Below are positions 1 through 45,010 of a DNA stretch of 45,010 nt, one piece after another. A program made the position numbers and the translations under genes. The first letter of the stretch is position 1; the number at the start of each line of letters is the position of its first letter. The stretch spans positions 1-45,010 of the forward strand of contig JADFDQ010000015.1 in the NCBI GenBank assembly GCA_018262705.1, read 5' to 3'. Below the pieces are notes generated by a model that saw only the letters and a program-made list of their open reading frames with translations, did no database searches and was not told the DNA's origin. This DNA is from Xanthomonas sp. (GTDB lineage Bacteria; Pseudomonadota; Gammaproteobacteria; Xanthomonadales; Xanthomonadaceae).

Positions 1-1422
1 AACAACGTCGAAACCAAGCCCGGCATCGGCTATCCCAAGGAATGGGAAAACCAGGACAAATGGAACGGCGGCTGGGTGCGGACCCGGGCCGGAAAACTGG
101 TGCCCAAGGCCGGCGGCCGCTGGCGGCTGCTCTCGAAGATCTTCGCCAATCCAGATCTTCCGCAAATCGACGACTACTATGAGCCGTTCGACTTCGACTA
201 CCAGCACCTTCATGAAGCGCCCGACATGCAGCATCAGCCGACCGCGCGCCCGCGCTCGCTGATCTCCGGCCAGCGCATGGAGAAGATCAACTGGGGTCCG
301 AACTGGGAGGAAATCCTCGGCACCGAATTCGTCAAGCGCAGCAAGGACGTCAACTTCAACGGCGTGCAGAAAGAGATCTACGGCGCGTTCGAAAAGACCT
401 TCATGATGTACCTGCCGCGGCTGTGCGAGCACTGCCTGAACCCGGCCTGCGTGTCCGCCTGCCCGTCGGGCGCGATCTACAAGCGCGAAGAAGACGGCAT
501 TGTTCTGATCGATCAGGACAAGTGCCGCGGCTGGCGCATGTGCGTGTCGGCCTGCCCGTACAAGAAGATCTACTACAACTGGAAGTCGGGCAAATCCGAG
601 AAGTGCATCTTCTGCTACCCGCGCATCGAAATGGGCGAGCCCACCGTGTGTTCGGAAACCTGCGTCGGCCGCATCCGCTATCTGGGCGTGCTGCTCTATG
701 ACGCCGACCGCATCCAGGAAGCCGCCTCGGTGCCGGCCGAAAAGGACCTGTATCAGGCCCACCTCGACATCTTCCTTGATCCGTTCGACCCCAAGGTGAT
801 CGAAGCCGCGCGCAAGGAAGGCATCCCCGACAACTGGCTGGAAGCGGCGAAAATTTCGCCGACCTACAAACTCGCCATCGACTGGAAGCTGGCGCTGCCG
901 CTGCATCCGGAATACCGCACGCTGCCGATGGTGTGGTATGTGCCGCCGCTGTCGCCGATCCAGTCCGCCGCCGAGCGTGGGCGGATTGGCATGAACGGCG
1001 AGCTGCCGGACGTGGCGTCCTTGCGGATCCCGGTGCGCTATCTGGCCAACCTGCTCACCGCCGGCGACGAGGCCCCGGTGATCCGCGCGCTGGAACGGAT
1101 GATGGCGATGCGCGCCTGGCGCCGCGCCCGCAACGTCGATGGCGTCGAGGACACCAAGGTGCTGGAACAGGCCGGCCTGACCGTGGCCCAGGCCGAGGAC
1201 ATGTACCGCTATCTGGCGATTGCCAATTACGAAGACCGCTTCGTGATTCCCACGGCACACCGCGAATACGCCAACGACGCCTTCGGCGAGCGCGGCGGCT
1301 GTGGCTTTTCCTGGGGCAACGGCTGCAGCGGCGACAGCCCGAACGATCTGTTCACCCAGCGCAAAACCACCCGCTATTCGGTGCATCCGAACCGGCAGGA
1401 GAAGTTCGAGGTGGCCGAATGA
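1..1422 (+). CDS. narH: Respiratory nitrate reductase beta subunit NarH (5' partial)
   Basis: NarH is the iron-sulfur electron-transfer subunit of the membrane-bound, cytoplasm-facing nitrate reductase NarGHI, carrying electrons from NarI hemes to the molybdenum site in NarG. The frame is open from base 1, so the start lies outside the window. The text matches E. coli NarH closely from about its residue 42, so roughly 40 N-terminal residues with the first CxxC group are missing. Visible cluster ligands are CEHCLNPACVSACP (fragment residues 142-154), CRGWRMC (175-181) and KCIFC (202-205). The Trp within CRGWRMC sits where a fourth cysteine would be, as in the known [3Fe-4S] site of this family. 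The C-terminal region EYRTLPMVWYVPP is also typical. The stop overlaps the narJ start (ATGA). narG is expected upstream. Identification is essentially certain. Confidence 0.98.
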   Translation, partial: NNVETKPGIGYPKEWENQDKWNGGWVRTRAGKLVPKAGGRWRLLSKIFANPDLPQIDDYYEPFDFDYQHLHEAPDMQHQPTARPRSLISGQRMEKINWGPNWEEILGTEFVKRSKDVNFNGVQKEIYGAFEKTFMMYLPRLCEHCLNPACVSACPSGAIYKREEDGIVLIDQDKCRGWRMCVSACPYKKIYYNWKSGKSEKCIFCYPRIEMGEPTVCSETCVGRIRYLGVLLYDADRIQEAASVPAEKDLYQAHLDIFLDPFDPKVIEAARKEGIPDNWLEAAKISPTYKLAIDWKLALPLHPEYRTLPMVWYVPPLSPIQSAAERGRIGMNGELPDVASLRIPVRYLANLLTAGDEAPVIRALERMMAMRAWRRARNVDGVEDTKVLEQAGLTVAQAEDMYRYLAIANYEDRFVIPTAHREYANDAFGERGGCGFSWGNGCSGDSPNDLFTQRKTTRYSVHPNRQEKFEVAE

Positions 1423-2096
1423 GCCTGCTCAAGCTGATCGGCGTGCTGCTGGACTATCCGCAGGACGCGCTGTGGGAGCACGGCGAGGAGCTGCTCGCCG
1501 CAGCCGACGATCCGGGCCTGTCGAAGCCGCGCCGCGCCCAGTTGGTCGGCTTCGTGCGCGATCTGCTGGCAACCGACCCGCTGGACGCGCAGGAGCGCTG
1601 GCTGTTGCTGTTCGACCGCGGCCGGGCAATGAGCCTGCTGTTGTTCGAACACATCCACGGCGAATCGCGCGATCGCGGACAGGCCATGGTCGATTTGATC
1701 TCGGCCTATCGCAAGAACGGCTTCGAGCTGTCGGCCAGAGAGCTGCCCGACTATCTGCCGCTGCTGCTGGAATACCTCAGTCAGCGGCCGGTGGAAGAAG
1801 CGCGCGACTGGCTGCATCACGTCAGCCACATCGTCGGTCTTCTAGCCGCACGCGCCGGCGAACGGCAAAGCTCGCACGCACTGCTGCTGGAGATTCTGGC
1901 CGAACTGGCCGACGGCAAGGTCGACCTTGCACCGCTGCGCAGGCGCGCCAGCGAGGAGCCGCGCGACGACAGCGCCGAAGAAATGGATCGACTCTGGGAA
2001 GAGGAGGCGGTGCGCTTCGGCGCGGATGCCCCGTCCGACGACTGCGCGCCGACCGCGCGCCGCCCCGCCACCGTTCAACGACAGGTGCAACCATGA
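1419..2096 (+). CDS. narJ: Nitrate reductase molybdenum cofactor assembly chaperone NarJ
   Basis: This 225-residue protein begins MSLLKLIGVLLDYPQ and belongs to the NarJ/TorD family of dedicated chaperones. NarJ binds the apo NarGH complex in the cytoplasm, assists molybdenum cofactor insertion and holds it until it docks on NarI. Family marks include the N-terminal LLDYP, the LLLFEHIHGESRDRGQAM stretch (about residues 68-85) and the all-helical composition. The start codon overlaps the narH stop and the stop overlaps the narI start (both ATGA), implying translational coupling in a narGHJI operon. The C-terminus is rich in Arg, Ala and Pro, as is common in high-GC homologues. Position and sequence agree, so the assignment is firm. 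Confidence 0.95.
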   Translation: MSLLKLIGVLLDYPQDALWEHGEELLAAADDPGLSKPRRAQLVGFVRDLLATDPLDAQERWLLLFDRGRAMSLLLFEHIHGESRDRGQAMVDLISAYRKNGFELSARELPDYLPLLLEYLSQRPVEEARDWLHHVSHIVGLLAARAGERQSSHALLLEILAELADGKVDLAPLRRRASEEPRDDSAEEMDRLWEEEAVRFGADAPSDDCAPTARRPATVQRQVQP

Positions 2097-2797
2097 CCTA
2101 TTTCGACGTTTTCTGGTTCCAGATCTACCCGTACATTGCGATGGCGGTGTTCTTCGTCGGCAGCCTGGTGCGCTTCGACCATTCGATGTACACGTGGCGC
2201 AGCGGCTCCAGCCAGATCCTGTCCGACAAGGGCATGCGGCTGGGCAGCAACCTGTTCCACGTCGGCATCCTGGTCGTGCTCGGTGGCCATATCGTCGGCC
2301 TGCTGACCCCGCATTCGATCTACTCGATCTTCATCAGTCAGGAAAACAAGCAGCTGCTGGCGATGGGCGTTGGCGGATTCTTCGGTTTCCTGTGCCTGAT
2401 CGGGATGGTCATCCTGATGTGGCGGCACCTGTTCAATCCGCGCATCCGCGCCACCGACAACTGGCGCAACGTGCTGCTGCTGGCGATGCTGATGGCGCAG
2501 CTGATCCTGGGTCTGTACACCGTGGTGCAATCCTCGCACCACCTCGACGGCAGCGTGATGACCTTGCTGGCCGACTGGGCGCAGCGGATCGCCACCTTCC
2601 GCGGTGGTGCGGCGGAGCTGATCTCCGGCGTGCACTGGGTCTACAAGGCGCACATCATCCTCGGCCTGACCCTGTTTCTGGTGACTCCGTTCACCCGCCT
2701 CGTGCACATCTGGAGCATCCCGCTGAGCTACCTGTGGCGGCCGTACCAGGTGGTGCGCCGGCGCCAGCCGCCGCTGCGCTACGGCCCGAGGGATTGA
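2093..2797 (+). CDS. narI: Respiratory nitrate reductase gamma subunit NarI (cytochrome b)
   Basis: NarI is the di-heme b membrane anchor that oxidises quinol at the periplasmic side and passes electrons to NarH. The 234-residue protein has five hydrophobic segments. His56 and His66 (LFHVGILVVLGGHIVG) fall at the same numbers as two E. coli heme ligands, and two further ligand histidines appear in VYKAHIILG and RLVHIWS near the C-terminus. The length fits the family. The start overlaps the narJ stop (ATGA), and the PpiC gene follows after only 2 bases, so all are probably one transcript. Nothing looks damaged. Confidence 0.96.
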   Translation: MTYFDVFWFQIYPYIAMAVFFVGSLVRFDHSMYTWRSGSSQILSDKGMRLGSNLFHVGILVVLGGHIVGLLTPHSIYSIFISQENKQLLAMGVGGFFGFLCLIGMVILMWRHLFNPRIRATDNWRNVLLLAMLMAQLILGLYTVVQSSHHLDGSVMTLLADWAQRIATFRGGAAELISGVHWVYKAHIILGLTLFLVTPFTRLVHIWSIPLSYLWRPYQVVRRRQPPLRYGPRD

Positions 2798-2799
2798 CC

Positions 2800-3708
2800 G
2801 TGGACGAACGTAAACCGGGCCTACGCGAATTGCCGATCACCGTCATCGACTCCGGCAAGTCGGTGGCGCAAGAAGCCCACGCGCACCATCACGACGCCGC
2901 CGGCGAAGGGCCACGCACGCTGGGGCAGTCGGCGCCGAGCTATCTGTTCGTCGGCCAGCTTGCGATCAGCGAGGCCGAAATCGCGCGCGAGATGCAGTTC
3001 CACCGTGCGCTGAAACCGGCACAGTCGCGCGCCGACGCGGCGCGGGCGCTGGTGGTGCGCGAGCTGTTGCGGTGCGAGGTCGAGCGGCTCGGGCTGGAAA
3101 ATGCGGTGGAAGCCAACGGTGATGAGGCGATCGAGGAAGCCTGCATCCGCGTCCTGCTGGAACGCGAAGTGGAAAACCGCGTGCCGAGCGAGGACGACTG
3201 CCGGCGCTATTACGATCAAAATCCGGAACGCTTCCATGCGCCGGATCGCATCCGCGTTCGCCACATCCTGCTGGCGGCGCCGGCCGACGACGTCAACGGC
3301 CGCTTCGACGCCCGCGACCGCGCCGAGAAGATGATCGCCGAGCTGAAAGAGCAGCCACACCTGTTCGCCGATTTCGCGTTGCGCCAGTCCGATTGCCCTT
3401 CGAAAGGAGCAGCTGGCGATCTGGGCTGGATCGAGCACGGCCAGACCACGCCGGAATTCGATCGCCAGGTGTTCCGCCTGCGCGAGGGACTGGCCGGCTT
3501 CCCGGTGGAGTCGCGCTGGGGCTATCACGTGGTCTGCGTCGATGCGATCGCCGCCGGCGAAAAACTTGCGTTCGATCAAGCCCGCAGGCGGATCTCGGAT
3601 TATCTTGAGCTGCAAGTCCGACAGCGCGAACTCCAGCTCTATCTGCAAGCTCTGCAGGAGCGCTACGAAGTGCGCGGCTTGACGGAAATCGAAGCCGCCG
3701 CAGCCTGA
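2800..3708 (+). CDS. PpiC-type (parvulin) peptidyl-prolyl isomerase of the nar operon
   Basis: This 302-residue protein has a helical N-terminal half and a parvulin domain at about residues 140-235, beginning IRVRHILLAA and containing the family signature GAAGDLGWIEHGQ and FPVESRWGYHVV. Parvulins catalyse cis-trans isomerisation of peptidyl-proline bonds. The GTG start two bases after narI gives a protein with a His-rich stretch (AHAHHHDAAGEG) and no signal peptide or membrane segment, unlike the exported parvulins SurA and PrsA. A cytoplasmic location is therefore inferred. A PpiC gene directly after narI is known in other denitrifiers such as Pseudomonas aeruginosa, which suggests a role in folding or maturation of the NarGHJ complex. 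That role is an inference from context. Confidence 0.9.
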   Translation: MDERKPGLRELPITVIDSGKSVAQEAHAHHHDAAGEGPRTLGQSAPSYLFVGQLAISEAEIAREMQFHRALKPAQSRADAARALVVRELLRCEVERLGLENAVEANGDEAIEEACIRVLLEREVENRVPSEDDCRRYYDQNPERFHAPDRIRVRHILLAAPADDVNGRFDARDRAEKMIAELKEQPHLFADFALRQSDCPSKGAAGDLGWIEHGQTTPEFDRQVFRLREGLAGFPVESRWGYHVVCVDAIAAGEKLAFDQARRRISDYLELQVRQRELQLYLQALQERYEVRGLTEIEAAAA

Positions 3709-3764
3709 GAACAGATCCTGCACGGCCGCTTCAACCGGTTCCCGACACGAACGGAAATACGACC

Positions 3765-5156
3765 ATGCAAGACCAAGCGCAGATCAGCAACGCCCGCCGC
3801 CAGCGGGCGCTGTGGCTCAGTACCTTTGCTTTCGGCGTGTGCTTCGCCATCTGGGTGGTGTTCTCGATCATAGGCATGAAGCTCAAGGAAGAACTGGGCT
3901 TGTCCGACACCCAGTTCGGCCTGATGGTGGCTACCCCGATCCTGACCGGCTCGATCAGTCGGCCGATCCTCGGCATCTGGTCGGAGATGATCGGCGGGCG
4001 CCGGGTGTTTGCCCTGATCATGCTGGTGGTGGCGGGCTTCGCTTATGCCCTGCCTTACGCGAGCAGCTTCCCGATGATGCTGGCGCTGGGCCTGGGCCTG
4101 GGCCTGGCGGGCGGCACCTTCTCGATTGGCGTGGTGTACGTTTCGGCCTGGTTCCCGCGCGAAAAGCAGGGCACGGCGTTGGGCTTGTTCGGCATGGGCA
4201 ACGTCGGTGCGGCCGTCACCAGCTTCGGCGCGCCGCTGCTGCTGGCGGTGATGGACTGGCGGCAGGCGATCAACGTCTATGCCACGGCGGTGCTGGTCAC
4301 CGCGGTGCTGTTCTATCTGCTGGCCGAGCCGGCGCCGAAAAACGCGGCCAGCGCAGGCCGGTCGGCCTCGCTCAAGGAACGGCTGGCGCCGCTGGGCAAC
4401 CTGCAGGTGTGGCGGTTCTCGCTGTACTACTTCCTCGTGTTCGGCGGCTTCGTGGCGCTGACCTCGTGGCTGCCGCGCTACTACATGGGCGTGTACAAGG
4501 TCGACATCGCCACCGCCGGCATGCTGGCGGCCAGCTTCGGCCTGCCGGCAACGATTTTCCGGGCTTTCGGCGGCGTGATGGCCGACCGCTATGGCGCCCG
4601 CAAGATCATGTACATCTCGTTTTCGGTGTGCATGGTCGGACTGTTCCTGCTGTCGTATCCGAACACCCACTACGTCATTGAAGGCATCCACGGTCCGATC
4701 GCCTTCACCATCGCGCCGACCATGATCGAACGCGCGGTCGTGCTGTTCGTCCTCGGCTTCGTGATGTCGCTGGGCATGGCCGCCGTGTTCAAGCACATCC
4801 CGACCTACTATCCCAATCACGTCGGCTCGGTCGGCGGCGTGGTCGGCATGATCGGCGGCCTCGGCGGCTTTATCCTTCCGATCGCTTTCGGCCTGATGAA
4901 CGATCTGATCGGAATCTGGAGCAGCTGTTTCATGCTGCTGTTCGCCATCGCCCTGACCAACCTGCTGTGGATGCATTTTGCGATCCTGCGCGCCGACCGC
5001 GCCCGCCATCCCGAACTCGCCCGCGACACCGACCTGCCGGAAATCATGGCCGCGCAGGAAGCGGCGCGGCACGCGCAGGTCGCGGCAGAGGCAGCCAGTC
5101 AGGCCGCACGGGCTGCCGCCGCTGCGGCGGAAGCGGCGCGCAAGCGGGCGGGGTGA
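3765..5156 (+). CDS. narK: Nitrate/nitrite transporter NarK (MFS)
   Basis: A 463-residue major facilitator of the nitrate/nitrite porter family with twelve predicted membrane segments. Typical features are the N-terminal FAIWVVFSIIG, the Gly-rich segment LGLGLGLAGGTFSIGV (about residues 106-121), FGMGNVGAA, and the second nitrate signature VGGVVGMIGGLGGF near residues 357-370. It should move nitrate and/or nitrite across the inner membrane for NarGHI; the sequence alone does not tell symport from antiport. The gene follows ppiC by 56 bases. In many genomes narK precedes narG, so this downstream position is less usual. After the last membrane segment there is an extra tail of about 45 residues, very rich in Ala with scattered Glu, Gln and Arg, likely a cytoplasmic helix. 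Confidence 0.93.
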   Translation: MQDQAQISNARRQRALWLSTFAFGVCFAIWVVFSIIGMKLKEELGLSDTQFGLMVATPILTGSISRPILGIWSEMIGGRRVFALIMLVVAGFAYALPYASSFPMMLALGLGLGLAGGTFSIGVVYVSAWFPREKQGTALGLFGMGNVGAAVTSFGAPLLLAVMDWRQAINVYATAVLVTAVLFYLLAEPAPKNAASAGRSASLKERLAPLGNLQVWRFSLYYFLVFGGFVALTSWLPRYYMGVYKVDIATAGMLAASFGLPATIFRAFGGVMADRYGARKIMYISFSVCMVGLFLLSYPNTHYVIEGIHGPIAFTIAPTMIERAVVLFVLGFVMSLGMAAVFKHIPTYYPNHVGSVGGVVGMIGGLGGFILPIAFGLMNDLIGIWSSCFMLLFAIALTNLLWMHFAILRADRARHPELARDTDLPEIMAAQEAARHAQVAAEAASQAARAAAAAAEAARKRAG

Positions 5157-5160
5157 GGCG

Positions 5161-5188
5161 GGGGACAGGGGACAGGGGACAGGGGACA
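5161..5188 (+). repeat. Heptamer tandem repeat, 4 x GGGGACA
   Basis: Four exact head-to-tail copies of GGGGACA, followed by a degenerate copy, fill the short gap between the convergent narK and TehA-like genes. Related arrays occur at 26512-26539 and, on the opposite strand with one base changed, at 44885-44933. No terminator-like T tract accompanies it. Confidence 0.85.
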
Positions 5189-5205
5189 GGAACAGGGGCC
5201 GGCTC

Positions 5206-6258
5206 CTAGCTTGTCGTCCTTAACGCGAGCAACGCCCCCAGCCCGCGTCGCAGCGCGCCGATGAAGGTTGCGGCCCAGGCGCACAGTGCGACCACGAGAA
5301 ACACGTCCGGGGTCGGGTCGAGGAAGTCTAGGTGCATTGCGCGCACCAATTGGTGGGTGCAGGCCGCGTACATGCCGAGCGGGAACACCGCGCCCCAGTA
5401 CAGCGGGTCGTAGCGCAGCGGGAAGCGTTTGTAGACGTGGCGCCACACGCCCAGCACCAGCAGCATCGGGATCCACCAGGTTCCCGTGGCCCAGTAGAAC
5501 ACGGTGAAGCCCTTGATGAAGGGCAGCACCGACGTGAGGAACGGCGCGTCGCTGGCGTTGAGGATCAGCAGCGAGCCGGCCAGCGTGGAGATGGCCATTG
5601 CGCCCATGTTGATCCAGTACGGCGGCGACAGATCGTGCGGCTGAAAGCGGAAAAACGTATAGCGGTAGAAGATCAGCGACATCATCCAGATGTAGAGCAT
5701 GCCGCCCCACAGCCACATCGACAGCGCGAAATAGTTGAGCTCAAGTTTCCACGGCTGGCCGGTGCGCGCGGCCAGCAGCGCGCTGAGCACGGTCAGCGAT
5801 TGGGTGGCCACCACCGCCAGCAGCCAGCCGCCGTTGATGCCCTGGTCGAGGGTCGGTTTGCTGTCCTTGACGGTGAGGATGGTGAAGATGGTGTAGGTCA
5901 GCAACAGCCACAGCCCCAGCGCCAGCGTCCACAGGATCCAGCTCACGCGCAGCGCCTCGTGCAGGAGCAGGAACTGCGAGCCGAGCACGCCGGTCGCCGC
6001 GACCATGGTGAAGAAGGCCGGTCCGCGCAGGTGGTCGAACAGGTCGTTGAAGAAGGCGCGCGGGTAGCGCCACAGGCGCAGCAGGTACAGCACCCAAAGC
6101 AGCGCATACATCCCGAGGTTGAGGATGAACAGGACATTGGCAAGCTGGACGAAGCCGCGCATGAAGGCCGCAAGCGAGACGATGCCGGTGGCCATGACCA
6201 TGCCGAAATAGGCCGGTGACAGGCTCTGCAGGCCAGCTTGCTGCGCGTGGTCGGTCAT
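5206..6258 (-). CDS. TDT/SLAC1 family (TehA/Mae1-like) membrane channel or transporter
   Basis: A 350-residue integral membrane protein with about ten hydrophobic segments. The N-terminal SPAYFGMVMATGIVSLA, then FFTMVAATGVLGSQF and the late FYWATGTWWIPML and YWGAVFPLGMYA stretches are characteristic of the TehA/SLAC1/Mae1 (TDT) family. Known members include fungal malate permeases, bacterial TehA and plant anion channels such as SLAC1 and SLAH3, some of which conduct nitrate. The gene is convergent with narK and downstream of modC, but it has its own upstream site: a perfect FNR/ANR-type box at 6348-6361 in the 112-base gap before it. That suggests oxygen-controlled expression and an anion-flux role linked to nitrate respiration. 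Substrate is not determinable from sequence; automated labels may call it a C4-dicarboxylate or tellurite-resistance protein. Confidence 0.85.
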   Translation of the reverse strand: MTDHAQQAGLQSLSPAYFGMVMATGIVSLAAFMRGFVQLANVLFILNLGMYALLWVLYLLRLWRYPRAFFNDLFDHLRGPAFFTMVAATGVLGSQFLLLHEALRVSWILWTLALGLWLLLTYTIFTILTVKDSKPTLDQGINGGWLLAVVATQSLTVLSALLAARTGQPWKLELNYFALSMWLWGGMLYIWMMSLIFYRYTFFRFQPHDLSPPYWINMGAMAISTLAGSLLILNASDAPFLTSVLPFIKGFTVFYWATGTWWIPMLLVLGVWRHVYKRFPLRYDPLYWGAVFPLGMYAACTHQLVRAMHLDFLDPTPDVFLVVALCAWAATFIGALRRGLGALLALRTTS

Positions 6259-6347
6259 CTGCTTTGCCCCGGTTTGCGTTCGCGTACCGGACGGGGCCGG
6301 TTCTGTCGAACAATCCTTCCAGATTAGACCGGATGACGCCGAAAAAT

Positions 6348-6361
6348 TTGATTGCGATCAA
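6348..6361 (-). promoter_or_regulatory. FNR/ANR-type operator upstream of the TDT-family gene
   Basis: TTGATTGCGATCAA is an exact TTGAT-N4-ATCAA palindrome, the consensus site of FNR/ANR/DNR-class regulators. It lies about 96 bases before the TehA-like start and only 9 bases past the modC stop. On the minus strand a -10-like TCTAAT (6328 down to 6323) or TAATCT lies about 30 bases from the box centre, the geometry of a class II FNR-activated promoter with the site near -41.5. A 5' leader of about 55 bases would follow. Confidence 0.75.
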
Positions 6362-6370
6362 TTGCGTCGG

Positions 6371-7444
6371 TCACAGCAGCAGCGCGACCGCCTTGACCTG
6401 CGCCCACAGCGGCAGGCCCGGGTGCAGGTCGAGGCGCTGCACCGAGCGCTGCGAAATGCGCGCAAGCAGCGTCGCGCCCGAGGCATCCAGCAGCGCCTGC
6501 ATCTGTCCGCCCGGCAGTTCGGATAAAGCGTTCAAGGTGACCGGAAGCAGGTTGAGCAGGCTGCTGTCTTCGTGGCGAGTCAGGGCGAGGCTGACGTCGC
6601 GGGCGAGGATGCGCACGCGCAGCGCGGTGCCGGGCGGGTGGTTCGCGCCCTGTGCGTGCAGGGATCCTGCGGCGGTGGCCAGCGACAGCAGGCCGTGTTC
6701 GTCGCGGTCGGTCACGCGCGCTTCCAGCACCACGCCGGCGTCATCGCGCAGCGCCAGCGGCAGGTCGGGTCGGTTGAACAATTCCAGCGCCGGTCCGGAC
6801 CGTGCAACCCGGCCAAGCTCCATCAGCACGAGATGATCGGCCAATCGCGCGGCTTCGTCGATCGCGTGGGTGACGTAAAGAATCGGAATGCCGGCTTCGC
6901 GGCGCACGGCTTCCAGAAAAGGCAGGATCTCCGCACGCCGCGGTGCGTCCAGCGCGCTCAGCGGTTCGTCCAGCAGCAGCAGGCGCGGCGCGCAGACTAG
7001 CGCGCGCGCCAGCGCCACCCGTTGGCGTTCGCCGCCCGAAAGCGAGTCCGGAAAACGCGCCAGCAGCGGCGTGAGTGCCAGCCGTTCGATCCATTCGGAC
7101 AGCACATCCGCAGGCGCCTTGGCGCGCTTCCAGCCATAGCGCAGATTGGCTTCCACGCTCAGGTGCGGAAGCAGGCCCGCGTGCTGGAAGACGACGCCGA
7201 GCGGACGGCGGTGTGCGGGCAGAACCGTGCCCGCATCCTGCCAGGTGTCGCCAAGCACCCGCAGGGTTCCGTTTGCGTTCGGTTCCAGTCCCGCGATAGC
7301 GCGCAGCAGGGTGCTCTTGCCGCAGCCGGACGGGCCGAACACGACGGTGGTTCCGGACGCGGGGAGGGTGAGCTCCACATCCAGACGGAACGCGCCGCGC
7401 GTCAATTGCAGCGCAATGTCGATGGTCGTGCCGGGTTCAGTCAT
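6371..7444 (-). CDS. modC: Molybdate ABC transporter ATP-binding protein ModC
   Basis: A 357-residue ABC ATPase. The Walker A motif is GPSGCGKST (about residues 38-46), the signature LSGGERQRVALARAL starts at 135, and Walker B LLLLDEPLSALD at 155. The C-terminal part from about residue 290 to the end fits the TOBE/Mop molybdate-binding domain that separates ModC from ordinary importer ATPases. It energises molybdate uptake through ModB. The start overlaps the modB stop by 8 bases, so modA-modB-modC is one operon. Placement beside narGHJI is functionally sensible because NarG needs a molybdenum cofactor. No ModE-type operator was recognised. Confidence 0.92.
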   Translation of the reverse strand: MTEPGTTIDIALQLTRGAFRLDVELTLPASGTTVVFGPSGCGKSTLLRAIAGLEPNANGTLRVLGDTWQDAGTVLPAHRRPLGVVFQHAGLLPHLSVEANLRYGWKRAKAPADVLSEWIERLALTPLLARFPDSLSGGERQRVALARALVCAPRLLLLDEPLSALDAPRRAEILPFLEAVRREAGIPILYVTHAIDEAARLADHLVLMELGRVARSGPALELFNRPDLPLALRDDAGVVLEARVTDRDEHGLLSLATAAGSLHAQGANHPPGTALRVRILARDVSLALTRHEDSSLLNLLPVTLNALSELPGGQMQALLDASGATLLARISQRSVQRLDLHPGLPLWAQVKAVALLL

Positions 7445-8129
7445 TGGCCATCGCCGTGCGCCGACCCAGCCATTGCATCAGCAGCAACAAAACGAACGAG
7501 AACAGCAGCAAGCCCGCCGCCAGCCGATGCGCATCGCCGTAGGCCATCCCCTCGACCTGATCGTAGAGCAGCACCGACAGCACCCGGGTCTCGCCGTCGA
7601 TATTGCCGCCCACCATCAGCACCACGCCGAACTCGCCGACGGTGTGGGCGAAACCGAGCAGGGCGCCGGCAAGCAGCGAAGGCCGCGCCAGCGGCAAGGC
7701 AACGGTGAGGAATCGATCCAGCGGCGAAGCGCGCAGGGTCGCGGCGGCATCCAGGGTGGCCTGCGGGATGCCGGCAAAGCCCGCCTGCAATGGCTGCACC
7801 ACGAACGGCAGCGAGTACAGCACCGAGGCCAGCAACAGGCCGTTGAAAGTGAACGCCAGCGTGCCCAACCCCAGCGCCGAGGTCAGTTGGCCGATCGGTC
7901 CTTGCGGGGCGAACGCGATCAGCAGATAGAAGCCGAGCACGGTCGGCGGCAGCACCATCGGCAGCGCGACCACCGCGCCGATCGGTGCGCGCCAGCGCGA
8001 GCGCGTGCGTGCCAGCCACCACGCCATCGGGGTGCCCAATACCAGCAGAATCACCGTGGTCAGCCCGGCCAGCTTGAACGACACCCAGGCGGCCATGAGC
8101 CACGCCGGCGTTGTCGAAACGGCATCCAT
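7437..8129 (-). CDS. modB: Molybdate ABC transporter permease ModB
   Basis: A 230-residue inner membrane permease of the binding-protein-dependent transport family. It has five to six hydrophobic segments (for example LTTVILLVLGTPMAWWLA and VVALPMVLPPTVLGFYLLIA) and the cytoplasmic EAA-type loop near residues 136-160 that contacts the ATPase. The sequence GFAHTVGEFGVVLMVGGNI is strongly typical of ModB/CysT permeases. It sits between modA (6-base gap) and modC (8-base overlap). Length and order fit ModB; sulfate or tungstate specificity is a less likely alternative because the partner binding protein looks like ModA. Confidence 0.93.
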   Translation of the reverse strand: MDAVSTTPAWLMAAWVSFKLAGLTTVILLVLGTPMAWWLARTRSRWRAPIGAVVALPMVLPPTVLGFYLLIAFAPQGPIGQLTSALGLGTLAFTFNGLLLASVLYSLPFVVQPLQAGFAGIPQATLDAAATLRASPLDRFLTVALPLARPSLLAGALLGFAHTVGEFGVVLMVGGNIDGETRVLSVLLYDQVEGMAYGDAHRLAAGLLLFSFVLLLLMQWLGRRTAMAND

Positions 8130-8135
8130 CGACGT

Positions 8136-8933
8136 TCAGTCGTAGCCGAGGGTGCGGATTTTTGCGCGCACCGCAGGCGTTTGCAGGTAGCGCAGGAAAC
8201 CGCGTGCGGCGGCGTTGTTGCGACCGTGGCGGAGCAGGACGGCACTTTGCACGATGGGCTTGTGCCACGCGGCCGGCACCTCCCACGACGATCCCGTCCC
8301 GCGCCCTTGCGCCTGCTTCACCAATGAGGCCGGCAGCAGGCCCAGCGGCGCCGCGCCGCTGGCAACGAATTGCGCCGCCTGACCGACGTTTTCGCCGATC
8401 ACCAGACGCGGCTGCAGTTCGTTCCAGCGGCGCAGGTATTCCAGCGTTTCCCGAGCCGCAGCGCCGTAGGGCGCCAGTTCCGGATTGGCGATCGCCAGTT
8501 TTGCGATCGCGGCCTGCCGCAGCAGCAGTTCGCCGTTCTTGGCAAGGTTCGGGTCGCGTCCCCACAGGATCAGTCGCCCGACGGCGTAATCCTGCAGCGT
8601 GCTGCCGTCGGCAAACCCTTCGTTCACCAGCAGGCGCGGTGTCGATGCGTCGGCGGCCAGCAGCGCATCGAACGGCGCGCCGTTGTGGATCTGCGCGTAG
8701 AGCTTGCCGGTGGAAGCCGAACTGATCGTGATGCGATGCCCGCTTCGGCGCCCGTACTCGGCGGCCAGCGTGCGCGCGGCTTCAGCGAAATTCGAGGCGA
8801 CCGCAATTCGTGCCGTGACCGGCGCGTGAGGTTTGGGGCTGGCTGGAGGCGTCGCCGACAGCGCAGGTGCAGCTGCAAGCAGCCACGTTGCAGCCATCGT
8901 CGTGAATCGAGCCAGCCAACCGTTGCGCGCCAT
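8136..8933 (-). CDS. modA: Molybdate ABC transporter substrate-binding protein ModA
   Basis: A 265-residue periplasmic binding protein. The chosen ATG is preceded by AAGGGA at a 9-base spacing and gives a clean signal peptide, MARNGWLARFTTMAATWLL followed by AAAPALSA. An alternative ATG at 8960 would add nine residues with a poorer ribosome site. The mature protein shows ModA hallmarks: VASNFAEAARTLAAEYGRR, the oxyanion-binding SSASTGKLYAQI, GAPFDALLAADAS, and YAVGRLILWGR. It captures molybdate for ModBC. It is the first gene of the operon and diverges from ffh across a 202-base gap holding two copies of a 21-base repeat. Confidence 0.92.
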   Translation of the reverse strand: MARNGWLARFTTMAATWLLAAAPALSATPPASPKPHAPVTARIAVASNFAEAARTLAAEYGRRSGHRITISSASTGKLYAQIHNGAPFDALLAADASTPRLLVNEGFADGSTLQDYAVGRLILWGRDPNLAKNGELLLRQAAIAKLAIANPELAPYGAAARETLEYLRRWNELQPRLVIGENVGQAAQFVASGAAPLGLLPASLVKQAQGRGTGSSWEVPAAWHKPIVQSAVLLRHGRNNAAARGFLRYLQTPAVRAKIRTLGYD

Positions 8934-9005
8934 CCGGAGTCGTCCCTTTGCTTTGTTCATCCAAATCCAGTCAAGGCAATGCTGATCGAGTCGGCGTTGC
9001 CGCGC

Positions 9006-9026
9006 GCCATGGGTGGCGCGCCCGCA
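9006..9026 (+). repeat. 21-base direct repeat copy 1 (hairpin-forming)
   Basis: First of two near-identical 21-base copies (one mismatch; second at 9072-9092) between modA and ffh. In this copy the flank supplies an inverted repeat: GCGCGCC (9002-9008), loop ATGGGT, GGCGCGC (9015-9021), a 7-bp GC stem. No T tract follows on either strand. Confidence 0.7.
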
Positions 9027-9071
9027 GATCAAGCACGCAAACGCTTGCCACTTCACCAAGTCTAGCGGCTT

Positions 9072-9092
9072 GCCGTGGGTGGCGCGCCCGCA
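9072..9092 (+). repeat. 21-base direct repeat copy 2
   Basis: Second copy, ending just 5 bases before the -10 region of the ffh promoter. It differs from copy 1 by a single base (GCCG instead of GCCA at its start) but lacks the left stem arm, so it cannot form the same hairpin. The 66-base repeat period suggests a local duplication of a dispersed element. Confidence 0.65.
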
Positions 9093-9097
9093 CCTTA

Positions 9098-9103
9098 TAT
9101 AAT
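9098..9103 (+). promoter_or_regulatory. Putative -10 element of the ffh promoter
   Basis: An exact TATAAT in a GC-rich background, 33 bases before the ffh GTG start. A matching -35 at 17 bases is not clear (TTGCCG at 9070-9075 gives a spacing of 22), so the call rests mainly on the -10. The expected leader would be about 25 bases with no obvious Shine-Dalgarno sequence. Confidence 0.5.
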
Positions 9104-9135
9104 CCGTAAATCCCGTCACAAACCGGCCATCCCAC

Positions 9136-10503
9136 GTGTTCGAATCCCTCACCCAGCGCCTGTCCGGCACCGTCGACCGTCTGCGCGGCCGCGGCCGTCT
9201 GACCGAATCCAATATCAGCGAGGCCGTGCGCGAGGTGCGCATCGCCCTGCTCGAAGCCGACGTCGCGCTGCCGGTGGTGCAGGCGCTGGTTCAGCGCATC
9301 AAGGTGCGCGCGGTGGGGCAGGAGGTGATGCGTTCGCTCACCCCCGGCCAGGTGTTGGTGCGAATCGTGCGCGACGAACTGGCGGCGGTGATGGGGTCGC
9401 AAGCCAGCGACCTCAATCTCAACGTGCCGGCCCCGGCCGTCATTTTGATGGCCGGCCTGCAGGGTGCGGGCAAGACCACCACGGTGGCCAAGCTCGCCAA
9501 GCACCTGAAGGACAAGCGCAAGAAAAAGGTGATGGTGGTCAGCGCCGACGTCTATCGACCGGCCGCCATTGAGCAGCTGCAGACGTTGGCCGATCAGGTC
9601 GGCGTGAGCTTCTTCCCGTCCGAGCCGTCGCAAAAACCGGAGGCCATCGTCAAGGAGGCGATTGAAGATGCGCGCAAGTCGTTTGCCGACGTGCTGATCG
9701 TCGATACCGCCGGCCGCACCTCGATCGACGACGTCATGATGGCCGAGATCAAAGCCCTGCACGCCGCCGTGCATCCGGTCGAGACCCTGTTCGTGGTCGA
9801 CTCGATGACCGGCCAGGACGCTGCGGTGACCGCCAAACACTTTGGCGAAGCGCTGCCGCTGACCGGCGTGGTGCTGACCAAGACCGACGGCGACGCCCGC
9901 GGCGGCGCGGCATTGTCGGTGCGCTACATCACCGGCAAGCCGATCAAGTTCGTCGGCGTGGGCGAAAAGCCTGACGGCCTCGACGTGTTCCACCCCGACC
10001 GCGCGGCCGGCCGCATTCTCGACATGGGCGACGTGCTGTCGCTGGTCGAACAAGTGGAATCGCAGGTCGATCAGGACAAGGCGAAGAAGCTGGCCGAGAA
10101 AGTCGCCAAGGGCAAGAAATTCGACCTCAACGACATGCGCGATCAACTCGAACAGATGCAGAACATGGGCGGTCTGCACGGACTGATGGACAAGCTGCCG
10201 GGCGTCGGCCAGCTGCCGGATGCGGTCAAGCAGCAGGTCACCGGCAAGGAAGTGCCGCGCATGATCGCCATCATCAATTCGATGACGAAGAAAGAGCGCC
10301 GCAACCCCGATCTGCTCAACGGCTCGCGCCGCGCCCGCATCGCCCGTGGCTCCGGCCTGACCCCGGCCGACATCAACAAGCTGATGAAGCAGTACCAACA
10401 GATGGAAAAAATGATGGGCAAGCTCGGGCGCGGCGGCATGAAGGGCATGATGCGTGGCTTGTCCGGGATGATGGGCGGGCGCGCCGGCATGCCGTTCCAC
10501 TGA
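9136..10503 (+). CDS. ffh: Signal recognition particle GTPase Ffh
   Basis: A 455-residue SRP54 homologue that binds 4.5S RNA and signal sequences of nascent membrane proteins and docks with FtsY. It has the N-domain helical bundle (FESLTQRLSGTVDRLRG onward), the G domain with GLQGAGKTT (about residues 107-115), DTAGR and TKTDGDARGG, and the methionine-rich C-terminal M domain. The M domain includes GSRRARIARGSG and a final Met/Gly-rich tail. GTG is the only start in frame that gives the full N-terminus; no strong ribosome site precedes it. Length is normal and all GTPase motifs are intact. The 4.5S RNA gene was not seen nearby. Confidence 0.97.
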   Translation: MFESLTQRLSGTVDRLRGRGRLTESNISEAVREVRIALLEADVALPVVQALVQRIKVRAVGQEVMRSLTPGQVLVRIVRDELAAVMGSQASDLNLNVPAPAVILMAGLQGAGKTTTVAKLAKHLKDKRKKKVMVVSADVYRPAAIEQLQTLADQVGVSFFPSEPSQKPEAIVKEAIEDARKSFADVLIVDTAGRTSIDDVMMAEIKALHAAVHPVETLFVVDSMTGQDAAVTAKHFGEALPLTGVVLTKTDGDARGGAALSVRYITGKPIKFVGVGEKPDGLDVFHPDRAAGRILDMGDVLSLVEQVESQVDQDKAKKLAEKVAKGKKFDLNDMRDQLEQMQNMGGLHGLMDKLPGVGQLPDAVKQQVTGKEVPRMIAIINSMTKKERRNPDLLNGSRRARIARGSGLTPADINKLMKQYQQMEKMMGKLGRGGMKGMMRGLSGMMGGRAGMPFH

Positions 10504-10510
10504 GACGCGG

Positions 10511-11344
10511 ATGGACGCGGCCGCGCAGACGGATCTGGCGCAGCGCTTCAAAGCGCTGCATCACGCGCGGTGTCCGCTGCTGATTGCCAATGCCTGGGAT
10601 GCCGGCAGTGCGGCGATGCTGGCCGGACTCGGCTTTCCTGCCATCGCCACCACCAGCGGCGGCGTGGCGTGGTCGCTGGGCCATGCCGATGGCGAAGCGC
10701 TGCCGCTGGCGGAATTGCTGGCAGCGGTGCGGCGCATGGTGCGCGTGCTCGACCTGCCATTGACTGTGGACTTCGAAGCGGGTTTCGGTGCAACACCGGT
10801 GCAGGTGGAAGAAAGCGTGCGTGCGCTGCTGGAAACGGGCGCGGTCGGTTTGAATCTGGAAGACGGCATTCGTCACGAAATCCTGCGCCCGGTCGAAGAC
10901 GCCGCAGCGCGGATCGCGGCGGCGCGGCGCGCGGCGCAGGCAGTCGGCGTGCCGGCTTTCATCAATGCGCGCGTGGACTGCTGGATGGTCGGCGGAGCCG
11001 ACGCCGATGCGCTGTTTGCAGCAGGCGTGCGGCGGGCGCGGGCTTACCTCGATGCCGGCGCCGACGGCATCTATCCGATTGCGCTGTCGGATCCGGAGGC
11101 GATCCGCTGTTTCTGCGCGGAGATTCCCGCGCCGGTGAATATCGGCGCGCGCGCCGGTTTGCCTAGCCTGGCGAAGTTGGGGGAACTGGGCGTGGCCCGC
11201 GTCACCACCGCGACGCGGCTGTCGATGATTGCGCTGTCGGCCGCCCGCGACGCTGCCGCCGCGCTGCGCGACGGTGGGCATTTCGACGGCCTTGACGCAG
11301 CCTTTGACTACGAAGATTTACAAAGGTTGTTCCCGAATCATTGA
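10511..11344 (+). CDS. PEP mutase / isocitrate lyase superfamily enzyme
   Basis: A 277-residue cytoplasmic (beta/alpha)8-barrel protein of the isocitrate lyase/phosphonomutase superfamily. It starts 7 bases after ffh. Recognisable parts are LLIANAWDAGSAAML (residues about 21-35), TTSGGVAWSLG, the metal-binding VDFEAGFG in place of the usual DxDxGYG, GAVGLNLEDG, and INARVDCW. The KKCGH catalytic loop of true isocitrate lyase is absent, so it is not a glyoxylate-cycle enzyme. Members of this subgroup cleave or form C-C or P-C bonds of small alpha-oxo acids, such as oxaloacetate decarboxylation or methylisocitrate-like lyase reactions. The exact substrate cannot be read from sequence. The AhpD-like gene follows closely and may be co-transcribed. 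Confidence 0.85.
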   Translation: MDAAAQTDLAQRFKALHHARCPLLIANAWDAGSAAMLAGLGFPAIATTSGGVAWSLGHADGEALPLAELLAAVRRMVRVLDLPLTVDFEAGFGATPVQVEESVRALLETGAVGLNLEDGIRHEILRPVEDAAARIAAARRAAQAVGVPAFINARVDCWMVGGADADALFAAGVRRARAYLDAGADGIYPIALSDPEAIRCFCAEIPAPVNIGARAGLPSLAKLGELGVARVTTATRLSMIALSAARDAAAALRDGGHFDGLDAAFDYEDLQRLFPNH

Positions 11345-11366
11345 AATCCCCCACTGGAGATCTGTC

Positions 11367-11834
11367 ATGGAACAACGTCTGAGCTATCAAACCGCCTCGC
11401 CGGAAGCCTTCAAAGCCATGCTTCACGTCGAGCATGCGGTTCACAAGAGCGGGCTGGAAGAATCGCTGCTGGAACTGGTCAAATCGCGCGCGTCGCAGAT
11501 CAACGGCTGCGCCTGGTGCCTCGACATGCACAGCAAGGACGCCCGCGCTCAGGGCGAAACCGAACAGCGCCTGTACCTGCTGCCGGTCTGGCGCGAAGCG
11601 CCCTGCTACAGCGAGCGCGAGCGCGCGGCGCTGGGCTGGACCGAAGCGGTGACCACGCTGGCCGGGCACAAAGTTCCGGACGACGTTTATGCCCAGGCGC
11701 GCCAGCATTTCGACGAAAAGGCGCTGGTGGATCTGACCCTGGCGGTCATCGCCATCAATGGCTGGAACCGGATGAACGTCGCCTTCCGCACCAAGGTCGG
11801 CGACTACGTCAGCCCACACGCGAAGAAGGACTGA
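11367..11834 (+). CDS. AhpD-like / carboxymuconolactone decarboxylase family protein
   Basis: A 155-residue all-helical protein of the CMD/AhpD family. The redox motif NGCAWCLDMHSKDA places Cys48 and Cys51 with His55 and an upstream Glu36, the ExnCxxCxxxH arrangement of AhpD-type alkylhydroperoxidases. The C-terminal half (LVDLTLAVIAINGWNRMNVA) is also typical. ATG at 11367 is preceded by TGGAGA and gives the standard N-terminus. It is probably cytoplasmic with disulfide reductase or peroxidase activity; whether it is a real peroxidase partner is unknown. It lies 22 bases after the PEP mutase-like gene and 9 bases before the diguanylate cyclase. Confidence 0.88.
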   Translation: MEQRLSYQTASPEAFKAMLHVEHAVHKSGLEESLLELVKSRASQINGCAWCLDMHSKDARAQGETEQRLYLLPVWREAPCYSERERAALGWTEAVTTLAGHKVPDDVYAQARQHFDEKALVDLTLAVIAINGWNRMNVAFRTKVGDYVSPHAKKD

Positions 11835-11843
11835 GGCGCCGTC

Positions 11844-13223
11844 GTGGACGCGAATGCGGCATCGAACGGCATTCGCTTCCACGCCGGCGTCTGTCGTGGC
11901 TTCGTCGCCTTTTCCGGCGTCGTGGGCTGGGTTGGGCTGGCCGTGGGGCTATGCATGCTGGCCACCTGGATCCTGGATGCGGGCCCGCTGCGCGTCTTGA
12001 TGCAAGCGCAGGTGGGGATGCACGCGGCTTCGGCTCTTGGATGTCTCGCCGTCAGCGCGGCTTTGTTGTTGAAACAACGGCCCGCGGCCGCCGGCGTGTT
12101 TTCAGCGGTTGCGCTGGGTTTGGGTGGCATGGATCTGTGGTCGAACTTGTCGATGTCGCACGCCGCGCAAACGCATTGGCTCGATCTGGCGTTTCCTGGG
12201 TTGCCGGGCCGTCCCTCGGCGCGGATGTCGGGGATGGCGGCCGTTGCTTACGTGTTTCTGGGCATGGTTGGAATGCTGGTTGCGAGCAAGCGGATGCTGT
12301 GGTTGCGTGAAGCCTGTGCTCTGGGCGTCATCGCCATTGCGCTTGCATCCGTGGCATCTTTTGGCCAGGTTCTTGCGGAAAACAGTTTCGATTTGTTGCA
12401 TAAGCTGCCGGGGATGACGGCAGCGGTGCAATTGCTGCTTGTTCTGGGCTGGATGTCTTCGGTGCCGACCACCGGGTTGACCCAGGTGGCGGTCACCGAC
12501 AGCCTCGGCGGTGCCTTTGCCAGGCGGCTGATTCTGCCGTCGCTGCTGCTCCCGGCGCTGCTCACGTTTGCGCTGCGGATCGGGCGCGAATGGCTTGGCA
12601 TGACGGAGTCAACTGCGCTTGCCCTGGCCTCTGTGGCTGCAGGTGGCGCGGTGGCGACCATGGTCGTCTGGGTGGCGTTCCTGCTTGATCGGGTGGAGCG
12701 CCAGCGGCGCATGGAGCGCGACCTGCGCGCCGATGCCAACACTGACGGACTGACCGGTCTGGCCAACCGACGTGCGTTCGATGTCGCGCTGCTGCAGTCG
12801 GATCGGCGTTCCGGCGAATTTGCCGTACTGATCCTCGATCTGGATCGGTTCAAGAATTACAACGACGAGTTCGGCCATCTTGCCGGCGATGACGTTTTGC
12901 GTGAAACCGGCCGGCTGCTGCGCACGGCGGTTCGCGAGCAGGATCTGGTGGCCCGCTACGGCGGCGAGGAGTTCGTCGTGCTGTTGCTGCAGGGCGGCGC
13001 AGAGCAGGCACAGCGCGTGGGACAGCGCATCCTCGAAGCATTTCGTGCGCACGTCTGGCCGCATCGCGCCCTGACCGTCAGCATCGGTGCGGCGGTCGCG
13101 CTGCCGGACGAATCTGCACAAGCGCTGCTGCGGCGCGCCGACGCGGCGCTGTACCGTAGCAAAGAAGCGGGGCGGGATTGCCTGAGCCTGGCTGCCGAAT
13201 CCGGCCAGACGCCAGCGCTGTGA
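11844..13223 (+). CDS. Membrane diguanylate cyclase (GGDEF domain)
   Basis: A 459-residue protein with an N-terminal membrane region of about eight hydrophobic segments (roughly residues 20-285) and a C-terminal GGDEF domain. The domain begins DANTDGLTGLANRRAFD and contains DLDRFKNYNDEFGHLAGDDVL. The active-site motif is GGEEF (about residues 373-377), an accepted variant, and RxxD (REQD) stands five residues before it, so a product-inhibition I-site is present. It is expected to make c-di-GMP in response to an unknown signal sensed by the membrane region. No PAS, CHASE or periplasmic sensor domain is evident. GTG start; the gene closely follows the AhpD-like gene. Confidence 0.92.
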   Translation: MDANAASNGIRFHAGVCRGFVAFSGVVGWVGLAVGLCMLATWILDAGPLRVLMQAQVGMHAASALGCLAVSAALLLKQRPAAAGVFSAVALGLGGMDLWSNLSMSHAAQTHWLDLAFPGLPGRPSARMSGMAAVAYVFLGMVGMLVASKRMLWLREACALGVIAIALASVASFGQVLAENSFDLLHKLPGMTAAVQLLLVLGWMSSVPTTGLTQVAVTDSLGGAFARRLILPSLLLPALLTFALRIGREWLGMTESTALALASVAAGGAVATMVVWVAFLLDRVERQRRMERDLRADANTDGLTGLANRRAFDVALLQSDRRSGEFAVLILDLDRFKNYNDEFGHLAGDDVLRETGRLLRTAVREQDLVARYGGEEFVVLLLQGGAEQAQRVGQRILEAFRAHVWPHRALTVSIGAAVALPDESAQALLRRADAALYRSKEAGRDCLSLAAESGQTPAL

Positions 13224-13278
13224 TCGAACGCGGGACTTTCTGATCCTGCGGTCTGCTCCGGCGGACGCCGCTTGCCGT

Positions 13279-14997
<1,719 letters not shown>

Positions 14998-15040
14998 AAA
15001 CGATCTGCGTCAAAAACGCTCCAACTAGAGATCCGGGCAC

Positions 15041-17189
<2,149 letters not shown>

Positions 17190-17203
17190 AGAGGCACGCA
17201 CGG

Positions 17204-17578
17204 ATGAAGTCCGTCGCCGTGCTCGTGCTTGGGCTGTTGCTGCTGCTGGCGGCGCTGCAGTACAAGCTGTGGTATGGCAGCGGCGGCCAAGATGAAGTGG
17301 CCGCGCTGCGTGCGCAGGTGGCCAATCAGGAAGCGCAGAACCGCGCGCTGCAGGCCCGCAACGATGCGCTGGCGGCGGAAGTTGCCGATCTGAAATCCGG
17401 CGGCGCCGCGGTGGAAGAGCGCGCGCGCAGCGAGCTGGGCCTGGTCAAGCCGGGCGAGACGTTCTATCGGGTGATCGATCGCGAATCCGGTCAATCGGCG
17501 GCTGGCGCAACCGCTGCAGCGGGCGAACCGGCTGCTGCCAGCGGTCCTCCACCGACCACGGGCGCCACCGCGCCGTGA
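17204..17578 (+). CDS. ftsB: Cell division protein FtsB
   Basis: A 124-residue bitopic inner membrane protein. The short cytoplasmic N-terminus is followed by one membrane helix (about residues 4-20, VAVLVLGLLLLLAALQY), then the WYGSGG turn and a periplasmic coiled coil (about 28-65, VAALRAQVANQEAQNRAL). The conserved LVKPGETFYRVI follows. This is the FtsB pattern; FtsB forms the FtsQLB complex that activates septal peptidoglycan synthesis. The last 30 residues are Ala/Gly/Pro/Thr-rich and longer than in E. coli. The stop overlaps the ispD GTG start (GTGA), the usual coupling in this cluster. Confidence 0.93.
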   Translation: MKSVAVLVLGLLLLLAALQYKLWYGSGGQDEVAALRAQVANQEAQNRALQARNDALAAEVADLKSGGAAVEERARSELGLVKPGETFYRVIDRESGQSAAGATAAAGEPAAASGPPPTTGATAP

Positions 17579-18258
17579 GCTGGGCGCTGGTGCCGGCGGC
17601 GGGCAGCGGGCGTCGGTTCGGCGGCGAGATTCCGAAGCAGTACCTGCAGATCGCCGGGCGCACGCTGCTTGAACACGCGTTGACCGCGCTGCTTGCGCAT
17701 CCGGACGTGGACGGCGTCGTGGTCGCGTTGGCTGAAGACGACCCGCGCTGGCCGGGCTGGACCCAGCTGTGCGGCAAGCCGGTGCTGGCTTGCATTGGCG
17801 GCGCCGAGCGCGCCGATTCGGTACTGGCCACGCTGCGCGCGCTGCCGCACACTGTGGCTGCGGACGCGCTGGTGCTGGTGCACGATGCGGCGCGCCCGAA
17901 CTTGCGCCGTGAAGATATCGACAAATTACTTGCCGCGGCGCAGATAAATCCGGACGGCGCCATCCTCGCCGCACCGGTGCGCGACACCCTCAAGCGCGAG
18001 GCGGAAGGAAGGATTGATGCCACCGTGCCGCGTAAGCAGCTGTGGCGCGCGCTGACCCCGCAGGCGTTCCGCCGCAGTCTGCTGCGGGACGCATTGGAAC
18101 GGGCGCGCGCGGACGGCGTGCAGGCGACCGACGAGGCGATGGCGGTCGAGCGGCTCGGCCACTATCCGACGTTGGTCGAAGGCAGCGAGGACAACCTCAA
18201 GGTGACAACGCCGGCGGACCTGGCACTGGCGGAGTTTTTGCTGACGAGGATCCCGTAG
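17575..18258 (+). CDS. ispD: 2-C-methyl-D-erythritol 4-phosphate cytidylyltransferase IspD
   Basis: A 227-residue enzyme of the non-mevalonate isoprenoid pathway that transfers CMP to methylerythritol phosphate. The nucleotide-binding start [19 protein letters not shown] is diagnostic, followed by [11 protein letters not shown] and the C-terminal [12 protein letters not shown] and [17 protein letters not shown] start overlaps the ftsB stop. Its TAG stop lies inside the first four bases (GTAG) of a perfect 25-bp inverted repeat, so a mobile REP-like element has apparently landed at or defined the end of the gene. The C-terminus LLTRIP may be slightly altered by it. Confidence 0.96.
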
Positions 18259-18319
18259 GAGCGCACCGCAGGGGCGCGATGATGTTGTCGAGGTTCGCGC
18301 CCCTGCGGTGCGCTCCTAC
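18255..18319. repeat. REP-like GTAG-headed perfect inverted repeat
   Basis: Two perfect 25-base arms (18255-18279 and 18295-18319) flank a 15-base loop. The left arm begins GTAGGAGCGCACCGCAGG and the right arm ends CGCTCCTAC. GTAG-headed palindromes of this kind are the REP/BIME units mobilised by RAYT transposases and are common in Xanthomonads and Pseudomonads. The first bases contain the ispD stop codon. The hairpin could also act as an mRNA stability element or block between ispD and ispF. No second copy was seen in the window. Confidence 0.9.
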
Positions 18320-18343
18320 AAGAGCAGAATGGAAGGCGGGTGT

Positions 18344-18823
18344 ATGCAATTTCGAATCGGTCAGGGCTTCGACGTTCACGCGTTCGGCGATGGCGATCAC
18401 GTCATGCTGGGCGGCGTGCGGATCGCGCACGGGCACGGCGTTGTCGCCCACAGCGACGGCGACGTGGTGCTGCATGCGCTGTGCGATGCGCTGCTCGGGG
18501 CGCTGGCGCTGGGTGACATCGGCCAGCATTTCCCGCCCTCCGATCCGCGCTGGAAGGACGCAGACAGCCGTGCGTTTCTGCGACACTGTCATGCCCTGAC
18601 CCGCGAGCGCGGCTGGCGGGTGGGCAATTGCGACGTCACAGTCATCTGCGAGGCGCCGAAGGTCGGTCCGCACATCATGGCGATCCGGGAAATTATTGCC
18701 GCCGATCTCGGTATCGACGCGGATGCGGTGAGCGTGAAGGCGACCACCAGCGAGAAACTGGGTTTCACCGGTCGCAGCGAGGGCATCGCCGCGCAGGCGG
18801 TGTGCCTGCTGGAACGGGCGTGA
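18344..18823 (+). CDS. ispF: 2-C-methyl-D-erythritol 2,4-cyclodiphosphate synthase IspF
   Basis: A 159-residue trimeric zinc enzyme that cyclises CDP-methylerythritol phosphate, the step after IspE. Metal ligands are in GQGFDVHAF (Asp8/His10-type pair) and the later His in [19 protein letters not shown]. The [19 protein letters not shown] loop and the C-terminal [19 protein letters not shown] are typical. The chosen ATG matches the family N-terminus [12 protein letters not shown]; an upstream in-frame ATG at 18329 would add five residues. The stop overlaps the truD GTG start. Confidence 0.97.
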
Positions 18824-19878
18824 GCGGTCAGGAACTTCCGCGCGCCCACGGCGCGCCGGTGCTTTCGGCGGCGATTCGTGCTCGGGATGAAGATTTCTTT
18901 GTCGAAGAACTGCCAAGTTTCGAAGCCAGCGGCGCCGGCGAGCATCTGCTGTTGACGGTGGAAAAGCGCGGAACGAACACGGCGTTTGCTGCCAAGACCA
19001 TCGCACAGTGGGCCGGTGTGCCCGAATCGGCAATCGGCTATGCCGGGTTGAAGGACCGCCACGCCGTCACGCGGCAGCGCTTCAGCGTCTGGTTGCCGAA
19101 AAAGATCGCCCCGGAACTTGAGGCGTTGCAATCGAACGAACTGCGCGTGCTCGACCACGCTTGGCACGCGCGCAAACTTCCCCGCGGCGCGCTGGCCGGC
19201 AACCGCTTCGTGCTGGCATTGCGCGAGGTCGAAGGCGACCGGGCGCAGATCGAAGCGCGGCTGCAGGCCATGACCACGCGCGGGGTGCCCAATTATTTCG
19301 GCGAACAGCGCTTCGGCTTCGATGGCGGCAATCTGCGCAAAGCGGTGGCGATGTTCGCCGGACGCTGGGTGCGGCGCGAGGAGCGCAGCCTGCTGCTGTC
19401 GGCGGCGCGTTCGGAACTGTTCAACCGCGTGCTTGACGCGCGCGTCGAGGCCGGCAATTGGGATGCCGCGCTGGATGGCGAGGTGTGGATGCTGGACGGC
19501 AGCCGCAGCGTGTTCGGGCCAGAAGCGTTCACGCCGGAATTGCAGGCGCGGCTGGCAGCGTTCGATATCCATCCGACCGGGCCGCTGTGGGGGCAGGGCG
19601 AACTGCGCAGCGCGGATGCTGCGCGGGAAGTCGAGCTGGATGCCATGCAGGGCGATACCGCCAACCGCTTGCGCAATGGCTTGGAAGCCGCGGGTCTGAA
19701 GCAGGAGCGGCGCGCGCTGCGTCTGAAGCCGCAGGATCTGCGCTGGCGCTGGCTGGATGACACCGCGCTGGAAATTGCGTTCGCGCTGCCGCTCGGTGCG
19801 TATGCCACGACGGTGCTGCGCGAGCTGGGTGCGGTCCGCGATGCCGCCGACAAAAAAATCGGGGCTCCCGGCGACTGA
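18820..19878 (+). CDS. truD: tRNA pseudouridine(13) synthase TruD
   Basis: A 352-residue pseudouridine synthase of the TruD family, modifying U13 of tRNA-Glu. The N-terminal [12 protein letters not shown], the catalytic segment [18 protein letters not shown] with Asp79, and [18 protein letters not shown] are diagnostic. The GTG start overlaps the ispF stop. Its final 27 bases contain the poly-A run and left stem arm that, read on the other strand, form the terminator of the convergent nor operon. In many gammaproteobacteria truD is followed directly by surE; here about 3.7 kb intervene, including the nor genes. Confidence 0.95.
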
Positions 19879-19894
19879 TAACGCTGGGAGCCCC
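19852..19894 (-). terminator. Rho-independent terminator of the nor operon
   Basis: Read on the minus strand, GGGGCTCCC (19894 down to 19886), a 16-base loop, then GGGAGCCCC (19869 down to 19861), followed by GA and seven consecutive T. This is a strong intrinsic terminator placed 50 bases beyond the norB stop and overlapping the 3' end of truD. Confidence 0.9.
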
Positions 19895-19944
19895 GGCAAA
19901 TCAGGACGGCAGCGGAAGCTGATTCGCTTCCGCCGATGCGACGC

Positions 19945-21651
19945 TCAGGCCGGCTGCAGAACCGCCTGCACCGGAGCGGCGTTGACCGGATCCAGGACAC
20001 GCGCTTCCAGCGAGGCGAGGAAGCGCCAGACGAACAGCAGCGTGATCAGCAGCAGGCCAGGATAGCCGACCCACGCCATGATATAGGGCAGGGTCGGGTT
20101 GCCTGCGCGCACCGACGGCAGGTTGAAGCTGAGCAGGCCGAAGGTGATGATGGCCCCGAAGATCCACATGCCCATCAGCCACAACCCGGCCTCGTAGCCT
20201 TCGAGGTAACGGCTCCAGCGACCCGGTGCGTGCGCCAGTGCAGCCGGCCCGGCGTGCGCGTCGGCCGGGGTCGAGGCGCTTTGCGAAGGCACCCGCTTGC
20301 CCATGGTCAACAGGTCATAGACGATGATGCCGGTGCCGGTCAGGAACACCGTGCCGAACAGCGGAATCAGGGCCTTGAAGAAGTTCATGGCCGGATAGAC
20401 GTCGCCGCCGAACCAGTTCAGGCCGAGGGTGCGGTAGATGAAGATCTGCGCGGTGCCGCCCATCGCGAACGCGAAGGCAATCCCGAGCATGCCGGTGAAC
20501 ACCAGCCAGAACGCGGCCTTGCCGAGGCGCTGGTCGTACTCCTTGATGCCGCGCATCACCGGCACGGCGAAGTAGGCTGCGCCGATGCCGAGCATGCCGA
20601 AGGTGCCGAACAGGGCGAGGTGGCCGTGGGCCGGGGTGATCCAGGTGCCGTGCGACCAGACGTTGGTTAGGGCGAAGGTCATGGTGAAGCCGAGGATGCC
20701 GGCGCCGACTTGCTCGAGCACCACCGAGCCGAGGATGAAGTAGAACGCTGGGGCATTCTTCAGCGGCTTGCGGTCGTGGTGCGCGTCCAGATAGATGTGC
20801 CAGAAGCAGAACACCAGCGGCAGCGGTTCCAGCGCGCTGAACAGCGAGCCCCAGAACTGCCAGAACTCCGGCGTGCCGATCCAGAAGTAGTGGTGCGCGT
20901 TGCCGATCAGGCCCGACAGCCACACCAGCACCACGCCCCAGAACACCGCGTAGCCGACGCTCTTGACGTTGGCGTCGAACAGCAGCACCAGCAGGAAGCC
21001 GATCAGGCTGATGTGGATGACTTCCCACACGCCTTCGACCCAGTAGTGCACCACGTACCAGCGGAAGTACTCACTCAGGTCCTGGCGATCGATGAAGAAC
21101 ATGCCGAACATCCAGACGAAGGTCAGCGCAAGCACGCCGATCGCCAGACCCCAGTGGATCTCGTTCCAGTCCTTGCGCGGCGGGAAGGTGCGCCAGACCA
21201 CGTAGGCGAGGATCGAAAATCCGATCAGGATCACCACGTCCGCGGCGCGACCGGCTTCGAGATATTCCAGACCCTCCTGGATCCACGGCTGACCCAACCA
21301 CCAGCCGGCGATGCCCTTGGCGGCAAAGCCCTGCGCGATGAAGTTCCAGACGGTCACCGCGCACAGCGCATAGAACAGGAACTTGATCAGTGCCGGAGCG
21401 GCCAGCTCGCGCTTGGACATCAGCGGGCCGATGAACAGGATCGTGCCGATGAAGCCGCACAGGATCCAGATGATGCCGAGGTTGAGATGTTCGGCGCGGG
21501 CGATGTTGAAGTTGAGGGTGCCGGCCAGCAGGGTCGGATCGACGTGCTGCATGGCCAGAAGCAGACCGAAGCCGGCCTGGATGATGAACAGCACCGCCAT
21601 CAGCATGAAGAAGCGCATGCTCAGACGCTGTGTCTGGTACTGAATCTGCAT
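19945..21651 (-). CDS. norB: Nitric oxide reductase catalytic subunit NorB (C-terminally extended)
   Basis: A 568-residue heme-copper superfamily protein reducing NO to N2O. Counting from the ATG, predicted ligands are His55 (low-spin heme), His202 with Glu206 and Glu210 in HYWVEGVWE, His253/254 in NAHHYFWIG, Glu275 in FSALEPLP, and His342/His344 in AHGHLALFG. All keep a constant offset from the Pseudomonas aeruginosa NorB residues, including the non-heme iron glutamate, which separates it from cbb3 oxidases. The protein is about 100 residues longer than classical NorB: after residue 445 there is a linker and two further membrane helices. The start may alternatively be the GTG three bases upstream, which overlaps the preceding stop; GGGAGG lies just before. 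It is the last gene of its operon. Confidence 0.92.
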   Translation of the reverse strand: MQIQYQTQRLSMRFFMLMAVLFIIQAGFGLLLAMQHVDPTLLAGTLNFNIARAEHLNLGIIWILCGFIGTILFIGPLMSKRELAAPALIKFLFYALCAVTVWNFIAQGFAAKGIAGWWLGQPWIQEGLEYLEAGRAADVVILIGFSILAYVVWRTFPPRKDWNEIHWGLAIGVLALTFVWMFGMFFIDRQDLSEYFRWYVVHYWVEGVWEVIHISLIGFLLVLLFDANVKSVGYAVFWGVVLVWLSGLIGNAHHYFWIGTPEFWQFWGSLFSALEPLPLVFCFWHIYLDAHHDRKPLKNAPAFYFILGSVVLEQVGAGILGFTMTFALTNVWSHGTWITPAHGHLALFGTFGMLGIGAAYFAVPVMRGIKEYDQRLGKAAFWLVFTGMLGIAFAFAMGGTAQIFIYRTLGLNWFGGDVYPAMNFFKALIPLFGTVFLTGTGIIVYDLLTMGKRVPSQSASTPADAHAGPAALAHAPGRWSRYLEGYEAGLWLMGMWIFGAIITFGLLSFNLPSVRAGNPTLPYIMAWVGYPGLLLITLLFVWRFLASLEARVLDPVNAAPVQAVLQPA

Positions 21652-22625
21652 CACTGTCCACCTCCCTGCAGGGTGCGGATATAGGCGACGATGGCTTTCA
21701 CCTGGTCGTCGGGAATCGTTGCGGCGTCGTAGGTCGGCATCACGCCGGCGGTGAACCCTTCCGGCACCTTGGCGTTCGGACTGCGGATCGATTCGGCGAG
21801 GTAGGCCTCATCCGCGGCGACGTTGCCGCCGTCGGCGAGATGGACCTGCGAACCGAACAGTCCGCCCCAGCCCGGGCCGACCTTCTTCGAAGCGTCGGTC
21901 GAATGGCAGGCAAGGCAGCCGAGCTGCGAAGCCAGATCCTTGCCCTGTTCGGCCGGGTCCGCGGCGGCGGCCGGCGCTGCGCCGGCGTTGCCGGTCGCGG
22001 CGGATGCAGCACCAGCGGCCTGCGGGAACGGCTTGGCCTGCGGGAAGGTCAGGCCGTCGACCTTCGGCTTGGGCGGCCAGCCCATGGTGTTCATCGCCGA
22101 GGTGTACTTGAGGAAGGCGATTAGCTGCTTGACCTCTTCACCGCTGATCGGCAGGTTCGGCATGGCGGTGTCGTGACCGCCGCGGCGCTCGATGCGCTCG
22201 GCCGCGCCCGGAAACTCCTTCAGGTAGGCGGCCATGTCATTGATGCCGGTGTCGGTCTGCTGGTCGGCATCCTGCAGGTGAACCTGCACGGCGGGCTGGG
22301 TAGGCCAGCCGCCGGCCGACGGCAGGAACGCGGCCAGCCACGCCGGGCCGGCCTGCTCGTAGACGTCGGTCAGGTCGGGGCCGAAGTAGGCGCCGTTGCC
22401 CAGCAGCGTGTGGCAGCCCATGCAGTTGTAGGCCTGGAACACGCGCTTGCCTTGCACGGCGTCGTAGTTGGCGAAATGCACCTGGTCGGGCGTCACCTGA
22501 TCGCGCGACTTGACGAACGAAGCGAACGAAAGCAGCACGAAAATGAGCGCCATGAGCAGCAAGGCGCCGAGCGCACGGCCGCGCTTCTTGCCCTCTTCGC
22601 AGGGCTGGCCGGGGGTGCAGGTCAT
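21651..22625 (-). CDS. norC: Membrane-anchored diheme cytochrome c (NorC fused to a second cytochrome c domain)
   Basis: A 324-residue protein with one N-terminal membrane helix (about residues 19-37) and two periplasmic heme c domains. The first, with CMGCH (68-72), the GNGAYFGPDLTDVY loop and a Met155 ligand in TAMPNLPIS, reads as NorC. After an Ala/Pro-rich linker (about 200-225), a second domain carries CLACH (237-241), VGPGWGGLFGS and GVMPTYDA. It resembles the cytochrome c domain at the C-terminus of caa3-type oxidase subunit II. Classical NorC is about 145 residues with one heme, so this is a fused two-heme form. It overlaps its neighbours at both ends by ATGA/GTGA-type junctions and must feed electrons to NorB. 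Confidence 0.88.
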   Translation of the reverse strand: MTCTPGQPCEEGKKRGRALGALLLMALIFVLLSFASFVKSRDQVTPDQVHFANYDAVQGKRVFQAYNCMGCHTLLGNGAYFGPDLTDVYEQAGPAWLAAFLPSAGGWPTQPAVQVHLQDADQQTDTGINDMAAYLKEFPGAAERIERRGGHDTAMPNLPISGEEVKQLIAFLKYTSAMNTMGWPPKPKVDGLTFPQAKPFPQAAGAASAATGNAGAAPAAAADPAEQGKDLASQLGCLACHSTDASKKVGPGWGGLFGSQVHLADGGNVAADEAYLAESIRSPNAKVPEGFTAGVMPTYDAATIPDDQVKAIVAYIRTLQGGGQ

Positions 22626-22888
22626 GGCTGGCCCTCCTGCGCAGGATTGGCGACTTTGGCGGCGGCTTCGGCGTGTTCGAGCGCGTCATGCTCGAACAGG
22701 GTGTGCAGCGCGCCGAGGAAGGCATAGAAGACGTAGATCGACAGCAGGAAGCCGCCGGCGAAGTAGACGTACCACATCTCTTTCGTCACGGCCCAGTAGT
22801 TGAAGTCGCGCCAGAACGGCCACGACAACGCCGTGGCGGCCACGCTGGCGACGACGGACAGCCAGAAATCGACAGCGCGTTTTCGCAT
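22622..22888 (-). CDS. Small membrane protein of the nor operon
   Basis: An 88-residue protein with two probable membrane helices (about residues 9-25 and 38-62, the latter WYVYFAGGFLLSIYVFYAF) and an acidic/Ala-rich cytoplasmic tail. I do not recognise a named family. The ATG chosen has GGGAG eight bases upstream; a longer in-frame start at 22966 lacks that support. It is the first gene of the transcript and its stop overlaps the norC start, so it is probably an accessory or assembly subunit of the NO reductase. Small accessory membrane proteins are known in some nor operons, such as NorH in Thermus, but no homology is claimed here. Confidence 0.75.
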   Translation of the reverse strand: MRKRAVDFWLSVVASVAATALSWPFWRDFNYWAVTKEMWYVYFAGGFLLSIYVFYAFLGALHTLFEHDALEHAEAAAKVANPAQEGQP

Positions 22889-22993
22889 GCCATGCTCCCG
22901 TGTGATTGAACCCAGTACCCTGTCGTGCGCGCCCTTGCAGCGAGGCAACGCAATTGGACGCGCCACCCTAACAGTGGAGTTGCGTGATCCCGA

Positions 22994-23007
22994 TTGACGC
23001 AGGTCAA
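22994..23007 (-). promoter_or_regulatory. DNR/FNR-type operator of the nor operon
   Basis: TTGACGCAGGTCAA is a perfect TTGAC-N4-GTCAA palindrome, one base per arm from the FNR consensus and within the range of DNR/NnrR-type sites. Its centre is about 112 bases before the first nor gene. A weak -10-like TGTTAG (22973 down to 22968) lies about 30 bases away, consistent with an activator site near -41.5. Confidence 0.6.
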
Positions 23008-23041
23008 GCGATGGCCGGTTGGCCTCGCACCGGAGGCAAAC

Positions 23042-23572
23042 TCAAGTCCGCCGACGGCCCAGCAGGACGGTCACGGTGGATCTGCCCCTGCCGTTGTCGA
23101 GGACGTGGAAGGCAACCACGTCGCTGCGGTGTTCCAGCGAAACTTCAATCGGCGTCACGCTTCCCGCGTGCGTCTCCAAGTCCACAAGCAGACGGATGCA
23201 GCCGAGTCCGCGGCTGCGGCTGTCGCGCAGGAATTCGGCGAGCAGGCGCAAACCCGAGGCTGCTGAATGTCCGCGCAGGTCGAGTTCGTCCCGGGCCGAA
23301 AAACGGCCATGCGCCAGTTTTTCGCGGGTCGTGGCCGGAATCCCGTCGCGGCACCAGAGGCGGGCGCTTTCGATCGGGGTTGCGGAATCAGCGGAGCGCT
23401 GCAATTCTTCGCAAGCGTTGTGCGCATCGCGGATCGTCATTGCGGCCGTCGGTTTCGGTTTGGGCGCTGACGGGCGCGCGCCGGAGTCCGGAAGGATGCG
23501 CACCTGGCCGCAATCGGCGCCGATCGCTTCGCGAAACAGGCGGCCGTCGGCGCTGGAATCGTGCTTGCTCAC
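23042..23572 (-). CDS. Smr-domain-like protein (degenerate motif)
   Basis: A 176-residue protein whose C-terminal part (about residues 90-172) follows the Smr domain plan: [20 protein letters not shown], then a strand, then [21 protein letters not shown]. In usual Smr proteins the middle carries HGKG, thought to bind nucleic acid or support nuclease activity. Here that position reads [13 protein letters not shown], so the key motif is missing. The N-terminal half is unstructured and Arg/Ala-rich, as in small MutS2-related proteins. GTG start, diverging from surE over 77 bases. Function is unknown; a structural or weakened RNA/DNA-binding role is possible. Confidence 0.7.
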
Positions 23573-23649
23573 GGCAACAGCCTACCGCGTTCCCAAGGCT
23601 GCATCCGGTATCATGGACGGATGCGTTTAATCTTCAGTTGCAGGGTGTC

Positions 23650-24438
23650 GTGAGGGTTCTGGTCAGCAACGACGATGGCGTCGACGCCCCCGGCATCCGC
23701 GTCCTCGCGCATGGCTTGCGCGAAGCGGGTCACGAGGTGGTGGTGGTCGCGCCGGATCGCGACCGCAGCGGCGCCAGCAACTCGCTGACGCTGGATGCCC
23801 CGATCCGGGTCGTGCAGCTCGACGATCGCACCTGGAAGGTCTACGGAACGCCGACCGACTGCGTCCACGTGGCGGTGTCGGGGATGCTGGAAACGCTCGG
23901 ACTGGAGCCGGACATCGTGGTGTCCGGAATCAACGACGCCGCCAATCTCGGCGATGACGTCATCTATTCCGGCACCGTTGCTGCGGCGATGGAAGGGCGC
24001 TTCCTCGGGCTGCCGGCGGTGGCCGTTTCGCTGGCCGCGGTCGAGCATCGCGGCAGGCATTTCCAGAGCGCGGCGCGTGCGGTGGTGGCGATTATCGAGC
24101 GACTGCTGCGCGATCCCCTGCCGGCCAGCACCATCCTCAATGTCAATGTTCCGGATCTGCCGTGGGAAGAGATTCGCGGTTTTGCGACCAGCCGGCTCGG
24201 CCATCGCCACCGCGCCGGTCCGTGCACGCCGCAGCAGGACCCGCGCGGGCGGCAGTGGTGGTGGATTGGCTTCGCCGGCGACGAGCTCGACGCCGGTCCG
24301 GGAACCGATTTCCACGCCGTGCGCAGCGGTCGGATTGCGATTACGCCGATCCACGTCGATCTCACCCGCTATCAGGCATTGGAGCAGGTGGCGCATTGGG
24401 TGGATGGATTGGCGGGTGTTCCGGAGAATGGCGCATGA
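23650..24438 (+). CDS. surE: 5'/3'-nucleotidase SurE
   Basis: A 262-residue metal-dependent nucleoside monophosphatase (stationary-phase survival protein). The N-terminus [16 protein letters not shown] carries the two metal-binding aspartates (residues 8 and 9). [19 protein letters not shown] and [20 protein letters not shown] supply the other ligands. GTG 23650 gives the standard N-terminus; the open frame extends upstream but without similarity. The stop overlaps the pcm ATG (ATGA), so surE and pcm are coupled, as in E. coli and Pseudomonas. Confidence 0.95.
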
Positions 24439-25115
24439 CGGCACACTTGCGGCTGCGTCCCGGCGATGTCGGGATCGGGCTGACCGGCCAGCGCGTGCGC
24501 GATCGTTTGATCGACGATCTGCGCGCCGGTGGAATCACCGATGCACGCGTGCTGGAGGCGATCCGCACGGTGCCGCGCCATCGTTTCGTGGACGAGGCGC
24601 TGGCGTCGCGCGCTTACGAGAACAACGCTCTGCCGATCGGACACGGCCAGACCATTTCGCAGCCCTATGTCGTGGCGAAGATGACCGAGGCGCTGTTGTC
24701 CCGCGCGCCGAAACGGGTGCTGGAGGTCGGCACCGGTTCCGGCTACCAGGCGGCGATCCTGGCCGCGCTGGGGCTGGAAGTGTTCACCGTCGAGCGCATC
24801 GGCGACCTGTTGCGCACGGCGCGCAAGCGCTTTCGCACGCTTGGTTTTCACATTCGCAGCAAACACGACGACGGCCGCATCGGCTGGCCGGAGGAGGCGC
24901 CGTTCGACGCCATCATCGTCACTGCCGCCGGCGCGGAGTTGGTGGATGCCTTGCTCGACCAGCTGAAGCCGGGCGGGACGCTGGTGGCGCCGGTCGGCGG
25001 ATCGGGCGGTCAATCGCTCCTGCGCTTGAGCAAGAACGCGGACGGCGTCGTTGACAGCGAGGATCTCGGCGCCGTCAGCTTCGTGCCCCTGCTTTCGGGC
25101 GTGGTGGATCGGTGA
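24435..25115 (+). CDS. pcm: Protein-L-isoaspartate O-methyltransferase Pcm
   Basis: A 226-residue SAM-dependent enzyme that methylates L-isoaspartyl residues to start repair of damaged proteins. Typical are [21 protein letters not shown], the Pcm signature [19 protein letters not shown], and SAM motif [27 protein letters not shown] and LVAPVG follow. It overlaps surE at the start and the yqaA-like gene at the stop (GTGA), forming a tight stationary-phase maintenance cluster. Confidence 0.95.
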
Positions 25116-25726
25116 AATTGTTCACTCCGTTGTATGCGCGCGCCATCGAATGGTCGCGGCACAAGCACGCGCCGTCGCTGCTCGGCGTGCTCAGCTTTTC
25201 CGAGGCGATCGTATTCCCGGTGATGCCGGAAGTGATGCTGGCTCCGATGTGCCTGGCGCAGCCGAAACATGCGTTCCGGTTCGCGAGCATCAGCCTCGTG
25301 CTGTCGTTGCTGGGCGCGGTGATCGGCTATCTGCTCGGGCACTATGCCTATGAACTGGTGCGGCCGATGCTCGTAGCGATCGGTTGGCAGGCCGGCCTCG
25401 ATCGCGAGATCGCCAACCTGCGCGAGATCACCGCAAATTCACCGTGGAAGGCGTTCTGGCTGCTGGTCGTGGCCGGCTTCACGCCGATTCCGCTGAAAAT
25501 CTTCACCTGGGCCAGCGGGATTGTCGGGGTGCCGTTCCTGCCGTTTTTGGCGGGCATGTTCGTGGGTCGCGGCAAGCGGGTGTTCCTGCTGGCGCTGGCG
25601 ATCCGGCTCGGCGGCGAACGCGCCGAACGCGCGCTGCAGCGCTGGATCGAACCGCTGGGTTGGGCCGCGCTGTCGCTGCTGGCCGCAATCGGCGTTTGGT
25701 TGCTGTTGCGCGGACATGCGGCATGA
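25112..25726 (+). CDS. YqaA family (VTT/DedA-like) inner membrane protein
   Basis: A 204-residue membrane protein with four to five hydrophobic segments. [25 protein letters not shown], the loop [11 protein letters not shown] and [20 protein letters not shown] match the YqaA branch of the SNARE-associated/VTT (DedA-like) family. Family members are implicated in membrane homeostasis and lipid scrambling or envelope integrity, but the role of YqaA is not settled. GTG start overlaps the pcm stop, and its own stop overlaps the nlpD start (ATGA). Confidence 0.85.
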
Positions 25727-26508
25727 TGTCCGGCATGCGCATGCGCTGGATCGTCCTGTCGACGTTGCTGGTCACGTTGCTCGCGGCCTGCGGGCACAGC
25801 CGGGTGGTGCGTGAGCCGCGGCCGTCGCATGCCGGACACGCCCCGGCGCGCGTTTCGCAGCCGCATTACGGTGCCAGCGCGGTGGTTCAGCGCGGGCAGA
25901 CCCTGTACCGGATCGCGACTGAAAACGGCATCACCGCGCTTGATCTGGCGCTGTGGAACGACATCGCGCCGCCCTACACGATCTATCCCGGTCAGCGCCT
26001 GCGGCTGTATCCGCGCGCTGGCCGAACGGCGTCCGCTCCGCGTTCGTCCTCGACGTCACGGCCTCCTGCAAGGACGGCGGCAACCACCTCCGCACCCGCT
26101 TCGACCGCGCCGGTTTCCGAGCAGCAGATTGCCGGTGCGCCGTCGTGGCGCTGGCCGACCGAAGGCAATGTGATTACCGGATTTGCATCCGGCGATCCGA
26201 CCCGACAAGGCGTGGACATCGTCGGTAGCGAAGGCCAGCCGGTGCGCGCCGCCGCCGATGGCGTGGTCGTTTATTCCGGCTCCGGGCTGGTGGGCTACGG
26301 CGAACTGGTGATCGTCAAGCACAACGAGCAGTGGCTGACCGCCTACGGCCACAACCGCGCCCGGCTGGTCAATGAGGGAACGCGGGTCAAGGCCGGCGAC
26401 CAGATCGCCGAGATGGGCCACAGCGGCGCGGCGCGCGACATGCTGCATTTCGAAATCCGTTACAACGGCAAGCCGGTGGATCCTCAGGTTTACTTGCCGC
26501 GACGGTAG
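25723..26508 (+). CDS. nlpD: Lipoprotein NlpD (LysM + degenerate M23 domain)
   Basis: A 261-residue lipoprotein: the signal ends in the lipobox LLAAC, so it should be outer-membrane anchored. A LysM domain (about residues 46-92, VVQRGQTLYRIATENGIT to YPGQRLRLYP) binds peptidoglycan. A Ser/Thr/Ala linker follows, then a LytM/M23 domain. The catalytic zinc motifs are missing: GVDIVG has no His before the Asp and DMLHFEIR lacks the first His of HxH. This matches NlpD/EnvC activators of AmiC-type amidases rather than an active endopeptidase. It is last in surE-pcm-yqaA-nlpD. rpoS, often next to nlpD, is not downstream here. Confidence 0.9.
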   Translation: MMSGMRMRWIVLSTLLVTLLAACGHSRVVREPRPSHAGHAPARVSQPHYGASAVVQRGQTLYRIATENGITALDLALWNDIAPPYTIYPGQRLRLYPRAGRTASAPRSSSTSRPPARTAATTSAPASTAPVSEQQIAGAPSWRWPTEGNVITGFASGDPTRQGVDIVGSEGQPVRAAADGVVVYSGSGLVGYGELVIVKHNEQWLTAYGHNRARLVNEGTRVKAGDQIAEMGHSGAARDMLHFEIRYNGKPVDPQVYLPRR

Positions 26509-26511
26509 TCG

Positions 26512-26539
26512 GGGGACAGGGGGCAGGGGACAGGGGACA
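26512..26539 (+). repeat. Heptamer tandem repeat, 4 x GGGG(A/G)CA
   Basis: Four head-to-tail heptamers (GGGGACA, GGGGGCA, GGGGACA, GGGGACA) begin 3 bases after the nlpD stop. They are the same unit as at 5161-5188, again immediately after a gene. Confidence 0.8.
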
Positions 26540-26578
26540 GGGATCGAACGCTGGAACAGCGCGCGAAAGATGTCGTGT

Positions 26579-26587
26579 TGCTAACAT
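26579..26587 (+). promoter_or_regulatory. Extended -10 element, possibly giving a leaderless mRNA
   Basis: TGCTAACAT fits an extended -10 (TGn plus TAACAT). It ends 6 bases before the ATG at 26594, so transcription would start at or within a base or two of the start codon. No Shine-Dalgarno sequence is visible between, which agrees with leaderless translation. Confidence 0.4.
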
Positions 26588-26593
26588 TCGGCA

Positions 26594-27850
26594 ATGACCG
26601 GCAACGACGACAAAGTAAACCCGACCGGGTATTCGGAAAAATCCAAGGACGGGTTAGCGGAGACCACCTGCCCGAAATGCGGTTCGTCGCAGGTCGAACA
26701 GCACCCGGTCACGGGCGAGTGGATGTGCCTGTACTGCCGGGCGAAGTGGGCTGCGACGCAGACCAAGGTCGTTGCGGTAGCTGACGAAAACGCGGCACGC
26801 GGCGCCGATATCGCTGACGGACGGGTGTTCGCGTGTCCGAACTGCGGCGGCAAGGATCTGAAACAGGACGGCTACACCGGCAAGTGGATGTGCCAGGACT
26901 GCCGGAACGAGTTTCTCGACGTCGATGCGCGGATGGTCGTCGTCGAAGCCGATGACGCACAGCGCAAGAACGATCTTGTCATCGACACCGCGAATTTGAT
27001 GAGCGATTCGGAAGAGGCCGACCTGCTTGCGTATTTCCGTTCGATCGAGTCGCAGATGGTCGTCGCCGTGGAGACGGTCAACACCATCACCGAGAACGTC
27101 GAGTACTACGCCCGCCGCCGAGCGCAGGAGCTTGGCGTCGGCCGGGACGACATCGACAACGGCGTTTACATCGTCGTGGTATTGAATCCGCGGCGCATCC
27201 AGATCGTTACCGGCAATGGCGTCGCCAGGAAAGTGAGGGGAGCGGATCTCAATCGCGTTTCAAGCCAGTTCATCGCCCCCAAGTTCAAACGCGCCGCCTA
27301 TGTGGCGGGGCTGAAGGCCGGTGTCGCCGAGATCCTGCGGCTTTACAAGATTCCGGCGGCTTCGCTCGCATCGAAATCGACGGGAGGGACTCCGGCGACA
27401 AAGGGCAAATCCGGCTGCCTTGTCGTGATCGCCCTGGTCGTATCCCTCATCGGCGGCTGCTTCGGGCTGGTGCACTGGAACCAGACGCAGCCCTACCACA
27501 AGTACACGCGGATCACGGCGCAGGCCGGCACCTGCTTCGACCACTACTACGTCTACGACAAAGAGGCGAAATCGCACAAGCTGGCGACGCAGACGCCGAC
27601 GGCTGCCGGGAACTGCGTGCGCGAGGAAAAAACGTCAAGCACCTGCAGTGAAGAGGTGTACACGACCTACGATTCCGTCGATTGGAATGACGTCGCGCTG
27701 AGCACCCGCCGCGTCAGCGGCGACTTCTGCTCGAGCACGAGCAGCGACAGCGGCAGCTATGGCGGAAGCGACAGCAGCAGCAGCGACAGCAGCAGTTCCT
27801 ACAGCGGCGGCGATTTCGACTCGGGATCCAGCGGCGGCTCCGACTGGTAG
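26594..27850 (+). CDS. Double zinc-ribbon TPM-domain membrane protein
   Basis: A 418-residue protein with an unusual domain order. Two zinc ribbons come first (CPKC and CLYC at about residues 26-48; CPNC and CQDC at about 81-104). A TPM domain (about 125-255, VIDTANLMSDSEEADLL to NGVYIVVVLNPRRIQIVTGNG) follows, then one membrane helix (about 275-293, CLVVIALVVSLIGGCFGLV). Next is a Cys-containing extramembrane region of about 100 residues, and finally a Ser/Gly/Asp tail. TPM domains occur in TLP18.3 photosystem repair phosphatase and in MoxR-linked membrane proteins. The N-terminal position of the ribbons and TPM before a single helix suggests a cytoplasmic face. The gene stands alone, convergent with the DUF3108 gene, behind a possible leaderless promoter. 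Biochemical role unknown. Confidence 0.8.
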   Translation: MTGNDDKVNPTGYSEKSKDGLAETTCPKCGSSQVEQHPVTGEWMCLYCRAKWAATQTKVVAVADENAARGADIADGRVFACPNCGGKDLKQDGYTGKWMCQDCRNEFLDVDARMVVVEADDAQRKNDLVIDTANLMSDSEEADLLAYFRSIESQMVVAVETVNTITENVEYYARRRAQELGVGRDDIDNGVYIVVVLNPRRIQIVTGNGVARKVRGADLNRVSSQFIAPKFKRAAYVAGLKAGVAEILRLYKIPAASLASKSTGGTPATKGKSGCLVVIALVVSLIGGCFGLVHWNQTQPYHKYTRITAQAGTCFDHYYVYDKEAKSHKLATQTPTAAGNCVREEKTSSTCSEEVYTTYDSVDWNDVALSTRRVSGDFCSSTSSDSGSYGGSDSSSSDSSSSYSGGDFDSGSSGGSDW

Positions 27851-27854
27851 CGCG

Positions 27855-27907
27855 AAAAAAGTGCTGCAGTCGGACAACCCCTTGGGCCCACGTCGGGTCA
27901 AGCACTT
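27855..27907 (-). terminator. Possible terminator of the minus-strand DUF3108 gene
   Basis: On the minus strand AAGTGCT and AGCACTT pair around a 35-base loop, and the right arm runs into a row of six T. Stem is short and the loop large, so the call is moderate. It lies 14 bases beyond the DUF3108 stop. Confidence 0.4.
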
Positions 27908-27920
27908 GCGTGCCTGATCC

Positions 27921-28589
27921 TTAGCGCACCGAGCGCAGGGTCAGTTCCATTTCGTCCTTGCCTTTCTTGCGCTGCAGGATGCGCGCCGGCGTCGGCAGGC
28001 CGTCGACGATCCACACGATCACTTGCTTGTCGTCGTTGCCGCGCATGATCCTGGTGGCGGTGCGCGATTGGCCGGCGACGTTGATCGTCTCGGTTCCAAG
28101 CACCCGGTAGCTCTGGCTGCGCGCCGAACCGTTGTCCACCAGCCGGTAAGTCAGCGGTCGGCCGGCGGACACGTCGCGCACGATCGCCAGGTTCAGCAGC
28201 ATGCCGTCCATGTCGCCGTCCAGAAGGCGAACCGGACCGGCGCGTTCGGGCTTCACGTCGCCGCTCCAGCGGGCCTCGCCGCGCGACCAGTCGTAGGTCG
28301 TTTCGATTCTCGACTTCTTGAACAGCAGCTGCGCGGTATCGGTGCCGGACAGCGGACGAAAGACGCCGCCGCGTTCTTCAAACAGCGTGGTCTGGCGGGC
28401 GCTGCCCAGCCGGTTGCTGATGTTCAGGTCGTAACGCCAGCGATCGTTGCCGGCGCTGCTCAGGGTGATCCGGGCATTGGCCTGAACGCCTTTCCAGCTG
28501 GCGTCATAGTCGGCGATAAACGGCTGGATGGCCCAGGCGGGCAGGCAGGCGAACAGCAGGAACAGGGCGGTGATGCGGAGAGTCTTCAT
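27921..28589 (-). CDS. DUF3108 domain exported protein
   Basis: A 222-residue protein with a signal peptide (MKTLRITALFLLFACLP to AWA). The mature part matches the DUF3108 pattern: FIADYDASWKGVQANARITL near the start, then RRxD-like beta-rich repeats, LLDGDMDGMLLNLAIVRDV and a C-terminal KDEMELTLRSV. It is probably periplasmic and beta-sheet-rich; the function of the family is not established. An upstream GTG (28598) is an alternative start adding three residues. It is close behind purN (43 bases) on the same strand, an arrangement seen in related Xanthomonads. Confidence 0.85.
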   Translation of the reverse strand: MKTLRITALFLLFACLPAWAIQPFIADYDASWKGVQANARITLSSAGNDRWRYDLNISNRLGSARQTTLFEERGGVFRPLSGTDTAQLLFKKSRIETTYDWSRGEARWSGDVKPERAGPVRLLDGDMDGMLLNLAIVRDVSAGRPLTYRLVDNGSARSQSYRVLGTETINVAGQSRTATRIMRGNDDKQVIVWIVDGLPTPARILQRKKGKDEMELTLRSVR

Positions 28590-28632
28590 CGGAAGCACAG
28601 GGAATCGGTCGGAGACGGCTGCGAATGCGCCG

Positions 28633-29277
28633 TCATGAGTGGGGCGACTCTAGTTGCAAAGGCGTGTACAGAGGATGACCGTCGAGCAGCGGTTGTCCGC
28701 CTCGTTCGACGAGACGGCCGCTGGCCAGCATCTGCAAAACGGACAGGTACAACGGATGCTCGACCTGAAGCACGCGCGTGGCGAGGGCGTTGGCATCGTC
28801 GTCCCGGTGCACCGAAACCTTGGCTTGGGCGATCACCGCGCCGCCGTCGAGTTCGGCATTGACCAGATGCACGCTGGCGCCGTGCTCGACATCATCGGCG
28901 TCGATGGCGCGCTGGTGCGTATGCAGGCCTTTGTATTTGGGCAGCAGGGACGGATGGATGTTGAGAATGCGGCCGGAGAAACGGCCGACAAAGGCTGGCC
29001 CGAGGATGCGCATGTAGCCGGCGCAGACGATCCAGTCCGGTCTGGAGGCGGCCACGGCATCGGCAAGCGTGGCGTCGAAGGCCTCGCGACTGCCGCAGGA
29101 CTTCAGCGTGCGCGACCAGCGCAGCGGCTCGGGCACGCGCTGCAAGGCCTGCGCGTCGGGCTGGTCGGAAAACACGCCCGCGATCTGCGCGTCCAGCGTG
29201 CCGGCGGCGATCGCATCGAGGATCGCCTGCAGGTTGCTGCCGCGACCGGACGCGAGAACGGCAAGGCGAATCGTCAT
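28633..29277 (-). CDS. purN: Phosphoribosylglycinamide formyltransferase PurN
   Basis: A 214-residue enzyme that formylates GAR with 10-formyl-tetrahydrofolate in purine synthesis. The substrate site LASGRGSNLQAILDAI is at the N-terminus. The catalytic set is in ILNIHPSLLPKYKGLHTHQR (Asn and His) and the Asp in AELDGGAVIAQ. The ATG overlaps the purM stop (ATGA). It is the second gene of purM-purN, the usual bacterial order. Motifs are intact and length is normal. Confidence 0.97.
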   Translation of the reverse strand: MTIRLAVLASGRGSNLQAILDAIAAGTLDAQIAGVFSDQPDAQALQRVPEPLRWSRTLKSCGSREAFDATLADAVAASRPDWIVCAGYMRILGPAFVGRFSGRILNIHPSLLPKYKGLHTHQRAIDADDVEHGASVHLVNAELDGGAVIAQAKVSVHRDDDANALATRVLQVEHPLYLSVLQMLASGRLVERGGQPLLDGHPLYTPLQLESPHS

Positions 29278-30332
29278 CAACCGATCCGCAGCCGCTCGCC
29301 ATCGTCGACCGGCGTCACCTGGCCGATCTGCCAGTGCGCCAGCCCCAACCGGTCAAGATCGGCCGAAATGGCAGACACCGCGCTGGGGTCCACCATCAAC
29401 ACATAGCCCACGCCGCAGTTGAAAGTGCGCCACATTTCTTCACGCGCCACGTTGCCTTCGCGTTGCAGCCAGTCGAACACTGCGGGTTGCGGCCAAGCCG
29501 AGGTGTCGATATCCAACCCCAACGGCGCGGGAACCACGCGAATGATTTTTTCCACCAGCGCGCCGCCGGTGACGTGGGCCATGGCGTGAATCTCATGCTT
29601 GGCCAGCAGCTCCAGCACCGGTTTGACGTAGATCCGCGTGGGTTCCATTAGCGCATCGGCCAGGGTCACGCCGCCCAAATCCAGATCCAACCGGCCGTTA
29701 TCGGGCGTGGCGCCGGCGCGGGCTAGAATCTTTCGAATCAGCGAATAGCCGTTGGAATGCGGGCCGCTGGAAGCAATGCCAATCAACACATCGCCAGCAC
29801 GCAGCTTGCTGGAATCCACCAGCTTGGATTTTTCCACCGCGCCGACGGTAAAGCCGGCCAGATCGTATTCGCCCGGCGGATACATGTCGGGCATTTCAGC
29901 GGTTTCGCCGCCAATCAGCGCGCAACCGGCGATTTCGCAACCTTTGGCAATGCCGCCGACCACGTTGACGGTGGTTTCGACGTCGAGCTTGCCGGTGGCG
30001 AAATAATCGAGGAAAAACAGCGGCTCGGCGCCTTGCACCAGCACGTCGTTCACGCACATCGCCACCAGATCCTGGCCGATGCTGTCGTGACGGTTCAGCT
30101 GTTTGGCCAAGATGAGCTTGGTGCCCACGCCATCGGTCCCGGACACCAGCACCGGCTCCTTGTAGCGGCCGGAGAGGTCGAACAGGCCGCCAAACAGGCC
30201 CACCCCGCCTAGCACTTCCGAGCGCAGCGTGCGCCGCACCAAGGGTTTGATGCGTTCAACGACCTCGTTGCCGGCATCGATGTCGACGCCGGCGTCGCGG
30301 TAGGTCAGGCCAGGGGAGGTGGATGGCGGCAC
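29277..30332 (-). CDS. purM: Phosphoribosylformylglycinamidine cyclo-ligase PurM
   Basis: A 351-residue AIR synthetase closing the imidazole ring in purine synthesis. [21 protein letters not shown] near the N-terminus, [39 protein letters not shown] and [14 protein letters not shown] are family signatures. The frame is open further upstream, but GTG 30332 gives the expected N-terminus; no strong ribosome site marks it, so the start is the least certain part. It diverges from the DUF2066 gene across about 120 bases. Confidence 0.95.
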
Positions 30333-30451
30333 GGCAAGTCGCAGCGGGCGTCGGGGAAGTGATTTTAGCAGGCGACCGACGCGGTCATGGACGCAGGCGC
30401 CCGGCTGCGGCAACATTCCACGGTTGAGGGCAGCTTGGGCAGGATGTGGCG

Positions 30452-31570
30452 ATGCAATCTGGAATGCAATTGGGAACGCGGTGGTGGCTTGGCCTGCTGT
30501 TGGCGGTTCTGGGCATGCTGCTTGCGGGCAACGCCTTGGCGCAGCGCACGGAAGGCGACCGCGCCGTAGCGCAGGGCACCTACGAGGTTGAAGTGCCGGT
30601 GCGCAACCAGACCGATGCCGAGCGCAAGCGCGGGCTGGCCGCGGCGCTGGCGCAGGTGCTGGTCAACGTCACCGGCGATCGCGGCGCGGCTGCGCGCGGC
30701 GGCGTGCGTGAGGAAATGGCCAAGGTCGACGATTACGTCGACAGTTATGACTTCCGGCAGGACGAGGGCGTGGGCGCATCCGGCGCGCCAAGCTACCAGA
30801 CCAAGCTGGTGGTGCGCTTCAAGCCGGATGCGGTGAACGATCTGGTGGACATGCTGGGCCTGCCGAACTGGCCGTCACCACGGCCCAAGCCGGTGCTTTG
30901 GCTGGCGATCGACGACGGCAGCGGCCCGCGTCTGGTTGGTTTGGGGCAGGCCAACGCGGCGCGTTCGGTGCTGGATCAAGCCAAGGCGCGCGGGTTCTCG
31001 CTCGGTCTGCCGGCCGGAAATGCCGCCGAGATGGCGGCGGTCGGAGCGATCTGGCGCGGCGACAACACTGCGGTGGCTGCCCTGTCGCGGCGCTACAGCC
31101 CGCCGATCCAGCTGATCGGTAAGATGCGACGTGGCCCTGGCCAATGGCTGGTGGACTGGACGCTGGTGGACAACGGCAGGGTGCTGGGCAACTGGCAGAC
31201 CAGCAGCGCCGATGCGCGTCGGGCCATGGCCGGCGGGGCGGATGGCGCGGCCGATGCCTTGTACCGACGCTATGCTCGGGCCGGCAGCGGCGGAGCCGGC
31301 AGCACCTACCGCGTCCAGATTGCCGGGCTGCGCAACGGCGAGGATTACCTGCGCGTTGCCGGATATTTGGGCAGAATTTCGATCGTTCGGCGCATTGCGC
31401 CGGTCATGGCAACGCCGGATCGGCTCGATCTGGAACTCGACCTGAGCACCGGCATGGCGAACTTCACCCGCTATGTCGATCGTGGAGGCGTGCTGGTTGC
31501 GGTTCCGGACGATGCGGGAAGCGCAGGCGATGGTACCGGCGTGACCCGCTTCCGGCTGGCCGGAGGTTGA
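30452..31570 (+). CDS. DUF2066 domain exported protein
   Basis: A 372-residue protein with an N-terminal signal or anchor ([20 protein letters not shown]) and a DUF2066 body: [23 protein letters not shown] at about residues 43-65, [11 protein letters not shown], and [18 protein letters not shown]. The ATG chosen has AGGA seven bases upstream; a GTG six bases earlier is an alternative. The family is widespread in gammaproteobacteria next to purM and hda, yet has no assigned function. Two bases separate it from the permease that follows, so they form an operon with hda. Confidence 0.88.
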
Positions 31571-31572
31571 CG

Positions 31573-32784
31573 ATGGCGCGCGAGCACGATCTGGCGACCA
31601 TCGCGGCGTTTTTCCGGCGGCTGCAGTGGGGCGTGCTGGGATTCGGGCTGCTCTGGCTGATCTGGATTCTTTCGCCAGTCTTGTTTCCGTTCGCATTTGC
31701 GGCGCTGCTGGCGTGGATGGGCGATCCGATGGTGGATCGTCTTGAAAAGCGCGGTCTGGGCCGCAACACTGCGGTAATCCTGGTTTTTTCGGTGATCGTG
31801 TTGATCCTGACGGGAGCGCTTGTGCTGCTCATTCCCGTTCTTGAACAACAGATTTCGACGCTGATCGATTCGGTACCCAGCTATCGGGACTGGTTTCTCG
31901 GAACCGTGGTTCCGTGGTTCGAACACCGCACCGGCTATCAATTGCACGCCATGCTGGACGTGGAGAATCTCATGGCGCTGCTGCGCGAGCACTGGCAGAG
32001 CGCCGGCGGCATCGCCGCGGTGACGTTGGGCTACGTGTCGCGTTCGAGCTTTGCATTGCTCGGCCTGGTGGTGAATGCAGCATTGCTGCCGGTGTTGACC
32101 TTTTTCTTCCTGCGCGATTGGGATCTGATCGTGGGTCGCGTGGGTTCGATGGTGCCGCGCGACCACTACCAGACCGTAAAACGGCTGGCGCTGCAATCGG
32201 ATGAAGTGCTGGGCGGCTTTCTGCGCGGCCAGCTGTTGGTCATGCTGATTCTCGGCATCCTCTACGGTCTTGGCCTATGGTTCGTCGGTCTGGATCTGGG
32301 CATCCTGATCGGTTTGATTGGCGGCGTATTGACCTTCGTGCCGTATCTGGGGCCGGCTTCGATCGTGGTGCTGGGCGGACTGGCCGCGCTGGTTCAGTTC
32401 GGCGACTGGCAGCATCTGGCCGGCGTCGGTGTCGTGTTCGGGGTCGGCCAGATCGTCGAAAGCTATGTGCTCACGCCAAAGCTGGTGGGCGATCGCATCG
32501 GCCTGCACCCGATGGCGGTGATCTTTTCGGTGATGGCCGGCGGGGTGCTGTTCGGTTTCCTCGGCATGCTGCTGGCGCTGCCGGTGGCCGCCGTCGCCAA
32601 CGTCCTGCTGCGCTATGCGCAGGAACGCTACCGCGAGAGCGAACTGTACGCGGGCGACACGCCGGTGGTTCTGGTCGATGTCGAGGGGTTTGTCGGTGTA
32701 CCGGACGAGGACGCACCGGAGGAAGAAAACGCGGGCAATGGCGCCCGTGGCGTCGGCCCGGATCGTGGGAATGACGCCGCCTGA
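31573..32784 (+). CDS. AI-2E family transporter (PerM-like permease)
   Basis: A 403-residue inner membrane protein of the PerM/TqsA (AI-2 exporter) family with about eight helices. Typical features are LLWLIWILSPVLFPFAFAALLAWM, FFFLRDWDLIV, GFLRGQLLVMLILGILYGLGL, TFVPYLGPA, and the conserved VESYVLTPKLVGDRIGLHPMAVIFSVMAGG spread over the last helices. A C-terminal acidic tail of about 50 residues is cytoplasmic. Substrate is unknown; family names refer to AI-2 export in only some members. Its 3' end overlaps hda by 14 bases. Confidence 0.9.
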   Translation: MAREHDLATIAAFFRRLQWGVLGFGLLWLIWILSPVLFPFAFAALLAWMGDPMVDRLEKRGLGRNTAVILVFSVIVLILTGALVLLIPVLEQQISTLIDSVPSYRDWFLGTVVPWFEHRTGYQLHAMLDVENLMALLREHWQSAGGIAAVTLGYVSRSSFALLGLVVNAALLPVLTFFFLRDWDLIVGRVGSMVPRDHYQTVKRLALQSDEVLGGFLRGQLLVMLILGILYGLGLWFVGLDLGILIGLIGGVLTFVPYLGPASIVVLGGLAALVQFGDWQHLAGVGVVFGVGQIVESYVLTPKLVGDRIGLHPMAVIFSVMAGGVLFGFLGMLLALPVAAVANVLLRYAQERYRESELYAGDTPVVLVDVEGFVGVPDEDAPEEENAGNGARGVGPDRGNDAA

Positions 32785-33484
32785 CGTGGATGCGGTCGGG
32801 CCACAACTGCCGCTGGCGTTGCGCGCGCCGCCGGATCAGCGCTTCGACCGCTACATCGAGGCGCCGGTCGGGATGCTGGCGCAGCTGCGCGCGTTGGCGA
32901 CCGGCACCTGTTCCGGTGGGGCGTACCTGCAGGGCGTGCGTTCCAGCGGAAAGACCCACCTGCTGTTGGCGGCTTGTGCGGAAGCCGATACGGCCGGTCG
33001 CCATGCAGTTTATTTGCCGTTGTGCAACTTGCGCGGCCGCGTGCACGAAGCCCTGTGCGATGTCGATGCGGAACTGATTGCGCTCGACGATCTGGATGCG
33101 GTGGCGGGCGAGCGCGCCGACGAGATCGCGCTGTTCGACCGCCACAACGCCCAGCGCGAGGCCGGGCGCAGCATCGTCTTCTCTGCCGCGGCCGCGCCGG
33201 ATGCGCTGGCGTTGACCCTGCTTGACCTGCGTTCGCGGCTTGCGCAGTGCACGCGCTGGCAGCTGCCGATCCTGGACGACGCCGGCCGCGCGCAGATGCT
33301 GCGTGTGCGTGCCGCCGCGCGCGGATTGGATTTCGACGCGGCGGCGCTGGATTGGATGCTGCAGCGCTGCAGCCGCGACCCCGGCAGTCTCGTTGCGCTG
33401 TTCGAACAACTCGATCGCGCCTCGCTCGCCGCGCAGCGTCGGCTGACCGTGCCGTTTTTGCGAGAGGTTCTGTCAAAGGATTGA
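32771..33484 (+). CDS. hda: DnaA regulatory inactivator Hda
   Basis: A 237-residue AAA+ protein resembling the DnaA ATPase domain. The N-terminal QLPLAL is the clamp-binding motif through which Hda binds the beta sliding clamp. The Walker A region is VRSSGKTHLLLAAC and Walker B is LIALDDLDAV. The C-terminal GSLVALFEQLDRASLAAQR plus LTVPFLREVL matches E. coli Hda end to end. With the clamp it stimulates ATP hydrolysis by DnaA after initiation. Position after a PerM-type permease and DUF2066 gene is conserved in gammaproteobacteria. Confidence 0.93.
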   Translation: MTPPDVDAVGPQLPLALRAPPDQRFDRYIEAPVGMLAQLRALATGTCSGGAYLQGVRSSGKTHLLLAACAEADTAGRHAVYLPLCNLRGRVHEALCDVDAELIALDDLDAVAGERADEIALFDRHNAQREAGRSIVFSAAAAPDALALTLLDLRSRLAQCTRWQLPILDDAGRAQMLRVRAAARGLDFDAAALDWMLQRCSRDPGSLVALFEQLDRASLAAQRRLTVPFLREVLSKD

Positions 33485-33490
33485 GCAAAC

Positions 33491-33514
33491 GGCAGCGGCA
33501 TGCGCTCCGCTGCC
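33491..33514 (+). other. Hairpin after hda, without T tract
   Basis: GGCAGCGG and CCGCTGCC form a perfect 8-bp stem with an 8-base loop, 7 bases after the hda stop. There is no T run, so it is not a clear intrinsic terminator. The rest of the 135-base gap to 33619 contains a second GC hairpin (CGGCGG at 33575-33580 with CCGCCG at 33593-33598) and no gene. Confidence 0.45.
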
Positions 33515-33619
33515 CGTTGACCAAGGCAACGCCCATCAAGTCAGCGTTGTCCAAGGACCGGACTCCGAGCCGAGCGGCGGCCAAATGTGTGACCGCCGCC
33601 GTGCAGCCGCGATAGACGC

Positions 33620-34357
33620 TCAAAAGAGGAACTTGACGCCAAGATTCAGGTTGTCCATGCGCTGGCTGCTGTCCGAAAAGCGGCCGCTGTAGCCGATCCA
33701 GCCGGTCAGGTCGGGCGTGAAGGCGCAGCCCAGGCCAAGCTCCGCACTGACCCAGCTCCGATCCGGCAGGTAGCCATCCAGTGCGAAGGTTCCGGCCATG
33801 ATGTTCAGCCCCGCGCTGACTGCGCGCGGATCGGCATCGCGGTCGTGGTGCCATGCCAGCCGTGCATAGGGATACAGCGTCGTGTTGCCCGATTGCAGGG
33901 CGCCGCTGAGCTGCCAGCCCAAGGATGCAATCAGCGCATTGCGCCGCTGGTTGCCGAACCGCATCGCGGTGGCGTCGTCGCCCGCTTCGCGGTAGCCATC
34001 CACCCGGATCCGCTGCCAGCTCAGGTCGGCAAACGGCCCGGTCTTCCAGTCGCCGGCAGCAAACCACCAGCCGCCCGTGAGCGACAGCGCCGAGTGCGAG
34101 CCGGCGGTGTCACCCACCTCGTGACGTTGATCGGGGCCGATCTGGATCGTGCGCTCCACGTTGCGATAACGCAGGTGGCCAACGCTGCCGATGGCGCCGA
34201 GGTAGGCATGCGCGCCGTTCCACAGCGCATAGCCGGTGGCTTCGCTGGTGCTGAGCCTGAAGCCGCCGGCATTGTTGGCGAAGGTATTGCGCTGTCGGCC
34301 TTCGCTCAGCGCAAACCCCGTCGTCACCGTCGCTGTGGCTTGAATGTCGGCACCCAC
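33620..34357 (-). CDS. Autotransporter beta-barrel domain (3' part of an interrupted esterase gene)
   Basis: About 245 residues of an autotransporter outer-membrane barrel: alternating strands such as LSLTGGWWFAAGDW, TGPFADLSWQRIRVDGY and LYPYARLAWHHDRD, ending NLNLGVKFLF with the C-terminal Phe needed for barrel assembly. It is in the same reading frame as the GDSL passenger upstream and separated from it only by a TGA at 34454-34456. The barrel similarity runs back in frame to that stop (GWRPWINVSHARQRFD). The GTG at 34357 is a formal start only. It is best read as the translocator half of one gene broken by a nonsense codon, or read through. Confidence 0.75.
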   Translation of the reverse strand: MGADIQATATVTTGFALSEGRQRNTFANNAGGFRLSTSEATGYALWNGAHAYLGAIGSVGHLRYRNVERTIQIGPDQRHEVGDTAGSHSALSLTGGWWFAAGDWKTGPFADLSWQRIRVDGYREAGDDATAMRFGNQRRNALIASLGWQLSGALQSGNTTLYPYARLAWHHDRDADPRAVSAGLNIMAGTFALDGYLPDRSWVSAELGLGCAFTPDLTGWIGYSGRFSDSSQRMDNLNLGVKFLF

Positions 34358-34453
34358 GGCGAGCAGGTTGGTGTCGCTGCGATTCGCGGGTGAATTCAGT
34401 TGCGCATCGAAGCGCTGGCGGGCATGACTGACGTTGATCCACGGCCGCCAGCC

Positions 34454-35536
34454 TCAGTCGGGCCGACCGGATTGGCTCAGGCCTTGCGCCAGCACGGCGC
34501 GATTGATGCCGGCATTGAAGGTGAGCGGCGCTTCGCCAAGCAGCGAGAGTTGCCCCGGCGCCAGGACAATGGATTGCGCGTATTGCGCCAGCATTTTGTG
34601 GGTCGCCGTGCCGGGGTGCCCGAAATCGGCAAACATGTGGGTGTTTTCCGCACCTGCTGCGTATGTGTACGGCGCACCGGAGCCTTCCGGGCCGCAATCG
34701 ATCGACAGCGCGTCCATCCCGCAGGCCGGCTCGGCCACATTGGTGAGGCCATAGCGTGCCGGCTCGCTGGCGATTTCGTCGAACAGTGCGAACAGATTGA
34801 CCGGAATCACATTGATGTTGGTCTGGCCAAGCCCTGCACTGAGCGCGTCGTTGTAGGCAGCCGTCATCTGCGTGAGCATGCCGGCCACCTCCGGCCCCAT
34901 CGCCGCCACGTCGGGGGACAGCCCGAGGTCGGGAAGATTGAACACCATGACGTAGCGCGCACCCGCCTGGTCGAGCTGCTGGATCATGGCAAGTTCCGCC
35001 TGTGCATCGGCCGTGATATTGGCCATCGCCTGCTCCGGGGTGATGTCGCCATTGCCAACCCAGGCGAAATTCGTGAACACGTCATTGGCACCGCCAACGA
35101 TCGCGTACAGGGCGTTCGGATCGGCTTTGCCGCCGCTGGCGGCCAGACTCATCGCCAGTTGGTCAGGCAGCGACGGCACGAAGTCCTGCGTGTCTGGCGC
35201 AGCCTCACGGACGGTGGCAAGCGCGAAGGCATAGTTGCTGCCGCCCTGCAACGGAGCCTTGATCGGCATTTTGAAGTAGTTGGCGAAATATTCCACGGCC
35301 ACCAGTCCGGGATTGGTGGTGAAGCGGGTCGTCTGCGGGTAGCCCACCGCGGTTGAAAAGTTGCCGCTGTCGCTGAAACTGTCCCCAAACACCACCATCT
35401 GGCTGAACAGCCCGTTCTGGTCGGTTGCTGTTTGCGGGGCGGCCTGCGCCAACGCGCTGGGGCTGGCAACGGCCAGCACGGTCGGGACGGCTATACTCGC
35501 CAGTGCGGCGGCGATGGAGGTGGGTCGGTGTTTCAT
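34454..35536 (-). CDS. GDSL-type esterase passenger of an autotransporter (truncated by in-frame TGA)
   Basis: A 360-residue exported GDSL/SGNH hydrolase. The ATG has GAGGGA at a good distance and a signal peptide follows (IAVPTVLAVASPSALA). Block I is VVFGDSFSDSGNF with the nucleophile Ser53; GGANDVF gives the Asn oxyanion residue and FADFGHPGTATHK the Asp/His pair. It resembles the surface lipases EstA and ApeE, which continue into a beta-barrel. Here translation stops at TGA 34454, and the barrel continues in the same frame downstream. Without the barrel the esterase could not be displayed on the surface. It diverges from an ECF sigma factor gene. Confidence 0.85.
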   Translation of the reverse strand: MKHRPTSIAAALASIAVPTVLAVASPSALAQAAPQTATDQNGLFSQMVVFGDSFSDSGNFSTAVGYPQTTRFTTNPGLVAVEYFANYFKMPIKAPLQGGSNYAFALATVREAAPDTQDFVPSLPDQLAMSLAASGGKADPNALYAIVGGANDVFTNFAWVGNGDITPEQAMANITADAQAELAMIQQLDQAGARYVMVFNLPDLGLSPDVAAMGPEVAGMLTQMTAAYNDALSAGLGQTNINVIPVNLFALFDEIASEPARYGLTNVAEPACGMDALSIDCGPEGSGAPYTYAAGAENTHMFADFGHPGTATHKMLAQYAQSIVLAPGQLSLLGEAPLTFNAGINRAVLAQGLSQSGRPD

Positions 35537-35563
35537 ACGAAGTCCCTCGGTGGCTGGGTGCAT

Positions 35564-35575
35564 GGGGCATGCCCC
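35564..35575. other. 12-bp palindrome in the esterase/sigma divergent gap
   Basis: GGGGCATGCCCC is a perfect palindrome 28 bases before the esterase start, in the 223-base divergent region 35537-35759. No clear -10/-35 pairs were found for either gene. It may be an operator or chance in GC-rich DNA. Confidence 0.3.
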
Positions 35576-35759
35576 GTGGCGGCTCGCGCCGCAGGCGGTT
35601 TCCGGGGGATTCGGATCGGTTCGGACCGGCCATTGCCAACGCCAAAACCGCAGCTGCGAACTCCCCTTATCTGGCAAAGGCGGAAACCGGAGACAAATGT
35701 GGCCATGTCGAGTGCCGATGCGATTGCAGGTCGGCTCGGGAGCGCGCGTGATTGATGCG

Positions 35760-36320
35760 ATGACCGACGTCACCGGCCTGCTGAAAGCCTGGAGTCGCGG
35801 CGACGAGGCCGCATTGGGAGAATTGACCGAGCGGGTCTATGCCGAGCTGCACCGGATTGCGCATCGCCACATGCGCAGCGAACGCAAGCCGGATGCGCTG
35901 CAAACCACCGCGCTGGTCAACGAGGCCTATCTGCGTCTCACCGACGTCACCGCGGTCGATTGGCGCGATCGTGCGCAGTTTTTGCGATTGCATCGCAGAT
36001 GATGCGACGCATCCTGGTGGACGCGGCGCGCGCGCGATGCCGACAAGCGCGGCGCCGGCGCTGTGCAGGTGACGCTGGACGAATTCGTTCTCTTGGCCGA
36101 GGTGACCGATCAGGCCATTTTGGATCTGGACGATGCCTTGACCGACTTCGCGCAGGTCGCGCCGCGCCAGGCCAAGGTGGTGGAACTGCGCTATTTCGGC
36201 GGATTGACCGAGGAAGATGTTGCGAGGATGCTGGAAATATCGCCACGCACCGTCAGGCGCGACTGGGATATCGCAAAAGCGTGGCTGCTGCGGGAGCTTG
36301 ATCAGGATCGGGGACGTTGA
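35760..36320 (+). pseudogene. ECF-type RNA polymerase sigma factor with two indels
   Basis: The gene encodes an ECF sigma factor of the type usually found beside Ser/Thr kinases in Xanthomonads and planctomycetes. Region 2 reads MTDVTGLLKAWSRGDEAAL to ALVNEAYLRLTDVTAVDW, and region 4 reads QAKVVELRYFGGLTEED to ISPRTVRRDW. Between them the frame is broken. After DWRDRAQF the T run (TTTTT) appears one base short, so the family sequence FAIASQMMRRILVD continues in another frame and frame 0 meets TGA at 36000. The frame is regained at a GC run near 36028-36034, where two bases seem missing. The net loss is 3 bases. Either this is a decayed gene or two sequencing errors sit in low-complexity runs. 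The kinase gene follows after 87 bases. Confidence 0.75.
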
Positions 36321-36407
36321 CCGACGCGAATGTTCCGCGTTCGTGAGGGTTCTGACCGCGCAGCGAATCGGGTGTATTTGGGGTAATCCGCAAAGGACGA
36401 TCAGGCC

Positions 36408-39296
36408 GTGGATCCGCGCAGATTCCAGCAGGTGGCCGAGCTGTACCATGCGGTGCGCGAAAGTCCTGCCGAAGATCGCCTCGGACTTCTTGCAAGCGCG
36501 GAGCCCGAACTGCGCCGCGACGTGGAATCGCTGCTTGCGCAGGACACCGAAAGCACATTTCTGGAACACCCGGCGACCACGGCGGCACTGTCGCTGTTGA
36601 CGAATACCGAACCGGCCGCACTGCCCAGCGGCAGCTTGCTCGGCCCTTACCGCATCGACCGTCGCCTGGGCCATGGCGGCATGGGCGATGTGTACCGCGC
36701 GATCGACACGCGGCTTGGGCGCGCGGTCGCGATCAAATGTGTGCGCGCACGATTTTCTTCGGAATTCCTTGGCGAAGCGCGCGTGATTTCGGCGCTCAGC
36801 CACCCCAACATTCGTGCGCTGTACGACATCGGCCCGGATTACATGGTGATGGAACTGGTCGATGGCGAAACGCTTGCTGAGTGCCTCCAGCGCGGAGCAC
36901 TGCCGGTCAAGGATGCATTGGCGTATGCCCGGCAAATTCTCGCGGGACTGGCTGCTGCCCACGCCAAGGGCATCGTTCACCGCGACTTGAAACCAAGCAA
37001 CATCATGCTGTCGGCCTCCGGCGTCAAGCTGCTGGATTTTGGGTTGGCCCGATTCTTCGAGGAAGACGCCGACACCCAGACCGGCCAGGTCATGGGCACC
37101 CCGGCCTACGCCGCGCCGGAACAACGCAGCGGCCAACGCGCCGACCCACGTTCGGACATCTACTCATTCGGGCACGTCCTGCACGAAATGCTGACGGGAA
37201 CTCGCGCTGGCTCGGCGTATCCGCCCGTGCACCCGCACGCCCTTGAAAAACTCATCGCCCGCTGCCTGTGCGAATCCCCCGATCAACGCTGGCAATCGGC
37301 CACCGAATTGGCGCAGGCATTGGCGTCTATCGATGCGGCGCAGACATCAAGATGGCGTTCGCCAATGGCACGCTGGAGTATTGCGGCCTGCCTCTTCATC
37401 GCCATTGCTGCTGCCGTGGCATGGCCGTTGCTCCGGCCATCGCCGCGCGTATTGACCGACAAAGACACGGTGGTGCTGGCCGAGTTCGGCAACCGCACCG
37501 GCGATCCGGTGTTCGACGACACGCTGCGGCTGGGGCTGGCGGTGCAACTCGAACAGTCGCCGTTTCTCAGCATTGTCACCGAAGGCCGCATCCGGCAGGC
37601 GCTGACGATGATGGGACGGGCCGCAGACGCACGGCTGCCGCCGGAAGTTGCGCTGGATCTGTGCCAGCGCATCGACGCCACGACGGTGATTTCAGGCGCG
37701 ATCGCACAGGTCGGCAAGCCCTACCAACTCACGTTGCGCGCACTGGATTGCGCCACCGGAGCCACGCTTGCCAGTGCCGAAACCGAAGCTGCGGACAAAA
37801 ACCATGTACTCAAGGCATTGGGCGAGGCGTCGTCGCAGCTTCGCGGCAAACTTGGTGAGGCGTTGAGCAGCGTGCGTCGGCGCGACATTCCGCTGGAGCA
37901 GGCCACCACGCCGTCGCTCGCCGCGTTGAAGGCCTACAGCGAGGGCATGCGGCTGTTGTGGAGCGGCAATGACCCGCTCGCCGCCATTCCACGGTTCAAG
38001 CGCGCAATTGAACTGGATCCCGAGTTTGCGCTGGCATACGGCGTGCTCACCATCGAGTACTCCAACCTCGGCGAATCGCGGATCGTCGCCGATTACGCCC
38101 GCCGCGCCTACGCCCTGCGCGATCGCGTCAGCGAGCCCGAGAGCTACTTCATTCGCGCCCGTTATGGAAAATCCGGAAGCGGAAACATCGACATGGCCGT
38201 ACAGGCCAGTCAGGCCTGGATTCAAGCCTATCCGCGGATGCCCGTGCCGCACATCCTGCTGGCCGGCTCGATCTACCCCGTGATTGGTGAACACAACCGG
38301 GCCAGAGAGCATGCGCTTGCAGCCATTCGGATGACACCGGGAAATCCCATTCCCTATGCCTTGTTGATGGACAATGACATTGCGTTGAATCAGTTCGACG
38401 CTGCCCGCGCCGCACACGCGCAAGCGCGCAAATTGAACCTGCATTCGCTGATGTTCGCGATCGACCTCTATCAACTCGCTTTTCTGCAACACGATGCAAC
38501 GGGCATGTCGCAACAGCTCGCCGCCACAAAAGGACAGGCCGGTTTCGAGGATCAATTGCTGGCGGCCGCGTCCGAGGCGGCGGCGTTCCATGGGCGCATG
38601 GACGAGGCACGGCACCTGACCGAGCAGGCGATGGGTGCAGCACAGCGCGCCGGAGAACAGGAACCCGTGGCGGTGTACCTGGCCATGTCCGCCGTGCGTG
38701 AAGCACTGTACGGCAATGCAAAGGAAGCCAGACAACGCGCACAGTCAGCCATTGAGCGCTCATCGGCGCGTGACGTGCTGTATGGCGCTGCGCTTGCGCT
38801 TGCTATATCCGGTTCCGATGCCCAAGCCGAGTCGCTGGCGGCGCAACTGGCGCACCAGTTTCCGGAAGACACGCTGGTTCGATGCAGCTATTTACCCACG
38901 TTGCAAGCCAGGCTGGCACTCAACCGCGGTGCCGCAAGCGAGGCGCTGAATCTGCTTCGCCCCGCCGCACCCTATGACTTGAGCGTGACGCGATCCAGTC
39001 CCCTGGGTTGGACGGCGCTGTATCCGATCTACATGCGTGGCGAGGCTTATCTGGCTTCGAAGGACTATCCAAAAGCCGTCGTCGAGTTCAAAAAAATTCT
39101 GGACAACCCGGGGCTTGCGATGTATTTCCCGGTCGCCAGCTTGGCGCGTTTGCGGCTGGCGGAAGCCTTGTCAAACGCCAATGAACGCGCTGCAGCGTTG
39201 GCGGCCTATCGAGACGTGCTCGTCATTTGGAACGATGCCGACCGCAACTTGCCGGTACTGAAGCAGGCTTTTGCCGGGAGCGCTCGCCTGCACTGA
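36408..39296 (+). CDS. Ser/Thr protein kinase with transmembrane helix and TPR region
   Basis: A 962-residue Hanks-type kinase. After a helical N-terminal region with DPRRFQQVAELYHAV, the kinase domain (about residues 79-310) shows the Gly loop LGHGGMGDVY, Lys110 in VAIK, Glu123, HRDLKPSN (191-198), DFG (210-212) and APE in AAPEQ. All catalytic residues are present, although the stretch between Lys110 and Glu123 is short. One membrane helix lies at about 325-345. The exterior part has a region like the TolB-N-terminal fold (VVLAEFGNRTGDPVFDDTL) and then TPR-like repeats to the end. GTG start. Kinase, sigma factor and autotransporter adjacency suggests a signalling unit, but the sigma gene is damaged. 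Confidence 0.92.
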   Translation: MDPRRFQQVAELYHAVRESPAEDRLGLLASAEPELRRDVESLLAQDTESTFLEHPATTAALSLLTNTEPAALPSGSLLGPYRIDRRLGHGGMGDVYRAIDTRLGRAVAIKCVRARFSSEFLGEARVISALSHPNIRALYDIGPDYMVMELVDGETLAECLQRGALPVKDALAYARQILAGLAAAHAKGIVHRDLKPSNIMLSASGVKLLDFGLARFFEEDADTQTGQVMGTPAYAAPEQRSGQRADPRSDIYSFGHVLHEMLTGTRAGSAYPPVHPHALEKLIARCLCESPDQRWQSATELAQALASIDAAQTSRWRSPMARWSIAACLFIAIAAAVAWPLLRPSPRVLTDKDTVVLAEFGNRTGDPVFDDTLRLGLAVQLEQSPFLSIVTEGRIRQALTMMGRAADARLPPEVALDLCQRIDATTVISGAIAQVGKPYQLTLRALDCATGATLASAETEAADKNHVLKALGEASSQLRGKLGEALSSVRRRDIPLEQATTPSLAALKAYSEGMRLLWSGNDPLAAIPRFKRAIELDPEFALAYGVLTIEYSNLGESRIVADYARRAYALRDRVSEPESYFIRARYGKSGSGNIDMAVQASQAWIQAYPRMPVPHILLAGSIYPVIGEHNRAREHALAAIRMTPGNPIPYALLMDNDIALNQFDAARAAHAQARKLNLHSLMFAIDLYQLAFLQHDATGMSQQLAATKGQAGFEDQLLAAASEAAAFHGRMDEARHLTEQAMGAAQRAGEQEPVAVYLAMSAVREALYGNAKEARQRAQSAIERSSARDVLYGAALALAISGSDAQAESLAAQLAHQFPEDTLVRCSYLPTLQARLALNRGAASEALNLLRPAAPYDLSVTRSSPLGWTALYPIYMRGEAYLASKDYPKAVVEFKKILDNPGLAMYFPVASLARLRLAEALSNANERAAALAAYRDVLVIWNDADRNLPVLKQAFAGSARLH

Positions 39297-39325
39297 GCGT
39301 ACTGCCTTGTGGCTGGATTCCTCGG

Positions 39326-40027
39326 CTATCGCCGCAGCGCGGCATCGAGTTGCGCCAGCCGCTGCGGTGTGCCGACATCGGTCCAGCGTCCGTGGTGGTG
39401 CTGGCCAGTCACGGAGCCGCGCGTCATCGCGGCGCGCAGCATTGGTGCCAGCTTGAACCTTGGTGGGTCTTCATTGGCGCCCGGTGTCGAGCCAATGATT
39501 TTTCGCCAACCGTCGAAAATCGAGGGCCGGTACACGCCGATACCGGCGAAGGTCAGCCGATGTTCGCCTTCGGAATGCATGCGGCCGCTCACATCCAGCG
39601 CGAAGTCGCCGTTCGGGTTGTGCGCGGGATTGTCGACCATGACTAAGTGCGCATCGCCCTTCGGCGCAGGTGGCAGCTTGGCGAAATCAAGGTTGCTCCA
39701 GATATCGCCGTTGACGGCCAGAAACGGGCCGTCGCCCAGCAGCTGCAGCGCGTGCCACATGCCGCCGCCGGTTTCCAACGGCTGCGCCCCTTCGAATGAA
39801 TAATGCAGGCGCAGTCCCCAGCGCGTGCCGTCGCCGAGCGTGGCCGGGAACTGGTCGGCCAGCCAGGAGGTATTGATGACGACGTTGCGCACGCCGAGCG
39901 CGGCCAGCTTGTCCAGGTGCCAGACGATCAGCGGCTTGCCGGCGACTTTGAGCAGCGGCTTGGGGGTGGCGTCGGTCAGCGGGCGCATCCGCTCGCCGCG
40001 ACCGGCGGCAAAGAGCAGCGCTTTCAT
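39326..40027 (-). CDS. murU: N-acetylmuramate-1-phosphate uridylyltransferase MurU
   Basis: A 233-residue sugar nucleotidyltransferase. The N-terminus MKALLFAAGRGERMRPLTD and PKPLLKVAGKPLI form the nucleotide and magnesium site, followed by LETGGGMWHAL and FLAVNGDIWSN. These match MurU, which makes UDP-MurNAc from MurNAc-1-phosphate in the cell-wall recycling bypass that avoids fosfomycin-sensitive MurA. The ATG overlaps the amgK stop (ATGA), and amgK-murU pairing is the recognised signature of this pathway. A glucose-1-phosphate or mannose-1-phosphate transferase is unlikely given the partner gene. Confidence 0.9.
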   Translation of the reverse strand: MKALLFAAGRGERMRPLTDATPKPLLKVAGKPLIVWHLDKLAALGVRNVVINTSWLADQFPATLGDGTRWGLRLHYSFEGAQPLETGGGMWHALQLLGDGPFLAVNGDIWSNLDFAKLPPAPKGDAHLVMVDNPAHNPNGDFALDVSGRMHSEGEHRLTFAGIGVYRPSIFDGWRKIIGSTPGANEDPPRFKLAPMLRAAMTRGSVTGQHHHGRWTDVGTPQRLAQLDAALRR

Positions 40028-41043
40028 ATCGATGCAGCCGCAGCGCTGGCCAACGCAGGCGCGATGCGGGTGTCGATCAGGCGCCGGAGTCCGTCGAGTT
40101 CGCGATAGCGCGGAAGCGCGGTGTCGAGATAGGTGAAAAAGCGCGGCGCGTCGACGAGGTATTTCGGCTTGCCGTCGCGGTGGTTGAGGCGCGCAAAAAT
40201 GCCGATCACCTTGAGATGGCGCTGGATGCCGATCAGATCGGCGTCGCGGCGGAAGCGCGTGCGTTCGGGAACCGGCAAACCTGCGGCAGCGGCGCGCGCG
40301 TGATAGCCGTCGAGCCAGTCGGACACCCGCGCCTCGGGCCAGCTCAGGAACGCGTCCTTGAACAGGCTCAGCGGGTCGTAGGCGATCGGGCCGCGCACCG
40401 CATCCTGGAAATCCAGCACCGCCGGGCCATCGTTTGCCGGCATCAGGTTGCGCGGCATGAAATCGCGGTGGACCAGCACCTGCGGCTGCGCCAGCGCGGC
40501 GTCGATCAGGAAGCGGTAGGCGACGTCGAGCGTCGCGCATTGTTCCGGCGTCAGCGTGAGCCCGAGGTGTTTGCCGCAGAACCAGTCGTCGAACAGGTGC
40601 AGTTCGCGGGAGAGCAGGGCTGCGTCATAAGCGGGCAAGTCCGCCGACGGTTCGATCCGCTGAATTTTCAGCAGTTGATCGATCGCGGCATCGAACAGCG
40701 CATCGGCATTGCTGGTATCGATCACCTGCAGATAGGTGTCGCGGCCGAAGTCCTCCAGCAGCAGAAAGCCGGCCTCGACGTCGCGCGCCAGCAGCTTGGG
40801 CACCCGCACGCCGCCGGCTTCCAGCAAATCGCGCAGACGCAGCCACGGGCGCACGTCTTCCTTGTCCGGCGGGGAATCCATGACGATGCGCGTCGGTGGC
40901 ATGCCGGTCGTGCGCCAGTAGCTGCGGAAGCCGGCGTCGGTGGAAGCGCGTTCGAGGTCGATGTTCGCCTCGCGCAGCGCGGTGCGCGCCCATCGCAAGC
41001 GCTGTATGGCGCGCGGATCGTTGGTTTCGGGATGAGTGGTCAT
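40024..41043 (-). CDS. amgK: N-acetylmuramate/N-acetylglucosamine kinase AmgK
   Basis: A 339-residue aminoglycoside phosphotransferase-fold kinase that phosphorylates anomeric MurNAc or GlcNAc. Diagnostic parts are RIVMDSPPDKEDVRPWL, FLLLEDFGRDTYLQ, the catalytic loop VLVHRDFMPRNLMP and the metal-binding VLDFQDAVRGPIAYDPLSL. The product feeds MurU. The start ATG lies 51 bases from the divergent xanB start, so the two share a promoter region. The open frame extends upstream over xanB, but that part is antisense and not coding. Confidence 0.92.
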   Translation of the reverse strand: MTTHPETNDPRAIQRLRWARTALREANIDLERASTDAGFRSYWRTTGMPPTRIVMDSPPDKEDVRPWLRLRDLLEAGGVRVPKLLARDVEAGFLLLEDFGRDTYLQVIDTSNADALFDAAIDQLLKIQRIEPSADLPAYDAALLSRELHLFDDWFCGKHLGLTLTPEQCATLDVAYRFLIDAALAQPQVLVHRDFMPRNLMPANDGPAVLDFQDAVRGPIAYDPLSLFKDAFLSWPEARVSDWLDGYHARAAAAGLPVPERTRFRRDADLIGIQRHLKVIGIFARLNHRDGKPKYLVDAPRFFTYLDTALPRYRELDGLRRLIDTRIAPALASAAAASI

Positions 41044-41094
41044 GCGCAAAGGGTAAACTGCCGGACATTGCGTCGCGAAAGGATTTTCATTCAC

Positions 41095-42498
41095 ATGATG
41101 ACACTGCAGCCCGTCCTGTTGTCCGGCGGCTCCGGCACGCGCCTGTGGCCGTTGTCGCGGGAAGCCTATCCGAAGCAGTTCCTGCCGTTGGGCGGCGAGC
41201 AGACGATGCTGCAGGCGACCTGGCTGCGGATCGGCGACCTGAGCGCGACGGCGCCGATCGTTGTGGCCGGCGAAGAGCACCGCTTTCTCGTCGCCGAGCA
41301 GCTGCGTCAGATTCAGGCGCCGACCCCGGCGATCCTGCTTGAGCCGGTGGGCCGCAACACCGCTCCGGCGATCGCTGCGGCGGCCCTGCAGGCGCAGCAG
41401 GGCGGCAACGACCCGCTGCTGTTGGTGCTGCCTTCCGACCATGTCGTGCGCGATGCCGAAGCCTTCCGGCGTGCCGTGCGGGAGGCGGTTCCGGCGGCGG
41501 AGGCGGGTGCTCTCGTGACCTTCGGCATCGTTCCCTCCGGCCCGGAAACCGGATTCGGCTATATCCAGGCGGCGGCCGGGCAGGGCGTGCGCAAGGTGCT
41601 GCGCTTCGTCGAAAAACCCGATCTGGCCACCGCGCAGACGTTTGTCGAAGACGGCGGCTATTTCTGGAACAGCGGCATGTTCCTGCTGCGCGCGTCGCGT
41701 TATTTGGAAGAACTGGGTCGCTTTCGCCCCGACATCCTGGCAGCGGTGGAAAAGGCGTTTGCCGAAGCTGCGCGCGACGGCGATTTCGTGCGACTGGACA
41801 AAGCCGCGTTCGCGGCCTGCCCGTCGGATTCGATCGACTACGCGGTGATGGAAAAGACCGATGCGGCGATGGTGCTGCCGTCGGAGTTCGGATGGAACGA
41901 CGTCGGCTCGTGGTCGTCTTTGTGGGACGTGAGCGCGCAGGACGAGGCGGGCAACGCCTGCCGCGGCGAGGTGATCGCGATCGATAGCCGAAACAGCTAT
42001 GCGTGGGCGCAGCGGATGGTCGCGCTGGTCGGCGTCGAGGATCTGGTGGTGGTGGAAACCGCCGATGCCGTGCTGGTGGCGCACAAGTCCAAAGTCCAGC
42101 AGGTCAAGGATGTGGTTTCTCGCCTGAAATCCGAAGGCCGCACCCAGGCCGTTCTCCATCGCGAAGTCCACCGCCCCTGGGGCAGTTACGATTCGGTCGA
42201 TGTGGGCGCGTGCTTCCAGGTCAAGCGCATCAAGGTCAAGCCAGGCGCACGGCTGTCCCTGCAGTCCCACAAGCACCGCGCCGAACATTGGGTGGTGGTC
42301 ACCGGCACCGCGCGCGTCACCCGCAACGACGAAATCTTCGACCTGTGCGCCAACCAGTCGGCCTATATCCCGATCGGCGCCACCCACCGGCTGGAAAACC
42401 CCGGCGCCGAAGTGCTGGAGTTGATCGAGGTGCAGTCCGGCGACTATCTGGGCGAAGACGACATCGTGCGCTATGAGGATCAGTACGGGCGGGCTTGA
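41095..42498 (+). CDS. xanB: Bifunctional mannose-1-phosphate guanylyltransferase / mannose-6-phosphate isomerase
   Basis: A 467-residue two-domain enzyme making GDP-mannose for exopolysaccharide and LPS sugars. The N-terminal transferase has VLLSGGSGTRLWPLSREAYP, LEPVGRNTAPA and RFVEKPD. The C-terminal cupin isomerase (about residues 355-467) has HRPWGSYDSVD and the zinc site LQSHKHRAEHWVVV. Length equals that of XanB of Xanthomonas and AlgA of Pseudomonas. AAGGA lies about 12 bases before the first of two adjacent ATGs. The stop overlaps (TGATG) an ATG that leads into a different, noncoding frame over the GGDEF remnant. Confidence 0.96.
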   Translation: MMTLQPVLLSGGSGTRLWPLSREAYPKQFLPLGGEQTMLQATWLRIGDLSATAPIVVAGEEHRFLVAEQLRQIQAPTPAILLEPVGRNTAPAIAAAALQAQQGGNDPLLLVLPSDHVVRDAEAFRRAVREAVPAAEAGALVTFGIVPSGPETGFGYIQAAAGQGVRKVLRFVEKPDLATAQTFVEDGGYFWNSGMFLLRASRYLEELGRFRPDILAAVEKAFAEAARDGDFVRLDKAAFAACPSDSIDYAVMEKTDAAMVLPSEFGWNDVGSWSSLWDVSAQDEAGNACRGEVIAIDSRNSYAWAQRMVALVGVEDLVVVETADAVLVAHKSKVQQVKDVVSRLKSEGRTQAVLHREVHRPWGSYDSVDVGACFQVKRIKVKPGARLSLQSHKHRAEHWVVVTGTARVTRNDEIFDLCANQSAYIPIGATHRLENPGAEVLELIEVQSGDYLGEDDIVRYEDQYGRA

Positions 42499-42501
42499 TG
42501 T

Positions 42502-42882
42502 TCGAACGCTGTTCCGGGCGATATCGACCACTTCAAGAACGTCAACGACCGTTTTTGGCATCTGGTCGACGATGCCGCGCTGCGCTTCATCGTGGAGACT
42601 GTCCGCCGTCTATTACGAGACGTGGATGTCATCGGACGCTGGGGCGGCGAAGAATTTCTGGTCGTTTTGCCGGGAGCCGAGCGCGAAGCCGCTTTGGCGA
42701 CGGCACAGCGCATGCAGGCGGCGCTGTCTTCGTCGCTTTGGTCGTGGCAAGGGGAATCGGTGCCGCTACGGGCCAGTTTTGCGGTGACCGCATCGTCGGG
42801 CGCTCCGCTCGACTTGCAGGCCCTGGATCGTGCGCTGTATCGGGCCAAGGCGCGGGGCAGGAACTGCGTCGAAGTGGCGTGA
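42502..42882 (+). pseudogene. Remnant of a GGDEF (diguanylate cyclase) domain
   Basis: The frame from 42520 reads DIDHFKNVNDRFWHLVDDAA and then RLLRDVDVIGRWGGEEFLVVL, LDRALYRAKARGRNCVEVA, about the last 120 residues of a GGDEF domain. The beginning of the domain and any sensor or start codon are missing; xanB ends 4 bases earlier. Two conserved Gly positions are changed (FGH to FWH, VGD to VDD), as expected in a decaying copy, although GGEEF is kept. A GTG at 42592 could start a 96-residue product, but without the substrate-binding half it would be inactive. It is a truncated pseudogene, perhaps left by a deletion that joined xanB to it. Confidence 0.8.
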
Positions 42883-42902
42883 GCGCTTCTAAGGGGTGGT
42901 GT

Positions 42903-42933
42903 AAATGCAAATCAATATCATTGAACTGCATTT
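42903..42933. promoter_or_regulatory. 31-bp nested palindrome, candidate metalloregulator operator
   Basis: AAATGCA and TGCATTT form the outer arms and TCAAT and ATTGA the inner arms around ATC; 12 of 14 symmetric positions pair. It is strikingly AT-rich against its surroundings and lies about 75 bases before the start of the CbiX-like protein. The inner part has some likeness to Fur-type boxes. A TTGACC hexamer (42932-42937) at its edge could be a -35. Confidence 0.55.
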
Positions 42934-43008
42934 GACCGTAAACTGTGCCGATTCCTGCTGTGTTGGGCAGCGCCGAATTCAAGCACCCGTACGCGAGATG
43001 AAATCTTG

Positions 43009-44757
43009 GTGACTTCAGCACGTTTGCATTCGCTCTGCCTGTTGACCATCGGCGCAATGCTGCTTGCTTTATTACTGACCGTGCCCGCCGCCGCTGCGCC
43101 ATCGATCGGAAGTGTGCAGCCCTCGGGCGTGTTGGTCGTCACAGCGGATCGCGGCTTCCTCGGCAATGCGGAGATTCGCGACGCCTTTGACGCTTTCGCG
43201 CAGGGCCGCAATGCCGAGCTGCTGTACATCACCGACGCGCGCAGCGAAGCGGTGTTGGATGCACAACTGGCGGCGCTGCGCCAGCGCGGCGCGCGTTCAG
43301 TGACGGTGCTGCCGCTGGTGCTGTCCGAGCAGGAAGCGCGCTGGCAGCTGGCGCGCGGCTGGCTGCAGGCGCGGAAAGATGCGGGCGCGGTGCTGGAATT
43401 TGCCAAGCCCTATGGCAGTTCCTATCTGGCAGTCGAAGATCTGTCGGCGCGCTTGCGCGACGCGCAGGCGCACGGTTCGCGCCTGCTGTTGGTTGGCTAC
43501 GGCGCGGGCAATGCGGCGTCGGCCGAGGCGATGCGCAGCCAGTTGCGCCGGATGGGCGCGTTTGCCAGCACGCTGGCGCCCGAGGTGATCGATGCTGCGG
43601 TCTATCCCGAGCGCGGTGCGCAGGATGCGGACGTGCTGCGTTCGCGTTTCAGTGACGCGGTGAAAGCGGCGCAGGGCGCGGTGGTGGTTCCGGTCGGATT
43701 TGCGCCCCGCGCCGACACCATGATGGATTTCAACAGCTGGTTTGCTTCCGATCTGCCCAAGGATGCGCAATTGCTGTCAGCGCAGATCGCAAGCACGGAG
43801 TCGCTGACGCAGTGGTTGCAACGTGCGGCCGCGAAGACGCAGTTGCAACGTGCTGCGCCGGATCCCGCGCAAATCGGCGTGGTGGCATTGACCCACGGCG
43901 CCGATTGGTTCTGGAATCACGATATCGAACAGGCGCTGGCGTCGGTGGGCGCGCGCCACACGCTGGCATTCGCTTTTTCGATGGCCGATCCGCCGGTGGT
44001 CGAGCACGCGGTGCGCGAGTTGGAGCGCGACGGTGCGCAGGCGGTCGTGGTGGTGCGTGCGTTCGGGATGGCCGATTCGTTTCGCAGCGACGTCGAGCGC
44101 ATGCTTGGGCTGGATGTCGAAAATGGAAGTGCGCCACCGGCAATGTCTGGACATGCCATGGGCGGCATGGGTGGAATGGAGATGGGGCATCACGACGGCG
44201 GGGAGACCCTTGCGGCCGCACCGAGGATTCGTTCGTCACTGCCGATGGTAACGGTGGGCGGTGTCGATGATGATCCGCTGTTCGCACGTGCGTTGTTGGA
44301 AAATGCGCGTTCCGTTGCGAAGAATCCGGCGCAGGAAACCATCATCCTGATGGCGCACGGGCAGGGGGAAGATGCTGCGAATCAGCGCTGGCTGGATTTG
44401 TTGGGAAGCTTGGCCGGGCAAATGCGCGCCTTCGGCGGCGATCGTTTCCGCGCAATTCGGGTGGCCACCTGGCGCGAGGACTGGCCGGACAAGAACAAGG
44501 ACGCCGTGGCGCAGGTGCGCGCGATGGTGGCAGAGGCCAGTCGTGACGGCGGTCGCGCGCTGATCGTGCCGGCCCGGATCAACGGCCGCGGCGCAGCAGA
44601 CCGCTATCTGACCGGACTCGATTTCGGCTGGGGACAAGGCTTCGTGCAGACGCCGTACTTTGCCCAGTGGTTCGAACAGGAAATCGCCAAGGGGCGCGAG
44701 TTGCTGCAGTCGGAGCCTACACCCGCGCAGGTGACGCATCCCGCGCACGCGCATTGA
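43009..44757 (+). CDS. Exported protein with four CbiX-like chelatase modules
   Basis: A 582-residue protein with a signal peptide or anchor (LCLLTIGAMLLALLLTVPAAAA, about residues 9-30; split for length). Four modules follow the CbiX/SirB half-domain plan, starting near residues 40 (GVLVVTADRG), 158 (LLLVGYGAG), 288 (GVVALTHGAD) and 443 (TIILMAHGQGED). Each has a later strand like SVTVLPLVLS or GGRALIVPARI. The metal-site His of the HG motif is kept only in modules 3 and 4. A Met/His-rich loop, GHAMGGMGGMEMGHHDGG (about 381-398), looks metal-binding. Known CbiX/SirB proteins insert cobalt or iron into sirohydrochlorin in the cytoplasm; an exported form suggests metal or tetrapyrrole handling in the envelope. 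GTG start; TTG three bases upstream is an alternative. Function is unproven. Confidence 0.75.
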   Translation: MTSARLHSLCLLTIGAMLLALLLTVPAAAAPSIGSVQPSGVLVVTADRGFLGNAEIRDAFDAFAQGRNAELLYITDARSEAVLDAQLAALRQRGARSVTVLPLVLSEQEARWQLARGWLQARKDAGAVLEFAKPYGSSYLAVEDLSARLRDAQAHGSRLLLVGYGAGNAASAEAMRSQLRRMGAFASTLAPEVIDAAVYPERGAQDADVLRSRFSDAVKAAQGAVVVPVGFAPRADTMMDFNSWFASDLPKDAQLLSAQIASTESLTQWLQRAAAKTQLQRAAPDPAQIGVVALTHGADWFWNHDIEQALASVGARHTLAFAFSMADPPVVEHAVRELERDGAQAVVVVRAFGMADSFRSDVERMLGLDVENGSAPPAMSGHAMGGMGGMEMGHHDGGETLAAAPRIRSSLPMVTVGGVDDDPLFARALLENARSVAKNPAQETIILMAHGQGEDAANQRWLDLLGSLAGQMRAFGGDRFRAIRVATWREDWPDKNKDAVAQVRAMVAEASRDGGRALIVPARINGRGAADRYLTGLDFGWGQGFVQTPYFAQWFEQEIAKGRELLQSEPTPAQVTHPAHAH

Positions 44758-44884
44758 CCGCGCAGCGACGGCACCCAACGCTAGGCCTGTCGGCTGTGGA
44801 TGCTTTTCGATCGACCGCAATTCGTTGTCACTGCGAGATTGCCTGATTGTTGTTGGCAGCCCACTGTGCGGCTTTATGCTTTCT

Positions 44885-44933
44885 CTGACCCCTGACCCCT
44901 GACCCCTGACCCCTGACCCCTGACCCCTGACCC
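44885..44933 (+). repeat. Heptamer tandem repeat, 7 x CTGACCC
   Basis: Seven exact head-to-tail copies. On the minus strand the unit is GGGTCAG, one base different from the GGGGACA unit (as GGGGTCA) at 5161 and 26512. It lies in the 237-base gap 44758-44994, which otherwise holds no gene that I can support. Confidence 0.9.
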
Positions 44934-44955
44934 CTGAGATGGCCCGGGTTTGACG

Positions 44956-44992
44956 GACACCTTTGAACGGGGACAATCCCCGGGGAGGTGTC
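44956..44992 (+). other. Nested inverted repeat before the right-edge gene
   Basis: GACACCT (44956-44962) pairs with AGGTGTC (44986-44992), and inside it GGGGA (44969-44973) pairs with TCCCC (44977-44981) around CAA. The right outer arm overlaps the ribosome-binding site GGGGAGGTG. It could be a translational control hairpin or the terminal inverted region of an insertion sequence. Confidence 0.45.
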
Positions 44993-44994
44993 AC

Positions 44995-45010
44995 ATGGTC
45001 AAGCGCCAAC
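44995..45010 (+). CDS. Start of an unidentified gene (3' partial)
   Basis: Only five codons are visible (MVKRQ). The strong GGGGAGG ribosome site six bases before the ATG supports a real start. The upstream TGACGGACACC and hairpin look like an insertion-sequence end, so a transposase is possible, but the visible part is too short to identify. Confidence 0.4.

Follow-up and report, generated by a model that had tools for sequence, protein, structure and literature searches.

We found that a gene at 43009..44757 on the forward strand of the window (the whole 45,010-nucleotide stretch of DNA that we analysed) encodes a four-module protein of the class II chelatase fold that carries a probable export signal and arose by tandem duplication. 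Our preferred reading, to which we give a chance slightly short of even, is that the protein is an iron-regulated periplasmic tandem class II chelatase that frees iron from haem. Because the protein is an exported double chelatase and many of its relatives lie beside genes for haem import or iron storage, it probably helps to take iron from haem in the periplasm. Some role in haem or iron handling is much likelier than any one mechanism.

The gene and its probable export signal

The window is the entire contig C6 of a 2.49-Mb genome, and the gene therefore ends 253 bases from the contig end. The open reading frame (43006-44757, +) encodes 583 amino acids when counted from the TTG at 43006, and residues of the window protein are numbered here from that codon. 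The GTG at 43009 appeared to be the better start, with the TTG as an alternative: judged by eye from the DNA and the alignment, the orthologues have GTG at the equivalent place, and purine-rich sequence lies ahead of it. Comparison of the window gene with three orthologues (dN 0.153–0.160, dS 0.784–1.159) indicated purifying selection; the copy in genome G021 has an internal stop.

An earlier note on this DNA, made from the letters alone, had proposed an N-terminal export signal, and a hydropathy heuristic agreed. The probable Sec signal peptide (43009..43098, +) has basic residues, then the 13-residue hydrophobic stretch LLTIGAMLLALLL (mean hydropathy 2.73, within 40 residues ahead of module 1), then AAAA. 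The same approach, which is a heuristic and not a predictor, found a hydrophobic stretch ahead of module 1 in 17/17 two- and four-module proteins; in the other 16 its hydropathy ranged from 1.72 to 3.47, and three had a lipobox. Five copies from genome G708 stood outside this count, as the 60 residues examined stop short of their N-termini.

The surroundings of the gene held several other features. A C-terminal GGDEF remnant without its N-terminal part (42592-42882, +; profile positions 66-160 of 161) lies immediately 5' of the chelatase gene, and 7.6 perfect copies of CTGACCC (44885-44937) lie directly 3' of it, near the contig end. Elsewhere in the window, a gene at 36408-39296 (+) encodes a Ser/Thr kinase (Pkinase 2.9e-44) with a long C-terminal part, and a short ORF that we named by eye as sigma-factor-like precedes it.

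Four modules on a chelatase fold

The protein divides into four half-domains, whose bounds on the forward strand are approximate. Module 1 (43126..43470) and module 2 (43471..43854) are without the HG motif; the former has DRGFLGN, with an arginine at 43150-43152, and the latter GYGAG, with a tyrosine at 43498-43500. Modules 3 (43861..44127) and 4 (44332..44730) are CbiX/SirB half-domains with the HG histidines H297 (43894-43896) and H451 (44356-44358), respectively, and module 4 also contains the conserved motif WREDWPDK. Between modules 3 and 4 lies a Met/His/Gly-rich loop, HAMGGMGGMEMGHH (44152..44193, +; residues 383-396).

The four CbiX/SirB half-domains described in the earlier note were borne out by profile searches. 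Pfam CbiX matched the window protein twice, just under threshold (21.4 against a gathering score of 22 bits, E 3.1e-4), and two of the three full-length Thermomonas orthologues reached that score (25.7 and 23.5 bits; the third, 16.9). Profile comparison found the N half and the C half homologous to each other (98.5%, E 2.3e-15, 230 columns). Against solved structures, a C-half profile of nine sequences (A1) matched CfbA (6m25, 5.7e-6) and CbiX (3lyh, 9.6e-6), and an N-half profile of eight sequences (A4) matched SirB (6jv6, 7.7e-5, and also 2.3e-4); the N-half profile reached only E 0.27 against FetB. The profile matches of both halves are far beyond chance. We concluded from the half-to-half match and the matches to SirB, CfbA and CbiX that the window protein arose when a two-module SirB-like chelatase was duplicated in tandem.

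The predicted structure of the C half had a SirB/CbiX-type chelatase fold, for which the top Foldseek match was 2xvz (E 1.9e-5). The two-lobed chelatase fold and the sequence homology together place the protein in the class II chelatase superfamily (CbiX/SirB/CbiK/HemH). The structure prediction that the earlier note had suggested as a check thus found a chelatase fold in the C half, and its picture of an envelope-located protein of that fold is supported by homology, the predicted fold and the putative export signals. When Pfam matches were listed up to E 10, a setting at which the HMMER filters discard most matches above 0.1, the window protein matched CbiX and Ferrochelatase only, and neither CobN nor the CbiK family appeared. 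It scored 16 bits against the NCBIfam model F430_CfbA, whose cut-off is 120.

We compared residues across nine aligned four-module proteins: four from Thermomonas, those of G652, G464, G554 and G474, and one from a Manganitrophus plasmid. Fragments from G533 and G211, the G021 copy with its internal stop and the five diverged G708 copies stayed outside the alignment. HG was confined to modules 3 and 4 in 9/9 proteins, just as had been noticed for the window protein. All nine likewise had DRG[F/Y]xGN in module 1 and [R/Q]EDW in module 4, and GYG was present in module 2 of seven. The ligand of the His75 type (CfbA) or His76 type (SirB) was absent by alignment from every module of the window protein, and catalysis is therefore not assured. 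A histidine sits roughly at the His75 place in module 4 of G464, and there is a nearby one in G652 (module 4) and G474 (module 3). Judging from the aligned residues, the C half, with two first-type histidines and no second-type one, resembles neither the CfbA nor the SirB pattern. Its two HG histidines would fit axial ligands of a metal already in a macrocycle better than the capture of free metal.

The Met/His/Gly loop of the earlier note is indeed present, but it varies in length: its kind is conserved in the Thermomonas proteins, it is represented by PGHHH in G554, and it is almost gone in G474. A His-rich stretch of CfbA falls at the same alignment point, and the loop itself was modelled with low confidence (block pLDDT 31-35). 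Its sequence variation suggests an accessory feature and not a signature.

Distribution and phylogeny

The family is rare and patchy. Counting the own genome, a match at E 0.001 or better was present in 10 of 99 near relatives when the full protein served as query, in 10 of 296 genomes from the family, in 10 of 369 from the class (three of them weak) and in 15 of 398 from the phylum, where all were weak except those of the own genome and G1062. Membership was not extended to the weak matches, which had E 3e-7 to 8e-4 and covered part of a single module; these were G387, G579 and G581 in the class and 13 of the 14 non-own genomes in the phylum. Four-module relatives were patchy in Gammaproteobacteria and also occurred on Nitrospirota plasmids. 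The four named contigs with relatives came from three Thermomonas MAGs, after which the genus is called here, and one 'Proteobacteria bacterium' MAG, and further relatives lay on three plasmids of Candidatus Manganitrophus (Nitrospirota), two of them matching over 98% of the query.

On the GAC4 plasmid of Manganitrophus (CP114562.1; L104 8588-9884), annotation breaks the four-module gene into several short ORFs; GAC1 and GAC2 each carry it as one long gene. Genome G708 has five diverged two-module relatives (L076 8529-9638 and 10241-11413; L077 9270-10283 and 10526-11641; L078 8918-9967), and in all five an N-terminal extension precedes the chelatase part.

A tree of C halves, with a root set by midpoint only, grouped seven of the eight two-module forms in one clade (100/100), with G025 apart. 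Eight of the nine four-module forms made up another (100/99), and G554 was not firmly placed.

Genomic neighbourhoods of relatives

The exported two-module sister form often lies downstream of a TIGR01786 haemoglobin/haem receptor with a Fur-like box. A receptor over the TIGR01786 cut-off was the next gene upstream in G055, G044 and G117; in G254 it lay ~1.1 kb upstream with an open frame between, and in G036 the gene next to the two-module gene was a frameshifted receptor. In G014 the gene and a piece of a receptor each sit at a contig end, though not the same one, which suggests adjacency without showing it. No TIGR01786 receptor was among the matches listed near the gene in G025, G1062 and G708; the neighbourhood view of L076 to L079 covers parts only.

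Among four-module genes, that of G652 lies downstream of ExbD, an FTR1 permease joined to cytochrome c and a TIGR01786 receptor (465.7 bits), and upstream of a DUF2325 gene and ferritin; tonB and exbB, named by eye, are also in the cluster. In G554, a TonB receptor, HmuY (1.5e-15) and small ORFs precede the four-module gene; the receptor was no clearer as a haem type than as a B12 type. The G464 gene has a siderophore-like receptor (218.6 vs 223.5 bits) and PepSY-TM beside it. In all three Manganitrophus records the four-module gene comes first and, after at least two other genes, a TonB receptor; PepSY-TM and a ferritin-like gene come next. The nearest models of this receptor were siderophore ones, at scores far under their cut-offs. 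SCO1 and NnrS follow the four-module gene in G474. The earlier note had linked the protein to copper, cobalt or iron; the neighbourhoods point mainly to iron and haem, and copper is left with one weak lead, in G474.

The fusion of FTR1 with cytochrome c (L092 8160-10106, L071 13275-15203) was seen twice, in the G652 haem-receptor/chelatase cluster and, in the genome of the window, beside an M61 peptidase gene.

Thermomonas and the genome of the window

A survey for TonB receptors, as the earlier note had advised, located them beside many relatives but not beside the window gene or its Thermomonas orthologues: no receptor adjoined any of the five Thermomonas four-module genes. In G006, G011, G017 and G021 the gene adjoins fabA/fabB-like genes (named by eye), and a TIGR01786 receptor lies elsewhere in the genome, directly ahead of a stomatin-like gene in all but G011. 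No chelatase match was found in these four receptor loci. In G014 the two-module gene stands immediately ahead of the same stomatin-like gene. This arrangement, together with the chelatase-free receptor loci of the carriers, suggests that in Thermomonas the four-module gene may have replaced a receptor-linked two-module one.

Directly behind the TIGR01786 receptors of three Thermomonas genomes we observed a conserved HemS/ChuX-like ORF of ~183-199 residues that scores under the Pfam cut-off (L089 8999-9550; L106 4062-4661; L085 4184-4756). In G011, which also has the four-module gene, a HemS-like ORF lies between the TIGR01786 receptor and the stomatin-like gene.

The genome of the window had no TIGR01786 receptor over the cut-off (best 71.9 bits), and the receptor site spans 73 bp there vs 2.76 kb in G006. 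This genome has lost, or never had, the receptor, and for the window's strain no other observation weighs more heavily against a simple haem reading. Across the genus, among the matches listed, the receptor was present in 5/6 carriers of the gene and 8/19 other genomes, a difference that was not significant (Fisher p 0.16).

Fur-like boxes and iron genes

We scored Fur-like sites with a presumed 19-base consensus. A candidate box at 42901..42919 (no strand assigned) matched 14/19 bases, ~90 bp before the GTG; it was the top site of its 15-kb stretch, one other, non-overlapping place in the 45-kb window also scored 14, and a similar sequence was recognised by eye ahead of all five Thermomonas four-module genes. 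The consensus scored 17-18 before the haem receptors of four Thermomonas carriers, which speaks for it. Within -500 to +60 of the operon start, 9/15 loci held their best Fur-like site: L015 (the window stretch), L016, L018, L020, L021, L022, L079, L080 and L081. The site of L072 tied with its locus best (13), and that of L071 (15) lay just outside the region. Sites in L017 and L019 scored 12, which shuffles reached in 17% and 16%, and L024 and L074 had no site in the region; none of these four had an outstanding one. The 15 loci leave out L023 and L075, whose upstream DNA is missing, and L073, L076-L078, L082 and the plasmid loci. These sites are candidates for Fur control of the family.

FeoB exceeded its cut-off in 9/17 carriers (three only with in-frame pieces summed) and FTR1 in 8/17; the 17 are the 20 carriers minus G211, G533 and G708. 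One or the other was present in 16/17, and G464 had neither. Since both are common, this count shows only that free iron has a way in. The window's genome has an FTR1 that likewise carries a cytochrome c domain and shares 43% identity with the one in the G652 cluster; near it, no Fur-like site scored above 12. Haem oxygenase PF01126 was over its cut-off in one of 25 genomes (G025, a carrier), as was PF05171 in one (G464, also a carrier). Neither was over the cut-off in any of the eight receptor-bearing non-carriers, so the absence fits the idea of haem-iron release by other means and does not single out carriers.

Comparison with known systems

The closest precedent on the same fold is FetB/IhtB, two names for what we take to be one protein. 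Like the window protein it is an exported class II chelatase fold (structure 9b86), and it belongs to a TonB iron/haem system. It is CbiK-like with one chelatase per protein, whereas the window protein is CbiX-like, with two fused and a Fur-like box. IhtB of Porphyromonas gingivalis is described as thought to strip iron from haem and as not PgFur-regulated (PMC10913741), and a review has FetB inserting manganese into protoporphyrin (PMC13402209).

In function, the closest known protein appears to be HmuS of Bacteroides thetaiotaomicron and Porphyromonas. Both it and the window protein are chelatase-type, and HmuS sits in a TonB haem-receptor system. In contrast to the class II SirB/CbiX fold of the window protein, which has no Pfam CobN match, HmuS is membrane-bound and class I CobN-like. 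HmuS is reported to remove iron from haem to leave protoporphyrin IX, to lose this activity without His538, and to have a Met-rich insertion of 22 residues or more and two histidines in its proposed active site (PMC12583661); it is thought to act in the periplasm (PMC13227078). The Thermomonas proteins have a short Met/His/Gly loop, variable elsewhere in the family.

CbiK-P of Desulfovibrio vulgaris, whose structure 2xvz was the closest Foldseek match, is likewise an exported class II chelatase; it is described as a periplasmic cobaltochelatase with a metal-binding His207 (PMC4063343). Unlike the window protein, it is a single chelatase with no fused second one. SirB, CbiX and CfbA share the fold with the C half and have detectable homology to both halves. 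They are described as biosynthetic, with His9/His75-type ligands, whereas the window protein carries a putative export signal and is without the His75-type ligand; its first-type histidine is kept in both C-half modules and in neither N-half module. CfbA holds its substrate between two His9/His75 pairs, one per subunit, and SirB has the metal pair His10/His76 with Arg134 at the second His9 place (PMC11301274).

Discussion

We suggest that the protein is best labelled a class II haem de-chelatase of the periplasm or, more loosely, a handler of haem iron there. In the C half, each module supplies one HG histidine; the pair would lie opposite each other across the tetrapyrrole cleft and grip the haem iron from either side, and the conserved acidic EDW motif could act with them to protonate the porphyrin and release the iron. 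The N half keeps the fold family with arginine and tyrosine in place of the histidines, which makes it a probable site for docking or holding the tetrapyrrole. The Met/His loop could catch the freed metal, and iron would then pass the inner membrane via FTR1 or FeoB. Several observations tell against this reading: no Thermomonas four-module gene adjoins a receptor, gene and receptor show no significant association in the genus, the window protein has no His75-type ligand, G011 has a HemS-like ORF at its receptor in addition to the four-module gene, the receptors of G464 and Manganitrophus are siderophore-like, G474 has SCO1 and NnrS, and four loci are without an outstanding Fur-like site.

The main alternative is a non-catalytic periplasmic carrier, whose chelatase cleft would bind haem or another tetrapyrrole and which would pass it on, with the iron still in place, to apocytochromes or an inner-membrane transporter. 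We consider this unlikely, though it deserves real weight: haem receptors and HmuY adjoin relatives, the His75-type metal ligand is lost from the window protein and both histidines from the N half, and FetB, labelled "heme-binding" in the PDB, shares the fold. Against it, all nine aligned four-module proteins, across two phyla, keep the two HG histidines and EDW, and the FTR1, ferritin and PepSY-TM neighbours point to free iron. The same ferritin neighbours and the Fur-like boxes would also suit a periplasmic protein that chaperones iron or releases it from siderophores without ever meeting a tetrapyrrole, as would the siderophore-like receptors and PepSY-TM proteins by the gene in G464 and Manganitrophus and the want of a haem receptor in the window's own genome. 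Such a protein is distinctly unlikely: in the two-module sister clade most members are linked to TIGR01786 receptors, and a receptor of this type and HmuY occur in the neighbourhoods of G652 and G554.

A role in inserting or exchanging metal on porphyrin that has been scavenged, along the lines proposed for manganese and FetB in Porphyromonas, strikes us as quite improbable. The fold is shared with FetB and CbiK, FetB is said in a review to insert manganese into protoporphyrin (PMC13402209), and G464 has its histidine at about the His75 place in module 4; yet that metal-binding residue is missing in the window protein, and the neighbours import or store iron. A copper (or cobalt) metallochaperone, suggested by the Met/His loop, is highly improbable. 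The Thermomonas loop is rich in Met and His, and SCO1 and NnrS follow the gene in G474, but the loop varies and has all but disappeared in G474 itself, an SCO1-like gene near the G652 four-module gene (named by eye) is on the other strand and outside the cluster, and Fur-like boxes and iron neighbours are seen elsewhere.

Class II chelatases that are exported have been described before, and so has the de-chelation of haem beyond the cytoplasm. The earlier note's remark that export plus four modules was unfamiliar therefore stood for the four-module architecture and not for export, given CbiK and FetB/IhtB. In the open-licence papers that our searches listed we did not find a four-module fusion with a degenerate first half, a two-histidine C half, or a tie to a haem receptor and Fur-like box in Proteobacteria. 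We tentatively put forward a bolder version of the de-chelatase reading, which we think somewhat likelier to be wrong than right. It holds that oxygenase-free release of haem iron evolved a second time, independently, through a class II de-chelatase that is soluble, works in the periplasm and belongs to Proteobacteria and Nitrospirota. Its catalytic half, SirB-like and with two histidines opposite each other, would be fused to a haem-docking pseudo-chelatase half (arginine and tyrosine for histidines), a design that would parallel HmuS, an unrelated class I enzyme, with its two haem sites and its Met-rich insertion. Iron would go to FTR1 or FeoB, and PepSY-TM or the FTR1 cytochrome c would be a possible electron partner.

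The finding bears on how Gram-negative bacteria without the usual haem oxygenase free iron from imported haem. If the protein does strip iron in the periplasm, de-chelation would not be a speciality of the Bacteroidota: two unrelated chelatase folds would have given rise to it, and a soluble protein would offer a direct test of the ferrochelatase fold running in reverse. The pseudo-chelatase half fused to it would also illustrate well how an enzyme fold can be reused to dock a substrate.
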